Below, piece after piece: positions 1-54,508 of a stretch of 54,508 nt of DNA. This DNA is from Thermosipho affectus (lineage in GTDB: Bacteria; Thermotogota; Thermotogae; Thermotogales; Fervidobacteriaceae). Location of the stretch: contig NZ_LBFC01000010.1 of assembly GCF_001990485.1 (NCBI RefSeq), positions 1 to 54,508 on the forward strand, in the 5' to 3' direction. A model generated the notes under the pieces. The model did no database searches. It saw only the letters and a program-made list of their open reading frames with translations, and was not told the DNA's origin. The stretch's first letter is position 1, and every line of letters begins with the position of its first letter. A program made the translations under genes and the position numbers.

Positions 1-168
1 TTTATCTAACTTGCTAGATTTGTTCCTTTTTTTAGGCTTCCCCTGATATCCTTCCCAATATTTCTTTACTGTCCTTCTGTCTATCCCGTATATCCTGGCT
101 AATTCAGAAAAATTCGGTCTCAAATCCATCCCCCTTAACATTTCCAAATGTTGTTTGACTTTTTCCAT
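1..168 (-). CDS. istA: IS21-family transposase IstA, N-terminal fragment (truncated by window edge)
   Basis: Translation from the ATG at 168 gives 56 residues starting MEKVKQHLEM and continuing without a stop to the window edge. Residues about 18-40 (RPNFSELARIYGIDRRTVKK) form a helix-turn-helix typical of the IstA N-terminus, which binds the element's ends. The DDE catalytic domain and the partner ATPase IstB would lie further left and cannot be seen. A GGAGGG ribosome site lies just upstream, inside a hairpin. The family call rests on the HTH and the IS-like terminus; another HTH transposase or a resolvase-type protein is less likely. Confidence 0.65.
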   Translation of the reverse strand, partial: MEKVKQHLEMLRGMDLRPNFSELARIYGIDRRTVKKYWEGYQGKPKKRNKSSKLDK

Positions 169-172
169 TTTT

Positions 173-201
173 GGTATCCCTCCTTCCATTGGAAGGATAC
201 C
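173..201 (-). promoter_or_regulatory. Inverted repeat covering the transposase ribosome-binding site
   Basis: On the plus strand, GGTATCC (173-179) plus TTCC (184-187) pair with GGAAGGATACC (191-201), leaving a 3-nt loop and a 4-nt bulge. In the transposase mRNA this hairpin contains the GGAGGG Shine-Dalgarno just upstream of the ATG at 168. Such a hairpin could keep translation low when transcription enters the element from outside, as known for some other IS elements. The structure is visible; the function is inferred. Confidence 0.5.
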
Positions 202-266
202 ATTTATGTACAATTTTGTTCATTTTTATTTTCCTCTTTTTGGCCATTTGTATTTTACCATTTACA

Positions 267-298
267 CATTCTATAGAAACAACCTCATCTCCTTTTAG
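267..298 (+). other. Short remnant of CRISPR leader between IS end and first repeat
   Basis: Only about 32 bp separate the putative IS end from the first repeat. The array's degenerate repeat is at the right end, so the leader side is on the left. CRISPR leaders are usually around 100 bp or more, so most of this leader appears displaced by, or lies beyond, the inserted element. Confidence 0.45.
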
Positions 299-1023
299 GT
301 TTAGAACATACCTATGAGGAATGGAAACCACCATTCATGTCCTGAAAAACAAATAGATGATATACCCAGTTTAGAACATACCTATGAGGAATGGAAACTG
401 AATCAATTTCATCATTTATTCTTAGTTTAAAAGGTGTTTTTGTTTAGAACATACCTATGAGGAATGGAAACTCTTTTCTTGCGAAGGGGCATATTACACC
501 TTCAATTCTTACGTTTAGAACATACCTATGAGGAATGGAAACTAAAAATTCTTCAATTGTTATACCATCAATTTCATACTCGTTTAGAACATACCTATGA
601 GGAATGGAAACTAAATTCCACGGCGTTGGTGGTGCTGCCGATATGTCTAAGTTTAGAACATACCTATGAGGAATGGAAACGAGTATAGTGCCGCCTGCGT
701 AGAAGATAATTAGCCGAACTTAGTTTAGAACATACCTATGAGGAATGGAAACGGTTTACACACCCCCGCAAAATAAGATGCTCGTTATTTCGTTTAGAAC
801 ATACCTATGAGGAATGGAAACAAACTATGAATACTACTCCATCTTGTGGTGCTGGGTTTAGTTTAGAACATACCTATGAGGAATGGAAACCAAATTGCAT
901 GCCAGAAAAATAGTACTCCTCTAATTGTTTAGAACATACCTATGAGGAATGGAAACAATTCCTCAATATGATATACCTTGGGTAAATATTTAAGTTTAGA
1001 ACATACCTATGAGGAATGGAATT
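299..1023 (+). CRISPR. CRISPR array, 11 repeats of 30 bp and 10 spacers
   Basis: Ten identical 30-bp repeats start at 299, 369, 442, 513, 582, 651, 723, 792, 861 and 927. They begin GTTTAGAACATACC and end GAGGAATGGAAAC. An eleventh (994-1023) has TT in place of the final AC. Spacers are 40, 43, 41, 39, 39, 42, 39, 39, 36 and 37 bp, all different. The ATGGAAAC 3' end matches the usual 8-nt 5' handle of type I-B or type III crRNAs, and the degenerate repeat marks the leader-distal end, so transcription should run left to right. No cas gene is in the window, so the effector must be encoded elsewhere. Open frames crossing the array are artefacts of the repeat. Confidence 0.98.
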
Positions 1024-1076
1024 CAAAGGGAAATGATAGATATCATTTCACATAATTTGAAAAGAATATACAAAAA

Positions 1077-1110
1077 AAACATCAAAATTCCATGATGTTT
1101 CGATTTTTTT
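1077..1110 (+). terminator. Bidirectional terminator downstream of the CRISPR array
   Basis: AAACATCA (1077-1084) pairs with TGATGTTT (1093-1100) around an 8-nt loop and is followed by CGA and seven T (1104-1110). The other side carries a run of A, so it could also work on the minus strand. Its position 54 bp past the last repeat suits ending the pre-crRNA. Confidence 0.7.
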
Positions 1111-1125
1111 CTAAAAAAATGCACA

Positions 1126-1172
1126 GAAACAAAACAGCATGACTTTGGTAGAATATCAAAGCCATGCTGTTT
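1126..1172 (-). terminator. Terminator of the amino-acid ABC transporter operon
   Basis: AAACAGCATG (1132-1141) pairs with CATGCTGTTT (1163-1172), and CTTTG (1143-1147) with CAAAG (1157-1161). On the minus strand the stem is followed by TTTTGTTTC. It lies about 25 bp past the stop of the ATP-binding subunit gene at 1196. Confidence 0.75.
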
Positions 1173-1195
1173 AAAAGTAAATCTAAAATTGCGAA

Positions 1196-1921
1196 TTATT
1201 TTAATATATGTCTTAAAAATTCTTTTGTCCTCTGATTTTTTGGTTCTTTAAAAATTTCTTCTGGTTTTCCTTCCTCTGCTATAACTCCTTTGTCCATGAA
1301 GATTATCCTATCTGCTACTTCTCTTGCAAATCCTATTTCGTGTGTTACCACTATCATTGTCATACCAGATTTTGCAAGATCCTTCATTACCTCTAAAACT
1401 TCACCTACAAGTTCTGGATCAAGAGCAGATGTAGGCTCGTCAAATAACATAAGCACGGGATCCATCATTAATGCCCTTGCAATGGCAACCCTTTGTTTTT
1501 GACCACCTGACAAATTATCTGGATAATATTCTATCTTTTCACTCAAACCCACCCTATCTAGCAAACTCTTTGCCTTTTCTACTGCCTTTTCTTTTGGCAT
1601 CTTTAAAACCTTTGTAGGTGCAAGGATCAAGTTTTCCAAAACAGTCATATGTGGAAATAAATTAAAGTGCTGAAAAACCATACCAATTTTTGTTCTTATT
1701 TCGTTGATACTCTTATCTTTTTCTATTTTTTTTCCAAGAAAAATTATCTCACCCTTTTGATAATCTTCCAAATGATTTATACACCTCAAAAAAGTACTCT
1801 TTCCACCGCCACTTGGACCAATTATTACTATAGTCTCTCCTTTTTCAACCCTTAGATTCACACCCTTTAATACCTTTAACTCTCCAAAACTTTTATGCAA
1901 ATCTCTAACTTCCAAAATCAT
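1196..1921 (-). CDS. glnQ: Polar amino-acid ABC transporter, ATP-binding protein (GlnQ type)
   Basis: This 241-residue protein is the ATPase that powers import of a polar amino acid through the permease encoded just upstream. Visible motifs are Walker [10 protein letters not shown] (35-43), the Q-loop at Q84, the signature LSGGQ (137-141), Walker B ending in D161-E162, and the H-loop H194. The length is normal for GlnQ/HisP/ArtP proteins. The ATG overlaps the permease stop by 4 bp (1918-1921), which suggests translational coupling. It is the last gene of a three-gene operon closed by the hairpin at 1126-1172. The substrate (glutamine, arginine or another) cannot be told from sequence alone. 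Confidence 0.93.
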
Positions 1922-2568
1922 GCTATCTCCATCCTTTTTTCTACAACCCTTACAATTCTAGATATTGTAAACGTCATCACAAAATAGATTATCGCTATAC
2001 CAAAGTATATGGAAAATGTTTGAAAGGTTCGTGTTATCACAAATTGACCACGCCTCATAAGTTCGGTAACTCCAATTATAGATGCAAGCGAACTATCTTT
2101 TGTTAGTGTGATAAATTCATTTCCAAGGGCTGGTAAAATGTTTTTAAAAGCTTGAGGAAGTATAATATACCTCATAGTTTGAAAATGGGACATTCCAAGG
2201 GATCTTGCAGCTTCATACTGCCCCTTTGGTATAGATTGTATACCAGCTCTAACTATCTCTGCAATGTATGCACCACTGTTTAAACCTAAAGCTACAATTG
2301 CTGCTGGATATGCTTCAAGTTGTATTCCAAGTTGCGGTAGTCCAAAATAAACTATAGATATTTGAACTAAAAGAGGTGTCCCTCTTAAAAATTCAACATA
2401 AACAGTTGATGGTATATTAATTACCTTCAATTTGGATAATCTACCCATACCAATAAATGTTCCAAGAATCAATCCAATTAAAACTGAAAAAAAAGTGAGT
2501 TTTAAGGTATCCCAAGCTCCCAAAAGCAAAAATGGTAAATTTTCTAAAACAACCTCTATTGCTTCCAT
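1918..2568 (-). CDS. glnP: Polar amino-acid ABC transporter, permease (HisM/GlnP type)
   Basis: The 216-residue membrane protein forms the translocation pore of the importer. The N-terminus ([19 protein letters not shown]) starts the HisM/GlnP transmembrane domain. The ATPase-coupling EAA loop is visible as [20 protein letters not shown] around residues 138-157. Several hydrophobic segments fit the usual five-helix layout, and the length is standard. It is followed with a 4-bp overlap by the ATPase gene and preceded 12 bp away by the binding-protein gene, the normal binding protein-permease-ATPase order. A single permease gene implies a homodimeric pore. Confidence 0.93.
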
Positions 2569-2580
2569 TATTTTCCCCCT

Positions 2581-3318
2581 TTAGAACCACTTTTCAACTA
2601 AAATATCATATGGACTTTTAAACATATTTGAAATAACACTGTTGACAAAATCTAACAATTCTTTGTTTCCTTTTTTTACTCCAATACCGTATTTTTCCCC
2701 TGTATCTATCACAGAAGAAATCAAGAATTTTTGGAATTTCTTTACATACGCATTAGCCACTGCCTCATCTAAAACTACTGCATCAACACGTTTGTTTTGA
2801 AGTTCAAGAAACGCATCTGTAAATTTTTGAAATCTTGTAACTTTTATTCCTTTAATCTTGGAAACCACCAAATCACCTGTTGTTCCCAATTGAACAGCAA
2901 CCTTTTTCCCTTTCAAATCCTCAAGTGATTTTGGAGAGAAATTCTCACCTTTTCTTACAACTATCGATTGGTTAGCGTTAAAATACGGAATAGAAAAGTC
3001 AATCACTTTCGCCCTTTTATTTGTTATCGTCATACCCGCAATTATTAAATCAATCTTATCAGACATAATCGCAGGAATAAGTGAATCAAAAGGAAGATTT
3101 AATATTTTAAGTTCAACTCCAAGCTCACTTGCTACCTTTTTTGCAATGTCAATATCAAAACCTACAATATTGTTATTTTGATCCACAAATTCAAATGGTG
3201 GAAAGGTAGGTTCCGTACCAACAATTAAAATTCCCCTTTCTTTTATCTTCGATAAACTTGCTGTAAAAAACACTGAAACTATAAAAACAATAAATAAAAC
3301 AGCGACCAACTTTCTCAT
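2581..3318 (-). CDS. Amino-acid ABC transporter, substrate-binding protein
   Basis: This 245-residue periplasmic binding protein captures the amino acid. Residues 1-20 (MRKLVAVLFIVFIVSVFFTA) are a signal peptide without a clear lipobox cysteine. The mature part has the SBP family 3 pattern: GTEPTFPPFEFVD near the ligand site, GFDIDIAKKVA, and later VAVQLGTTGD. I chose the ATG at 3318 over a longer frame from 3417: it follows GGAGGGGATAGT and opens directly into the signal peptide, whereas the extra 33 codons would cross the likely promoter region. It is first in the operon. A weak TTATTT/TAAAAT promoter may lie upstream, after the neighbouring operon's terminator. Confidence 0.92.
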   Translation of the reverse strand: MRKLVAVLFIVFIVSVFFTASLSKIKERGILIVGTEPTFPPFEFVDQNNNIVGFDIDIAKKVASELGVELKILNLPFDSLIPAIMSDKIDLIIAGMTITNKRAKVIDFSIPYFNANQSIVVRKGENFSPKSLEDLKGKKVAVQLGTTGDLVVSKIKGIKVTRFQKFTDAFLELQNKRVDAVVLDEAVANAYVKKFQKFLISSVIDTGEKYGIGVKKGNKELLDFVNSVISNMFKSPYDILVEKWF

Positions 3319-3390
3319 ACTATCCCCTCCTTTTTGTAATACTTGGTAATTTAATTTTAACACATTTAACCTAAAAATAACATGATATGA

Positions 3391-3424
3391 TAAAAAAAAT
3401 ACGGAGTGATAACTCACTCCGTAT
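3391..3424 (-). terminator. Terminator of the plsX-glmS operon
   Basis: An 11-bp perfect stem (ATACGGAGTGA at 3399-3409 with its complement at 3414-3424) and a 4-nt loop are followed on the minus strand by eight T (3399-3392). It starts 9 bp after the glmS stop codon. Confidence 0.9.
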
Positions 3425-3432
3425 TTATTATC

Positions 3433-5238
3433 TTACTCAACTGTAACACTTTTTGCTAAATTCCTAGGTTTGTCCGGATCATATCCCCTCATATCCGCAA
3501 TTAAATATGCAAACAATTGAATCACTGGAGAAATCGTGAGTGGATACATATCATCAGGACTATCAGGAACGTATATAATATCATCTACTATCTTTTCCAG
3601 TTCTTTGTTGCTCTCGTTTGTAATCGCAATTATTCTAGAATTTCTTGCCTTTGATTCTTCTATATTACTCTTTGTTTTTTCAAACAAATTATCTTTTGGT
3701 GCTATTGCAAACACCGGGAAAGTTGGATCAAGCAACGCTATTGGTCCGTGTTTTAACTCCCCGGCAGGATACGCCGTTGCATTTATATAACTTATTTCTT
3801 TTAACTTTAGCGCTCCTTCAAGTGCTGTTGGATAATTTATCCCGCGTCCAATATACATAAAGTGATGATAATTTTTGTAATACGATGAAATTTCTTCAAG
3901 ATCTATATTGTTTAGAATTTTTCTAAAAATCTCAGGTGCCTGCTTTAAAAACTCAAAATCTCTTTGAAGTTCTTCATTCCAAATTCCTTTCATTCTTAAC
4001 AGGTGCATACCTAAAATATAGAGCACTATAAGTTGATTAACGTAAGTTTTCGTAGCAGCCACACCGATTTCAGGACCTGCATTCATAAATACAGTAACAT
4101 CACTTTCCCTTGTAATAGTAGAGCCAACTACATTTGAAATTGAAATAACTTTTGCACCTTTTCTCTTAACAAGCCTTACCGATTCAAGCGTGTCTGCAGT
4201 CTCTCCAGATTGGGATATAGCAATAACAAATGTATTATCATCTACATGTATATTCCTATACCTAAATTCAGACGCAACATCCACTTCTACATCTATATTT
4301 GAATGTTTTTCAACAAAATATTTAAATACAAGACCTGCATGATAACTAGTACCACACGCCACAAGTTTTATTTTTTCAACCCTTTCAACGTTGAATTCCT
4401 TTAATTCATTTAAAACAGGTCCTTCAAGTGTTACCCTACCCACAAGTGCACTTTCTATTGCTTCTGGTTCCTCCATTATTTCTTTTAACATAAAATGTTT
4501 GTACCCGCTTTTTTCAGCAGATGTTTCATCCCAATCTATATGGTATACTTTTCTTAAAACTACGTTCCCACCTAAATCAGTTATTTTATATTCTCCATCC
4601 TTTAAAAGCACCACATCTCCATCTTCCAAAAAGACCACATCTTTTGTATAACGCAAAATAGGTGTAACATCCGATGCAAGCACAACTTTTTCTTTTCCTC
4701 TTCCCAAAACAAGCGGACTTCCTTTGCGTGCAGCTACAAGCATATTACTAAAATCAGAATGCATAACCACAATCGCGTATGCACCCTTTAAAAGCTTTAT
4801 AGCATCTAAAACCGCTATATATAAATCTCCTTTAAAGTGTTCTTCAATTAAGTGTGCTATAACCTCTGTATCTGTATCCGATTTAAAAACATGACCCTTT
4901 GACTTTAACATTTCTCTTAATTCATAGTAATTTTCAATTATTCCATTATGTACTATGGCGATTTTACCCGTACAATCCGTATGCGGGTGTGCATTTATAT
5001 CATTTGGAATCCCATGCGTTGCCCATCTTGTGTGTGCTATTCCAATTGACGTCTTCTTTTGAGGTATCTTTGATTTTAAATTTTTAATTTTACCTATGGA
5101 TTTCTGTATTGATATCTTTCCGTTATCGTAAAATGCAACTCCTGCTGAGTCATATCCTCTGTATTCAAGTTTTTGCAAATCTTCGACAAGCTCTTTTAAA
5201 TTAAATTCAGTTCCCACTATCCCTACTATTCCACACAT
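3433..5238 (-). CDS. glmS: Glutamine--fructose-6-phosphate aminotransferase (isomerizing)
   Basis: The 601-residue enzyme makes glucosamine-6-phosphate from fructose-6-phosphate and glutamine, the first step toward UDP-GlcNAc for peptidoglycan. It starts MCGIVGIVG, so Cys2 (after Met removal) is the N-terminal nucleophile of the glutaminase domain, with GYDSAGVAF and HTRWATHG following. Two SIS sugar-isomerase domains fill the C-terminal half (AISQSGETADT, GRGINYPTALEGALKLKE), ending in the conserved DPDKPRNLAKSVTVE tail. GAGGAGG stands 9 bp before the ATG, which lies within the end of plsX (32-bp overlap). It closes the DUF177-rpmF-plsX-glmS operon. No glmS ribozyme is expected, because the start lies within plsX. 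Confidence 0.97.
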   Translation of the reverse strand: MCGIVGIVGTEFNLKELVEDLQKLEYRGYDSAGVAFYDNGKISIQKSIGKIKNLKSKIPQKKTSIGIAHTRWATHGIPNDINAHPHTDCTGKIAIVHNGIIENYYELREMLKSKGHVFKSDTDTEVIAHLIEEHFKGDLYIAVLDAIKLLKGAYAIVVMHSDFSNMLVAARKGSPLVLGRGKEKVVLASDVTPILRYTKDVVFLEDGDVVLLKDGEYKITDLGGNVVLRKVYHIDWDETSAEKSGYKHFMLKEIMEEPEAIESALVGRVTLEGPVLNELKEFNVERVEKIKLVACGTSYHAGLVFKYFVEKHSNIDVEVDVASEFRYRNIHVDDNTFVIAISQSGETADTLESVRLVKRKGAKVISISNVVGSTITRESDVTVFMNAGPEIGVAATKTYVNQLIVLYILGMHLLRMKGIWNEELQRDFEFLKQAPEIFRKILNNIDLEEISSYYKNYHHFMYIGRGINYPTALEGALKLKEISYINATAYPAGELKHGPIALLDPTFPVFAIAPKDNLFEKTKSNIEESKARNSRIIAITNESNKELEKIVDDIIYVPDSPDDMYPLTISPVIQLFAYLIADMRGYDPDKPRNLAKSVTVE

Positions 5239-6208
5239 CTTTTATTGCCTCCTCAATTTTTGAGGTCAACGAAATTTCTATACCTTGTTTTGCAACCTTT
5301 AGTGCGTGATATATTGCAACTTCATCCGAATTTCCGTGGGCTTTAACCACAATTCCATTCACTCCTACAAAAAATGTTCCACCATATTTTCTCGGATCCA
5401 ATTTTTCTTTTAACTTGTTAAAAACGGGTTTCATAAGAAGTGCGCCAAGTGCGGAAATTACATTCTTTTTTATGTTTGACTTTAAAATTTCAATTATTAG
5501 TTTTGCAGAACCTTCCATTGTTTTCATGGCAATATTTCCATGAAAACCATCTGCAACCACAACATCTACCTTTCCCATGTTTATATCATTTCCCTCAATG
5601 TTTCCTTTAAAACTTTCTCCAAATTTTTCTCTCAAGAGTCTAAAAGCTTCTTGCTCTTTTTTTGTGCCTTTATTTTCCTCAGTTCCTACATTTAATAAAC
5701 CAACCTTAGGATTTTTTATCCCCATAAATTTTGCATATTCAACGCCCATTATAGCAAATTGCAAAAGTGTAAATGGTTTAACATCAATATTAGCACCCGC
5801 ATCTGCAAGTATGCAAAAACCATCCTTTGTAGGAATTGGCACGGCAAGTGTAGGCCTTTCTATTCCTTTTATCCTTCCTACAACAAATGTAGCACAAGCT
5901 AGTAGTGCACCTGTGTTCCCCGCACTTACAACTGCGTCCACTACGTTATCTCTCACCAATTTACAACTTTGATACATAGTACTATTTTTGCGTCTTATAG
6001 CTTCTGTGGGTTTTACATCCATGGGCAGATAATCTTCCACAACAACCTTTCTACAATTACTTGGAAGGGAAATTTCCTTAAAATTTTTCTCTATACCCAC
6101 CAAGTAAAGTTCAACATCTGGATTATCTTTTGCAAAAGCCAAAGCGCCAGCCACGATCTTCGCTGGCGCAAAATCACCACCCATTAAATCAATAGCTATT
6201 TTTTTCAT
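5207..6208 (-). CDS. plsX: Phosphate acyltransferase PlsX
   Basis: The 333-residue enzyme converts acyl-ACP to acyl-phosphate, feeding PlsY and membrane phospholipid synthesis. The N-terminus MKKIAIDLMGGDFAP is the family hallmark, and VSAGNTGALLA and GFHGNIAMKTMEG are further conserved stretches. Length is normal. It sits 2 bp after rpmF and overlaps glmS by 32 bp. The rpmF-plsX pairing is common in bacteria; having glmS instead of fab genes next joins lipid and cell-wall precursor supply in one transcript. Confidence 0.96.
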   Translation of the reverse strand: MKKIAIDLMGGDFAPAKIVAGALAFAKDNPDVELYLVGIEKNFKEISLPSNCRKVVVEDYLPMDVKPTEAIRRKNSTMYQSCKLVRDNVVDAVVSAGNTGALLACATFVVGRIKGIERPTLAVPIPTKDGFCILADAGANIDVKPFTLLQFAIMGVEYAKFMGIKNPKVGLLNVGTEENKGTKKEQEAFRLLREKFGESFKGNIEGNDINMGKVDVVVADGFHGNIAMKTMEGSAKLIIEILKSNIKKNVISALGALLMKPVFNKLKEKLDPRKYGGTFFVGVNGIVVKAHGNSDEVAIYHALKVAKQGIEISLTSKIEEAIKDVWNSRDSGN

Positions 6209-6210
6209 AG

Positions 6211-6393
6211 TTATTCTGCAACTTCAAAAATTTGTTTCTTACCATAGTGTCCGCAGTTCAAACAAACCCTGTGTGGAAGTTTCGGTGCACCACAATTTGG
6301 ACAAACAGATACGGGTACGGAAAATGCTTTGTAGATTTTTGCCCTCTTGTGATGGGTTCTACTTCTTGACCTCTTTTGCTTTGGTACTGCCAT
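6211..6393 (-). CDS. rpmF: 50S ribosomal protein L32
   Basis: A 60-residue basic protein starting MAVPKQKRSRSRTHHKRA, the classical L32 beginning. It has a zinc ribbon, CPNCG at 32-36 and CLNCG at about 44-48, so it is the Zn-binding (C+) form. It lies 18 bp after the DUF177 gene and directly before plsX, the usual context. The C-terminal GKKQIFEVAE tail matches the length of many bacterial L32 proteins. Confidence 0.97.
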   Translation of the reverse strand: MAVPKQKRSRSRTHHKRAKIYKAFSVPVSVCPNCGAPKLPHRVCLNCGHYGKKQIFEVAE

Positions 6394-6411
6394 GAAAAAT
6401 CCCTCCCTTGA

Positions 6412-6960
6412 TTAATTATTGCTTAATTTTTCCTTTAACTTCAAAAGTTTTTCAAATCTAGGGTCTATCGAAAACTCTTCCATTTTTTCACACTTGTGAT
6501 CCGGATGTAAATTTAAATTTTCACCACAATACTGGCACAAACCTTTACAATTTTCATCACACACAAAAACATCAGGAGCACTTACAACAAGTGCTTCTAT
6601 TATTCGCTCTTCAAGGTCTATTACTTCTCCTTTGTAGTATATCACATTTTTTAGATTTTCTATTTCAGAATCTTTAAAATTTGGTTCACTTTCTAAATCG
6701 TATATTCCCTCTATTGTTCCTTCAAGTTCTAAAATAGATGTTTCAAGGCACCTATCACAAGGTCTTTCGATCTTTCCCTTCACTACTCCACCTACTATTA
6801 TTGTGTTGTCTGTATAAACTATAGAGATTTTCACGTGAAATACGTTATCTATTACTTTGTAAGTTCCAGTGTGCAAGTTAATAGTCTCTGTATAATAATC
6901 ATCTTCTATTTTCATATGTCTTTTTGCTATAATATCTTTTACTTTTATTTTCCAAATCAT
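6412..6960 (-). CDS. YceD/DUF177 family protein
   Basis: A 182-residue protein of the DUF177 family, almost always encoded just before rpmF; in plants and E. coli the family has been linked to 23S rRNA maturation. The CxxC-containing motif around residue 78 (ERPCDRCLE) and the cysteine-rich segment near residues 140-160 (CDENCKGLCQYCGENLN) suggest metal binding. The ATG at 6960 follows GAGGTGAT. It is the first gene of the operon and is divergent from the lytic transglycosylase gene, with 48 bp between the two start codons. The role in ribosome assembly is inferred from family and context. Confidence 0.88.
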   Translation of the reverse strand: MIWKIKVKDIIAKRHMKIEDDYYTETINLHTGTYKVIDNVFHVKISIVYTDNTIIVGGVVKGKIERPCDRCLETSILELEGTIEGIYDLESEPNFKDSEIENLKNVIYYKGEVIDLEERIIEALVVSAPDVFVCDENCKGLCQYCGENLNLHPDHKCEKMEEFSIDPRFEKLLKLKEKLSNN

Positions 6961-6988
6961 TTAAATCACCTCTAATTTATGGTATCAT
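6960..6988 (+). promoter_or_regulatory. Possible promoter of the 14-gene plus-strand run
   Basis: TTTAAA (6960-6965), a 17-bp spacer and TGG-TATCAT (extended -10, hexamer 6983-6988) lie just ahead of the AGGAGGG ribosome site of the first gene. The -35 is weak and the leader would be very short. Confidence 0.4.
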
Positions 6989-7008
6989 ATTTAATTAGGA
7001 GGGATTCT

Positions 7009-7968
7009 ATGAAAAAAGCATTTTACGTTTTTCTATTAATAATTGCATCAAATCTATATGCCTTTATGCTAGATCCTTTGAATTATATTACCAAATCTAA
7101 CCTTGGTTTGCAAGTACAATTTTATAACAACGCGGGAAAAATATCCATATACACCCCTTATGTTTACAAAATTGTTTCATACAATACATTTACCGACACC
7201 ATGCGATTTCCAGAAATAGTCAAAGGACTAGCATATATAGAATCTGGTTTTAACATACATGCCCTTTCAAATATCGGTGCAATGGGGGTTGCTCAATTCA
7301 AGGCAAATGCGGCATTAGATTATGGGGTAAACAACGCATGGAACCCAAAGCAAGCGCTTCTTGGTGCTGATAGAATGATAAGGTTCTATTACCAAAAATA
7401 TCAAGATATATATACTGTTTTGGCGATATACAATATTGGAGAAACAAACTACAAAAAAGGAAAATATCTAGATGCGGGAAAAAACTACGCAAGAAAAGTA
7501 ATCTCTGCTTCAAGGAAAATTAGCAGAAATACAAATTTGTACGATAGATATGTGTTATACTTACAAAGTGGTTTCTTAAACGAAAGTACAAATACTTCGT
7601 TTTTTGAAATTGGTAGTATTTTTGATTATCTAGGAATTATTTACTTTGATATATCTTCAAAGTTAATCATCCAAGAGAATAACTATCCTATAGAAATTGG
7701 TGGAAAGTCTTATTTTAGATTAGATCATTTTTCGTCAATTGTTTTCGGATATAATTTAAGGTATAATATTAATATATCAATTGGTCCCATTTTAGGTTAC
7801 TCGCACTTTGAACCTGTCGGCACAAATTATGAGTTATCTTATGATTTTTCAAAGGGATTTAGTTTAAAAAATTTCCAATTTGAAGTGGGATACGGGAATA
7901 AGTATTGGCGTATTGGCCTTGGTTTTGATCCAGACTTTGAAAACTTTTATCTTAGATTTCTATACTGA
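7009..7968 (+). CDS. Lytic transglycosylase (SLT domain) with C-terminal beta-rich region
   Basis: This 319-residue secreted protein probably cleaves peptidoglycan glycan strands. Residues 1-18 are a signal peptide (MKKAFYVFLLIIASNLYA). The SLT-type domain follows, with the catalytic glutamate in YIESGFN (about 70-76), then IGAMGVAQF (the family's GLMQ block) and LAIYNIGETNY (AYNAG block). The last 120 residues lack the SLT fold and look like alternating beta-strands ending in RFLY, as in outer-membrane barrels. The ATG at 7009 follows AGGAGGG, so an in-frame start 30 bp earlier was rejected. It heads a long operon and lies 11 bp before fliF, which suggests a role in letting the flagellar rod through the wall. 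Confidence 0.82.
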   Translation: MKKAFYVFLLIIASNLYAFMLDPLNYITKSNLGLQVQFYNNAGKISIYTPYVYKIVSYNTFTDTMRFPEIVKGLAYIESGFNIHALSNIGAMGVAQFKANAALDYGVNNAWNPKQALLGADRMIRFYYQKYQDIYTVLAIYNIGETNYKKGKYLDAGKNYARKVISASRKISRNTNLYDRYVLYLQSGFLNESTNTSFFEIGSIFDYLGIIYFDISSKLIIQENNYPIEIGGKSYFRLDHFSSIVFGYNLRYNINISIGPILGYSHFEPVGTNYELSYDFSKGFSLKNFQFEVGYGNKYWRIGLGFDPDFENFYLRFLY

Positions 7969-7979
7969 GGTGATATTCC

Positions 7980-9584
7980 TTGGAATGGTTTAGAAAATTC
8001 TTAGATAGTTTGTCAAACATCCCAAATTTTTGGAAAAAGCTCAACAAAAACCAAAAAATAGCATTTACTTCATTAATTTTAGCAATAGTTTTTGCATTAG
8101 TAGTTGCCGTAGTTTTAAATGCTCCAAAATATGTATTGTTAATCACCGCAAACAACGAAACAGATGCAGGCGCAATTATCCAACAACTGGAATCGCAGGG
8201 AATACCATACAAAGTCGAAGCAGGTAATAGGATATTTATACCTTCTTCTTACAATGTATACGAAGTAAGGATGAAACTTGCCTCCAGTGGAATTTTAGGT
8301 GCATCCTCAAAGGGATTTGAACTACTTGATCAAAGTAGTTTTGGTGCAACAAGTTTTGACAAACAAGTTAATTATCAGAGGGCTTTACAAGGAGAGCTAG
8401 AAAGAACCATTGCAACTATCAACGGTGTAAAGTATGCAAGAGTGCACTTAACTCTTCCTAAATATACCTACTATGTGCGTGGTGAAATGGCTGAAACACG
8501 CGCATCCGTTCAATTGGTACTAGAACCTGGAGCAACCATTTCAAAAGAACAAGTTAAGGGAATCATATACCTTTTAACAGGAGCAGTAGAAGGGCTAAAA
8601 CCGGAAAATGTAAAAGTGGTGGATAATTTTGGAAGGGCATTAAGTGATCTCGTAAACTTTGACGAAAACACATATGCTGCCAACACAAAAACGGAATTAA
8701 AAATGCAACTTGAAAACTATTATCGAAACAAAATACAACCTGCCCTTGAAACTGTATTTGGCTTTGGAAAAGTAGAAGTAATAACCGATATAAACCTTAA
8801 TTGGCAAAAGATCGAAAAAACCATCACAACTTATTCTTCTCCAAAAGGAGGACTTTTAAGGAGCAAAGAAACAGAAACTGAGAAATCCACCGTTAAACCC
8901 GCAGACGGTGGACCTGTAGGAACAGAATCAAATATTCCAACAACTTACTATCAAAGTGTAGAGGGATCAAATAGTTCACTGTATGAAAAATCACATGAAA
9001 TTACAAATTACGAATTAAACCAAATAGTGGAAAACGTCGTACAAAATATGGAAGGAGAAATAGAAAACATATCTGTTTCTGTTATAATAGATTCTTCTTC
9101 AACAGTCTTTAATACAGTCTCAAAAGACGAAATCAACAAATTAGTATCAAATATAATCCAAAAAAGTATAGCAGCTAACGCAAGCCCATCGAATATTTCT
9201 TATTCTCTTGCCTTTATCCCATTTAGCAGAGAACTTGAAGAACAATACCAACAACTAATCCAAACAGAACAATTAAAAAAGGATATTGTTTTTAAAATAA
9301 CACTCCTTTTGATTGCAACGGTATTGATGTTCTTTAGTTCATATGGAATATTACTACAAATTAGAAAATCAAAAGCAAGAAAACTTGTACTTCAAAGGTA
9401 CAAAATGCTAGAAGAAGAAGCACAGAAATTAGTAGAAGAAGAAGGAGGACAAGAAGCAGAAGAAATACTCAGCGAAGCACAAAAGGTTATAGAAGAACTA
9501 AAAGATTACGCAAAACAGCTTGCAGTAAAATCACCTGAGGAAACTGCAGCCATAATCAAGATTTGGATGTCTGAAAGAGGGTGA
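7980..9584 (+). CDS. fliF: Flagellar M-ring protein FliF
   Basis: The 534-residue protein builds the MS ring, the membrane base of the flagellar motor. It has two membrane helices, one near residues 20-44 (NQKIAFTSLILAIVFALVVA) and one near 440-462 (ITLLLIATVLMFFSS). Between them is the ring-building region with GFELLDQSSFGATSFDKQVNYQRALQ-type conserved sequence. The C-terminal tail, which binds FliG, is acidic and coiled. The start is TTG at 7980, supported by GAGGTGA nearby. It is directly followed by fliG; no fliH or fliI is next door. Confidence 0.95.
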   Translation: MEWFRKFLDSLSNIPNFWKKLNKNQKIAFTSLILAIVFALVVAVVLNAPKYVLLITANNETDAGAIIQQLESQGIPYKVEAGNRIFIPSSYNVYEVRMKLASSGILGASSKGFELLDQSSFGATSFDKQVNYQRALQGELERTIATINGVKYARVHLTLPKYTYYVRGEMAETRASVQLVLEPGATISKEQVKGIIYLLTGAVEGLKPENVKVVDNFGRALSDLVNFDENTYAANTKTELKMQLENYYRNKIQPALETVFGFGKVEVITDINLNWQKIEKTITTYSSPKGGLLRSKETETEKSTVKPADGGPVGTESNIPTTYYQSVEGSNSSLYEKSHEITNYELNQIVENVVQNMEGEIENISVSVIIDSSSTVFNTVSKDEINKLVSNIIQKSIAANASPSNISYSLAFIPFSRELEEQYQQLIQTEQLKKDIVFKITLLLIATVLMFFSSYGILLQIRKSKARKLVLQRYKMLEEEAQKLVEEEGGQEAEEILSEAQKVIEELKDYAKQLAVKSPEETAAIIKIWMSERG

Positions 9585-9588
9585 GCTA

Positions 9589-10599
9589 ATGCCAGATAAA
9601 ATTAACATACCTGGAAAGAGAAAAGCTGCAATACTTTTGGTTTTAATGGGTCCAGAAAATGCAGCAAATGTGTTAAAACAACTTGAAGAACAAGATGTCG
9701 AAACACTTACAATAGAAATTGCAAATCTTGGTAAAGTAACAGACGACGAAAAAGAACAAGTTCTATCGGAATTTAAAGAACTTTCAAAAGCAAGGGAAAT
9801 GTTGCTTTCTGGCGGTATAGATTATGCAAAAGAAATGCTTATTAAAGCCTTCGGTCCAGAAAGAGCAATGAAGGTTATTGAAAGGCTTGTCTCAAATCTT
9901 CAAGTAAAACCATTTGAATTTATGAAACTTGCCGATCCCATGCAAGTTGTTAATTTTTTACAATCAGAACATCCACAAACAATTGCTTTGGTGTTGAGCT
10001 TTTTAGAACCACCACTTGCAGCTAAAGTGTTGTCCTCGCTTCCAGAAAATATTCAAGCAGAAGTGATAAAGAGAATAGCGTTACTCGAACGTGCATCACC
10101 TGATGTGGTAAGGGAAATAGAAAAGAACCTTGAAAAGAAATTCAGTGGAATCGGTATGCAAACGTTAAGTCAAGTGGGTGGTGTAGATACAGCAGCGGAA
10201 ATTATCAATAATATAGATAGGGCAACGGAAAAAAGCATTATGGAAAAACTCGGGTATGAATCTCCAGAACTTGCAGAAGAAATCAGAAGAAGACTATTTG
10301 TCTTTGAAGACTTGCTTAAACTTGATGATAGATCAGTACAACTTGTGCTACGTGAAGTTGATACAAGAGATCTTGCCGTTGCACTAAAAGGTGCATCAGA
10401 AGAACTAAAAGAAAAGATATTCAATAACATGTCCAAGAGGGCTGCACAGCTTTTAAAAGACGAACTGGAATTTATGGGACCTGTAAGGGTAAAAGACGTG
10501 GAAGAAGCACAACAAAAAATTATAAACATCGTAAGAAGATTGGAAGAAGCAGGAGAAATAGTAATTGCAAGGGGTGGAGGAGAAGAGTTAATAGTTTAG
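9589..10599 (+). CDS. fliG: Flagellar motor switch protein FliG
   Basis: The 336-residue rotor protein links the MS ring to the C-ring and carries the charged torque helix facing the stator. The N-terminal FliF-binding domain (KRKAAILLVLMGPENAANVL), the middle domain with the EHPQTIALVLS motif, and the C-terminal domain (RSVQLVLREVDTRDLAVALK, with conserved Arg/Asp/Glu torque residues) are all present. Length is normal. It starts 4 bp after the fliF stop, with GAGGGTGAG as ribosome site. Confidence 0.97.
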   Translation: MPDKINIPGKRKAAILLVLMGPENAANVLKQLEEQDVETLTIEIANLGKVTDDEKEQVLSEFKELSKAREMLLSGGIDYAKEMLIKAFGPERAMKVIERLVSNLQVKPFEFMKLADPMQVVNFLQSEHPQTIALVLSFLEPPLAAKVLSSLPENIQAEVIKRIALLERASPDVVREIEKNLEKKFSGIGMQTLSQVGGVDTAAEIINNIDRATEKSIMEKLGYESPELAEEIRRRLFVFEDLLKLDDRSVQLVLREVDTRDLAVALKGASEELKEKIFNNMSKRAAQLLKDELEFMGPVRVKDVEEAQQKIINIVRRLEEAGEIVIARGGGEELIV

Positions 10600-10609
10600 G
10601 AGGTAAATC

Positions 10610-11170
10610 GTGGAAGAAAATGTATATTGCGTTCTTGATACAGAAACAACAGGCCTTAACCCTTGGTTTGGCGATAGAATCATTGAAGTTGCAATTGTAC
10701 CTGTATACAAAGGAAAAATAGTTAATAGCTGGATATATCATTCATTGGTGAACCCAAGTATCCCTATTCCAGCATTATCCGAAAAAATCCACGGCATTTC
10801 AAATGCACAAATTGCAGATGCACCAGGTTTGGAAAGGGTTTTGGATAATATAAGGGCATATACAAAAGACACTATATTAGTGATGCACAATGCAACTATG
10901 GATCTTTCATTTTTGGATATTGCAACAAAAGAAGTAGGTCAATTTCCTATAAATGCAAAATACATAGATACCCTGGAAATATCCGAAAGTTTATACGGAA
11001 AACGCAGAAGTTTGGAAAGTCTTGTAAAAGAATTTAAACTAGGAAGTAAAGTTCCACATAGGGCGCTGCAAGATGCTATTTTAACCGCTAAAGTATTTTT
11101 AAAACTATCGGAAAAAATTGGTATTGAAAACTTACGAGAATTTGTAAGAATATGGGGGGATGGACAATGA
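10610..11170 (+). CDS. DnaQ-like 3'-5' exonuclease (DEDDh)
   Basis: A 186-residue single-domain exonuclease of the DnaQ/epsilon family. Exo I is VLDTETTGLNPW (D and E ligands), Exo II lies in VMHNATMDLSFLD, and Exo III has HRALQDA (His general base plus Asp), so all DEDDh residues are present. It could proofread for DNA polymerase III or trim DNA or RNA. GTG at 10610 follows AGGAGGTAAATC. The stop overlaps the next gene's ATG (ATGA at 11167-11170). Confidence 0.88.
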   Translation: MEENVYCVLDTETTGLNPWFGDRIIEVAIVPVYKGKIVNSWIYHSLVNPSIPIPALSEKIHGISNAQIADAPGLERVLDNIRAYTKDTILVMHNATMDLSFLDIATKEVGQFPINAKYIDTLEISESLYGKRRSLESLVKEFKLGSKVPHRALQDAILTAKVFLKLSEKIGIENLREFVRIWGDGQ

Positions 11171-12399
11171 TTAAAAATTTTGTATTAGATACAAATGTAT
11201 TAATACACGATCCAGAATCTATTTATGCCTTTGAAGACAACAATGTGATAATACCACTTCCCGTACTTGAAGAACTTGATAATTTAAAAAGACAAACGGG
11301 AAGCCTTGGAAAATCTGCAAGGCATGCAATAAGGGAATTAGATAGTTTAAGACAGAAAGGTAAGTTATCAGAAGGTGTTAAACTAAAAAATGGTGGAAAA
11401 ATACAAGTCGTATTTTTAAAGAAAAAAGATCACGAAGATATAGACTTTCTATACGAAAAATACATAGACAACTGGATTTTGGTTTATACACTACACATTT
11501 TAAAATCCACAAAACAACCCACTTTTTTAGTATCAAAAGATATAAACTTAAGGGTTAAGGCAGATTCCTTGGGCATACCTTCCCAAGACTATCTTTCCGA
11601 TAGATCAGAACTTCAATCTTTGACTCCCGGATATTTTGAATTTCATAACATAGAAACCTTGGACAAAAGTTTATTATATCCAAACGCATACATAGACAAC
11701 TTGGATAAATATTACAGATTCGATGGAGAAAACCTACTACAAATGTCCAGAAAAATAACAGCGTGGAATGTAAAGCCAAGAAACAGGGAACAATTTTTCG
11801 CAATGGACGCTCTACTAAATGACAACATAAAATTAGTCTCGTTAATTGGAATGGCAGGAACTGGTAAAACCTTCATTACGCTTGCTTGTGCGCTACAAAA
11901 AACATTTACAGAACAAAAATACGAAAAAATAATAGTGGCAAGGCCACTTGTGGCAATGGGCGGAAAAGATATTGGTTATCTACCGGGAAGCTACGAAGAA
12001 AAAATGAAACCCTGGATGTCACCTATTTACGATAATCTAGAATATCTTTTTAGACTTTCCAATACAAACATGAAAGAATTCATGAAAAAAGGTATAATTG
12101 AAATAGAAGCATTAACATATATTAGGGGAAGATCCATCCCTGATCAGTTTATAATAATAGATGAGGCACAAAACTTAACTCCACACGAAGTTAAGACAAT
12201 TTTAACTAGAGCAGGTGAAAATACAAAAATAGTACTTTTGGGTGATCCATATCAGATAGATACTCCATACTTAGATAAAGACAGCAATGGACTTGTATAT
12301 GCCGCAAGTAGATTTTTAAACAGTAAAATTTCAGCACATATAATCTTGCAAAAAGGTGAAAGGTCCTTATTAGCCACCGAAGCAGCTAATCTTCTTTAA
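11167..12399 (+). CDS. PIN domain plus PhoH-like ATPase
   Basis: A 410-residue protein joining an N-terminal PIN nuclease domain (VLDTNVLIHDP at 6-16, then LEELDNLKR, with further acidic residues near 110-140) to a PhoH-type P-loop ATPase. Walker A, GMAGTGKT, is near residue 227 and Walker B, IIIDEAQNL, near 327. PIN-PhoH proteins are thought to act as RNA helicase-nucleases. The start at 11167 is preferred over an in-frame ATG at 11152: it overlaps the previous stop as ATGA and has GGGGGGA just upstream. Confidence 0.9.
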   Translation: MIKNFVLDTNVLIHDPESIYAFEDNNVIIPLPVLEELDNLKRQTGSLGKSARHAIRELDSLRQKGKLSEGVKLKNGGKIQVVFLKKKDHEDIDFLYEKYIDNWILVYTLHILKSTKQPTFLVSKDINLRVKADSLGIPSQDYLSDRSELQSLTPGYFEFHNIETLDKSLLYPNAYIDNLDKYYRFDGENLLQMSRKITAWNVKPRNREQFFAMDALLNDNIKLVSLIGMAGTGKTFITLACALQKTFTEQKYEKIIVARPLVAMGGKDIGYLPGSYEEKMKPWMSPIYDNLEYLFRLSNTNMKEFMKKGIIEIEALTYIRGRSIPDQFIIIDEAQNLTPHEVKTILTRAGENTKIVLLGDPYQIDTPYLDKDSNGLVYAASRFLNSKISAHIILQKGERSLLATEAANLL

Positions 12400-12414
12400 G
12401 GGGGTTTAAGATAT

Positions 12415-12972
12415 ATGGAAATTAAAGTCGCAAATTTAGAACTGTATTCTGTGCCTTTTCGGGTAAGCATGTTATGGAATATAATATATCAACTAAAACT
12501 TTCCGTTTTAGATTTGCTCTCGAAACAATACCAAGATGCCCACTTTATCTTTTATAATGCATTAGGTGAATATGGAACATACGACAAGGTGGAGGAAATA
12601 CTTTCAGTTTATTTTAAAGACTTTGAAATACTAGATGAAAAACTTGAGTTTAGCACCTCTCCTATTAATAATTTACCGGTTATTGAAAAAGATGGAAAAT
12701 TAGAAAGACTCGACTGTGAAACATTGGGGATTTATTACCTAAACAACTTAAATAAATTACCAGAAAAAAAATATTCAAAAAACATACTTGTTGTAAATGA
12801 ACTAGTTGATAAAAAAAGGATAGATGCCTTAAAAGACGACTATATTGTAATTTCTCAAAACAAAGAATTAGATTACAAAAATTTATTTGAGAGAAAAGTA
12901 CTAGAGGATATAGAAAACGACACCACAAAAGCTGTACTTCTTGATCTTTTGCGAGGTGGTAGCGTATGTTGA
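12415..12972 (+). CDS. Unrecognised protein, encoded with a YhaN-like ATPase
   Basis: I do not recognise this 185-residue protein. It has no signal peptide or membrane segment. The N-terminal 60 residues are rich in aromatic residues (FRVSMLWNIIYQLKL, DAHFIFYNALGEYG); the rest is charged and mixed alpha/beta. The stop codon lies within the start of the following ATPase gene (7-bp overlap, ATG at 12966), so the two are probably made together and may form a complex. YhaN-type ATPases often neighbour YhaO-type phosphoesterase nucleases, but none of the metallophosphoesterase motifs appears here. Confidence 0.8.
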   Translation: MEIKVANLELYSVPFRVSMLWNIIYQLKLSVLDLLSKQYQDAHFIFYNALGEYGTYDKVEEILSVYFKDFEILDEKLEFSTSPINNLPVIEKDGKLERLDCETLGIYYLNNLNKLPEKKYSKNILVVNELVDKKRIDALKDDYIVISQNKELDYKNLFERKVLEDIENDTTKAVLLDLLRGGSVC

Positions 12973-15422
12973 TTAAATCATTAAAAATAAATGGATTTGG
13001 AAAGATAAAAAGCAAAGAATTAAAGTTCAAACCTGGATTAAACGTTATATTTGGCCCTAACGCTTCTGGAAAAACAACTATAGCCTACTTTATTCTTAAC
13101 GCTTTATCAAAACCAGGCGATGAAATCAAAAAATACGAGCCCTGGAACCATTACGAATTTGGTGGTGAAATAACAACGGATGAAGGCACATTCAAAGTGG
13201 ATTTTCTAAATGGAGAATTTAACACTCTTGTTGATAGAGAACTCTTTGAAACAGTGGGGTTTATAAAGGAAAACGAAAAATTAGACCTGTTAAGGGAAAA
13301 AGATTCTTTTGTTATAGGTTATATGAAAAAGAAAATGCAAAAAAATGAGTGGGGAATAAGATTAACTGAAGCTATTGCAGCTTCAAATAATTATTTCGAA
13401 AAAGTCCAATATTGCATTGAAGAATTAAATAAAAAAATATCTGAACTTGACGCACAAATTTTGGATATAAAGAAAGAAATTGAAAAATACAATAAAGATA
13501 TACTGTACAAAAAAGAATTGAAAAAAGAAAAGGAAAAAATTGAAAATGAATTAATCATAAAACAAAGTAGATTGGAAGAAGAAAAGGGAAAATACATAAA
13601 GGAATTAAATGACAAAATAAGAAGCTTGAGTTTAAAAAAAGAAGAATTAAACATGTCTTTACAAGAATTTTCAAGAATTTCCAAAATTGATAGGGAAAAA
13701 ATAGTACAAGTTAGGGAATTTATGAATACACTAGAAGTACTCAACAAAAACATAGATGGAATTTCAAAACAATACAATGAACTTTTAAATAATTTAAAAA
13801 ATATTGAAACCCTATTAGAGGAAAAAATGAAAAATTTGAATATAAAAGATGAAAAAGAACTTGAAACGGTCAACCTTAAAATTAAAAATTTAATTTTATT
13901 AAAGAAAATGTATGACGAAAAGAAAAATAAATTAGAAGATATACTAGAGGAAAACTCACTTTGGAAACTCTTTACTGAAAAGGAAAATTTAATTGATGAA
14001 CTGGAAGAAGAAGAAGCAAAACACAAAGAAAACCAAAACAAAATACAAAAGAAGATTGACGATCTAAAAGAAAATTTAAATAAAATTTCTTCTTCTATAA
14101 AAATTCACAAGGATTTTTCTTTTGTCTTTTTCTTTGCGGCTTTGATCTCGTTGATTTTTGGCTTTGTTATGAAAAACATTTCACTTTGGTTATTTAGTGG
14201 AACAATCATCACGGGTATTGCTGGATTTATTGAAACAGTTCTCTGGAGAAAAAAGGAAGGAACAGCAGAAATAATAAGAAATGAAATAGATGAGTTGATG
14301 AAGAAAAAAATAATACGACCTAGGTATTTAAGTCTGCTAAGAGAATACAATCTAAAGTCACTAAAAGAATTAAGGCAAAGATACTACGAATTTATTGAAT
14401 GGAAGGCAAGAAAAAAAGATTATCAAAGTGCAAGTGAAGAATTTAAAAAATTGGAGTCTGAAATTTTAAAGGAATTAAAAGATTTTAATTTGGGAAGTGC
14501 CGCCCAAATTATAGATTCTGGTATTTCTTACCTTGAAAGGTTGGTAAATGAAGTACAAAGGCTAATTCTTACAAAATCCTCGTTGGAAAAACAACTATAT
14601 GAAGTAAAATCCGAAATGGAAAATCAACTAAAGAAGAAAGATGAAACAACGCTTACCCTCAATAAATTAATGGAAGAACTAAAGCTCTCACTTGATGAAA
14701 TCAAAAATTTTGATAATCTATACGGTAAATATCTAACTATAACGGAAAATATTACAAAGGTAGAATCTGATATTGAAAAATACCAATCTATGTTGGACAA
14801 CGAAATCTTACCCGAAGAAATCAGAAATTTGGAATTTGAAATAAAAGAATTACAAAGGAAAAATAAGGAAATTGAAGGGGAACTTTCAAAAGAGCTAAAA
14901 CAAATTCCCTCTTTTGAAACTTTATTGGAAAAAATACAGGAAAAAGAAAAAATTATAGGAAAAATCGAATCTCTAAAAGTATACTTATCAAATATCTCAA
15001 AGGCAAAAGAAATATTAAGAAAAAGACTAGAAGAATATGTGGAAACCTATGGAAAGAAATTCAAGGAAGAATTTACTAAGATATTACTTTCCATAGTAAA
15101 TGAAACCATGCCAATTATTGTCGAGGATAACCTTTCTGTAAGGTTAAATATAAACGGTGAAAAATTAAATCCAGAGGAGTTTTTAAGTGCTGCTACTTTT
15201 GATCAAATGTTATTCGCATACAAAGTTGCACTCTTTAAAACCATGGCAGAACACAACCTTCCATTGATAATTGACAACGCTTTTATAAGATACGACAACG
15301 AAAGACTAAAAAGAGTAATAGACATCTTAAATCACGAATCAAAGAGAAGACAAATAATACTATTAACAAGTGACATTAGACTGGCAAATACTTTTAAGGA
15401 TATTGTCAAGTTGGAGGGATAA
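12966..15422 (+). CDS. YhaN/SMC-like ATPase with a transmembrane hairpin inside the coiled coil
   Basis: An 818-residue ABC-type ATPase of the Rad50/SMC/RecN style. Walker A, GPNASGKTT, is at 30-38. Long, Lys/Glu-rich coiled coils run from about 140 to 375 and 440 to 700. Between them lie two hydrophobic segments at about 380-428 (FSFVFFFAALISLIFG and ISLWLFSGTIITGIAGF), so the tip of the coiled coil should sit in the membrane, as in B. subtilis YhaN-like proteins. The C-terminal head has LSAATFDQM (signature region, about 739) and LPLIIDNAF (about 765). The residue after the Walker B aspartate is Asn rather than the usual Asp or Glu. A role in DNA handling at the membrane is inferred. No Mre11/YhaO partner is adjacent. 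Confidence 0.8.
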   Translation: MLIKSLKINGFGKIKSKELKFKPGLNVIFGPNASGKTTIAYFILNALSKPGDEIKKYEPWNHYEFGGEITTDEGTFKVDFLNGEFNTLVDRELFETVGFIKENEKLDLLREKDSFVIGYMKKKMQKNEWGIRLTEAIAASNNYFEKVQYCIEELNKKISELDAQILDIKKEIEKYNKDILYKKELKKEKEKIENELIIKQSRLEEEKGKYIKELNDKIRSLSLKKEELNMSLQEFSRISKIDREKIVQVREFMNTLEVLNKNIDGISKQYNELLNNLKNIETLLEEKMKNLNIKDEKELETVNLKIKNLILLKKMYDEKKNKLEDILEENSLWKLFTEKENLIDELEEEEAKHKENQNKIQKKIDDLKENLNKISSSIKIHKDFSFVFFFAALISLIFGFVMKNISLWLFSGTIITGIAGFIETVLWRKKEGTAEIIRNEIDELMKKKIIRPRYLSLLREYNLKSLKELRQRYYEFIEWKARKKDYQSASEEFKKLESEILKELKDFNLGSAAQIIDSGISYLERLVNEVQRLILTKSSLEKQLYEVKSEMENQLKKKDETTLTLNKLMEELKLSLDEIKNFDNLYGKYLTITENITKVESDIEKYQSMLDNEILPEEIRNLEFEIKELQRKNKEIEGELSKELKQIPSFETLLEKIQEKEKIIGKIESLKVYLSNISKAKEILRKRLEEYVETYGKKFKEEFTKILLSIVNETMPIIVEDNLSVRLNINGEKLNPEEFLSAATFDQMLFAYKVALFKTMAEHNLPLIIDNAFIRYDNERLKRVIDILNHESKRRQIILLTSDIRLANTFKDIVKLEG

Positions 15423-15423
15423 T

Positions 15424-16125
15424 ATGTACAAAAGAATCCTCTTAAAACTCAGTGGGGAAGTACTAAGCGGTGAAGGTGAAAAAGGATTCAACCATGAAAA
15501 TATCATATACCTTGTTGATGAGTTAAAAAAGATACTAGAATACGGGACAAACATGGGAATCGTTATTGGTGCGGGTAACTTATTTAGAGGCAGAGAAATG
15601 CAAGAGTTATCCCCAACTATTGCAGATCAAATAGGTATGTTGGGAACTGTAATAAACGCATTGTATCTGAAAGATATTTTTGAAAAAAATCACCTAAGAA
15701 CTGTCGTTGTTTCACAAGTAACATCTCTACCGTCGATAAGACCTATACATTACGATGATATAAACCTATACTTTGATGCAGGATACGTTGTAATATTTGC
15801 AGGCGGAACGAGTAATCCATTCTTTACCACAGATACAGCTGCCGCATTGAGAGCTGTTGAAATGAAAGCAGACATACTAATTAAAGGTACAAAAGTAGAC
15901 GGTATATACGATAAAGATCCAAAAAAATACAATGATGCAAAGAAATTTAATATGCTCACTTTCGATGAAGCGATAGAAAAAGGATTAAAAATTATGGATA
16001 CCGAAGCATTTTCCATATGTAAAAGGTATAATATGAAAATACTCGTTATGGACTTCTTTAAAAAGAATAATCTACTTTCCGCTGTAAGAGAGGAAAATGT
16101 AGGTACTTTGGTGGTGCCCAAATAA
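15424..16125 (+). CDS. pyrH: UMP kinase
   Basis: The 233-residue enzyme phosphorylates UMP to UDP in pyrimidine nucleotide synthesis. Family features are YKRILLKLSGEVLSGE at the start, GIVIGAGNLFRG, ADQIGMLGTVINAL, and FAGGTSNPFFTTDTAAALRA. I chose the ATG at 15424, which follows GGAGGGATA; a longer frame from 15370 would run through the preceding gene's end. Its stop shares one base with the next start (TAATG). Confidence 0.97.
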   Translation: MYKRILLKLSGEVLSGEGEKGFNHENIIYLVDELKKILEYGTNMGIVIGAGNLFRGREMQELSPTIADQIGMLGTVINALYLKDIFEKNHLRTVVVSQVTSLPSIRPIHYDDINLYFDAGYVVIFAGGTSNPFFTTDTAAALRAVEMKADILIKGTKVDGIYDKDPKKYNDAKKFNMLTFDEAIEKGLKIMDTEAFSICKRYNMKILVMDFFKKNNLLSAVREENVGTLVVPK

Positions 16126-16901
16126 TGTGGTATCCAGGGCACATAAGTAAGGCAAAAAGGAAAATAAAAGAATTTCTAAAAGCAGTTGATACAATCTTAA
16201 TTATTTTAGATGCAAGGGCTCCACTTGCAACTACTGCTTTTGAAAGAGAATTATTTTCTGGAAAAAAGGTCCTGTATATTTTAAATAAATCAGATTTAGC
16301 AGATGAAAACTACACAAATCTGTGGATAAAAAAAATAAGTGAAACATCACCTGTTATATCTTTTTCAAAAGACGAACCTGTAAACAAAATTAAAAAATTT
16401 ATTAAATCCTTTTCAAAAGAAAAATTAAAAGAAACGCGTGTATTAATAGCAGGTGTTCCAAATGTGGGAAAGTCGTCTATAATAAATAAAATTTCAGGTA
16501 GAAAGCTGGCAAAAACGGGGATGGCTCCAGGTATAACAAGAGGGTTACAATGGATAAACTTGGGAAATGTAAAATTACTCGATACCCCTGGAATATTATA
16601 CTCAAAGCTATTTAACAAAGACATAGCTGCTAAATTACTCCTTATTGGTTCTTTACCTGTAGAATCAATAGAAAAATATGATATAATTACTCGGGCATAT
16701 GAACTTTTTAAAGATGAATTAAACATCAATAAAAGCTTTGAGGAATTTTTGGAAGAATATGGAAAACAAAGAGGATTTATCTCAAAAGGTGGAATTGTGG
16801 ACTTTGAAAGAACCAAAAATAATATATTCAAATCAATTTCAGAAGGAAAATTTGGACGGTTTACATATGATAAGGAGGTGAATCTATGGATGCAAAAATA
16901 A
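16125..16901 (+). CDS. rbgA: Ribosome biogenesis GTPase (RbgA/YlqF)
   Basis: A 258-residue circularly permuted GTPase that helps late assembly of the 50S subunit. The motif order is G4 NKSD (54-57), G1 GVPNVGKS (110-117), G3 DTPG (153-156), the permuted order of the YlqF/YawG family. It starts MWYPGHISKAKRKIKE, typical of RbgA. The C-terminal region contains GFISKGGIVDFERT, as in RbgA. The start shares one base with the pyrH stop; the end overlaps cheX by 16 bp. Confidence 0.94.
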   Translation: MWYPGHISKAKRKIKEFLKAVDTILIILDARAPLATTAFERELFSGKKVLYILNKSDLADENYTNLWIKKISETSPVISFSKDEPVNKIKKFIKSFSKEKLKETRVLIAGVPNVGKSSIINKISGRKLAKTGMAPGITRGLQWINLGNVKLLDTPGILYSKLFNKDIAAKLLLIGSLPVESIEKYDIITRAYELFKDELNINKSFEEFLEEYGKQRGFISKGGIVDFERTKNNIFKSISEGKFGRFTYDKEVNLWMQK

Positions 16902-17353
16902 TTAACTCACTAATTTCAGCGGTAAAATCTACCTTTAAAATGGTACTTAAAGTTGAACCTAATGTTTCAAAACCTTCAATCTCCAAAGGAATTGAACCAA
17001 AATACCCCATAGTTACAGTTATAGGTTTTAATGGAGACATAGATGGTAACTTAATTTATTCTTTTAACAAAAACACAGCAATTAAAGTGGTTAGTACCAT
17101 GATGGGAATGCCATATGAGAATCTAGATGAACTTGCATTGAGCGCATTAGGTGAGTTGGGAAACATGACTAGTGGATCAATTGCAATGGAACTTGAAAAA
17201 GTAGGGTATAAAGTAGATATTACACCTCCCACTGTAATCACAGGTAAAGATATCCAAGTTACCGCAGAAGGTGTAATATTAAAACTTCCTTTGAATATCT
17301 TTTCAGAAGGAGATTTTGAAGTACATATGGTAATTAGAGGTGGAGGGAAATAA
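16886..17353 (+). CDS. cheX: CheY-P phosphatase CheX
   Basis: A 155-residue chemotaxis phosphatase that dephosphorylates CheY-P. The catalytic pattern of the CheC/CheX/FliY family (D/S-x3-E-x2-N) is visible as S86-ALG-E90-LG-N93 inside ALSALGELGNMTSGS. There is a single copy, as in CheX, and the length matches Thermotoga CheX. AAGGAGGTGAATCT precedes the ATG, inside the end of rbgA. It is the only chemotaxis gene in an operon that starts with fliF-fliG. Confidence 0.92.
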   Translation: MDAKIINSLISAVKSTFKMVLKVEPNVSKPSISKGIEPKYPIVTVIGFNGDIDGNLIYSFNKNTAIKVVSTMMGMPYENLDELALSALGELGNMTSGSIAMELEKVGYKVDITPPTVITGKDIQVTAEGVILKLPLNIFSEGDFEVHMVIRGGGK

Positions 17354-18006
17354 TGATTGTTATAACCAGTGTCTTAAGGGAAGAAATTTTAGGGGCTTTT
17401 AGGGAACTACTTCCCGTTTTGGAAAATGGTGAAATATTAAAAAGACCTTATATGAGGGGATTAATAGGTGCAAATGAAGTACTACTTGTATATGGATTAA
17501 TTGGAAAAGTTGAATCTGCAATGATGGCCCAAGTTTTAATAGATAAATTCAATCCTAAATACCTAATACATTGCGGCTCAGCAGGTGCAATAAACGAAAA
17601 AAGAAAAATTGGGGATATAGTTTGCGGAACAAAGTACGTAGAACACGATATAGGGTTTAGAGAAAAAACGGTATCATCATTTAAGGCTTCTGATGTTTTA
17701 GTTGAAAGAATATACGATATATACAACGATACAATCTTTGGGATTATTGCAAGCGGTGATTCTTTTATAAACTCAAAAGAAGAAAAGGAAAGAATTTACA
17801 AAGAAACACAAGCAGAAATAGTAGATATGGATAGTGCGGCAATAGCAAAGGTTTGTGCAGAAAATGGTATAGAATTTTGTTCGTTGAAAATAGTAGTAGA
17901 CAAAGGTCTAGAAAGCAGTGAAATAGAGATAAAAAGTAATTTCAAAAGGCTTGCGCCATTTCCATCTGCCATTATTGCCGAAATGTTGCAAAAACACCTG
18001 TTATAG
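17353..18006 (+). CDS. mtnN: 5'-methylthioadenosine/S-adenosylhomocysteine nucleosidase-like protein
   Basis: A 217-residue phosphorylase/nucleosidase-fold protein that probably removes adenine from MTA and SAH. Conserved blocks: VYGLIGKVESAMMAQVLID, HCGSAGAINEKRKIGDIV, ASGDSFI, and EIVDMDSAAIAKVCAENGI, the nucleoside-binding MEx/MDx motif. The catalytic aspartate is probably in KIVVDKG. The N-terminal acid site is REEILGAF rather than the common EEEV. Another purine nucleosidase of the same fold is possible. It shares one base with cheX. Confidence 0.82.
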   Translation: MIVITSVLREEILGAFRELLPVLENGEILKRPYMRGLIGANEVLLVYGLIGKVESAMMAQVLIDKFNPKYLIHCGSAGAINEKRKIGDIVCGTKYVEHDIGFREKTVSSFKASDVLVERIYDIYNDTIFGIIASGDSFINSKEEKERIYKETQAEIVDMDSAAIAKVCAENGIEFCSLKIVVDKGLESSEIEIKSNFKRLAPFPSAIIAEMLQKHLL

Positions 18007-18015
18007 GAGGCATAT

Positions 18016-19107
18016 ATGCTAAACGTTGGAATCTTTTTCGGTTCAAAAAGCGTTGAACATGAAATTTCAATAATAACAGCAAATCAAGTCCTATCCTCCA
18101 TAGATAGGAGAAAGTATAATGTCATTCCCATTTACATTTCAAAAAAAGGCGAATGGTTTACGGGAAAAATACTCGAAAATATAGAAAATTTTAAGGATAT
18201 TGATTTCATGTTAAAAAAAGCCAAAAAAATTGATGTTATTCTTCCCCAAAAAAACAAATTAGTTTTAAAATCAGGATTAAAAAAGTACTATATCGATTTT
18301 TGTTTCCTTGCATTTCACGGAACAAATGGAGAAGATGGTACATTTCAAGGTATGTGTCAATTTTTTGGCATTCCATTCTCTGGAAGTGATTTTTACTCTT
18401 CTGCATTTTCAATGGACAAGGTTATAACAAAAATTCTATTAAAAGAAAATGGTATACCGATAGTGGATTTTAAATATACAACAAAACCTAGTGAAGATTT
18501 TTTTAAAAAATGCGAAGAAGAATTAAGCTATCCCATGATAGTGAAACCTGCAAGATTAGGTTCAAGCATAGGTATTTCAAAAGTTAACAATAGAGAAGAA
18601 CTAAAAGAGGCAATAGAGCTTGTTCTTAAATTTGATGATAAAGTATTGGTGGAAAAGTGGATTGATGCAAAAGAAGTAAATTGCGCAGTAATGGGTTATA
18701 AAAACATTTTGGTATCAAAGCTTGAAGAAATAGTAAAAGAAAAAGAACTTTTTGACTTTGAGGAAAAATACTTTAAAAAAGGAAAAAAATTTTCCAATCA
18801 TATTATTCCGGCAAACCTGGATGAAAAATTAGCAAAAGAGGTAAAAAAAGTAGCTATAGAAACATTCAAGGCATTGGAATGTGCAGGAAATGTAAGGATA
18901 GATTTTTTAGTAACAGACAAAGTATACGTAAACGAAGTAAATTCTATACCAGGTGCACTAGCATTTTATCTGTGGCAACAAAGTGGTTTTACATTTTCAC
19001 AAATAATAGATAACATGATAAACATAGGACTTGAAAGAGCCAAAGATAAAGAAAATAAAATCTTATCTATCAATACAAATCTTTTAAATTTAAAGGTGGG
19101 TAAATGA
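18016..19107 (+). CDS. ddl: D-alanine--D-alanine ligase
   Basis: The 363-residue ATP-grasp enzyme makes D-Ala-D-Ala for peptidoglycan. N-terminal IFFGSKSVEHEISIITA, FLAFHGTNGEDGTFQGMCQ (substrate site), PMIVKPARLGSSIGISKV (ATP-grasp), and VNEVNSIPGALAFYLW (Mg2+-binding EVN) are all present. A Tyr/Ser in the usual omega-loop places it with vertebrate-type D-Ala ligases, not D-Lac ligases, as far as can be judged. AGGAGG lies 6 bp before the ATG. The stop overlaps the next gene as ATGA. Confidence 0.95.
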   Translation: MLNVGIFFGSKSVEHEISIITANQVLSSIDRRKYNVIPIYISKKGEWFTGKILENIENFKDIDFMLKKAKKIDVILPQKNKLVLKSGLKKYYIDFCFLAFHGTNGEDGTFQGMCQFFGIPFSGSDFYSSAFSMDKVITKILLKENGIPIVDFKYTTKPSEDFFKKCEEELSYPMIVKPARLGSSIGISKVNNREELKEAIELVLKFDDKVLVEKWIDAKEVNCAVMGYKNILVSKLEEIVKEKELFDFEEKYFKKGKKFSNHIIPANLDEKLAKEVKKVAIETFKALECAGNVRIDFLVTDKVYVNEVNSIPGALAFYLWQQSGFTFSQIIDNMINIGLERAKDKENKILSINTNLLNLKVGK

Positions 19108-19817
19108 TACACTATGAAATAATACCTAAAGGTAAAAAAAATATACTTTTCTTGCACGGTTGGGGTGCAGATTTTTCTTATTTTAAACCAATTGCAGAAA
19201 AATTAGAATATACCTCAATATTGGTTGATTTACCCGGTTTTGGAAAAAGTTCAAAACCTCCTTTTGTAATGTCTAGTTTTGATTATGCAAATACTATTGA
19301 AAAATTTATTGAATCATTGAACTTAGATAGCATATCTTTGATAGGACACTCTTTTGGCGGAAAGATTGCCGCTATTTTGGCTTCAAAAAATCCAAAGTGG
19401 CTTGATAAATTAGTAATAATTTCTGCACCTGGTATAAGAAGAAAAAACTTAAAGTTAAGATGCAAAGTATTAACTTATAAATTACTGGTAAAAGTATTTA
19501 AATTTTTAAACCTCAACACACAATATTTAAGAGAAAGATTTGGTTCTGAAGATTTCAAAAATTCTCAAGGTATAATGCGCGAAATTTTAAAAGTCGTGGT
19601 AAATGAAGACATATCCGAGGAATTAAAGAAAATAAAAAGTGAAACGCTAATTATTTGGGGCGACCTAGACAATGCTGTCTCCTTTGATGTTGTAAAAGAA
19701 TTTGAAAGATTAATCCAAAATTCAAAGCTTATAATCTATAAAAATGTTTCACACTTTCCATTTTTGGAAAATTACGACAGATTCTTAAACGATTTAAAAA
19801 TATTTTTAGGAGGATAA
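19104..19817 (+). CDS. Alpha/beta hydrolase
   Basis: A 237-residue serine hydrolase of the alpha/beta fold. The oxyanion-hole region is FLHGWGADFSYF (17-28), the nucleophile elbow GHSFGGK puts Ser at 83, the acid is probably in IIWGDLDNAV near residue 190, and the His is in VSHFPFLENY near 218. There is no signal peptide, so it is cytoplasmic. The position between ddl and a Mur ligase suggests a link to cell-wall metabolism, but the substrate is unknown. Confidence 0.85.
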   Translation: MIHYEIIPKGKKNILFLHGWGADFSYFKPIAEKLEYTSILVDLPGFGKSSKPPFVMSSFDYANTIEKFIESLNLDSISLIGHSFGGKIAAILASKNPKWLDKLVIISAPGIRRKNLKLRCKVLTYKLLVKVFKFLNLNTQYLRERFGSEDFKNSQGIMREILKVVVNEDISEELKKIKSETLIIWGDLDNAVSFDVVKEFERLIQNSKLIIYKNVSHFPFLENYDRFLNDLKIFLGG

Positions 19818-19818
19818 T

Positions 19819-21360
19819 ATGCTTGAAAAGATATTTTTGCTCCTATTTGTTTCAAATTTTGTAATTAGATCCCTTTACTCTCTTCATATGCTACAACTTG
19901 AAGAATATTCCGAAAAAAAATATTTAAAATGGATATTTTCACATCTTAACAGGTACTTGGTTAATCTACTATTTGTACTATCTATTGTCTTTTATTTTTT
20001 CAACCTGTACATTGCAATTGCGTTGCTGGTAATTTCAATATACGTTGACTTGCGATACTTTGTTTTGGTTAAAAAGAAAAAACCACTTGTTTTCACAAAA
20101 CGCCTAAGAAGATTATTATACGTTTCATACGCAATTTTTGGTTTTTGTTTACTATGGACTATACATTCAAGCAGTTTATTATCCGAATCTATTTTATTTT
20201 TCATAAGCTTATTTAACTCATTTTATTATTTTTTAATAAATGCGTTAATGCTTCCTATCGAACGCTTAATCAATGAATACTACTACAAAGATGCTAAAAG
20301 AAAGATAAAACATCTAAAACCACAAATTATAGCCGTAACGGGAAGCTATGGGAAAACAAGTACAAAATACTTTCTTACCCATCTCATTAGCGAACACTAC
20401 AAAACACTTATGACGCCGGAAAGCTACAACACTACAATGGGAATTACAAAAGTAATCCGCGAAAAACTAGATAAGTCGCACGAAATATTTGTCGTAGAGC
20501 TTGCGGAAAATGACAACTACGGATATGATAAATTACTTGACTTACTTCACCCAGATATATCCATATTAACTTCTATTGGTATACAACACCTTGAAGAATT
20601 TCACAGTATGGAAAATATAATAAAAAATTTTAAAAACTACCTAACAGATAAGAGGATAGGGAAAAAAATTGTAGTAAATTTAGACGATGAAAACATAGAA
20701 AAATTAATAAAAGATATAGGTGCAGAGGTTATAACTTGTGGAATAAAAAATGAAAAAGCACAATACAAGGTAAAAGATTTAAAACTGGAAAAAAATGGCT
20801 CACAATTTATACTTAAAACTCCCAACAACCAAGAGTTTGAAATAAAAACGAATGTATACGGAAAGGAAAATATAATAAATTTACTACTTTCCATTGTTAG
20901 CGCTTTTGAATTAAAGGTACCAGTAGAGGAAATAATAGAAAGGGCTAAAAATATAGTCAAACCAAAACACAGACTAGAAATAGTTAGAGACGATACAATA
21001 ACTGTAATAGATGATACCTTTAATTCGAATCCAAAGGGGTTTAAAATGGCACTTGAATATTTATCACTTTTTAATTATAGAAGAAAGATATTAGTAACTC
21101 CTGGTTTTGTGGAATTAGGAGAAAGAGAAGACGACGAACATTACAAATTGGGAAAATTAATATCAAAGTACGTAGATGTTGTATTTTTGGTGGATAAAAA
21201 AAGAACAAAAAAGATTTTAGAAGGACTAAATGATGCTGGGTTTAAAGGAGAAGTCTTTGTTGTAAATTCCTTGGATGAAGTTATCGAAAAATTTAAAACA
21301 TTTCTAAAACAAGGTGATGTAATATTATTTGAAAATGATCTTCCCGATAACTACGCATAA
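19819..21360 (+). CDS. Mur ligase family protein with N-terminal membrane domain (MurF-like)
   Basis: A 513-residue protein. Residues 1-150 contain about four or five hydrophobic segments (for example LVNLLFVLSIVFYFFNLYIA), and residues 168 onward form a Mur ligase. The ATP loop is VTGSYGKTST (173-182), followed by ESYNTTMGITK, VVELAEND, IGIQHLEEFHSMENI, and the C-terminal domain with IDDTFNSNPKGFKMAL. The last block fits MurF (addition of D-Ala-D-Ala), consistent with ddl two genes upstream. The usual UDP-binding N-domain is replaced by the membrane part, so the substrate may be lipid-linked or simply membrane-tethered. AGGAGG precedes the ATG. Confidence 0.85.
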   Translation: MLEKIFLLLFVSNFVIRSLYSLHMLQLEEYSEKKYLKWIFSHLNRYLVNLLFVLSIVFYFFNLYIAIALLVISIYVDLRYFVLVKKKKPLVFTKRLRRLLYVSYAIFGFCLLWTIHSSSLLSESILFFISLFNSFYYFLINALMLPIERLINEYYYKDAKRKIKHLKPQIIAVTGSYGKTSTKYFLTHLISEHYKTLMTPESYNTTMGITKVIREKLDKSHEIFVVELAENDNYGYDKLLDLLHPDISILTSIGIQHLEEFHSMENIIKNFKNYLTDKRIGKKIVVNLDDENIEKLIKDIGAEVITCGIKNEKAQYKVKDLKLEKNGSQFILKTPNNQEFEIKTNVYGKENIINLLLSIVSAFELKVPVEEIIERAKNIVKPKHRLEIVRDDTITVIDDTFNSNPKGFKMALEYLSLFNYRRKILVTPGFVELGEREDDEHYKLGKLISKYVDVVFLVDKKRTKKILEGLNDAGFKGEVFVVNSLDEVIEKFKTFLKQGDVILFENDLPDNYA

Positions 21361-21377
21361 CCCCCCAAAACGGGGGG
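21361..21377 (+). terminator. GC hairpin between convergent operons, no U-tract
   Basis: CCCCCC (21361-21366) can pair with GGGGGG (within 21372-21378) around AAAAC, directly after the Mur ligase stop. Neither strand has a T-run after it, so it is a poor intrinsic terminator. It separates this operon from rex, which converges from the other side. Confidence 0.45.
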
Positions 21378-21408
21378 GTGGATGGTGTGGTGTCCATGTT
21401 GGCACTTT

Positions 21409-24007
<2,599 letters not shown>

Positions 24008-24010
24008 CTA

Positions 24011-25891
24011 TTATACCAATTCTATAGCGTTAAATTTACACTTTTCAAAACAAATGCCACATTTAATACATTTTTCCTGGTCTATTACATATGGTTTTCC
24101 TCTTTCCCCGCTAATAGCATTTTGTGGACATGCCCTTGCACAAAGGCTACAACTTTTACACAAATCCGGGTTTATGACATACTTCCTTAAGGCTGTACAT
24201 GTGCCACTTGGACATTTTCCGTTTATATGTTCAACATATTCATCTCTAAAGTGCTTTAAAGTGCTAAGAATCGGATTTGGAGCGGTTTTCCCAAGACCAC
24301 ATAATGACGCTTTTTTGATTATTTGAGATAGATCTTCTAGATTTCTCAAATCTTCCTCCGTTGCCTTACCTTGTGTAAATTTTTCCAATATGCTATATGC
24401 TTGCATTGTACCTTCTCTACATGGTACACACTTTCCGCATGACTCCCTCTTTGTAAAATCAAGGAAAAATCTTGCAACTTCCACCATACAACTATCTTCC
24501 GTAATAGCAACAATTCCACCTGAACCTACCATCGCATCAACCGATTTCAAAGTATCGTAATCTAATGGTAAATCAAAGTATTTTTCAGGCAGACATGCTC
24601 CAGATGGCCCACCAATTTGTATTGCTTTGAGTTTTTTCCCATCTGTTGTACCACCACATATATTCTCAAGAATATACCTAATTGTAGTTCCAAATTGTAT
24701 TTCAATTATCCCAGTAAGTTTCAAAGGTCCTGTTACAGAAAACATTTTAGTACCTGGAGATTTTTCCACTCCATTTCTTCTATATTTTTCGACACCGTCT
24801 CTTATTATCTTTGGAACATTTGCATATGTTTCTACATTATTAATCAACGTTGGATAACCAAAAAGTCCTCTTTGAGCAGGAAATGGAGGTCTGGGTCTTG
24901 GAACTCCTCTTTTCCCCTCAATTGATGCAAGAAGTGCCGTTTCTTCACCACAAACGAATGCACCTGCACCTTCTTTTACTTCCACATCAAATGAAAAACC
25001 TGTTCCAAGAATATTTTCACCAAGGAGTCCCAAAGATTTTGCATCTTTTATAGCTTTATTAAACATTTCAACTGCTATTGGATATTCCGCACGTATATAC
25101 GCGTATCCTTTTTGTGCTCCAATTGTATATGCAGCTATAATCATTCCCTCAAGAACTGAATGTGGATCTCTTTCAAGTAACGTCCTGTTCATAAACGCAC
25201 CTGGATCCCCTTCATCGGCGTTACACACTACAAACTTTTTATCTCCCTTTGCATTATATGCAAATTCCCACTTTAGTCCTGTTGGAAACCCTCCTCCGCC
25301 TCTACCACGCAATCCCGAATCCTTTATGGTCTTTATAACCTCTTTTCTATCCATAGAAGAAATTACCTTAATCAACGATTTATAACCTCCACGCCCCATG
25401 TAATCCTCTATCTTTTCACACTCACTTGTTCCAATTCCTTCCATGACGTAAAAAGTCTGATTTTTAAAGAAAGTCGCATCTTCCAATCTTTTAACCTTTT
25501 TACCGGTTACAGAATCTGTAAGCAATAACCTTTCAATTATTTCTCCTCTTTTAATGGTTTTTTCCACTATCTCTTCTACATCTTCAACTCTTACATGATG
25601 ATATGTTATCCCGCTTGGGGTAAATTTCACAAGAGGACCAAGAGAACAAAGTCCACAACATCCTGTTTTTTTGACTACCGGATGATCAGAATCATCATCC
25701 ATTGTTTCAACTTTTACATTCAATCCTTTTTCCTTTAAAACCTCAACAAATCTTTTATATACTTTTCTTGAACCACTCGCAGTACAACCTGTACCTACAC
25801 ATACATAAATCTTCTGTTCTTTTAACTTTTTTTCTCTTAACTCTTGTTGTTTTTCTATGTATTCAAGTGCTTCTGTAATATTTTTAAACAT
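24011..25891 (-). CDS. hydB: Bifurcating hydrogenase beta subunit HydB (NuoF-like)
   Basis: A 626-residue NADH-binding flavoprotein of the trimeric hydrogenase. The N-terminal thioredoxin-like [2Fe-2S] domain has VCVGTGCTASGS and KTGCCGLCSLGP. The NuoF domain has GLRGRGGGGFPTGLKW (FMN/NADH) and SCGKCVPCREG ([4Fe-4S]). The C-terminus has two ferredoxin clusters (CKSCSLCARACP and CIKCGICFEKC). I prefer the ATG at 25891: the in-frame ATG at 25903 sits directly against the GGAG site, and 25891 gives the same N-terminus (MFKN) as the Thermotoga protein known to me. The longer form overlaps hydC by 11 bp. Confidence 0.96.
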   Translation of the reverse strand: MFKNITEALEYIEKQQELREKKLKEQKIYVCVGTGCTASGSRKVYKRFVEVLKEKGLNVKVETMDDDSDHPVVKKTGCCGLCSLGPLVKFTPSGITYHHVRVEDVEEIVEKTIKRGEIIERLLLTDSVTGKKVKRLEDATFFKNQTFYVMEGIGTSECEKIEDYMGRGGYKSLIKVISSMDRKEVIKTIKDSGLRGRGGGGFPTGLKWEFAYNAKGDKKFVVCNADEGDPGAFMNRTLLERDPHSVLEGMIIAAYTIGAQKGYAYIRAEYPIAVEMFNKAIKDAKSLGLLGENILGTGFSFDVEVKEGAGAFVCGEETALLASIEGKRGVPRPRPPFPAQRGLFGYPTLINNVETYANVPKIIRDGVEKYRRNGVEKSPGTKMFSVTGPLKLTGIIEIQFGTTIRYILENICGGTTDGKKLKAIQIGGPSGACLPEKYFDLPLDYDTLKSVDAMVGSGGIVAITEDSCMVEVARFFLDFTKRESCGKCVPCREGTMQAYSILEKFTQGKATEEDLRNLEDLSQIIKKASLCGLGKTAPNPILSTLKHFRDEYVEHINGKCPSGTCTALRKYVINPDLCKSCSLCARACPQNAISGERGKPYVIDQEKCIKCGICFEKCKFNAIELV

Positions 25892-25892
25892 A

Positions 25893-26378
<486 letters not shown>

Positions 26379-27518
26379 CTAAAAATATTCAATGTTAACA
26401 ATTTTTCCTTTCTCTTCAAGTATTTTTGAAATATCGCTAATGAGCCTAAATTTTAAAGAAATATCATGTGTAAAAAGTGGATTCTGATGAGCAGGGTTTA
26501 TTGCTCGTCCAACAAAAAAATTTATTATATCGGCCCATTCAAACAGTTCAATAATCTTTTTTGCCCCCACTCCCAGTTCATTAGACTGATTTTCATAGTA
26601 TCTAAATACCTGTGTAAGTGTAATAATTCCCTCTGTTACTAAATCTATTCCTTCCATATACCCTATAGGCGGTGATATCTTTGAAATACTCCTTACATCT
26701 ATATCAATCTTTTTACCCGATATTTTCTCAACAATTTGACCAGTTGTTCCTCCACAAACTATCTTTTTTCCTTTTGAACACAAAAGCTTTCTTACCACTA
26801 ATTCATCATTTTTCTCATCTTCAGGAGGACCTACCATGACTGTAAGTATTCTCTTTTCTCTAATTTTTAACCCCGCTATCAGTGCATCGTCCCCCTTTGT
26901 TCCCTTATCCAACCTTCTTACTAGGTTTATCATATGATTAACTATGTTTTTGTGAGCAATTTTATTCCTCAATAAATTTTTAAGTTCAAATTTTATGTTT
27001 TTTTCACCAAAACCAAAAGGATATTTATCCGAACCCATACCAGCTTGAGAAATCCCATCTGTCATCAAAAAGATTGAGTCTCCTATATTCACTTCTATTT
27101 CGCTTATGTACAAACTTTTATTATCAACCTTTTTTTTTATCTTTTTCAACGGTACAAGTCTATCACCTTTAAAATAAAATATTAATGGAAATTCATATTC
27201 AAAGATGGTACACCTTTTGTTTCTATAATCAACTAAACAAGTGGCAAGTGTAGAATAACTAATTTTCCTTACTTTACATGTTGGAAGTGTGGATAATATA
27301 GAACTAAATACCTCTTCTATTGGAATATTATTAAAGACCATGGTTGTTGCCATTGTTGCAGTTAAAGTTGAAAGTATATTTGCCTTCACACCACTTCCAA
27401 GACCGTCAGAAACACTCACTACACATTTTTCCTCGTTTCTCTTGATCTTTATAGAATCTCCACAAACCCATTCTCCTCGTTTGTTTTTAGATAAAAAGTT
27501 AATTTCACACGTAATCAT
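26379..27518 (-). CDS. PP2C/SpoIIE-type protein phosphatase linked to the sensory hydrogenase
   Basis: A 379-residue protein whose first 220 residues are a SpoIIE-like PP2C phosphatase. The metal-binding aspartates sit in VSDGLGSGVKAN (near 34-45) and LMTDGISQAG (near 150), with a further GDDALIAGLKI acidic site. The remaining 150 residues contain MVGPPEDEKNDE and VCGGTTGQIVEK and are not obviously a known domain. It lies between the sensory hydrogenase gene and hydC, with gaps of 2-3 bp. It is equivalent in position to the phosphatase gene of the Thermotoga maritima hydrogenase cluster. It probably turns a redox or H2 signal into dephosphorylation of an unknown partner. Confidence 0.85.
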   Translation of the reverse strand: MITCEINFLSKNKRGEWVCGDSIKIKRNEEKCVVSVSDGLGSGVKANILSTLTATMATTMVFNNIPIEEVFSSILSTLPTCKVRKISYSTLATCLVDYRNKRCTIFEYEFPLIFYFKGDRLVPLKKIKKKVDNKSLYISEIEVNIGDSIFLMTDGISQAGMGSDKYPFGFGEKNIKFELKNLLRNKIAHKNIVNHMINLVRRLDKGTKGDDALIAGLKIREKRILTVMVGPPEDEKNDELVVRKLLCSKGKKIVCGGTTGQIVEKISGKKIDIDVRSISKISPPIGYMEGIDLVTEGIITLTQVFRYYENQSNELGVGAKKIIELFEWADIINFFVGRAINPAHQNPLFTHDISLKFRLISDISKILEEKGKIVNIEYF

Positions 27519-27520
27519 TA

Positions 27521-29086
27521 CTAATCCTCCATGAATTTCTTGAATTCCATAAAACGGGATTTTGTTTCGGCAATCGATTCACCTAGAAGTCCTGCTATCT
27601 CTTGGGCTAACAACATTTGCTTATTCAACACATCTTCTATTTTCTCTATCGTTTGTATTTTTAAACGCTTCATTTTCTCTTCTTGTTCTAATTGCTTTGT
27701 AACATCCGTTAAAATGAATACTTCCCCACTATTTTCAGGTAGAATAAACCTCTTTGCCAAAAATTTATGTAATTTTCCATTTATTTCTATTTCTTTTAGA
27801 AAATTATCTTTTATGTCTTTAATTAATTCCATAACCTTATTGTTTGAAAGACTCATAAATATTAATCTTGCAATTTTATTCTTGTAAGTTATCTTTCCGT
27901 TTTGCGATATGATTATAAGATTTGGAGTTTCTTCAACTACCATATTACTCACACTTGAAACCTTCTCTATTAAATATGTCACACACATTTCCTTTTCCGC
28001 TTTATTTGAAAGCACGGCAATTGCCTTTTCACGGCAGGTATCATATCCACAAGCGCTACAATTTAATTCCTTAGACTTATCACTCTTCCCCATGGAATTA
28101 AGCACATTTTGAATTTCTTCTTCCGAAAAAAACATCTCTTTCTTTTTATTTGAAAAAGTTCTATTAAGATTCACATCTAAATTCAAAAAAACATCACTTT
28201 TTGGCAATTTTTCAATGCATTTATTAAGTTTCACTCTCTTCTCAATAAGGCTTATATCTTTTCTTGTTGCAGGTCCTTCAATACAACCACCCACACAAGC
28301 AGACATTTCAATAAAGTAGTTGTTATCAAGTTTTTTTAGTCTAGAAAGAAAATCTTTAATATTTTCGATTCCCTCGACAATTAAGTGATTTTCCAATTTT
28401 ACGTTTTTAACTATTCCACTAGTAATAGGATAATATCTGCCATTAGTTGGATATGGTGGATCAGGATATTCTTCCGTATCAATATTGACTAAGATTTCTT
28501 CAAGCTCTTCAAATGTTAGTACCACGTCAAAATAATCTTCAAGTTCTCTCTTTTTTGCAATACACGGTCCTAAAAAAACAAGTGGAAGATCTCCAAATAA
28601 CTTTCTCAAAATTTTTGCATGTGCAATTGCAGGCGATAAAACAGGTGCTAAAAACTCTAACTTTTCTGGAAAATATTTTTCCACCAATTCAACAACTACG
28701 GGACATGCAGTAGAAATTACACTTTTTCCAAATTTTCTATACTCTTTTGATACCAATTCTGCTCCAAGTGATGTCTCATTCACAATAGCACCATTCTTCT
28801 TTAAAAAAGCTATAACTTTAAATGGATTATCAAAATGAGCAAAAAAAGACGGTGCAATTGAAACTACAAATTTTTTACCAAATAACTTCGTCAACAAATC
28901 AACATTTTTCAAATAGTTCTTGGCATCTTGAGGACAAATCTCAATACATTTACCACAAAGTATACATTCACTATCAATTACAAAAGACTTATTATCCGAA
29001 AAAGATATGGATTTAACAGGACAATTTCTCAAACATTTATAACAATATTTACAATTCGCTTCATTTGAAATAATAAATTTTTCCAT
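27521..29086 (-). CDS. Sensory [FeFe]-hydrogenase-like protein with PAS domain (HydS type)
   Basis: A 521-residue protein. It starts with two [4Fe-4S] motifs (C12, C15, C18, C22 and C41, C44, C47, C51), then an H-cluster domain with altered motifs: STACPVVVE in place of TSCCPxW, GPCIAKKRE, and SACVGGCIEGPA in place of ACxxGCxxGGGxP. A further [4Fe-4S] motif, CSACGYDTCREKA plus a later Cys, is near residues 344-370. A PAS-like segment (ETPNLIIISQNGKITYKNK) and a C-terminal helix follow. This layout fits sensory hydrogenases that detect H2 or redox state, not bulk H2 production. The PP2C gene 2 bp downstream is the likely output. Confidence 0.87.
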   Translation of the reverse strand: MEKFIISNEANCKYCYKCLRNCPVKSISFSDNKSFVIDSECILCGKCIEICPQDAKNYLKNVDLLTKLFGKKFVVSIAPSFFAHFDNPFKVIAFLKKNGAIVNETSLGAELVSKEYRKFGKSVISTACPVVVELVEKYFPEKLEFLAPVLSPAIAHAKILRKLFGDLPLVFLGPCIAKKRELEDYFDVVLTFEELEEILVNIDTEEYPDPPYPTNGRYYPITSGIVKNVKLENHLIVEGIENIKDFLSRLKKLDNNYFIEMSACVGGCIEGPATRKDISLIEKRVKLNKCIEKLPKSDVFLNLDVNLNRTFSNKKKEMFFSEEEIQNVLNSMGKSDKSKELNCSACGYDTCREKAIAVLSNKAEKEMCVTYLIEKVSSVSNMVVEETPNLIIISQNGKITYKNKIARLIFMSLSNNKVMELIKDIKDNFLKEIEINGKLHKFLAKRFILPENSGEVFILTDVTKQLEQEEKMKRLKIQTIEKIEDVLNKQMLLAQEIAGLLGESIAETKSRFMEFKKFMED

Positions 29087-29087
29087 A

Positions 29088-29315
29088 TTATTCCCCTTCT
29101 TTAATGAATTTTTTCACAATTTCTTGGACATTTTCTGGGGAAACGTTAGAAATAAGCTTTCCGTTTATTTCAATATTTATTCCTTTTTCACACTTTCCAA
29201 AACAAAGTGATCCATACAATTGCAGATTTTCTATATTTAAAGCTTTTATCTTTTCCACTACTTCATATGAACCTTTTAAATGACAAGAACTTCCCATACA
29301 TATTCTTATAACCAT
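29088..29315 (-). CDS. Small thioredoxin-like [2Fe-2S] protein (first gene of hyd operon)
   Basis: A 75-residue protein with the four-cysteine [2Fe-2S] pattern of the NuoE/HydA C-terminal domain: ICMGSSCHLKGSYE and LYGSLCFGKCEKG. It probably carries electrons to or from the sensory hydrogenase that follows 1 bp away. I chose the ATG at 29315, which has AGGTGAAAAT before it. A frame open from 29438 would start upstream of the strong promoter and cross the palindrome, so it is not used. Confidence 0.88.
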   Translation of the reverse strand: MVIRICMGSSCHLKGSYEVVEKIKALNIENLQLYGSLCFGKCEKGINIEINGKLISNVSPENVQEIVKKFIKEGE

Positions 29316-29328
29316 ATTTTCACCTATC

Positions 29329-29356
29329 GTGAAATTTATAACGTTATTTTTTTCAC
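29329..29356 (-). promoter_or_regulatory. 28-bp palindrome at the hyd operon transcription start (candidate operator)
   Basis: GTGAAA (29329-29334) and TTTCAC (29351-29356) flank, at equal 3-bp distances, the perfect palindrome ATAACGTTAT (29338-29347). Only the 3-bp spacers fail to pair. It starts 4 bp past the -10 element and covers the expected start site, the right place for a repressor. Rex, encoded at the operon's end, is the natural candidate, but the half-site spacing differs from the common Rex site (TTGTGAAA-N4-TTTCACAA type). Confidence 0.65.
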
Positions 29357-29360
29357 TATA

Positions 29361-29389
29361 ATTGTAAAACAAGAAAATATATTTGTCAA
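29361..29389 (-). promoter_or_regulatory. Strong promoter of the hydrogenase-rex operon
   Basis: On the minus strand, TTGACA (29389-29384), a 17-bp spacer and TACAAT (29366-29361) form a near-perfect sigma-70 promoter about 45 bp upstream of the first gene. The start site should fall near 29354, inside the palindrome. Confidence 0.85.
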
Positions 29390-29390
29390 C

Positions 29391-29421
29391 AAAAAAGTCT
29401 TGGATTTTTCCAAGACTTTTT
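29391..29421 (-). terminator. Terminator after the MFS transporter operon
   Basis: AAAAAGTCTTGG (29392-29403) pairs with CCAAGACTTTTT (29410-29421), a 12-bp stem with a 6-nt loop. The minus strand continues TTTTTTG. It insulates the hyd promoter, whose -35 begins 2 bp further on. The plus-strand side also ends in T, so it may act both ways. Confidence 0.85.
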
Positions 29422-29529
29422 ATACAATTAAAAATCAAATATTAAGGAAAACAAAAAATGAGATAGACAACACTACTTTCACCAAGAAACGAAAATTATT
29501 TCATATATTTTTTATTAAAATGCACAATC

Positions 29530-30786
29530 TTATCCCTCATTTGGCTCATAAACCTCATAAGGTGCAAATACTAAAAAACCAACCGAAATTATCGCAGTTA
29601 TAATAGTTGCAAAAAGAAACATAAAGTGTGCAGCAATATGATCAAGTAAAAAGCCATATATTACTGCACCTAATGGAACCATAACTTGAGAAAAAACTTC
29701 CAATGTTGAAAAAACCCTTGATCTTATACTCGATGGAGTCATAAGTTGTAAATTAGTAGATATAGGAACATTAACTTGCACGTTGAAAAAACCAAAAAAG
29801 AAGTATATAACACCTACAATCCAGAAAAATTGCATCACAGAAAAATTCTTTAAGACATCTGGGAATATAAAATACGAAAATGCAAAAAGTAGCAATATTT
29901 GAATGATTAACCCTTGTGTCATCAGTGCTCTATTCTTTAGTTTATTTAAGAATGAAACAATTGCTATATTCCCCAAAAGCATACCAAATGTAAAAAACGT
30001 TTGCACAAGCCCGTATTGTTGTGCACTCATCTTCACAACCTGCCTCAAAACATATGGTTCTACTACTTGCAATAAAGGAGCCATCAAAAAGTTGGTAACC
30101 ATTGCAAAGGTAAACAAAAACTTTAAGCTTCTTTTGTTCACAATAAACAAAAGTCCTTCCTTAAATTCTACAAAAAACGTCTTTATCGAAAGTTCCTCTT
30201 TTTTTGATAGATGCGGTCTGTAATTAATAAACATTTCGCTTAACGCGGAAAAGACAAATGATAACCCATTAAATAAGAATACTAAAGAAATCCCAAAAAA
30301 CCCATACACTACCCCTCCAAGAATTGGGCCTATTATCATTGAAAATGAGTTTACACCACCTAAAATAGAATTTGCACTTCTTAAATCTTCTTCTGAAACT
30401 ATATCCGGAAGCATTGCAGTTGTAGCCGCACCAAAAAAACCATCCAAAACGGAAACAATTGCCTGAATCACAAATAAACCAACCATATTGAGTAGGTTTC
30501 CAAATGACATTGCAGAAAGTAATAGTATTAATCCACCTCTAATTAGATCAGTTAATACCATAATATTTTTTCTGTTAAACCTGTCACCAAGCACCCCAGA
30601 AAAGGGGGCCGCAAAAAGTCTTGGCAATATTCCAAGGAGTGTAAATATACCCATTGCAGCTCCTGAACCCGTTTTATCCAATATGTACAATGGAATTGCT
30701 ATCATTTGAATTCCAGAACCTATAAGTGAAACAAATCTTCCAAATATAAATAGTACAAAATTTTTATTCAAGATTGTTTTCTTCAC
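29530..30786 (-). CDS. MFS transporter (drug-efflux type)
   Basis: A 418-residue protein with about 12 membrane segments. The loop motif between helices 2 and 3, GVLGDRFNRKNIM (near 64-76), is the major-facilitator signature, and the N-terminus (FVLFIFGRFVSLIGSGIQMIAIPLYILDKTG style) resembles MefA-like macrolide efflux proteins. GTG at 30786 is preceded by AGGAGTGATAA and overlaps the upstream gene by 23 bp. It is the last gene of the three-gene unit with a polymer-forming protein and a DUF2089 protein. The substrate cannot be predicted. Confidence 0.88.
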   Translation of the reverse strand: MKKTILNKNFVLFIFGRFVSLIGSGIQMIAIPLYILDKTGSGAAMGIFTLLGILPRLFAAPFSGVLGDRFNRKNIMVLTDLIRGGLILLLSAMSFGNLLNMVGLFVIQAIVSVLDGFFGAATTAMLPDIVSEEDLRSANSILGGVNSFSMIIGPILGGVVYGFFGISLVFLFNGLSFVFSALSEMFINYRPHLSKKEELSIKTFFVEFKEGLLFIVNKRSLKFLFTFAMVTNFLMAPLLQVVEPYVLRQVVKMSAQQYGLVQTFFTFGMLLGNIAIVSFLNKLKNRALMTQGLIIQILLLFAFSYFIFPDVLKNFSVMQFFWIVGVIYFFFGFFNVQVNVPISTNLQLMTPSSIRSRVFSTLEVFSQVMVPLGAVIYGFLLDHIAAHFMFLFATIITAIISVGFLVFAPYEVYEPNEG

Positions 30787-31645
30787 AGTTTATCACTCCT
30801 GAATTTAAAATACCTCTTCCTGAAATAGTCTCACAACCAATAAACCCTGCACTAAGAGTCCCATTGAGAATTATTTCTTCTGCGTTTACATTTCCAGTGC
30901 TTATCTTCCCAGATTCATTTACTATTATTTTTTCTGCATTTATATTCCCACACTTTAGCAAACCAGATACTTCTAATTCCTCAACTTGTAAATTGCCACA
31001 AGCAACTTCACCAATAACTATCATATTTTCCGTATATATGTTGTTGCAAACAAGTTTTCCTTTAATTATTATTTCTTCTGCATTTATATCCTCTTCAATC
31101 TTCAATGATTTTCCTTCTTCAACTATCAATGTATTATATTTTTTCTTCTTTTTACCATTAGCCTCTTTCATCTTCATACCCGAAAAAAATGGTTTTATAA
31201 TCTTAAAGACACCTTTTAAAAGCAGGTTGTTAACTCTTGTTAACCCACCATATACCTTAGGTGGTCTTCCACTTTCTCTACATGCAACTATATTTAGACT
31301 ACCATGTATGATTCCTCCATTCCAATTAACCCTAGAACCAACAACGTTTAGATCACCATCTATTTCTCCTGAAAAGGTGAGTTTTCCAAAAACTATGGAG
31401 CAATCTCCTGCTACTTTTCCCTTTATTATAGCCTCTCCATTTACAATGTTTAAATCCCCTTGAAAATTTTCTGTTTCATCGATTACAGTTACCTCACCAA
31501 CTATAGGCTCCTCTGAAGTGTCTGTCGTCTGATAAAAATCCTTGTTTTCTTCTTTTGATTTAATTGCATTTATTAACGCCTCAGCCTCTTCTGCTGATAT
31601 TTCCCCATTTTGAAGTGCCTCAAGCACTTTTTTTATATCATCCAT
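30764..31645 (-). CDS. Polymer-forming (bactofilin-like) beta-helical protein with YvlB-type N-terminal helices
   Basis: A 293-residue protein. Residues 1-32 form a short helical hairpin (VLEALQNGEISAEEAEALIN) as found at the start of YvlB/LiaX-type proteins. Two blocks of short repeated beta-strands follow (FQGDLNIVNGEAIIKGKVAG and, from about 170 to 285, INAEEIIIKGKLVCNNI-like repeats), typical of a right-handed beta-solenoid of the polymer-forming family. A basic segment (KKKKK near 168) separates them. No signal peptide is present. GGGAGGGAG precedes the ATG. It may be a scaffold or an envelope-stress sensor partner; the role is inferred. Confidence 0.75.
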   Translation of the reverse strand: MDDIKKVLEALQNGEISAEEAEALINAIKSKEENKDFYQTTDTSEEPIVGEVTVIDETENFQGDLNIVNGEAIIKGKVAGDCSIVFGKLTFSGEIDGDLNVVGSRVNWNGGIIHGSLNIVACRESGRPPKVYGGLTRVNNLLLKGVFKIIKPFFSGMKMKEANGKKKKKYNTLIVEEGKSLKIEEDINAEEIIIKGKLVCNNIYTENMIVIGEVACGNLQVEELEVSGLLKCGNINAEKIIVNESGKISTGNVNAEEIILNGTLSAGFIGCETISGRGILNSGVINCEENNLE

Positions 31646-32015
31646 CTTTATCTCCCTCCCCTTTTTTCTTTAATATATTAAGAGCATCTTCAACGCTTAT
31701 AACTCCCTTTTTCAATTTTTCAAATACATCCTCTGATCCCTCTGTTTCAGAACTCTCAAATGGTTTTAACCCCATTTTATTTAACAATTTCTCAAGTTTT
31801 CCCCTAAGCGTAAAGTATCCTATACCAGTAATCCTCTCCATTTCTTTCAGATTCCCCCTACTCCTTAAGAAAAGAATTATAAATTTCATATCTTCTTCAT
31901 CTAAAAATGCAAGGGGGGAAACTGTAAAAACCCCAGAAACAGTCACATTATCATGTTGACATTTCAACTGTGTGACTTTCATAATATTTCCACATACAGG
32001 ACATTTTGGTAACAA
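31638..32015 (-). CDS. DUF2089 family protein, probable transcription factor
   Basis: A 125-residue protein of the DUF2089 family. An N-terminal zinc-ribbon half (CPVCG at 5-9, and another Cys near 19) precedes a helical DNA-binding part (FLRSRGNLKEMERITGIGYFTLRGKLEKLL), which looks like a helix-turn-helix. The C-terminus (VFEKLKKGVISVEDALNILK) repeats the helical hairpin at the start of the next gene's product. The start is TTG at 32015, supported by GGGGTGAT; no in-frame ATG fits. It is first in the operon and may regulate it. Confidence 0.83.
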   Translation of the reverse strand: MLPKCPVCGNIMKVTQLKCQHDNVTVSGVFTVSPLAFLDEEDMKFIILFLRSRGNLKEMERITGIGYFTLRGKLEKLLNKMGLKPFESSETEGSEDVFEKLKKGVISVEDALNILKKKGEGDKDG

Positions 32016-32108
32016 TTTATCACCCCTTTAAAAATTTAGTCATATCAAACAAAAAAATTGTAAAACATCCATATCTTTATCAAAATTTTTCATGCCTTTT
32101 TCAAAAAA

Positions 32109-32137
32109 ATTATACTCTTTTCAAAAAAATATGTCAA
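32109..32137 (-). promoter_or_regulatory. Consensus promoter of the DUF2089-polymer-forming-MFS operon
   Basis: On the minus strand, TTGACA (32137-32132), a 17-bp spacer and TATAAT (32114-32109): a perfect sigma-70 consensus. It predicts an approximately 87-nt leader before the TTG start at 32015, in which I see no clear riboswitch. Confidence 0.85.
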
Positions 32138-32199
32138 GCAAACAAAAATTTTTTTAATAACCTAAAAATTATTTAAAACAAAAACTTGCTCAGTCTTTA

Positions 32200-32227
32200 T
32201 TGACAATTAAATGATTTTTGATAAAAT
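32200..32227 (+). promoter_or_regulatory. Promoter of tRNA-Thr
   Basis: TTGACA (32200-32205), 16-bp spacer, TAAAAT (32222-32227), ending 14 bp before the tRNA. It is divergent from the promoter at 32109-32137. Confidence 0.8.
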
Positions 32228-32241
32228 TACACTAGAATAGT

Positions 32242-32314
32242 GCCAACGTAGCTCAATCGGTAGAGCGGCGCATTCGTAATGCGTAGGTTGCGGGTTCGAG
32301 TCCCGCCGTTGGCT
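32242..32314 (+). tRNA. tRNA-Thr (anticodon CGT)
   Basis: The cloverleaf is clear: acceptor GCCAACG with CGTTGGC, D-stem GCTC/GAGC, anticodon stem GCGCA/TGCGT with loop TTCGTAA (anticodon CGT, reads ACG), and T-arm GCGGG-TTCGAGT-CCCGC. The length is 73 nt. The 3' CCA is not encoded (CCG follows the discriminator), so it must be added by nucleotidyltransferase. Confidence 0.97.
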
Positions 32315-32319
32315 CCGTC

Positions 32320-32350
32320 CCCCCTAATTAGGGGGATTTTTTATTTTGGT
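32320..32350 (+). terminator. Terminator after tRNA-Thr
   Basis: CCCCC (32320-32324) and GGGGG (32331-32335) around TAATTA (the loop itself is palindromic), followed by A and TTTTTTATTTT. It lies 5 bp after the tRNA. Confidence 0.85.
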
Positions 32351-32375
32351 GTAAAATATATGTGAGGTGATAAAA

Positions 32376-33677
32376 ATGGAAAAAAGCAACTTTATTGATA
32401 AAGTTGTTATTTATGTAAAAGGTGGAAAAGGTGGAGATGGTTCTGCAAGTTTCAGACACGAAAAATACGTGCCAAAAGGTGGTCCAGATGGCGGTGATGG
32501 TGGAAATGGAGGATATGTTTTTTTGAAAGCAAATTCAAATTTATCAACCCTTTTACCCGTTTCCGAAAAGAAAAAGTATATAGCAGAAAATGGTGAAAAC
32601 GGGAAGGGAAAAAAGATGCACGGAAAAAATGGAAAAGATGTAATAATCGATGTGCCTGTTGGAACAATCGTAAAAGACTTTGAAACTGGTGAAATAATAG
32701 CTGACTTAAATAAAGACGGTATGATTGTCTGTGTAGCTAGAGGTGGTCGTGGTGGAAGGGGAAATGTACACTTTAAATCTCCAACAATGCGTGCACCAAA
32801 AATTTCCGAAAGAGGATCAGAAGGAGAAGAAAGAAAATTACTATTGGAATTAAAACTTCTTGCAGATGTTGGATTAGTTGGTTATCCTAACGTTGGAAAA
32901 AGTTCTTTTATTTCAAGAATAAGTAATGCAAAACCTAAAATTGCAAATTATCCTTTTACCACATTAATTCCAAATTTAGGTGTAGTTCAAGTTGAAAAAT
33001 TTCAATTTGTTGTTGCAGACATACCGGGGTTAATAAAAGGGGCAAGTAAAGGAGTTGGTTTGGGAAATGTTTTTCTAAGACACGTTGAAAGATGCAGCGT
33101 TATAGCTCATATATTGGACATTTCAGGTATTGAAGGTAGAAATCCAATAGAAGATTATTTTGATATTAGAAATGAATTAGAATACTTTAGCAAAGATTTA
33201 GCACAAAAAGATGAAATTATAATAGCCAACAAGATAGATTTGCTCGATAAAGATGAACTTGAAAAAAGGATTAAAAAGTTAAAAGAAAAATTGGGAAAAG
33301 AAATTTATCCAATAAGTGTATACACTGGAGAAGGCATAAAAGAAGTTTTATACAAACTTGCCAAAATAGTAAAAGAAAGTAAAAAACTTAATGTCTCCAA
33401 AGAAACCAATCAAAAAATTGAAAGACCAAAACCTGTTTGGATAGAACTTCCAGAAAAATTCGTTATTGAAATTCAAAAAGAAGATAACGACTTTATCGTA
33501 ACAGGCACATATGTTGAAGCATGGGCCAAAAGATTGAATTTATCTCAAAAAGATGGTTTTAACAAATTCATGGAACTTCTTGAAAGGAATGGTTTAGACA
33601 AAAAATTAAGGGAGGCAGGGGCAAAAGATGGAGACACAGTTTGGATTGCCAAAAGAGCTTTTGAATTTAAAGAATAG
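32376..33677 (+). CDS. obgE: GTPase Obg/CgtA
   Basis: The 433-residue GTPase acts in ribosome assembly and stress control. The glycine-rich Obg fold fills residues 1-155 ([34 protein letters not shown] region). The G domain has G1 [11 protein letters not shown]3 DIPGLIKGA and G4 [12 protein letters not shown]-terminal OCT domain is present ([23 protein letters not shown]). The ATG at 32376 follows GAGGTGAT; an in-frame GTG at 32367 overlaps that site and was rejected. The end overlaps nadD by 50 bp. Confidence 0.97.
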
Positions 33678-34239
33678 TCTTGTGATTTTCGGTGGTTCCT
33701 TTAACCCACCACACAATGGTCATATAGTTATTGCACAGCTTGTAAGGGAAATGTTTAAAAGTGCTGATTTTCACATTGTGACAAGTGCAACTCCTCCTCA
33801 CAAAAGTGTAGAAGTACCATTTAAAACAAGGTATCTTCTAACCAAAAAGGCCTTTGAAAAGATGGAAAATGTAAAAGTAAGCGACATTGAACACAGATTA
33901 GGCGGTATAAGTTATGCAATAAATACCATCGAACATTACGAAAAAACATATGAAAACATTTTTTTTCTCGTGGGAGAAGATGCCTTATACTCCATTGAAA
34001 AATGGTATAGATACGAAGATATATTAAAAAAAGCAAAAATGATTGTATATCCCAGATTCAAAGATAAATCTTTGGTAAAAAAAGTTGAAAAGTGGAATTC
34101 GATATATCTTTTAGATTTACCTTTAATACAGATTTCTTCCACAACTATCAGAGAAAGGATAAAGAAAGGACTTAGCGTATACGGTTTTGTCCCAGAATCA
34201 ATCATCCCACTAATTGAGGAGGTATATTGTGATAGGTAA
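33628..34239 (+). CDS. nadD: Nicotinate-nucleotide adenylyltransferase
   Basis: The 203-residue enzyme joins nicotinate mononucleotide and ATP in NAD synthesis. The nucleotidyltransferase motif [15 protein letters not shown] (19-33), TATPPHK-like [10 protein letters not shown], and C-terminal [13 protein letters not shown] are diagnostic. The ATG at 33628 has GGGAGG some 11 bp upstream, within the end of obg; the next plausible start would cut into the nucleotide-binding motif. It overlaps dus by 11 bp. Obg followed by nadD is common in bacteria. Confidence 0.95.
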
Positions 34240-35119
34240 GGTGGGACTTGCTCCAATGGCAGGTGTCACAAATTGGAGTTTTAGAACCCTTTCCTTTGAA
34301 TTCGGTGCAGAATTTGCATACACAGAAATGATAAGTGCGGAAAGTATAATCAGAAAATTAAGTGTAAATGAAAAATACTTTCCCAGAAAAGAAGAAAAAG
34401 AAAAAGTGGCAATCCAAATATTTGGTTCGGATCCATTTGTAATGGCACAGTCAGCTTATCTTGTTGAAAAAAGAGGTGCCTGGATAGATATAAATGCAGG
34501 ATGTCCTGTGAAAAAAGTTATAAAAAAAGGGGCAGGTAGTGCTCTATTAAAAGACTTAAAAAAACTAAAAAAAGTTATAGAAGAAGTTAAAAAAAATGTA
34601 AAAACAAAAGTTTCCGTTAAAGTACGTCTGGGGTTTGAAAAAGATGAATTTGAAAAAATATACGACACTGTTGTTGAAGCAGGTGCTGATATGATAGCCG
34701 TACATGGCAGAACTGCAAAACAGATGTACACGGGTAAAGCAAAGTGGAATATAAAAAATAAAGGGTATATACCTTTTTATATCAACGGAGATATATTTTC
34801 TTTTGATGATATCAAAGCTGCAATGGAAATTTCTGGAGCAAATGGTGTTTTAATAGCAAGAGGCGCAATAGGAAATCCCTGGATATTTAGTGGAAAAAAA
34901 CCAAAAATTTGTGAAAAAAAAGATACAATCTTACATCACATTGACTTGCTTTATTTTGAAGTAAGAAATAAAGCACCATGTGAATTTAGAAAGTTTGTAT
35001 CGGGATATACAAAAAACTTACCAATGGCAAGACAATTTAGAGCAAAAGTTATGAAAATAGAAGATGTTGAAGAATTAAAACTGGCATTTAAAGAATTCTT
35101 TTTATCTTTTTCTACTTAA
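34229..35119 (+). CDS. dus: tRNA-dihydrouridine synthase
   Basis: A 296-residue FMN enzyme that reduces uridines in tRNA D-loops. Visible: LAPMAGVTNWSFRTL at the start, the catalytic-cysteine region INAGCPVKKVIKKGAGSALL, KVSVKVRLGF, AVHGRTAKQMYTGKA, and YINGDIFSFDDIKAAM with GVLIARGAIGNPWIF at the FMN site. It starts GTG at 34229 after GAGGAGGTATATT; an open frame from 34214 runs through that ribosome site. It is the last gene of the obg-nadD-dus unit. Confidence 0.95.
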   Translation: MIGKVGLAPMAGVTNWSFRTLSFEFGAEFAYTEMISAESIIRKLSVNEKYFPRKEEKEKVAIQIFGSDPFVMAQSAYLVEKRGAWIDINAGCPVKKVIKKGAGSALLKDLKKLKKVIEEVKKNVKTKVSVKVRLGFEKDEFEKIYDTVVEAGADMIAVHGRTAKQMYTGKAKWNIKNKGYIPFYINGDIFSFDDIKAAMEISGANGVLIARGAIGNPWIFSGKKPKICEKKDTILHHIDLLYFEVRNKAPCEFRKFVSGYTKNLPMARQFRAKVMKIEDVEELKLAFKEFFLSFST

Positions 35120-35160
35120 TTTTTACAAGTTTTTTTTAAGTTTTAATAAGCAATTCTCTG

Positions 35161-35176
35161 ATAGGAATTTTCCTAT
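35161..35176. promoter_or_regulatory. Perfect 16-bp palindrome before the cell-wall operon
   Basis: ATAGGAA-TT-TTCCTAT is a perfect palindrome 32 bp upstream of the deacetylase start, in an 89-bp gap. It may be an operator. The gap also holds T-rich DNA (35120-35150) with weak terminator potential after dus. Confidence 0.4.
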
Positions 35177-35208
35177 TCATAGAATAAAATATTAAATGAG
35201 GTGATATA

Positions 35209-36171
35209 GTGAAAAAATTAATATTCTTATTTTTGTTATTATCTTACATTTCTTTCTCAAACATAGTACTTTTTATCTATCACAGGTTTGACGATGAAAG
35301 ATATCCCACAACAAATACTTGGACAAGTGAACTTGAAATGCACATAAAGACCGTTAAAAAATTAGGGTATAAAATATGGACACTAAAAGACCTTGAAGAT
35401 TACGTTTATGGAAAAAAAGAAGAAGAAAATGCCGTAATTTTTACAATTGATGATGGATACGTAACTACCTATACAAAAGCCTTCCCCGTTTTCAAAAAAT
35501 ACAATGTGCCTTTCTCCGTATTTTTGTACTTTGAAGGAGTAGGTATATCAAAGGAATATCTCACCTGGGAAATGGTAAAAGAAATGTCAAAGTATGGTGT
35601 TGAATTTGGTCATCACTCTTATTCACACGATAAATTCCCATTTAAAGACATTGATTATTTTGAAGAGGACTTAATCAAAGGAATAAAAATTTGGAATAAA
35701 CACATGGATACTCCATTAAAATATTACGCCTATCCATATGGATATTACAACAAAAAGATGATAGAAGTTTTAAAAAAATACAACTTCAAACTTGCATTTA
35801 TACAACTCCCTGGCCCTTTCACAAGGGAAATATCAGCATACGAAATACCCAGAGAACCACTATTACAAGACTGGGCAACAAAATCGCATCTAATATACGT
35901 ACTATCAAGAAAACCACTAATTTTAAAGAAAAAACCTTATTTTTGGAAAAATGGAAAGTTATACGTTAAAACAAATCTAAAAGGCTATTCAAATCCCGTT
36001 GTATACATAAGGGAAAAGGGCATAGTGGAAAGCTCCTTTAAAAATGACATACTAGAAGCCGGCCCTTTTGAAATTCAAAATAGGGTAAATAGTTTAATGA
36101 TAAGTGTAAGGGGAAAGGATAAAAAAGAATATGTAAGATATTATTTAATATTAAAGGAGGTCTTTCAATGA
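35209..36171 (+). CDS. Polysaccharide deacetylase (NodB domain), secreted
   Basis: A 320-residue exported protein with a signal peptide (KKLIFLFLLLSYISFSN). The NodB domain shows FTIDDGY (the TFDDG motif, metal and base Asp), EFGHHSYSH (zinc His pair, H-S/T-x2-H) and YYAYPYGYYNKKMIEVLKK (motif 3/4 region). It probably removes N-acetyl groups from a wall or exopolysaccharide. The last 80 residues form a beta-rich add-on. GTG at 35209 follows GAGGTGATATA. The end overlaps the aminotransferase gene as ATGA. Confidence 0.88.
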   Translation: MKKLIFLFLLLSYISFSNIVLFIYHRFDDERYPTTNTWTSELEMHIKTVKKLGYKIWTLKDLEDYVYGKKEEENAVIFTIDDGYVTTYTKAFPVFKKYNVPFSVFLYFEGVGISKEYLTWEMVKEMSKYGVEFGHHSYSHDKFPFKDIDYFEEDLIKGIKIWNKHMDTPLKYYAYPYGYYNKKMIEVLKKYNFKLAFIQLPGPFTREISAYEIPREPLLQDWATKSHLIYVLSRKPLILKKKPYFWKNGKLYVKTNLKGYSNPVVYIREKGIVESSFKNDILEAGPFEIQNRVNSLMISVRGKDKKEYVRYYLILKEVFQ

Positions 36172-37289
36172 ATATCATCGATGAAATTCCATCATCAAAG
36201 ACTTTAGAAATAAACGCAACTGCCAAGAAGCTAATAAGTCAAGGCAAAGACGTAATTAACCTCACAACGGGTGAACCTGATTTTCCCACACCAGATATAA
36301 TAAAGAAAAAAGCCATTGAAGCACTTGAAAAGGATTTTACAAAATACACGGATAGCAAGGGAATCCCTGAACTTAGAAAAACCATCTCAATACTTTTGGA
36401 AAGAAAAAATATTTCATTTTCAAAAGACGAAATAATCGTAACAAATGGAGGAAAACAAGCCTTATTTAATTCCCTGTTATCCATTGCCGAAAAAGGTGAT
36501 GAAATAATACTAATATCTCCATTTTGGGTCAGTTACCCACCTATGGTTATTCTCACCGGGGCCACTATAAAAATTCTAGAAACAAGTTTTGAAAACAATT
36601 TCCACCCCAATATAGATAAACTAAAATCTTTAATCTCTAAAAAAACAAAAGCCATAGTTGTAAACTCTCCAAATAACCCCACGGGAACAGTCTATCCAGA
36701 AAATATAATAAAAGAAATTGCAGATATTGCAAATAAAAACAATATTTTTGTCATAACAGATGAAGTTTACGACGTACTCGTATACGACGGTAAATACGCA
36801 TCTTTGACAAAATTTGTAAATCCCGAAAATCTCATATATATCAATGCCTTTTCCAAATCATATGCAATGACTGGTTGGAGAATTGGATACGTTGCCACAA
36901 AAAACAAATCCATCCTAAAAAGGATTGCAAAAATACAAGCCCACAGCACTTCAGGTATAAATTCTATTGCACAATATGCTGCACTTGGAGCACTAAATGC
37001 GGACAACTCGTATATGATAAAGGAATTTAAGAAAAGAAAAGACTTTGTGGTAAAAAAAGCCAAAGAACTGGGACTTAGATTTGTAGAGCCAAAGGGAGCA
37101 TTTTATCTTTTCTTTGAAGTTAATATAGATGATGAATTATTCTGCAAAAAACTTTTAGAAGAAAAGCTAGTAGCATTGGTACCAGGCAGTGCTTTTAATG
37201 CAAAAGGATTTGTTAGAATGTCTTTTGCAAATTCCCTTGAAAATATTAAAAAAGCATTTGAAAGACTTGAAGAATTCTTAAGGGGGTAA
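36168..37289 (+). CDS. Class I/II pyridoxal-phosphate aminotransferase (aspartate aminotransferase-like)
   Basis: The 373-residue enzyme is a fold-type I aminotransferase. LTTGEPDFPTPDIIKKKA begins the family I-gamma pattern, VNSPNNPTGTVYP binds PLP, DEVYDVLVYD follows, and the PLP lysine is in NAFSKSYAMTGWRIGY (near residue 227). The substrate-carboxylate arginine is probably in FVRMSFANS near the end. It most resembles thermophilic AspC/AspB, but the amino donor is uncertain. AAGGAGG precedes the ATG within the deacetylase gene's end. Confidence 0.9.
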   Translation: MNIIDEIPSSKTLEINATAKKLISQGKDVINLTTGEPDFPTPDIIKKKAIEALEKDFTKYTDSKGIPELRKTISILLERKNISFSKDEIIVTNGGKQALFNSLLSIAEKGDEIILISPFWVSYPPMVILTGATIKILETSFENNFHPNIDKLKSLISKKTKAIVVNSPNNPTGTVYPENIIKEIADIANKNNIFVITDEVYDVLVYDGKYASLTKFVNPENLIYINAFSKSYAMTGWRIGYVATKNKSILKRIAKIQAHSTSGINSIAQYAALGALNADNSYMIKEFKKRKDFVVKKAKELGLRFVEPKGAFYLFFEVNIDDELFCKKLLEEKLVALVPGSAFNAKGFVRMSFANSLENIKKAFERLEEFLRG

Positions 37290-37315
37290 TCCCATTTATT
37301 TTTTGAGGTGAAAAT

Positions 37316-37975
37316 ATGATAGATGTAAAATTTTTACCTGAAAAACTAAGAAAAGCTCAGGTAATTGTAGTTATTGATGTATTAAGAGCTACTACTACAA
37401 TGGTTACAGCCATTGCAAATGGCTGTAAATACATAAAACCTGTGGAAACACTTGAAAAAGCTCGAAAATTCAAAGGTGAATTTCTCATATGTGGTGAAAG
37501 AGATGGAATAAAGCCCAGAGACTTTGATTGTGGAAATTCCCCATTAGAGTATACTAACGTAAAAGGGGAAAAGCTTATCCTAACCACAACAAATGGTACT
37601 AAAACTTTAAAAAAGGTTGAAAAATTATCAAACAACATAATTCTGGGAGCATTTGTAAACTTTACCGCCACATTAAATTTTCTCCAAAATTTTTCAGATA
37701 TATTATTTGTATGTGCTGGAAATAACGGAGAAATCTCATTTGAAGATATTCAGGTAGCAGGTGCTTTTGTCCATGGTTTATCTAATAAAATGTTATCCGA
37801 TAGCGCTTTAGTTTCTATGTACATGTGGGAAGGTCTAAAAAAACCAAACTTTTTTGGTGTCCATGCCAAAAAACTAAAATCTTTACATTTTGATAAAGAC
37901 TTAGATTTTGCAAAAAAGTTAGATCTATACGATATAGTGGTAGAATATAAATATGGTAAAGTCAAAGCGAGGTGA
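37316..37975 (+). CDS. comB: ComB family phosphatase (2-phosphosulfolactate phosphatase-like)
   Basis: A 219-residue Mg-dependent phosphatase of the ComB family. Diagnostic blocks: [51 protein letters not shown] and [21 protein letters not shown]. ComB hydrolyses 2-phosphosulfolactate in coenzyme M synthesis in methanogens. A bacterium of this type is not expected to make CoM, so the true substrate is likely another phospho-acid. GAGGTGA precedes the ATG. Confidence 0.87.
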
Positions 37976-37980
37976 TATAT

Positions 37981-38868
37981 ATGAAAAAAATTCTGTATTT
38001 TTTTCTTTTAATCCCTTTACTTTCCTTTGCACTACATACTGGTGAGTCTACCAATTTAGTCTTTAAAATACCTGGAAAAATTGAAATAACGGTAGTTGAT
38101 GCACTTGGAGGAGTTCTGCCAGAAGACCTACTAATAGATAAAGTATCTTTCAAAAATATTGCAACTGTTACATATATAGCTCCAATTGTCCCCATAAAAA
38201 GTTATCTCATATTAGACGTAAATGGAAAGAAAATAAAATACAACTTCAAGATAGTTGAATATGATTATCCAAAAGATATTGCACCGGTTATATTAGAAGA
38301 ATTTTCCGGAAATGTTGCTTATTCAAAAAATAAAAAAGAATGGATAGCAGTTTCAAATAATGTAAAGTTGTATGAAAATTACTATCTTAGAACACTAAAC
38401 AACTCTTATGCAGTCATTTCCGGAAAATGGGGAAAAGTCTATATAAAAGAAAATACAATTGTAAAAATAGAAAAAAGCAGGCAAAAAGATGATAAATTTG
38501 ACGTTAAATTAAGTGTGGAAAAAGGTAGTGTTATAGCAGATGTTGTAAAATTCTTAATGTCAAAATCTAGATTTCAAATACAAGGTGGTTCTGTTACAGC
38601 AGGTGTGCGTGGAACAAAATTTGGTTGTGAAGGTGAAGCTGGCTCGTGGAAATGGTTTGTCTTTGATGGAAGTGTTTTTGTCTTTAATGGAAAGAAAATT
38701 GTAGAAATAACAAATCAGAAAATGATAAAAGTGATAGATAATACCTTTTTGACTCCAGAAAAATTTGAAAAAAACTTTGAAGAATTTATAGGAATTTTTG
38801 AAGAAGGTTTTGAAAACTTGGAAAATGAAATGGATGACTATATGGAATCTATTGAGGAGAATATATGA
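37981..38868 (+). CDS. FecR domain protein, exported
   Basis: A 295-residue protein with a signal peptide ([17 protein letters not shown]). A FecR-like beta domain covers about residues 125-250: [49 protein letters not shown], matching the usual G-x-V-x(5)-TP..VAAVRGT-type core. It probably binds or scaffolds at the cell surface; no FecA/FecI signalling partners are adjacent. A longer frame from 37972 crosses the GAGGTGA site and was rejected. The end overlaps the PBP gene as ATGA. Confidence 0.82.
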
Positions 38869-40772
38869 AATATTTTACATATTTTTTAATTGGTTTTCTC
38901 TCAATCTTTCTCACACTCTTTTATATGTACAAAAAGATCACTGCACATTTACCAGATCCAGAAACTCTAGTACCATCGAGTCTTATTATAGAATATTCAG
39001 ATGGTACACCTTTTTATTTTCCGAAAGCCTATTGGTACAAACTAGAAGACTATCCAGAACGTCTTATAACTACCGTTATAATCTCTGAAGATGAGGATTT
39101 TTTTTCACACCCCGGAATAGATATATTAGGAATGCTAAGGGGAATATTTTACACGGTATTTAAAAGAAATACACAGGGTGGAAGTACTCTTACACAACAA
39201 CTTGTTAGAAGTTTGTATCTAACACAAGCACGGACCATTGAAAGAAAAATAAAAGAAATTTTTATATCACTTTACATAGAAAAAATAAGAACCAAAAAAG
39301 AAATTTTAGAACTTTACTTAAATTCCGTGTATATGGGAAATGGAATATACGGCTTTGGAACAGCTGCTAAATATTATTTTAACAAAGAACCAAAAGAACT
39401 AAACTTAGCAGAAATAGCACTCCTTGTAAATACCGTAAAATCTCCTGAAAACTTCAACCCACAAGATTTGAAAAACCATAGCAGGGCAAATGTGGTTCTA
39501 AGAAGGCTTTTAACGGAAAATTATATAAGCCAAAAAGAATACGAAAAATACAGTAAAATGCTCCAAAAAGTAAAATCGTATAACATATTTGAATCAAAAT
39601 ACGATGAAGAAATATTTTGGAGGGTTATTGAGGAATTAAAAGAAAAGGGATTTACCTTGGATCTATTGAGAAAGGGATTTGTAGTCAAAACTACTTTAAA
39701 TAAAGAATATTACACATTACTCAGCAAAAACTTGGGGGAAAACAACGCTGGATTAATATTGAACTACAAAACAGGTGAAATCCTTGCAATGCACGGTAAA
39801 GGTACCAACAACGGTAGAAGACAAATTGGATCACTAATAAAACCTCTTTACTATTACAAAGCATTGCTAGAAGGATATAACTTGGACTCCAAATTATTTG
39901 ATTTACCTATAAAAATAGGTGACTGGACTCCAAAAAACTTTGAAAGAAACTATTATGGTGAAATTACACTTGAAAATGCATTAATACATTCAAGAAACAT
40001 CCCATCTGTTAATCTTTACCTTATGCTAGGTGATAACACTGTAAGATTTTTTTTGGAAGATGAATTGAAAATAAAAGGGTATTATCCAAAAGATTTAACG
40101 TTGTCTTTAGGAACTTTGGAAACATCACATGAAGAAATTGCAAAAGGTTTTTCGGCAATCTTCAACAGTGGAATAGTTATAAAGCCACACATAATAGATG
40201 AAGTGATAAATAGTGATGGAGTGGTATTTTACAAAGCATCACCAGAAGTTTTAAATATAGTTTCCCCATCAAAACGATATCCCATGGAAGCAAGCTATTT
40301 AATTATTAACATACTAAAAAAAGTAGTAAAATACGGAACAGGTATACGTGCAAAAATACCGGGAAGAACTATAGTAGGAAAAACTGGAACAGCAGAGCAA
40401 TATGCTTGGTTTTTAGGAGCAGATGGGAAAATATTAATGATAATATCACAAGACGGAAAAGATTTATTGGGTGGAAGAGATGTAGCACCACTTTGGAGGA
40501 AAATCGCATTAAAAACAAATATAGGGAAAAATCCTTTTACCATTTCATCTGTATATCGAAAATTAAAAGTTATCAAGACAAATCCTATGAAATATATAGA
40601 TTACGAATACCTAATAAATTTAATAAAAACTGGAAAATTCAGTATGGACGAGCTTGTAAAAATTTTAAAGACATTTGATAGAGAATATCTTATAGAATTT
40701 CTATCATACCTGAATACCGTTTCACAAGAATTTACAATAAAACTATGGAATATACTCGGAGGTGGGAAGTAA
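38865..40772 (+). CDS. Class A penicillin-binding protein (transglycosylase/transpeptidase)
   Basis: A 635-residue bifunctional peptidoglycan synthase. It has an N-terminal membrane anchor (residues 4-22). The glycosyltransferase (GT51) domain has [12 protein letters not shown] (E75 catalytic), [18 protein letters not shown] and [18 protein letters not shown]. The transpeptidase has the SxxK motif in IGSLIKPL (near 322), SxN in HSRNIPS (near 375) and KTG in VGKTGTAEQ (near 506). The transpeptidase part is compact, so this is a short, PBP1C-like form. It follows the FecR gene with a 4-bp overlap and shares one base with the next gene (TAATG). Confidence 0.93.
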
Positions 40773-41305
40773 TGAAATTTTTCTACAACCTTGAAAGATC
40801 AGAGTTTGGAGAATATGTCACAATAGAAGTTACAGATGACCAAAACAGTGGAATTGGCGCTATTGTACCTGAAAGAAAAAAGGGAGAAAACTACAAGGTT
40901 ATTATGGGTGCAATCGAAGAATATAGATACATTGTGGAAAAGGCATCAATAGAGGATACGTTCAATATAGCATATTCACTATCAAAACACTTTCCAAATC
41001 ATCCAAAAGTAATATTTGCAATTGATGCAGCATTTAAAGAATTATACTCAAAAACATACAACATACCATTGGAAAAACTTTTAGGACAGGAAAACATAAA
41101 ACAATGTAAAAACTCAGAAGGCAAAAAAATCTTTCCTGAAGAATATGGATTTGTAGATTTAATAAAAGTATTGCCACAATTTGACAATTACACTTTTGTA
41201 CTTACAAAGTATCCAAAAGGTGAGATGTATGAAGTATTAAAAGCTTTATCTACAAATTACAAATACGTGGAGGTGCTTTCATGGAAAGAACGTTTGTCTA
41301 TTTAA
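40772..41305 (+). CDS. Small protein resembling the N-terminal capping domain of enolase-superfamily epimerases
   Basis: A 177-residue protein. The first 115 residues look like the MR/MLE N-terminal domain: VTIEVTDDQNSGIGAIVPE matches the usual 'T.DG..G.GE..P' strand, and HPKVIFAIDAAFKELYSKTY plus NIPLEKLLGQ matches 'aaiDmALwDL.gk..g.PLy.LLG'. The barrel with its catalytic Lys and metal acids is absent; after residue 115 come only about 60 residues (FVDLIKVLPQFDNYTFVL). It is therefore probably not an active epimerase of the usual kind. The ATG at 40772 overlaps the PBP stop (TAATG). A domain match of this kind by eye is tentative. Confidence 0.6.
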   Translation: MKFFYNLERSEFGEYVTIEVTDDQNSGIGAIVPERKKGENYKVIMGAIEEYRYIVEKASIEDTFNIAYSLSKHFPNHPKVIFAIDAAFKELYSKTYNIPLEKLLGQENIKQCKNSEGKKIFPEEYGFVDLIKVLPQFDNYTFVLTKYPKGEMYEVLKALSTNYKYVEVLSWKERLSI

Positions 41306-41724
41306 AACCAAATGCAGTAAGAAGGGGACTAATCGGAGAAATAATAAAAAGATTTGAACAAAGGGGAATAAAAATAGTTGCACTAAAAATGCACTGGGTA
41401 ACAAAAGAAGAAGCAGAAGAATTATACAAAATGCACAAGCAAAAGAGCTTTTATAAAGATTTAATAGAATTCATCACAGGCGGTCCAATAGTTGCAATGA
41501 TAGTAGAAGCACCAAGGGTTATTGAAATGGTTAGACACATAATCGGAAACACCGACCCCCTAAAAGCGGGAACTGGAACAATTAGGGGAGAATTCGCATT
41601 AACTACAACCAAAAATCTCATACATGCAAGTGATTCAAAAGAAAATTTTGAAAGAGAATACAAAATATTCTTTAAGGATGAGGAAATTATAGATTACTAC
41701 TTAGATGTACAAGACGATATATAG
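41281..41724 (+). CDS. ndk: Nucleoside diphosphate kinase
   Basis: The 147-residue enzyme balances NTP pools by transferring phosphate through a histidine. The active-site His lies in NLIHASDSKENFERE, and ERTFVYLKPNAVRRGLIGEII and GTIRGEF are standard. Length is normal. It overlaps the previous gene by 25 bp; GGAGG stands just before the ATG. It converges with an ABC-2 permease gene only 2 bp away. Confidence 0.97.
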   Translation: MERTFVYLKPNAVRRGLIGEIIKRFEQRGIKIVALKMHWVTKEEAEELYKMHKQKSFYKDLIEFITGGPIVAMIVEAPRVIEMVRHIIGNTDPLKAGTGTIRGEFALTTTKNLIHASDSKENFEREYKIFFKDEEIIDYYLDVQDDI

Positions 41725-41726
41725 AG

Positions 41727-42824
41727 CTACTTTTTCAAAAACTCTTTTCTTACAGTAAATATCATTACTACAAAGGCAATGATAGAAACTACAATTAAAT
41801 ACTTTAATTCTTGTGATATACCAATGTTGTTTAATTGATAATTTCTCAATGCATAGGTAAGTTTATACGATGGCGTATAAGATGCTAATTTAAACATTGC
41901 CTTGGGAAGTGTGGTGACAGGTGTAATACTTCCACTTGTAAAAAAGAAAAACATGGAAAGGGATATTCCCAATATATTAGCTACCGCCTTATTAGGAGAA
42001 ATACTCGAAATAAATATTGATAGAGCAGAATGAAATATTATTGCCGTTAAAGAAAGCGGAAAAAAGATACTAAAAGGTATTTTTACACCAAATAAATTCC
42101 CAACAAGATAAACACTAAATGACACAAACAAACCTAAAAAAAACAATGCTAGAAATTTTACAACGGAATATTTATACCATTTTTCGTTATTAACTTTAAA
42201 GATAGTAATAAGTCCAAGTTCTCTATCATTAATTACAGTTAATACACCTATTGCAAGTAGCAAAAATATCACAGATAAAAACAAAATTGCCGGTGAAAAT
42301 AAATTGCCAAAATCCGTTTTAAAATTCTTGGTTTTTGGTACGAATTGAGGTGCTGGTGTTTCATTACTTACAAATAAATACCTTAAAACTTGAGGATTGA
42401 AAAATGGTGAACCATTCAAATCGTTAAATATCGAATTTAATACGTTGTATATACCGACGGACAATTGCAAGTCAACTGGACTTGGAATAAAATCAATGTT
42501 TACCTTTTGTCCGTTGTATAGTGCGTCTGTAAAATTACTCGGAATTATCATAACGGCGTTCACTTCGCCAGATTGCAAAAGCTCCACATAATTTTCATCT
42601 ACATACCTAAGTGTACCACCCTTAAAAAAGGACATAACAAGCTTTATTGTAAACCGCGACAGTGCAGAATCATCCAAGTTGTACACCCCAAGTTTAACAT
42701 TCGAGACTCCAAATCCATTGAAAAATATTATACTTGCAACTGTAAGCACAACAGGTAAAAGGATGATGAGTACTATATTTACAGGTTTTCCAATAAGTCT
42801 TTTAAATTCATACCAAACTCTCAC
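41727..42824 (-). CDS. ABC-2 type permease
   Basis: A 365-residue membrane protein of the ABC2/DUF-type export permeases. One helix sits near residues 15-36 (PVNIVLIILLPVVLTVASIIF), then a large extracytoplasmic loop of about 130 residues, then five or six helices (AILFLSVIFLLLAIGVLTVI, FLALFFLGLFVSFSVYLVG, and others). No ATPase gene is adjacent. Start GTG at 42824 with AAGGATG upstream. It follows the VWA-like gene after 13 bp. Confidence 0.85.
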   Translation of the reverse strand: MRVWYEFKRLIGKPVNIVLIILLPVVLTVASIIFFNGFGVSNVKLGVYNLDDSALSRFTIKLVMSFFKGGTLRYVDENYVELLQSGEVNAVMIIPSNFTDALYNGQKVNIDFIPSPVDLQLSVGIYNVLNSIFNDLNGSPFFNPQVLRYLFVSNETPAPQFVPKTKNFKTDFGNLFSPAILFLSVIFLLLAIGVLTVINDRELGLITIFKVNNEKWYKYSVVKFLALFFLGLFVSFSVYLVGNLFGVKIPFSIFFPLSLTAIIFHSALSIFISSISPNKAVANILGISLSMFFFFTSGSITPVTTLPKAMFKLASYTPSYKLTYALRNYQLNNIGISQELKYLIVVSIIAFVVMIFTVRKEFLKK

Positions 42825-42837
42825 CTTTTCATCCTTT

Positions 42838-43998
42838 CTATTTAAGAATAATTACAGAATTTTTTCCATAAATTCTTACAGCATCTTCTATGAATTCTGG
42901 GTTGTGTTTTGAAGAGAGCACAAACAAAACTCTTCTCTTTACAACGGGAACATCCACGTGCCCATCTGTAAAGATTATTATCCCCTCCACTCCTACCTTT
43001 GATTGTGCAAGATCCACCGCAGGTTGAAGATTAGTTTCTCCTCCACCGTATATTTCTAAATCTTTCCAATTTCCAGATTTGTATTCCGTCACCATAGTTA
43101 CCGATTTATCCACTTGTATTAAAATCAACTGGGAATCTTGTTTTGCTATCTTTTCAATCTCGGTTAAAAATTGATTCATTTCCTCTTCTATTATACTTGC
43201 ACTTGTATCCAAGATAACGGCTAACTTTGACTTATATTCATATCTCCAACCTGGCTGATCATCGTATCGTCTATTTGGTCTTAATGGTGTCATGTATTTA
43301 TCTCCTTTTATAGATGCATTAGAAAAACGTCTTAAAATCGTCTCCCAATTTAATGTAGATTTTTGCAAGATTACATCTATATTCTGCTTTAAACCAGAGT
43401 CAAGTTTTTTTCCAAACATGTTAAAAGCTTTTCCAACTTTATCTTTAGTAATTTCTATTATCATTTCAACTGGAATCTCAGATTGAAAATCGTGATCATC
43501 TATTGAATCAGGTAATGCTTCTATATCAAAATCACCTTTTTTTTCAAATTCCTTCATCATCCACTCAAAATATTCTTCAGCAGTCTTATCTATTAAAAAA
43601 GCTGGTGGAGCTGCAAATATTACCTCGTTATCTACTCCATGTCCTTCTTCAATAAGGACATTTAGAGGCACACCTCTTGCATCTAATTCAGGAATATATT
43701 GGTTTATAGCTGCATCCATTGCAAGGTCCCAAATCTTTTTTTCCCTTTTATTTCTCGGCTTTATCCTAAAATGCTGGTTTATTATATGCATTAACTCATG
43801 CAAAATAATCGCCTCAACGAACCATATTGGTTTCTTATTAACAGAAGGGTTATACAAAAAAACAATTTCACCATTCTTGGTGAATTTTATAGATATATTC
43901 TTTACATTTTCATCCTTTCGAAAAGAAATTCCAAGAAGTAGATACGCGTAAAAAGGACTCTTTTTTACAATGTTTTCAAATGCTCTATTTATAACCAT
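42838..43998 (-). CDS. VWA-like metallopeptidase-type protein (DUF2201)
   Basis: A 386-residue protein in two parts. The N-terminal half has a zinc-metalloprotease motif, ILHELMHIINQHF (near 65-77), and DLAMDAAINQYIP. The C-terminal half is a VWA-like domain starting KLAVILDTSASI with the DxSxS metal site and IIIFTDGHVD. This matches DUF2201 proteins. In bacteria these often accompany a MoxR-type ATPase, which is not seen here. Start ATG at 43998 overlaps the previous gene by 14 bp. Function unknown. Confidence 0.85.
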   Translation of the reverse strand: MVINRAFENIVKKSPFYAYLLLGISFRKDENVKNISIKFTKNGEIVFLYNPSVNKKPIWFVEAIILHELMHIINQHFRIKPRNKREKKIWDLAMDAAINQYIPELDARGVPLNVLIEEGHGVDNEVIFAAPPAFLIDKTAEEYFEWMMKEFEKKGDFDIEALPDSIDDHDFQSEIPVEMIIEITKDKVGKAFNMFGKKLDSGLKQNIDVILQKSTLNWETILRRFSNASIKGDKYMTPLRPNRRYDDQPGWRYEYKSKLAVILDTSASIIEEEMNQFLTEIEKIAKQDSQLILIQVDKSVTMVTEYKSGNWKDLEIYGGGETNLQPAVDLAQSKVGVEGIIIFTDGHVDVPVVKRRVLFVLSSKHNPEFIEDAVRIYGKNSVIILK

Positions 43999-44620
43999 CC
44001 GATTCTACCTCTATTCCAAAATTGATAAACTGATTTTCAAAAAGAGGTGTGGATAAATACGATATCCACTTGTATTTTGTTGAAAGAGTTACAAAAAACG
44101 TCATATTTTCAAATAAATCATACGACGCAATAAAAGAAAGATGATATCTTAAAATGTCTTCGGGATTAACAAAAGACAAAAAGTTTACATTAACACCTGG
44201 GTCATAATATATGTAAATCCAAGAAAATTCAACGTTAAGTCCCAAAGATAGTCTATCAAACCTAAAATCAGGTAAAATTCCAAGGTATATTCTTCCTGTC
44301 TCAGTAGATGTCTCCGTTGTTAAAGGCTTATGGAAAGTAGATTTTACATAACTTGAAAAAGAAAAATTATCAATCCCAGTATCAAAATAAAAACTCACAA
44401 GATATGTACTATTGTTAAATACATATCCAGTTAAAATTTTATATAAAAATATATCACTATTTAATGAAAATGAGACACAAGAAAGTGGATAACCTAATCT
44501 AAACCCAAAATTTTCTATACTACCCCTCAACCACACACCATCCTGTGTGGAAAAACCAAATTTCACGGCAAAAGAAATAGTTAAGAGAAAAATAAAGAAA
44601 AATGTTAAAAATCTTTTCAA
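43985..44620 (-). CDS. Exported beta-rich protein, possible outer-membrane barrel
   Basis: A 211-residue protein of no family I recognise. It has a signal peptide (MKRFLTFFFIFLLTISFA) and then alternating strands with aromatic ends (VSFYFDTGIDNFSFSSYVK, VEFSWIYIYYDPG), as expected of a beta-barrel in the toga. The start is TTG at 44620 after GGGAGGAG. It heads the unit with the VWA-like protein and the ABC-2 permease. Confidence 0.7.
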   Translation of the reverse strand: MKRFLTFFFIFLLTISFAVKFGFSTQDGVWLRGSIENFGFRLGYPLSCVSFSLNSDIFLYKILTGYVFNNSTYLVSFYFDTGIDNFSFSSYVKSTFHKPLTTETSTETGRIYLGILPDFRFDRLSLGLNVEFSWIYIYYDPGVNVNFLSFVNPEDILRYHLSFIASYDLFENMTFFVTLSTKYKWISYLSTPLFENQFINFGIEVESDGYK

Positions 44621-44642
44621 ACAATCTCCTCCCTTCCTATAG

Positions 44643-44651
44643 ATTATACCA
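44643..44651 (-). promoter_or_regulatory. Extended -10 promoter element
   Basis: On the minus strand, TGG-TATAAT (hexamer 44648-44643) lies about 22 bp before the TTG start at 44620. There is no good -35; the region 17 bp upstream overlaps the purM terminator. Confidence 0.5.
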
Positions 44652-44656
44652 CATCT

Positions 44657-44685
44657 AAAAAAAAATGACTCCGCATCGGAGTCAT
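44657..44685 (-). terminator. Terminator of the purine operon
   Basis: ATGACTCCG (44665-44673) pairs with CGGAGTCAT (44677-44685) around CAT; the minus strand then has nine T. The purM stop codon (44684-44682) is inside the stem. Confidence 0.9.
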
Positions 44686-45590
44686 AAAATCAAATTAAGA
44701 TTTTCATCTTCTGTAACCTTTCCTATTATCTTTCCTGGTAGATCCTTACTATTTGACACATAAATAAGCCCATATCCCATATTAAAAGTGGAAATAGCTT
44801 CACTAAACTCAACATATTTCAAAATCCAATCTACAAAATCCTTTCTTTCAAGATTTACATTACAACCTCTTCCGTTTAAAAGCCTTCTAAGTGCTCTTAA
44901 AATACCACCACCTGTTACATGTGCCATAGCTTTTATCTTGTCGAAATGCTCTATAATATTTGAGTATATTCTCGTTCCCTCTAATAGATTGAAAGGCAAA
45001 TCATTTATGTTTATATTTTCTTTCCTTAAAATTTTTCTAATCAAGCTCCAACCATTTGAATGAAATCCCGAAGCATCCAACGCAAATATGTAATCCCCCG
45101 GTTTTATTTTCTCGTGTTCAAATAACTTTATCACTTCACCAATGGCAAAACCTGCAACATCCATGTGATTTTCCTGATATAAATCAGGCATTTCCGCTGT
45201 TTCTCCAGCAACTAAATACATATCGTGCTTTTCAAGTTCTACTATTAAAGCTTTTACAAATTCTTTTGAATTTCCATCTATACTGTGCACCCCCAAATAG
45301 TCCAAAAAAGCCTTAGGCCTTGCACCAACACATATTAGATCGTTGTAATTCATAGCTATTAAATCTTTCGCAGCATCATTCCAAGTTTGAAATTCTATGT
45401 GTAGTAATATCTTTGTCCCAATTCCATCTGCAGTTACAGCTATCTTTGGGGTTGTAAAGTTTAAAATTGTCGCATAACCTGTAGGCTCTTTTATTATCCA
45501 TTCTGGAATAATTGCATTTCTCTTTATTTCCCTTGCAAACTCATCGCCCTTTTTCACGTCTACCCCCGCATCTTTATAGGTATACTTCAT
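44682..45590 (-). CDS. purM: Phosphoribosylformylglycinamidine cyclo-ligase
   Basis: The enzyme makes aminoimidazole ribonucleotide (AIR) in purine synthesis. It begins YKDAGVDVKKGDEFAREIK and has IAVTADGIGTKILL, DLIAMNYNDLICVGARPKAFLDYLG, VAGETAEMPDLY, and AHVTGGGILRALRRLL. At 302 residues it is shorter than the roughly 340 of B. subtilis-type PurM; the missing length is at the C-terminal end. The start overlaps the purD stop by 4 bp. Confidence 0.95.
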   Translation of the reverse strand: MKYTYKDAGVDVKKGDEFAREIKRNAIIPEWIIKEPTGYATILNFTTPKIAVTADGIGTKILLHIEFQTWNDAAKDLIAMNYNDLICVGARPKAFLDYLGVHSIDGNSKEFVKALIVELEKHDMYLVAGETAEMPDLYQENHMDVAGFAIGEVIKLFEHEKIKPGDYIFALDASGFHSNGWSLIRKILRKENININDLPFNLLEGTRIYSNIIEHFDKIKAMAHVTGGGILRALRRLLNGRGCNVNLERKDFVDWILKYVEFSEAISTFNMGYGLIYVSNSKDLPGKIIGKVTEDENLNLIL

Positions 45591-46774
45591 GCGTAAATCA
45601 CCCCTATATCCGTTCTAAAAAACTTACCCTCAAAATCTATTTTATTTGCAAGATCATATGCTACGTTTTTTGCATCTTCTTTTGTCTTGCCAATTCCTAC
45701 ACAGTGTAGCACCCTACCACCGTCTGTGTACAGTTTTTCTCCATTCCTTTTAACACCTGCTCCAAAAATAATGAAATTTTCTCCTTCTATTTTCGTGATA
45801 TTCTTTATTTCCAATCCTTTTTTGTATGAAATAGGATATCCCTTGCTTGCTAATACAACATCTAAGGCTACATTTTCAGGGGAAAAATCCGGGATCTTCT
45901 CACACTCTGTGGCTTTCAAAATTGTTTCTGCAAAATTTTCTGGATTTGTAGCCACAATTACCTCTGTTTCCGGATCACCTAGTCTAACGTTGTATTCCAA
46001 AATATAAGGTGTTTTTTCAAAGAGCATAAGTCCAAGGTATAAAAATCCTCTATAGTTTATCCCTTCCTTTTTAAGACCGTATAACGTTTTTTCAAAGAGC
46101 GTTTCTATCTTTTCTTTTATTGACTTGTCAATACTGATAGGTCCAAAGCTCCCCATACCACCGGTATTTGGTCCCATATTTCCTGTATTTGCCCTTTTGT
46201 AATCTTGTATGAAAGGATACAATGAAAAGCCATTTTCATTAACAACTGCCATGGCAGAAAGTTCCCTTCCAGGAATAAATTCATCCAAAATTATAGGTCC
46301 TGAAACTCCTTTTATTAATTGACCTTTAATAAGTTTTGCACCAAGTGCTATTGCTTCGCTTTCATCACTTGTAATTAAAACACCTTTACCTTTTGCAAGT
46401 CCATCTGCTTTTAAAACATATGGAGGGTAAAATTTCTTTATCTTTTCCCTTAATTCTAATTCGCTCTCTACTATTTCAAATCTTGGTGTAGGCAAATTAT
46501 ATTTACTCATAAATTTTTTGGCAAATATCTTTGAACTTTCCAATTTTGCCCCTTGAATTGTTGGGCCAAAGACATTTTTCAATTTTTCTGCAACACCTTT
46601 TGCAAGGTATTCTTCAGAACCTGGAATTATTAATCCATTGAAATTTTCTATATCATCAATGTTATTTCCAGTTAGCCCATTCCCAGGCGCATAAAACACT
46701 TCAAATCCAATCTTTTCAAATGAATAACCTATAGCATGCTCTCTTCCACCTGATCCCAATATGCATATTTTCAT
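45587..46774 (-). CDS. purD: Phosphoribosylamine--glycine ligase
   Basis: The 395-residue ATP-grasp enzyme joins glycine to phosphoribosylamine. The N-terminus ICILGSGGREHAIGYSFEK, the ATP-grasp core PPYVLKADGLAKGKGVLI, the motif QDYKRANTGNMGPNTGGMGSFGP, and VRLGDPETEVI are standard. It sits 9 bp after the purH-type gene and overlaps purM by 4 bp. Confidence 0.96.
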   Translation of the reverse strand: MKICILGSGGREHAIGYSFEKIGFEVFYAPGNGLTGNNIDDIENFNGLIIPGSEEYLAKGVAEKLKNVFGPTIQGAKLESSKIFAKKFMSKYNLPTPRFEIVESELELREKIKKFYPPYVLKADGLAKGKGVLITSDESEAIALGAKLIKGQLIKGVSGPIILDEFIPGRELSAMAVVNENGFSLYPFIQDYKRANTGNMGPNTGGMGSFGPISIDKSIKEKIETLFEKTLYGLKKEGINYRGFLYLGLMLFEKTPYILEYNVRLGDPETEVIVATNPENFAETILKATECEKIPDFSPENVALDVVLASKGYPISYKKGLEIKNITKIEGENFIIFGAGVKRNGEKLYTDGGRVLHCVGIGKTKEDAKNVAYDLANKIDFEGKFFRTDIGVIYA

Positions 46775-46783
46775 ACTCTCACC

Positions 46784-47683
46784 TCAATGTCTAAACACTC
46801 TACCATTTGCTTTATAGAACGATATTCCAAGTTTATTTGCCGCATCAATTATTTCACTATCTCTAATAGATCCCATGGGTGCAACTACTGCCTTAACCTT
46901 TGCATTTGCAAGAATTTCCAAACCATCTGGAAATGGGAAAAATGCATCAGAAGCAGCATATGCCCCAATAGCCTTTTCACCTGCAAGTGATGTGGCAATC
47001 CAAGCCGCCCTTTTCCTTGAAGGTTGACCTGTACCTATTCCCACTGTTGTAAGATTTTTGGAAATAAGTATGGCATTTGACTTTACCCCTTCAACAACTA
47101 TATATGAAAAAATTAGTTCGGTCATTTCACTTTCTGAAAGTTTAGGACCTGCTACATGCTTAAAAACTAAATCTGGTAATTTCCTTTCACCTATTAAAAA
47201 AGCTCCAAATGCAGGTTTTCCAACTTTTGGTTCATAATCTCTAACTTTTAATATACGTATTTTCTTAGATTTTAATACTTCTATTGCTTCTTTTGTAAAG
47301 TTTTCTGCAATTACAACTTCAAGATATTTTTTCTTTATAGCCAATGCACATTCTTCGTCAAATTCAAAATTCACCGAAAGTATTCCACCAAAACTTGATT
47401 CTTCATCGGCTAAAATAGCGGAAAGTATGGAGTCCACCTTGCTTTTACTTACAGATGCACCACAAGGTGTTTGGTGTTTCACTACCACACTTCCATAGCC
47501 ATTTAATTTTTTCAAATTTTTTGCAATTACAAATGCTGATTCTGCGTCTAATATGTTGTTAAAAGAAATTTGTTTTCCTTCGTGCAAAATTTTAAATGCA
47601 GGTTTTCCAAACATTTCCGCTTTTTCATGAGAATTTTCCCCATACCTTAATTCCATATCAAATTTTTCAAGATACACCCCCAC
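46784..47683 (-). CDS. purH: AICAR transformylase, stand-alone (PurH without the IMP cyclohydrolase domain)
   Basis: A protein of about 299 residues covering only the C-terminal half of bifunctional PurH. ELRYGENSHEKAEMFGK is the usual start of the transformylase domain (LRYGENPHQ), and VVVKHQTPCGASVS carries the catalytic Lys-His pair. GIGTGQPSRKRAAWIA and AYAASDAFFPFPDGLEI follow. The N-terminal MGS-like IMP cyclohydrolase domain is absent, and only 9 bp separate this gene from purN, so it is not encoded next door. GTG at 47683 lies close to AGGAG; the next GTG, at 47677, is better spaced and may be the real start. Confidence 0.9.
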   Translation of the reverse strand: MGVYLEKFDMELRYGENSHEKAEMFGKPAFKILHEGKQISFNNILDAESAFVIAKNLKKLNGYGSVVVKHQTPCGASVSKSKVDSILSAILADEESSFGGILSVNFEFDEECALAIKKKYLEVVIAENFTKEAIEVLKSKKIRILKVRDYEPKVGKPAFGAFLIGERKLPDLVFKHVAGPKLSESEMTELIFSYIVVEGVKSNAILISKNLTTVGIGTGQPSRKRAAWIATSLAGEKAIGAYAASDAFFPFPDGLEILANAKVKAVVAPMGSIRDSEIIDAANKLGISFYKANGRVFRH

Positions 47684-47692
47684 TCACTCCTT

Positions 47693-48250
47693 TCACGAAT
47701 TTAAAATAGATTCAATAACTTGTGGATAATGCTTATGCTCCAACTTATGTATTTCCTTTTCCACCTCTTCTAATGTTAAACCATCTATCTCTAAGGCCTT
47801 TTGGAAAATTATAGGTCCCGTATCTACACCCTCATCCACAAAGTGAATTGTTATTCCCGTTACTTTAACTCCGTATTCATATGCCTGTTTTATAGCATCT
47901 TTTCCTGGAAAAGCAGGTAGTAAAGAAGGGTGTATGTTTACAATTTTAAAATTATTTACAATCTTTGATGGAAGAATTTTCATAAATCCCGCAAGAACTA
48001 CTAAATCTGGTGCAAGTTCTTTCAAAAGCACAAATAATTCCTCTGCCCAGTTATCTTTAAGCCTTGTATGAGAAATTCCAAGTTTTTTAGCCCTTTCTTC
48101 TGCAAAACACTTCTTGTTGGTAATCAACCTTAAAATGTTAGCATTAAGAATTCCTTTTCTTGTCGCATTTACTATTGCTTCAAAGTTTGAACCATTTCCA
48201 GATGCCAAAATCACTATATTGGGTAATTTAGATTTAGACATCCTAGACAT
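47693..48250 (-). CDS. purN: Phosphoribosylglycinamide formyltransferase
   Basis: The 185-residue folate-dependent GAR transformylase. VILASGNGSNFEAIV at the start, DLVVLAGFMKILP, VNIHPSLLPAFPGKDAIKQAYEYG (catalytic His and phosphate site), and GITIHFVDEGVDTGPII are the family motifs. GGAGGAGAT lies 5 bp before the ATG at 48250, inside the end of purF (37-bp overlap). Confidence 0.96.
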   Translation of the reverse strand: MSRMSKSKLPNIVILASGNGSNFEAIVNATRKGILNANILRLITNKKCFAEERAKKLGISHTRLKDNWAEELFVLLKELAPDLVVLAGFMKILPSKIVNNFKIVNIHPSLLPAFPGKDAIKQAYEYGVKVTGITIHFVDEGVDTGPIIFQKALEIDGLTLEEVEKEIHKLEHKHYPQVIESILNS

Positions 48251-49509
48251 AATTTATCTCCTCCAATAGCTTCTTTAAGTCCATCTATAGACAAATAATA
48301 AAGCTCATCTGCATTTATTTCCTTAATTATCTCCTCAATTTCTTTTTGATTGGCAATTAACTCATTTTTCCTTGAGGTGTCAATACCATATGGACAAGGC
48401 CCTATTACCGGTGGTGAATGTATACCAACTTTTACCTTCTTTGCACCGCTTTCTCTTAACATCTTTACTATCTGCTTCATTGTTGTTCCCCTTACAATTG
48501 AATCATCAATTACAATAACTTCCTTGTTTTTTACTACTTGAGGAATGGGAATTAATTTTCTTTTAATAATTTCTTCCCTATTTTCGGGCATTATAAAGCT
48601 CCGTCCTAGATATCTGTTTCTCATAAGGCCAAGTTCTATGGGAATTTTTGAGGCAAGTGAAAATCCTAACGCACCTGAAAAACCAGAATCAAGTATTGGA
48701 ATTACAATATCTCCCGTCATTTGACTTTCACGATACAGAATTCCCCCCATTTTAAACCTTGCTTTGTGTACATTTCCATAGTAAAAATTACTATCTGGTC
48801 TTGAAAAATAAATATATTCAAATGCACAAAAACGCATCTTTGTTGTTGCAAACTTTACCTTATCTAAACCCATATCTGAAAAAATAACCATCTCACCTGG
48901 TACAATTTCCGTTATTTCTTTTGCACCCAACGCCGTTAGAGCAGAATCCTCGGAAGATACAACAAATCCACCCTTAAATTTTCCATAAAATAGCGGTCTA
49001 AAGCCATAGCTGTCTCTTGCGGCTATAAGCATGCTGTCAGTTAATATCACAATAGAATAAGCTCCAGGGATCCTTGAAAGAGACCATTGAATGGAAAGTT
49101 TTGGATCAGAATAAGGAGCAAGGGAAATATAATGGAGGAATACTTCAGAATCAATTGTTGTGTTAAAAACTGCTCCTTTTTCGACAAGCGATTTCATCCT
49201 AATCTTTGCATCAGGAATATTCCCGTTGTGTGCAATTGCAAATTTGCCTTTTGAAGTTAAACCCATAAGGGGTTGAATTTCACTATTTTCTCCAAACGTC
49301 GAATATCTAACATGTCCAATACCACTTCTACCGTTTATATAATTTTCCTTAGTTAAAACTTGTGAGACCAACCCTTGCATCTTTAAAAATTTGAAACCTT
49401 CAATGACAATCCCCGTGCTTTCTTGCCCTCTGTGTTGAAGACCTAATAAAATATCATGTAAAATGTTATAAGAATCATCTACATTCCAAACACCTGCTAT
49501 CCCGCACAT
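48214..49509 (-). CDS. purF: Amidophosphoribosyltransferase (glutamine PRPP amidotransferase)
   Basis: The 431-residue first enzyme of purine synthesis. It starts MCGIAGVWN, so Cys is at residue 2 with no propeptide. The PRPP loop is VIVIDDSIVRGTTMKQIV (near 340). Four cysteines fit the [4Fe-4S] type of B. subtilis: one in RFCAFEYIYF, one in IGPCPYGIDT and two in LCLGCLNLNYP. GGAGGGG precedes the ATG. It follows a short leader ORF and a terminator-like hairpin, so attenuation is possible. Confidence 0.96.
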   Translation of the reverse strand: MCGIAGVWNVDDSYNILHDILLGLQHRGQESTGIVIEGFKFLKMQGLVSQVLTKENYINGRSGIGHVRYSTFGENSEIQPLMGLTSKGKFAIAHNGNIPDAKIRMKSLVEKGAVFNTTIDSEVFLHYISLAPYSDPKLSIQWSLSRIPGAYSIVILTDSMLIAARDSYGFRPLFYGKFKGGFVVSSEDSALTALGAKEITEIVPGEMVIFSDMGLDKVKFATTKMRFCAFEYIYFSRPDSNFYYGNVHKARFKMGGILYRESQMTGDIVIPILDSGFSGALGFSLASKIPIELGLMRNRYLGRSFIMPENREEIIKRKLIPIPQVVKNKEVIVIDDSIVRGTTMKQIVKMLRESGAKKVKVGIHSPPVIGPCPYGIDTSRKNELIANQKEIEEIIKEINADELYYLSIDGLKEAIGGDKLCLGCLNLNYPI

Positions 49510-49532
49510 AACACCCCTCCACTATCAAAATG

Positions 49533-49555
49533 AAAAAGAGGAGCAAAAGCTCCTC
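49533..49555 (-). terminator. Terminator-like hairpin 24 bp before purF (possible attenuator)
   Basis: GAGGAGC (49538-49544) and GCTCCTC (49549-49555) pair around AAAA; the minus strand then reads TTTTTC. It lies between the 21-codon leader ORF and purF, downstream of the only good promoter, so the purine operon would need read-through. Confidence 0.75.
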
Positions 49556-49570
49556 ATCAACCACAAAATA

Positions 49571-49636
49571 TTACTTCCCAAACAGGGAAAATCTCTTATT
49601 TATAGCCTTTTTCCACAATATTAATTTTCTTTTCAT
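49571..49636 (-). CDS. 21-residue basic leader peptide ORF upstream of purF
   Basis: ATG at 49636 is preceded by an excellent TAGGAGGGGG ribosome site (49650-49641) and reads 21 codons to TAA at 49571. The peptide begins MKRKLILWKKAINKRF and ends SLFGK; it carries seven basic residues and one Trp. The stop is 15 bp before the terminator-like hairpin at 49533-49555. The promoter at 49657-49685 puts the transcript start near 49650, so this ORF would be almost leaderless. It may be a regulatory leader for the purine operon or an independent small protein; I do not know its function. Confidence 0.6.
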   Translation of the reverse strand: MKRKLILWKKAINKRFSLFGK

Positions 49637-49656
49637 TATACCCCCTCCTAACTTTT

Positions 49657-49685
49657 ATTCTAAAACCATTTTAAATTAGAGTCAA
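49657..49685 (-). promoter_or_regulatory. Promoter of the leader ORF and purine operon
   Basis: On the minus strand, TTGACT (49685-49680), a 17-bp spacer and TAGAAT (49662-49657). It lies 7 bp upstream of the leader ORF's ribosome site. Confidence 0.75.
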
Positions 49686-49739
49686 TATCATTTTTGTAAA
49701 CAATATAAATTCTACCAAACTAAAAAGTTTTTTATATTC

Positions 49740-50040
49740 TCTCTATATCTTTTCATTCTAAAACAGATTAATAATCCATAGCCAAGTATCTCCTTTAGTT
49801 TTTTGTTTACTTTCTCCAACATATTTGCTGTTTTTATTCTTCTCCAATGCCTTTAAGGTTTGTAATTTTTCCACGCAAATCTCGCGACACCGGCTTTCAT
49901 TACACCGGTTACTATGTATAATGCTTTGCTAACGTATTTAGTTCTAATTCTGAAATAGAAAGATACGGTATCTCTTCTTCTATCTGAATAACACGTTGCC
50001 ACCACCAACATGTTTGTACCCTATCTATGAGAAAAAATTA
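49740..50040 (-). pseudogene. Degenerate, out-of-frame remnant, possibly of a transposase
   Basis: This gap has no intact gene. In the minus frame near 49852-49783 the sequence reads RHWRRIKTANMLEKVNKKLK, resembling the 'R.TN..ERLN.E' block of IS256-type transposases, but stops lie close by. Another frame around 49950-49865 gives YVSKALYIVTGVMKAGVAR before a stop. The block is more GC-rich than its flanks (ACACCGG twice, at 49888 and 49902), suggesting old coding DNA. The assignment is by eye and weak. Confidence 0.3.
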
Positions 50041-50116
50041 AATTTTCAAAGTATTTTTTATCATGAAAAGCAACTCTTGAAAAAAAATTATAGTAAAATA
50101 TATTTGCAAGAGCTTT

Positions 50117-50148
50117 TAATAGATTTGTGTTTTTTTATCTATTATAAT
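50117..50148 (+). promoter_or_regulatory. Dyad overlapping a -10 box upstream of the MBL-fold gene
   Basis: TAATAGAT (50117-50124) and ATCTATTA (50137-50144) are perfect inverted repeats 12 bp apart; the right arm overlaps a TATAAT (50143-50148). No clear -35 is seen. It could be an operator. The gene start is about 80 bp further on. Confidence 0.4.
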
Positions 50149-50228
50149 TAAAAGTCACGAAAATAACTTTGAAAAAATTATTACGAAATATAAATAAAAA
50201 GTCAAGGAATTCTAATGGAGGGAATTAT

Positions 50229-50792
50229 ATGAAATTTAAAGTTTATCAAACATCAGGATTTTTTAACACTAATACATATATTTTTGAGAACTTTGTTGTA
50301 GATCCAGGATTTGGAATAGGAAAATATCTAGGAAAAATCCCTGTCAAAGTAATTTTGACACACGGACATTACGATCATATAGCAGGACTCTTAGAATTGA
50401 ATGTAGAGGATGTTTATATTTCAAAAGACGATAAGAAAATGTTATATGATCCATCCAAGAATTTTTCACATCTTTTTGGGGAGACATTTATTTTTGAAAA
50501 AGATGTAAAAGATATAGATTTATACTTTGATACAATAGCAGTACCAGGTCATACCTTAGGTTCAAGGATAGTAATTTTTGATAACTTAATATTCACAGGA
50601 GATACTGTATTTTGTAATACCGTAGGAAGAAGCGACTTAGGTGGCTCAAAAAAATTAATGATTGAATCTATAAAAAATCTAAACAACGTATTTAGGAAAT
50701 TAGATGAAAATATGTTGATACTCCCTGGGCACGATGAATATTGCAATATAAAAACGTTATTTAGAAAAAATCCATATTTTAAAAATGTTTAA
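50229..50792 (+). CDS. Metallo-beta-lactamase-fold hydrolase (GloB-like)
   Basis: A 187-residue metallohydrolase. The zinc motif HGHYDH (HxHxDH) is near residues 44-49 in ILTHGHYDHIAG; further ligands are His in VPGHTLGS, Asp in FTGDTVFCNTVGRSD, and His in LPGHDEY. It resembles glyoxalase II-like proteins without the C-terminal helical domain, so the substrate is open. The ATG at 50229 follows GGAGGGAATT; an upstream extension of 20 codons from 50169 lacks a ribosome site. Confidence 0.88.
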   Translation: MKFKVYQTSGFFNTNTYIFENFVVDPGFGIGKYLGKIPVKVILTHGHYDHIAGLLELNVEDVYISKDDKKMLYDPSKNFSHLFGETFIFEKDVKDIDLYFDTIAVPGHTLGSRIVIFDNLIFTGDTVFCNTVGRSDLGGSKKLMIESIKNLNNVFRKLDENMLILPGHDEYCNIKTLFRKNPYFKNV

Positions 50793-50798
50793 AACTAC

Positions 50799-50828
50799 AA
50801 AAAAATAATGGGGAGAATATTTCTCCCC
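50799..50828 (-). terminator. Terminator of tRNA-Asn
   Basis: GGGGAGAA (50810-50817) and TTCTCCCC (50821-50828) around TAT; the minus strand then reads ATTATTTTTTT. It begins 3 bp after the tRNA end. The plus side has no T-run, but the hairpin may also stop the MBL-fold gene's transcript. Confidence 0.85.
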
Positions 50829-50831
50829 TCT

Positions 50832-50907
50832 TGGCTCCGGCGGAGGGACTCGAACCCCCAACCTAGTGGTTAACAGCCACCCGCTCTGCCTATTGAGCTA
50901 CGCCGGA
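50832..50907 (-). tRNA. tRNA-Asn (anticodon GTT)
   Basis: On the minus strand: acceptor TCCGGCG with CGCCGGA, D-stem GCTC/GAGC, anticodon loop CTGTTAA (GTT, reads AAC/AAT) on stem GGTGG/CCACT, T-arm GGGGG-TTCGAGT-CCCTC, discriminator G and an encoded CCA. The length is 76 nt including CCA. Confidence 0.97.
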
Positions 50908-50923
50908 ACACCTTCCAGGAAGT

Positions 50924-50952
50924 AATATATCATATTTTTTTTAGTTAGTCAA
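50924..50952 (-). promoter_or_regulatory. Promoter of tRNA-Asn
   Basis: On the minus strand, TTGACT (50952-50947), a 17-bp spacer and TATATT (50929-50924), 16 bp upstream of the tRNA. Confidence 0.8.
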
Positions 50953-51302
50953 TAACTTTCAAGTTCGTTCATATATGTAAGATTGGCATTATATAACTTA
51001 ATAGAATCATTTTAATATTTTTTAATTCAAATCTTATCTCATTTTTCAAACTCCCTAAAATGTGAATGTTCAAATGTTAGCGTTAATACCATCAAAAAGT
51101 AAAAATTACTATTGATAGAGCTATTTTAAGTAAACTTTATTTATAACACTATACTTATCTTTATTAAAATTTCACCTACTTTTCAACTTCTTCTACATCA
51201 TAGGATATCATATCTTTTCATGATAATAATGTAAGCTTTTGCATACAAGAATAAATATAGCAAATAATAATGGTAATAAAAGGGAAAAAGACAACTCCAA
51301 TA
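50953..51302. other. Very AT-rich gap with no recognisable gene
   Basis: About 350 bp between the tRNA promoter and the ABC transporter stop. It has stops in all frames at short intervals. A weak AGTAA-AAA-TTACT hairpin (51098-51110), followed on the minus strand by TTTTT, might end the lanthipeptide-type operon. A 30-codon minus frame from TTG at 51300 is hydrophobic but lacks a ribosome site. Confidence 0.5.
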
Positions 51303-52187
51303 TTATAACTTAATTTTTTTATCAAATAAACTATGAAATTCTTGTTCTCCATGAAGTACCATTATCAACGTTTTGGATTTTAATTTTTCAAATATTAACT
51401 TTATTATCTTTTCTTTACTTTGCTCATCTATGTTTGCAAGAGGTTCGTCAAAAATATAGACATCTGCTTCGTTTTCAAGCGCTATACCAATAGCAACTTT
51501 TTGTCTTTCACCTGCAGAAAGATTGGAAGGCAATTTTTCTTTTAACCTTTCTAAACCAAGTTTTTTTATTAATTCTTCATCTTTTATGAGTTCTTTTATA
51601 GGAATTTCTGGAAGTTCAACCGGTGCAGTTATTGATACAACGTTTTTTGGCCTTAACACTTTTCCATTATCTGGCGACAAATATCCAGAGATTATATTTA
51701 AAAGAGTTGTCTTTCCTGCCCCATTTTCTCCAAATATTAATACCTTACTCTTAGGAGTTATTTCCAAATTATCTATTTCTATTACTTTATTTCCATCATA
51801 AGAAAGTTTCACGTTTTTTAAAATTACTCTATTATCCAGGTCAAAATATTCTTTCTTATCAGTATTTAATAAATTTTTTATTCTTTCAAGTATTTGTGAG
51901 TATCTGTGAAATTCTGGAATAGCTTGAACAATTCCAAAAAGGGATGAAACCGCTCTCCAAAATGTGTTTATTATCGCTACAAATCCACCAAAACTCAACT
52001 TTCCAATTAAAACAAAATATCCAGATACTATAAGTGAAAGAGTATCCGACGTGTTTCGAATAATGTCACCTAACATTTGACTTGATTTTACAGCTTTAAA
52101 ACTTTCAAACCTACTGTTTAAATACTCTTCTAAAGTCTCCCTGTGCTTTAATGTTGCAAGGTCAAATATAAAATCAAAAGTTCTCAT
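51303..52187 (-). pseudogene. ABC exporter, C-terminal part: last helices and ATPase domain (split by frameshift)
   Basis: These 294 codons are the second part of a fused membrane-ATPase exporter whose first part is at 52214-52801. The homologous frame actually extends back to about 52259 (TALEREKEGIYTSFLTSVLK, then KVMRTFDFIFDL). The last helices (SLIVSGYFVLIGKLSFGGF) precede the ATPase: Walker A, IFGENGAGKTT (near 152), signature LSAGERQK, Walker B, VYIFDEPLANID, and H-loop VLHGEQ. All ATPase residues look intact. With the LanC-like gene upstream, it probably exported a modified peptide. Whether it is expressed depends on the frameshift. Confidence 0.75.
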
Positions 52188-52213
52188 AACTTTAAATGAT
52201 TTAAGAACACTTG

Positions 52214-52801
52214 TTAGAAAGCTTGTATAAATTCCTTCTTTTTCTCTTTCAAGTGCTGTTTTTTTCTAACTTTTTGACTTACAACATTCGCAAAATACAT
52301 TAGAGGAGGAATAATAATAAATAACACCAAAGAAGCTCTCCAGGAAATAAAAAACATCGCAAGTAGTAATGCCACTTCTGATACAATCATTGAAACTATA
52401 TTTATTGTCATCCTAATCATTGGAACAACACCTTCATTAACATCTTTGTGAATGGAATTTATAAAATACCCCGCACCCTTTTTGGTAAATTCTTTTAAAT
52501 CATAATTAAAAGTCTTTTTTAGAAGTTCAGATTCAAGATTTAATACTACTTTATTTTCATACCTTTTTTTCCAAAGATTATTTATATAAAACAATAGTAC
52601 AAATATCAAACCAAGTGCAAGATATACTACACTTAAAAGTACAAATTTTTGAAAATTAAGCTTTAATACAGCTTCGTCAAATAGCCACTTTACCATTAAT
52701 GGTTGAATCAAGCCTTCAAAGAAACTTAAAACACTTGAAAAAATAAGAAGTAAGATAAATTCAAATCTCTTTGTCTTTAAAAATTCCCAATATGTTTTCA
52801 T
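52214..52801 (-). pseudogene. ABC exporter, N-terminal membrane part (split by frameshift)
   Basis: A 195-codon frame carrying the first four helices of an ABC exporter: FILLLIFSSVLSFFEGLIQ, FVLLSVVYLALGLIFVLLFYI, MIRMTINIVSMIVSEVALLLAMFFI, and ASLVLFIIIPPLMYFANVV. It goes out of frame after QKVRKK at an A7 run and ends 17 codons later. Together with 51303-52187 it would make about 499 residues, short but complete for a half-size exporter. GGGGGAGGAT precedes the ATG at 52801. It lies 28 bp after the LanC-like gene. Confidence 0.78.
52259..52265 (-). other. Frameshift site: A7 run inside the ABC exporter gene
   Basis: Seven T on the plus strand (A7 in the mRNA). Frame 1 reads AGA AAA AAA CAG; homology continues only in the frame reading AAA ACA GCA, which needs one more A or a -1 slip. 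The layout A-AAA-AAA-C is a classical slippery heptamer, but no Shine-Dalgarno-like stimulator is seen upstream. A sequencing or mutational indel is equally possible. Confidence 0.75.
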
Positions 52802-52829
52802 AAAAATCCTCCCCCTCTATATAAACTCT

Positions 52830-53945
52830 CTAATCTAATAACAATTCATCTTGTGCATTCTTTAATAACCTATTTAAAGTCCTCAAAACACCAGCAATTC
52901 CTGTGCCAAAGTCACACGTTATTCTTATACCACCTTCGCCCAAAACTGCCAAAACTTTTTCTTGTTTTATTCTTTCATCTTTAAAACTACAAACGCTTTT
53001 CGGATTGAAAATATGCATATTTATCAACCCTTCAATTTGTTGTTCTAAAACTTTTAAAATGTCTTTTCTTTCATAGTAAATTACTGTGTCAATTAAGGTA
53101 TCAATGATTCCGGTTATACCAAACAAATATCCAGATAAAACAAAATACTTTCTTCTAAGATCATTTAGGAGCTCTTCAAATATTTTATTCTTTATATTAT
53201 ACCTAAGAGCTACTTTTAAAACACCAGAAGTTCCTACTTCTAAATATGGCTCGTAATTTTTCCCATTGTAAAAGCTTCTCAACCCTTTAAAAACAACACT
53301 TGATCTTAAAATTTCATCGTTAATAGCTTTTTCTCCGATTTTTTTTATATTAGGATTTTTTACAACTTCATACAACTTCAATAAAAATAAGGAAACTCCT
53401 GCAGCACCATATCCAAGTCCATAAAAAGTAGTTTTCTTACTAAAACCATTTTCCCAAAATATTCTTCCAAATTTATCATGTTTTGCATTTTTTACTAGCC
53501 ATTTATAAATTTTCAATGCCTCAGATAAATATTTTTCTTCCTTTGTTAACCTATACATTTTCAAATTAGTAAGCCCAACACCGCTTGCGCCATAATACAA
53601 AGAATAATCTTCGTATAACATCTGATGTTTATTACATCTTTCCATTAACCAATTTGCAAGTTCAATTTCTCCTAATTCAAGTAAAACGAAAACAATTCCA
53701 GAAAGGCCCGTAAGAAATCCTGGTGGAAATAATTCAAAATCAATGTTTTTAACTTTATTTAAAAACCAGTTTTTAAACCTTTTCGGTATATCATTTTTAT
53801 ACTTACTAATTGAATATAATATACCACCTGCCCCAAAACCAAAAGAAATTTCATTAGTTGAATAAACTATCGGATCGCATGGAAAAAGCGTTTGAGTTGA
53901 AAGATCAGCAACATCGCACAAAAAATTAGTTAAACCATCTAACAC
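52830..53945 (-). CDS. LanC-like cyclase domain of a class III (LanKC-type) lanthipeptide synthetase, now separate
   Basis: A 371-codon frame forming a LanC-type alpha-toroid: Gly-rich repeats ISFGFGAGGILYSI, GFLTGLSGIVFVLLE, LYYGASGVGLTNLK, GLGYGAAGVSLFLLK, LEVGTSGVLKVAL and GYLFGITGIIDTLID. It opens with TLFPCDPIVYSTNEISFG, like the start of the cyclase region in LanKC enzymes, and ends ITCDFGTGIAGVLRTLNRLL, like their C-terminus. The Cys-His-Gly zinc motif of LanC/LanM is absent, as in class III. The GTG at 53945 has no good ribosome site, so this is most likely the broken end of a longer gene (see 53950-54508). Confidence 0.75.
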   Translation of the reverse strand: MLDGLTNFLCDVADLSTQTLFPCDPIVYSTNEISFGFGAGGILYSISKYKNDIPKRFKNWFLNKVKNIDFELFPPGFLTGLSGIVFVLLELGEIELANWLMERCNKHQMLYEDYSLYYGASGVGLTNLKMYRLTKEEKYLSEALKIYKWLVKNAKHDKFGRIFWENGFSKKTTFYGLGYGAAGVSLFLLKLYEVVKNPNIKKIGEKAINDEILRSSVVFKGLRSFYNGKNYEPYLEVGTSGVLKVALRYNIKNKIFEELLNDLRRKYFVLSGYLFGITGIIDTLIDTVIYYERKDILKVLEQQIEGLINMHIFNPKSVCSFKDERIKQEKVLAVLGEGGIRITCDFGTGIAGVLRTLNRLLKNAQDELLLD

Positions 53946-53949
53946 ATCT

Positions 53950-54508
53950 TTAATAAAGATCTACTGAATGGACTTTTTCGTCAAAGCTTTGGTTAGTAAA
54001 TGGCCTTGCTTCTTTTATAATTAATAAACGTCTTTTTAATTCGTCAAAAGCCTTATACACTCCCCCACTGTTTGAAAAATGTACTGCCTCAAGTATTCTG
54101 TATCTTTTTTCAATATTAATTCTTTTAAAACCTTTTTCTTTTTTGAAAAAATAAGATCTTTTACCCAATATGGTGTTCTATAATAAGGAAGTCTTTTGTC
54201 CTCAATTTTTTGACCATTTGGAGCAAAAATGATCGGAATTTTTCTCCCAGTTATATCTATCATAAAATGTTTTTTTAATCCCCCATATCTATAGTACAAA
54301 ATACCTTCTTCTTTGTATCTTCTATCACTTAAAATATATGGTCCTTCCTCAAAATATAATTTGTCATGCAAATCCTCAAGCACCTTTTCAAAAATTTTTT
54401 CATCCCTTGGATATATAGTAATAAATTTTCCAGAACTCCCCCTGGAAAATTGTTTAGAGTTAAGTACATATGTAAAAGTCAACATAAAAATGTATAAAAA
54501 AGGGAAAA
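53950..54508 (-). pseudogene. Broken lanthipeptide synthetase: lyase domain and kinase N-lobe (runs off right edge)
   Basis: Two overlapping frames make one gene. The first (open from the window edge to 54036) has the LanKC/LanL lyase-type sequence RGSSGKFITIYP, GPYILSDRRYKEEG and LYYRYGG. After YWVKDLIF it leaves frame at a T6/A6 stretch (54139-54151). The second frame (to 53950) continues FKKEKGFKRINIEKRYRILE and then the kinase start HFSNSGGVYKAF and LLIIKEARPF. It stops at HSVDLY, and the cyclase begins a few bases later in a third frame. The rest of the kinase (catalytic and Mg2+ loops) is missing. The N-terminus and any precursor peptide lie beyond the window. Confidence 0.78.

Follow-up and report, generated by a model that had tools for sequence, protein, structure and literature searches.

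A putative dead class III lanthipeptide cassette in Thermosipho affectus, a member of the phylum Thermotogota

Class III maker enzymes build ring-bridged peptides of the lantibiotic type. The enzyme LanKC consists of a kinase, a lyase, and a zinc-free cyclase (PMC7268733). The class III LanKC family (profile NF038151; solved structures 8sao, 8sap, and 8w7a) exhibits the order lyase, kinase, and cyclase with RamC_N and LANC_like domains, and the copy in the hot-vent bacterium Thermosipho affectus shares these features. However, compared with the solved proteins, the T. affectus copy has no attached N-terminus, no kinase core, and a broken frame, which makes it a pseudogene. The surveys PMC7268733 and PMC4289311 do not mention Thermotogota in connection with class III, and no published report of class III lanthipeptide genes in this phylum was found in the literature that was searched. 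A RiPP of Thermosipho has already been reported, which is the sactipeptide-type cluster of T. melanesiensis (PMC4289311).

The window analysed in this work is the entire contig C10 (54,508 bases) of the 27-contig T. affectus genome. The MiSeq assembly of strain ik275mar (LBFC00000000) consists of 27 contigs with 1,771,018 bp (PMC6211235). Contig C11 of the same assembly (3,077 bases; locus L026) was also analysed. LanKC was identified using the NCBIfam profile NF038151 (833 positions) and the Pfam domains RamC_N and LANC_like. The Thermotogota search set consists of 102 genomes besides the source genome, with three Thermosipho congeners among them. Relatives were identified from one genome per species (84,980 species) using an alignment as the query, which was needed as a single cyclase protein gave zero matches against the species genomes. 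The features of the locus are shown in Table 1.

Table 1. Features of the LanKC and exporter locus of T. affectus. Coordinates refer to the window (contig C10) unless C11 is named.
Feature	Position	Strand	Evidence
ABC exporter, ATPase half (C-terminal)	51303..52187	-	ABC_tran E 3.8e-20; 45% identity to L060 exporter
ABC exporter, membrane half (N-terminal)	52214..52801	-	ABC_membrane E 9.7e-14; 39% identity to L060 exporter
A7 run (T7 on + strand) breaking the exporter frame	52259..52265	-	Frame change relative to L060 exporter
LanKC cyclase domain, 371-aa open frame	52830..53945	-	NF038151 positions 495-833, E 2.1e-53; LANC_like E 8.8e-17
Kinase deletion junction, ~220-240 codons lost, frame changes across	53955..53976	-	Profile jump 263 (53977) to 486 (53954)
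Kinase N-lobe remnant: glycine-rich SNSGGVYKA and ATP-lysine KEARP	53977..54108	-	NF038151 220-263, E 3.1e-12
Lyase/kinase frameshift at T6/A6 runs	54109..54151	-	Three-frame translation
PhosphoSer/Thr lyase domain, C-terminal two thirds	54132..54476	-	NF038151 96-209, E 1.6e-40 (99-209, E 7e-41, in the ORF); RamC_N E 5e-36
Target-site duplication TATGTA (TACATA on + strand)	54465..54470 and C11 52-57		Flanks of both IS ends
Putative IS21-type element end within the LanKC gene	54471..54508	+	Terminal-repeat pattern
Opposite end of the putative IS21-type element	C11 1-51		Terminal-repeat variant

The initial annotation of 52830-54508 as the remnant of a class III LanKC gene in a Thermotogales genome is correct. 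The gene is located on the minus strand and is spread over three frames, and all motifs that had been quoted for it were found there. ORF 54036-54485 contains RGSSGKFITIYP and GPYILSDRRY, ORF 53950-54168 contains HFSNSGGVYKA and IIKEARP, and ORF 52830-53945 contains LFPCDPIVYSTNE and DFGTGIAGV. The LanKC profile matches are strong (NF038151 E to 2e-53), so the family identity is far beyond chance. The matched positions of NF038151 ascend from the lyase to the kinase N-lobe and the cyclase, which is the order that had been proposed. The cyclase is of class III type with missing zinc ligands; it scores 181.9 bits for class III compared with 54.7 for class IV LanL and 58.3 for LanM, and the CHG zinc motif is absent from its 371-aa frame. 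The cyclase can be read without interruption across the whole domain, and the invariant lyase residues are still conserved.

The N-terminus of the enzyme had been predicted to lie to the right of the window, and a profile search of the T. affectus genome located it on contig C11 (55-309, minus strand; NF038151 positions 12-98). Over the two contigs, the LanKC pieces follow in the order of profile positions 12-98, 96-209, 220-263, and 486-832. The RamC_N match is split by the insertion into 71-177 on C10 (E 2.5e-36) and 10-77 on C11 (E 4.5e-16). The gene frame on C11 stops at ...KKILYV and C10 picks up with LNSKQFSRGSSGKF... (LNSKQF). This join of KKILYV to LNSKQF aligns gap-free with the intact LanKC of a Candidatus Bipolaricaulota MAG (L060; contig CALKFO010000011). 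The matching IS ends and the gene register suggest that C10 and C11 are joined through the IS element, as judged from contigs rather than reads. Farther along C11, a lipoprotein-like gene (L026:1121-2495) is broken in two by a frame change at an A9 run.

The two IS ends at LanKC carry variant forms of a single terminal repeat (TGTAAATGG... and TGTAAAAGT...) with TGT...ACA termini, and the target duplication is 6 bp. The body of this copy is unassembled and the element there is known from its two ends. IS21 elements are characterised by an IstA/IstB gene pair, TG...CA ends, and a short target duplication. The element was assigned to the IS21 type because a decayed copy on contig C23 that has the same end encodes IstA-like (identified by eye) and IstB (PF01695, E 9e-39) proteins in several broken frames. 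The putative IS21-type element interrupts LanKC in the lyase domain. Its terminal-repeat pattern has 16 occurrences genome-wide with at most three mismatches compared with 0 for the reversed control. Several of the copies sit at contig ends, which accounts for the fragmented assembly. Another IS21-type end (233-266, minus strand) directly adjoins a CRISPR array at 297-1021 of the window (repeat GTTTAGAACATACCTATGAGGAATGGAAAC), so both ends of C10 are IS copies.

The catalytic part of the kinase is gone, as the initial annotation had stated. Positions ~264-485 of NF038151, which comprise the kinase catalytic and metal-binding loops, were found nowhere in the whole genome even at E<=10. The deletion is also seen in the alignment with the intact relatives L060, L061, and L044. 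The catalytic loop and the metal-binding Asp are lost and the kinase keeps just its N-lobe (220-263). The frame breaks near 54110-54150 and 53954-53977 are present in the assembly, and the LanKC start region on C11 also seems to be one base out of frame. Owing to the IS insertion, the frameshift, and the deletion, the gene does not form a single LanKC reading frame of ~830-920 aa.

An exporter of the cluster type is present in the same gene order as in L060, yet it is frameshifted. A precursor gene, if any, had also been expected just to the right of the window, but no recognisable precursor ORF survives upstream of LanKC on C11. NF038160, the class III precursor family and the sole precursor family searched genome-wide, has zero matches in the whole genome, and the Sx2Sx3C motif was not found upstream of LanKC. 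The lone leader-like LxLQ-like motif in that upstream region is at chance level (P 0.54). The candidate peptide MLVEGKFLKIQKRNKLNF... on C11 (L026 ~450-340, minus strand) was rejected because its motif is at chance level (P 0.54), a frameshift would be required to read it, and no lanthipeptide family matches it. A divergent precursor elsewhere in the genome is possible.

The locus is very probably a class III lanthipeptide cassette that was acquired horizontally and is now dead. Horizontal transfer would have brought the LanKC gene and the trailing ABC exporter into an ancestor of this Thermosipho. The intact kinase would phosphorylate Ser and Thr residues of a small precursor, the lyase would then eliminate the phosphate, and the cyclase would form (methyl)lanthionine or labionin rings by addition of Cys to the dehydro residues. 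The ring-bridged product would be carried out of the cell by the exporter. This pathway would now be blocked where the IS21-type element splits the lyase, where the catalytic core of the kinase is gone, and where the lyase/kinase and exporter frames are shifted. The cassette is considered dead because the kinase core, a whole lyase, a recognisable precursor, and a whole exporter are missing, and the pieces still present would no longer be used.

An assembly or sequencing artefact, where homopolymer errors and a collapsed region mask an intact LanKC, could account for frame breaks that fall within A/T runs and for a gene that is located at a contig end. However, the target duplication that flanks the IS ends cannot be a base-call error, and the sequence lost from the ~220-codon deletion is found nowhere else in the genome. 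These two lesions place the decay that had been claimed for this gene beyond base-call noise. The sequencing platform was also MiSeq, and ORFs densely tile 1196-49509; no gene there is obviously split, although the stretch contains 232 A/T runs of at least six bases. Sequencing errors are therefore an improbable source of the clustered frame breaks. An artefact is thus very unlikely. The intact cyclase frame and the conserved lyase residues indicate that the decay is young or that part of the gene could still be expressed. The 371-aa cyclase ORF, which is open across the whole domain, might be expressed by itself and act as a LanC-like protein in a different role. However, no ribosome site is evident before its GTG start, the genome yielded neither a kinase core nor a precursor with which it could work, and the exporter is broken; such a trimmed working remnant is extremely improbable.

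The scan of species genomes identified at least 578 LanKC relatives. The best relative among the matches listed is L060, with 41-44% identity over both halves. The L060 cassette is similar to that of T. affectus in that LanKC is directly followed by an exporter of the same type (identities of its halves in Table 1). However, both L060 genes are intact, with 921 aa in LanKC and 508 aa in the exporter. Immediately upstream of LanKC, L060 also encodes a recognisable precursor of 34 aa (MKVLSLQRM...SACCSKAM), which scores 29.4 bits for NF038160 against a cut-off of 27. The L060 contig also bears transposase-like ORFs; this "Bipolaricaulota" contig may be misbinned or recently transferred. Exporters of this type also follow LanKC in Meiothermus luteus, Micromonospora, Streptomyces, and several Pseudomonadota. 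The maximum-likelihood tree places the T. affectus LanKC beside L060 and an exporter-bearing actinomycete clade (SH-aLRT 92), and a wider set of 15 rows around it has a support of 97. LanKC and the exporter were probably acquired as a pair because the cassettes of the Bipolaricaulota MAG, Meiothermus, Actinomycetota, and Pseudomonadota match gene for gene.

The profile search did not identify LanKC in the 102 other Thermotogota genomes, including the three Thermosipho congeners. Their NF038151 matches are nearly all within the kinase part (about 215-500) and were rejected as LanKC and read as plain kinases. Horizontal gain of the cassette would be the simplest account of this distribution, and the absence in other Thermotogota could also reflect repeated loss. 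The congener T. melanesiensis BI429 is represented by a single contig of 1,915,238 bp (PMC6211235). It has a cluster of radical SAM/SPASM, S41 peptidase, and ABC genes (L054:3516-8602) beside the orthologue of an MBL-fold gene of the window, and this is probably the sactipeptide cluster Tmel_0409 (PMC4289311). The neighbours other than the MBL-fold gene differ between both species. A common RiPP site is possible, and no firm claim is made for it.

The M. luteus locus (L076) exhibits a decayed LanKC (6001-7278) that adjoins an intact exporter with 84% identity to that of L060. Similar to T. affectus, its kinase core is deleted, its frame is broken, and its exporter is of the shared type. However, its deletion ends elsewhere and takes part of the cyclase too, and the exporter is intact. 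A common deletion point was rejected as the M. luteus deletion lies further along the kinase. The decay in M. luteus is read from these sequences as an independent loss.

The T. affectus gene is the first LanKC gene in Thermotogota among the genomes searched, and the locus is a known kind of cassette in an unusual phylum. The finding adds Thermotogota to the phyla with class III lanthipeptide genes and links the copy of this thermophile to a LanKC-exporter cassette that is common to hot-environment bacteria and Actinomycetota. Two such cassettes, those of Thermosipho and Meiothermus, have decayed independently. It is rather unlikely that other T. affectus strains keep an intact cassette and precursor; if they do, Thermotogota would have its first producers of class III lanthipeptides and, with them, a thermostable LanKC. 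For practical purposes, it is the intact relatives, such as L060, that are of value and not the T. affectus wreck.
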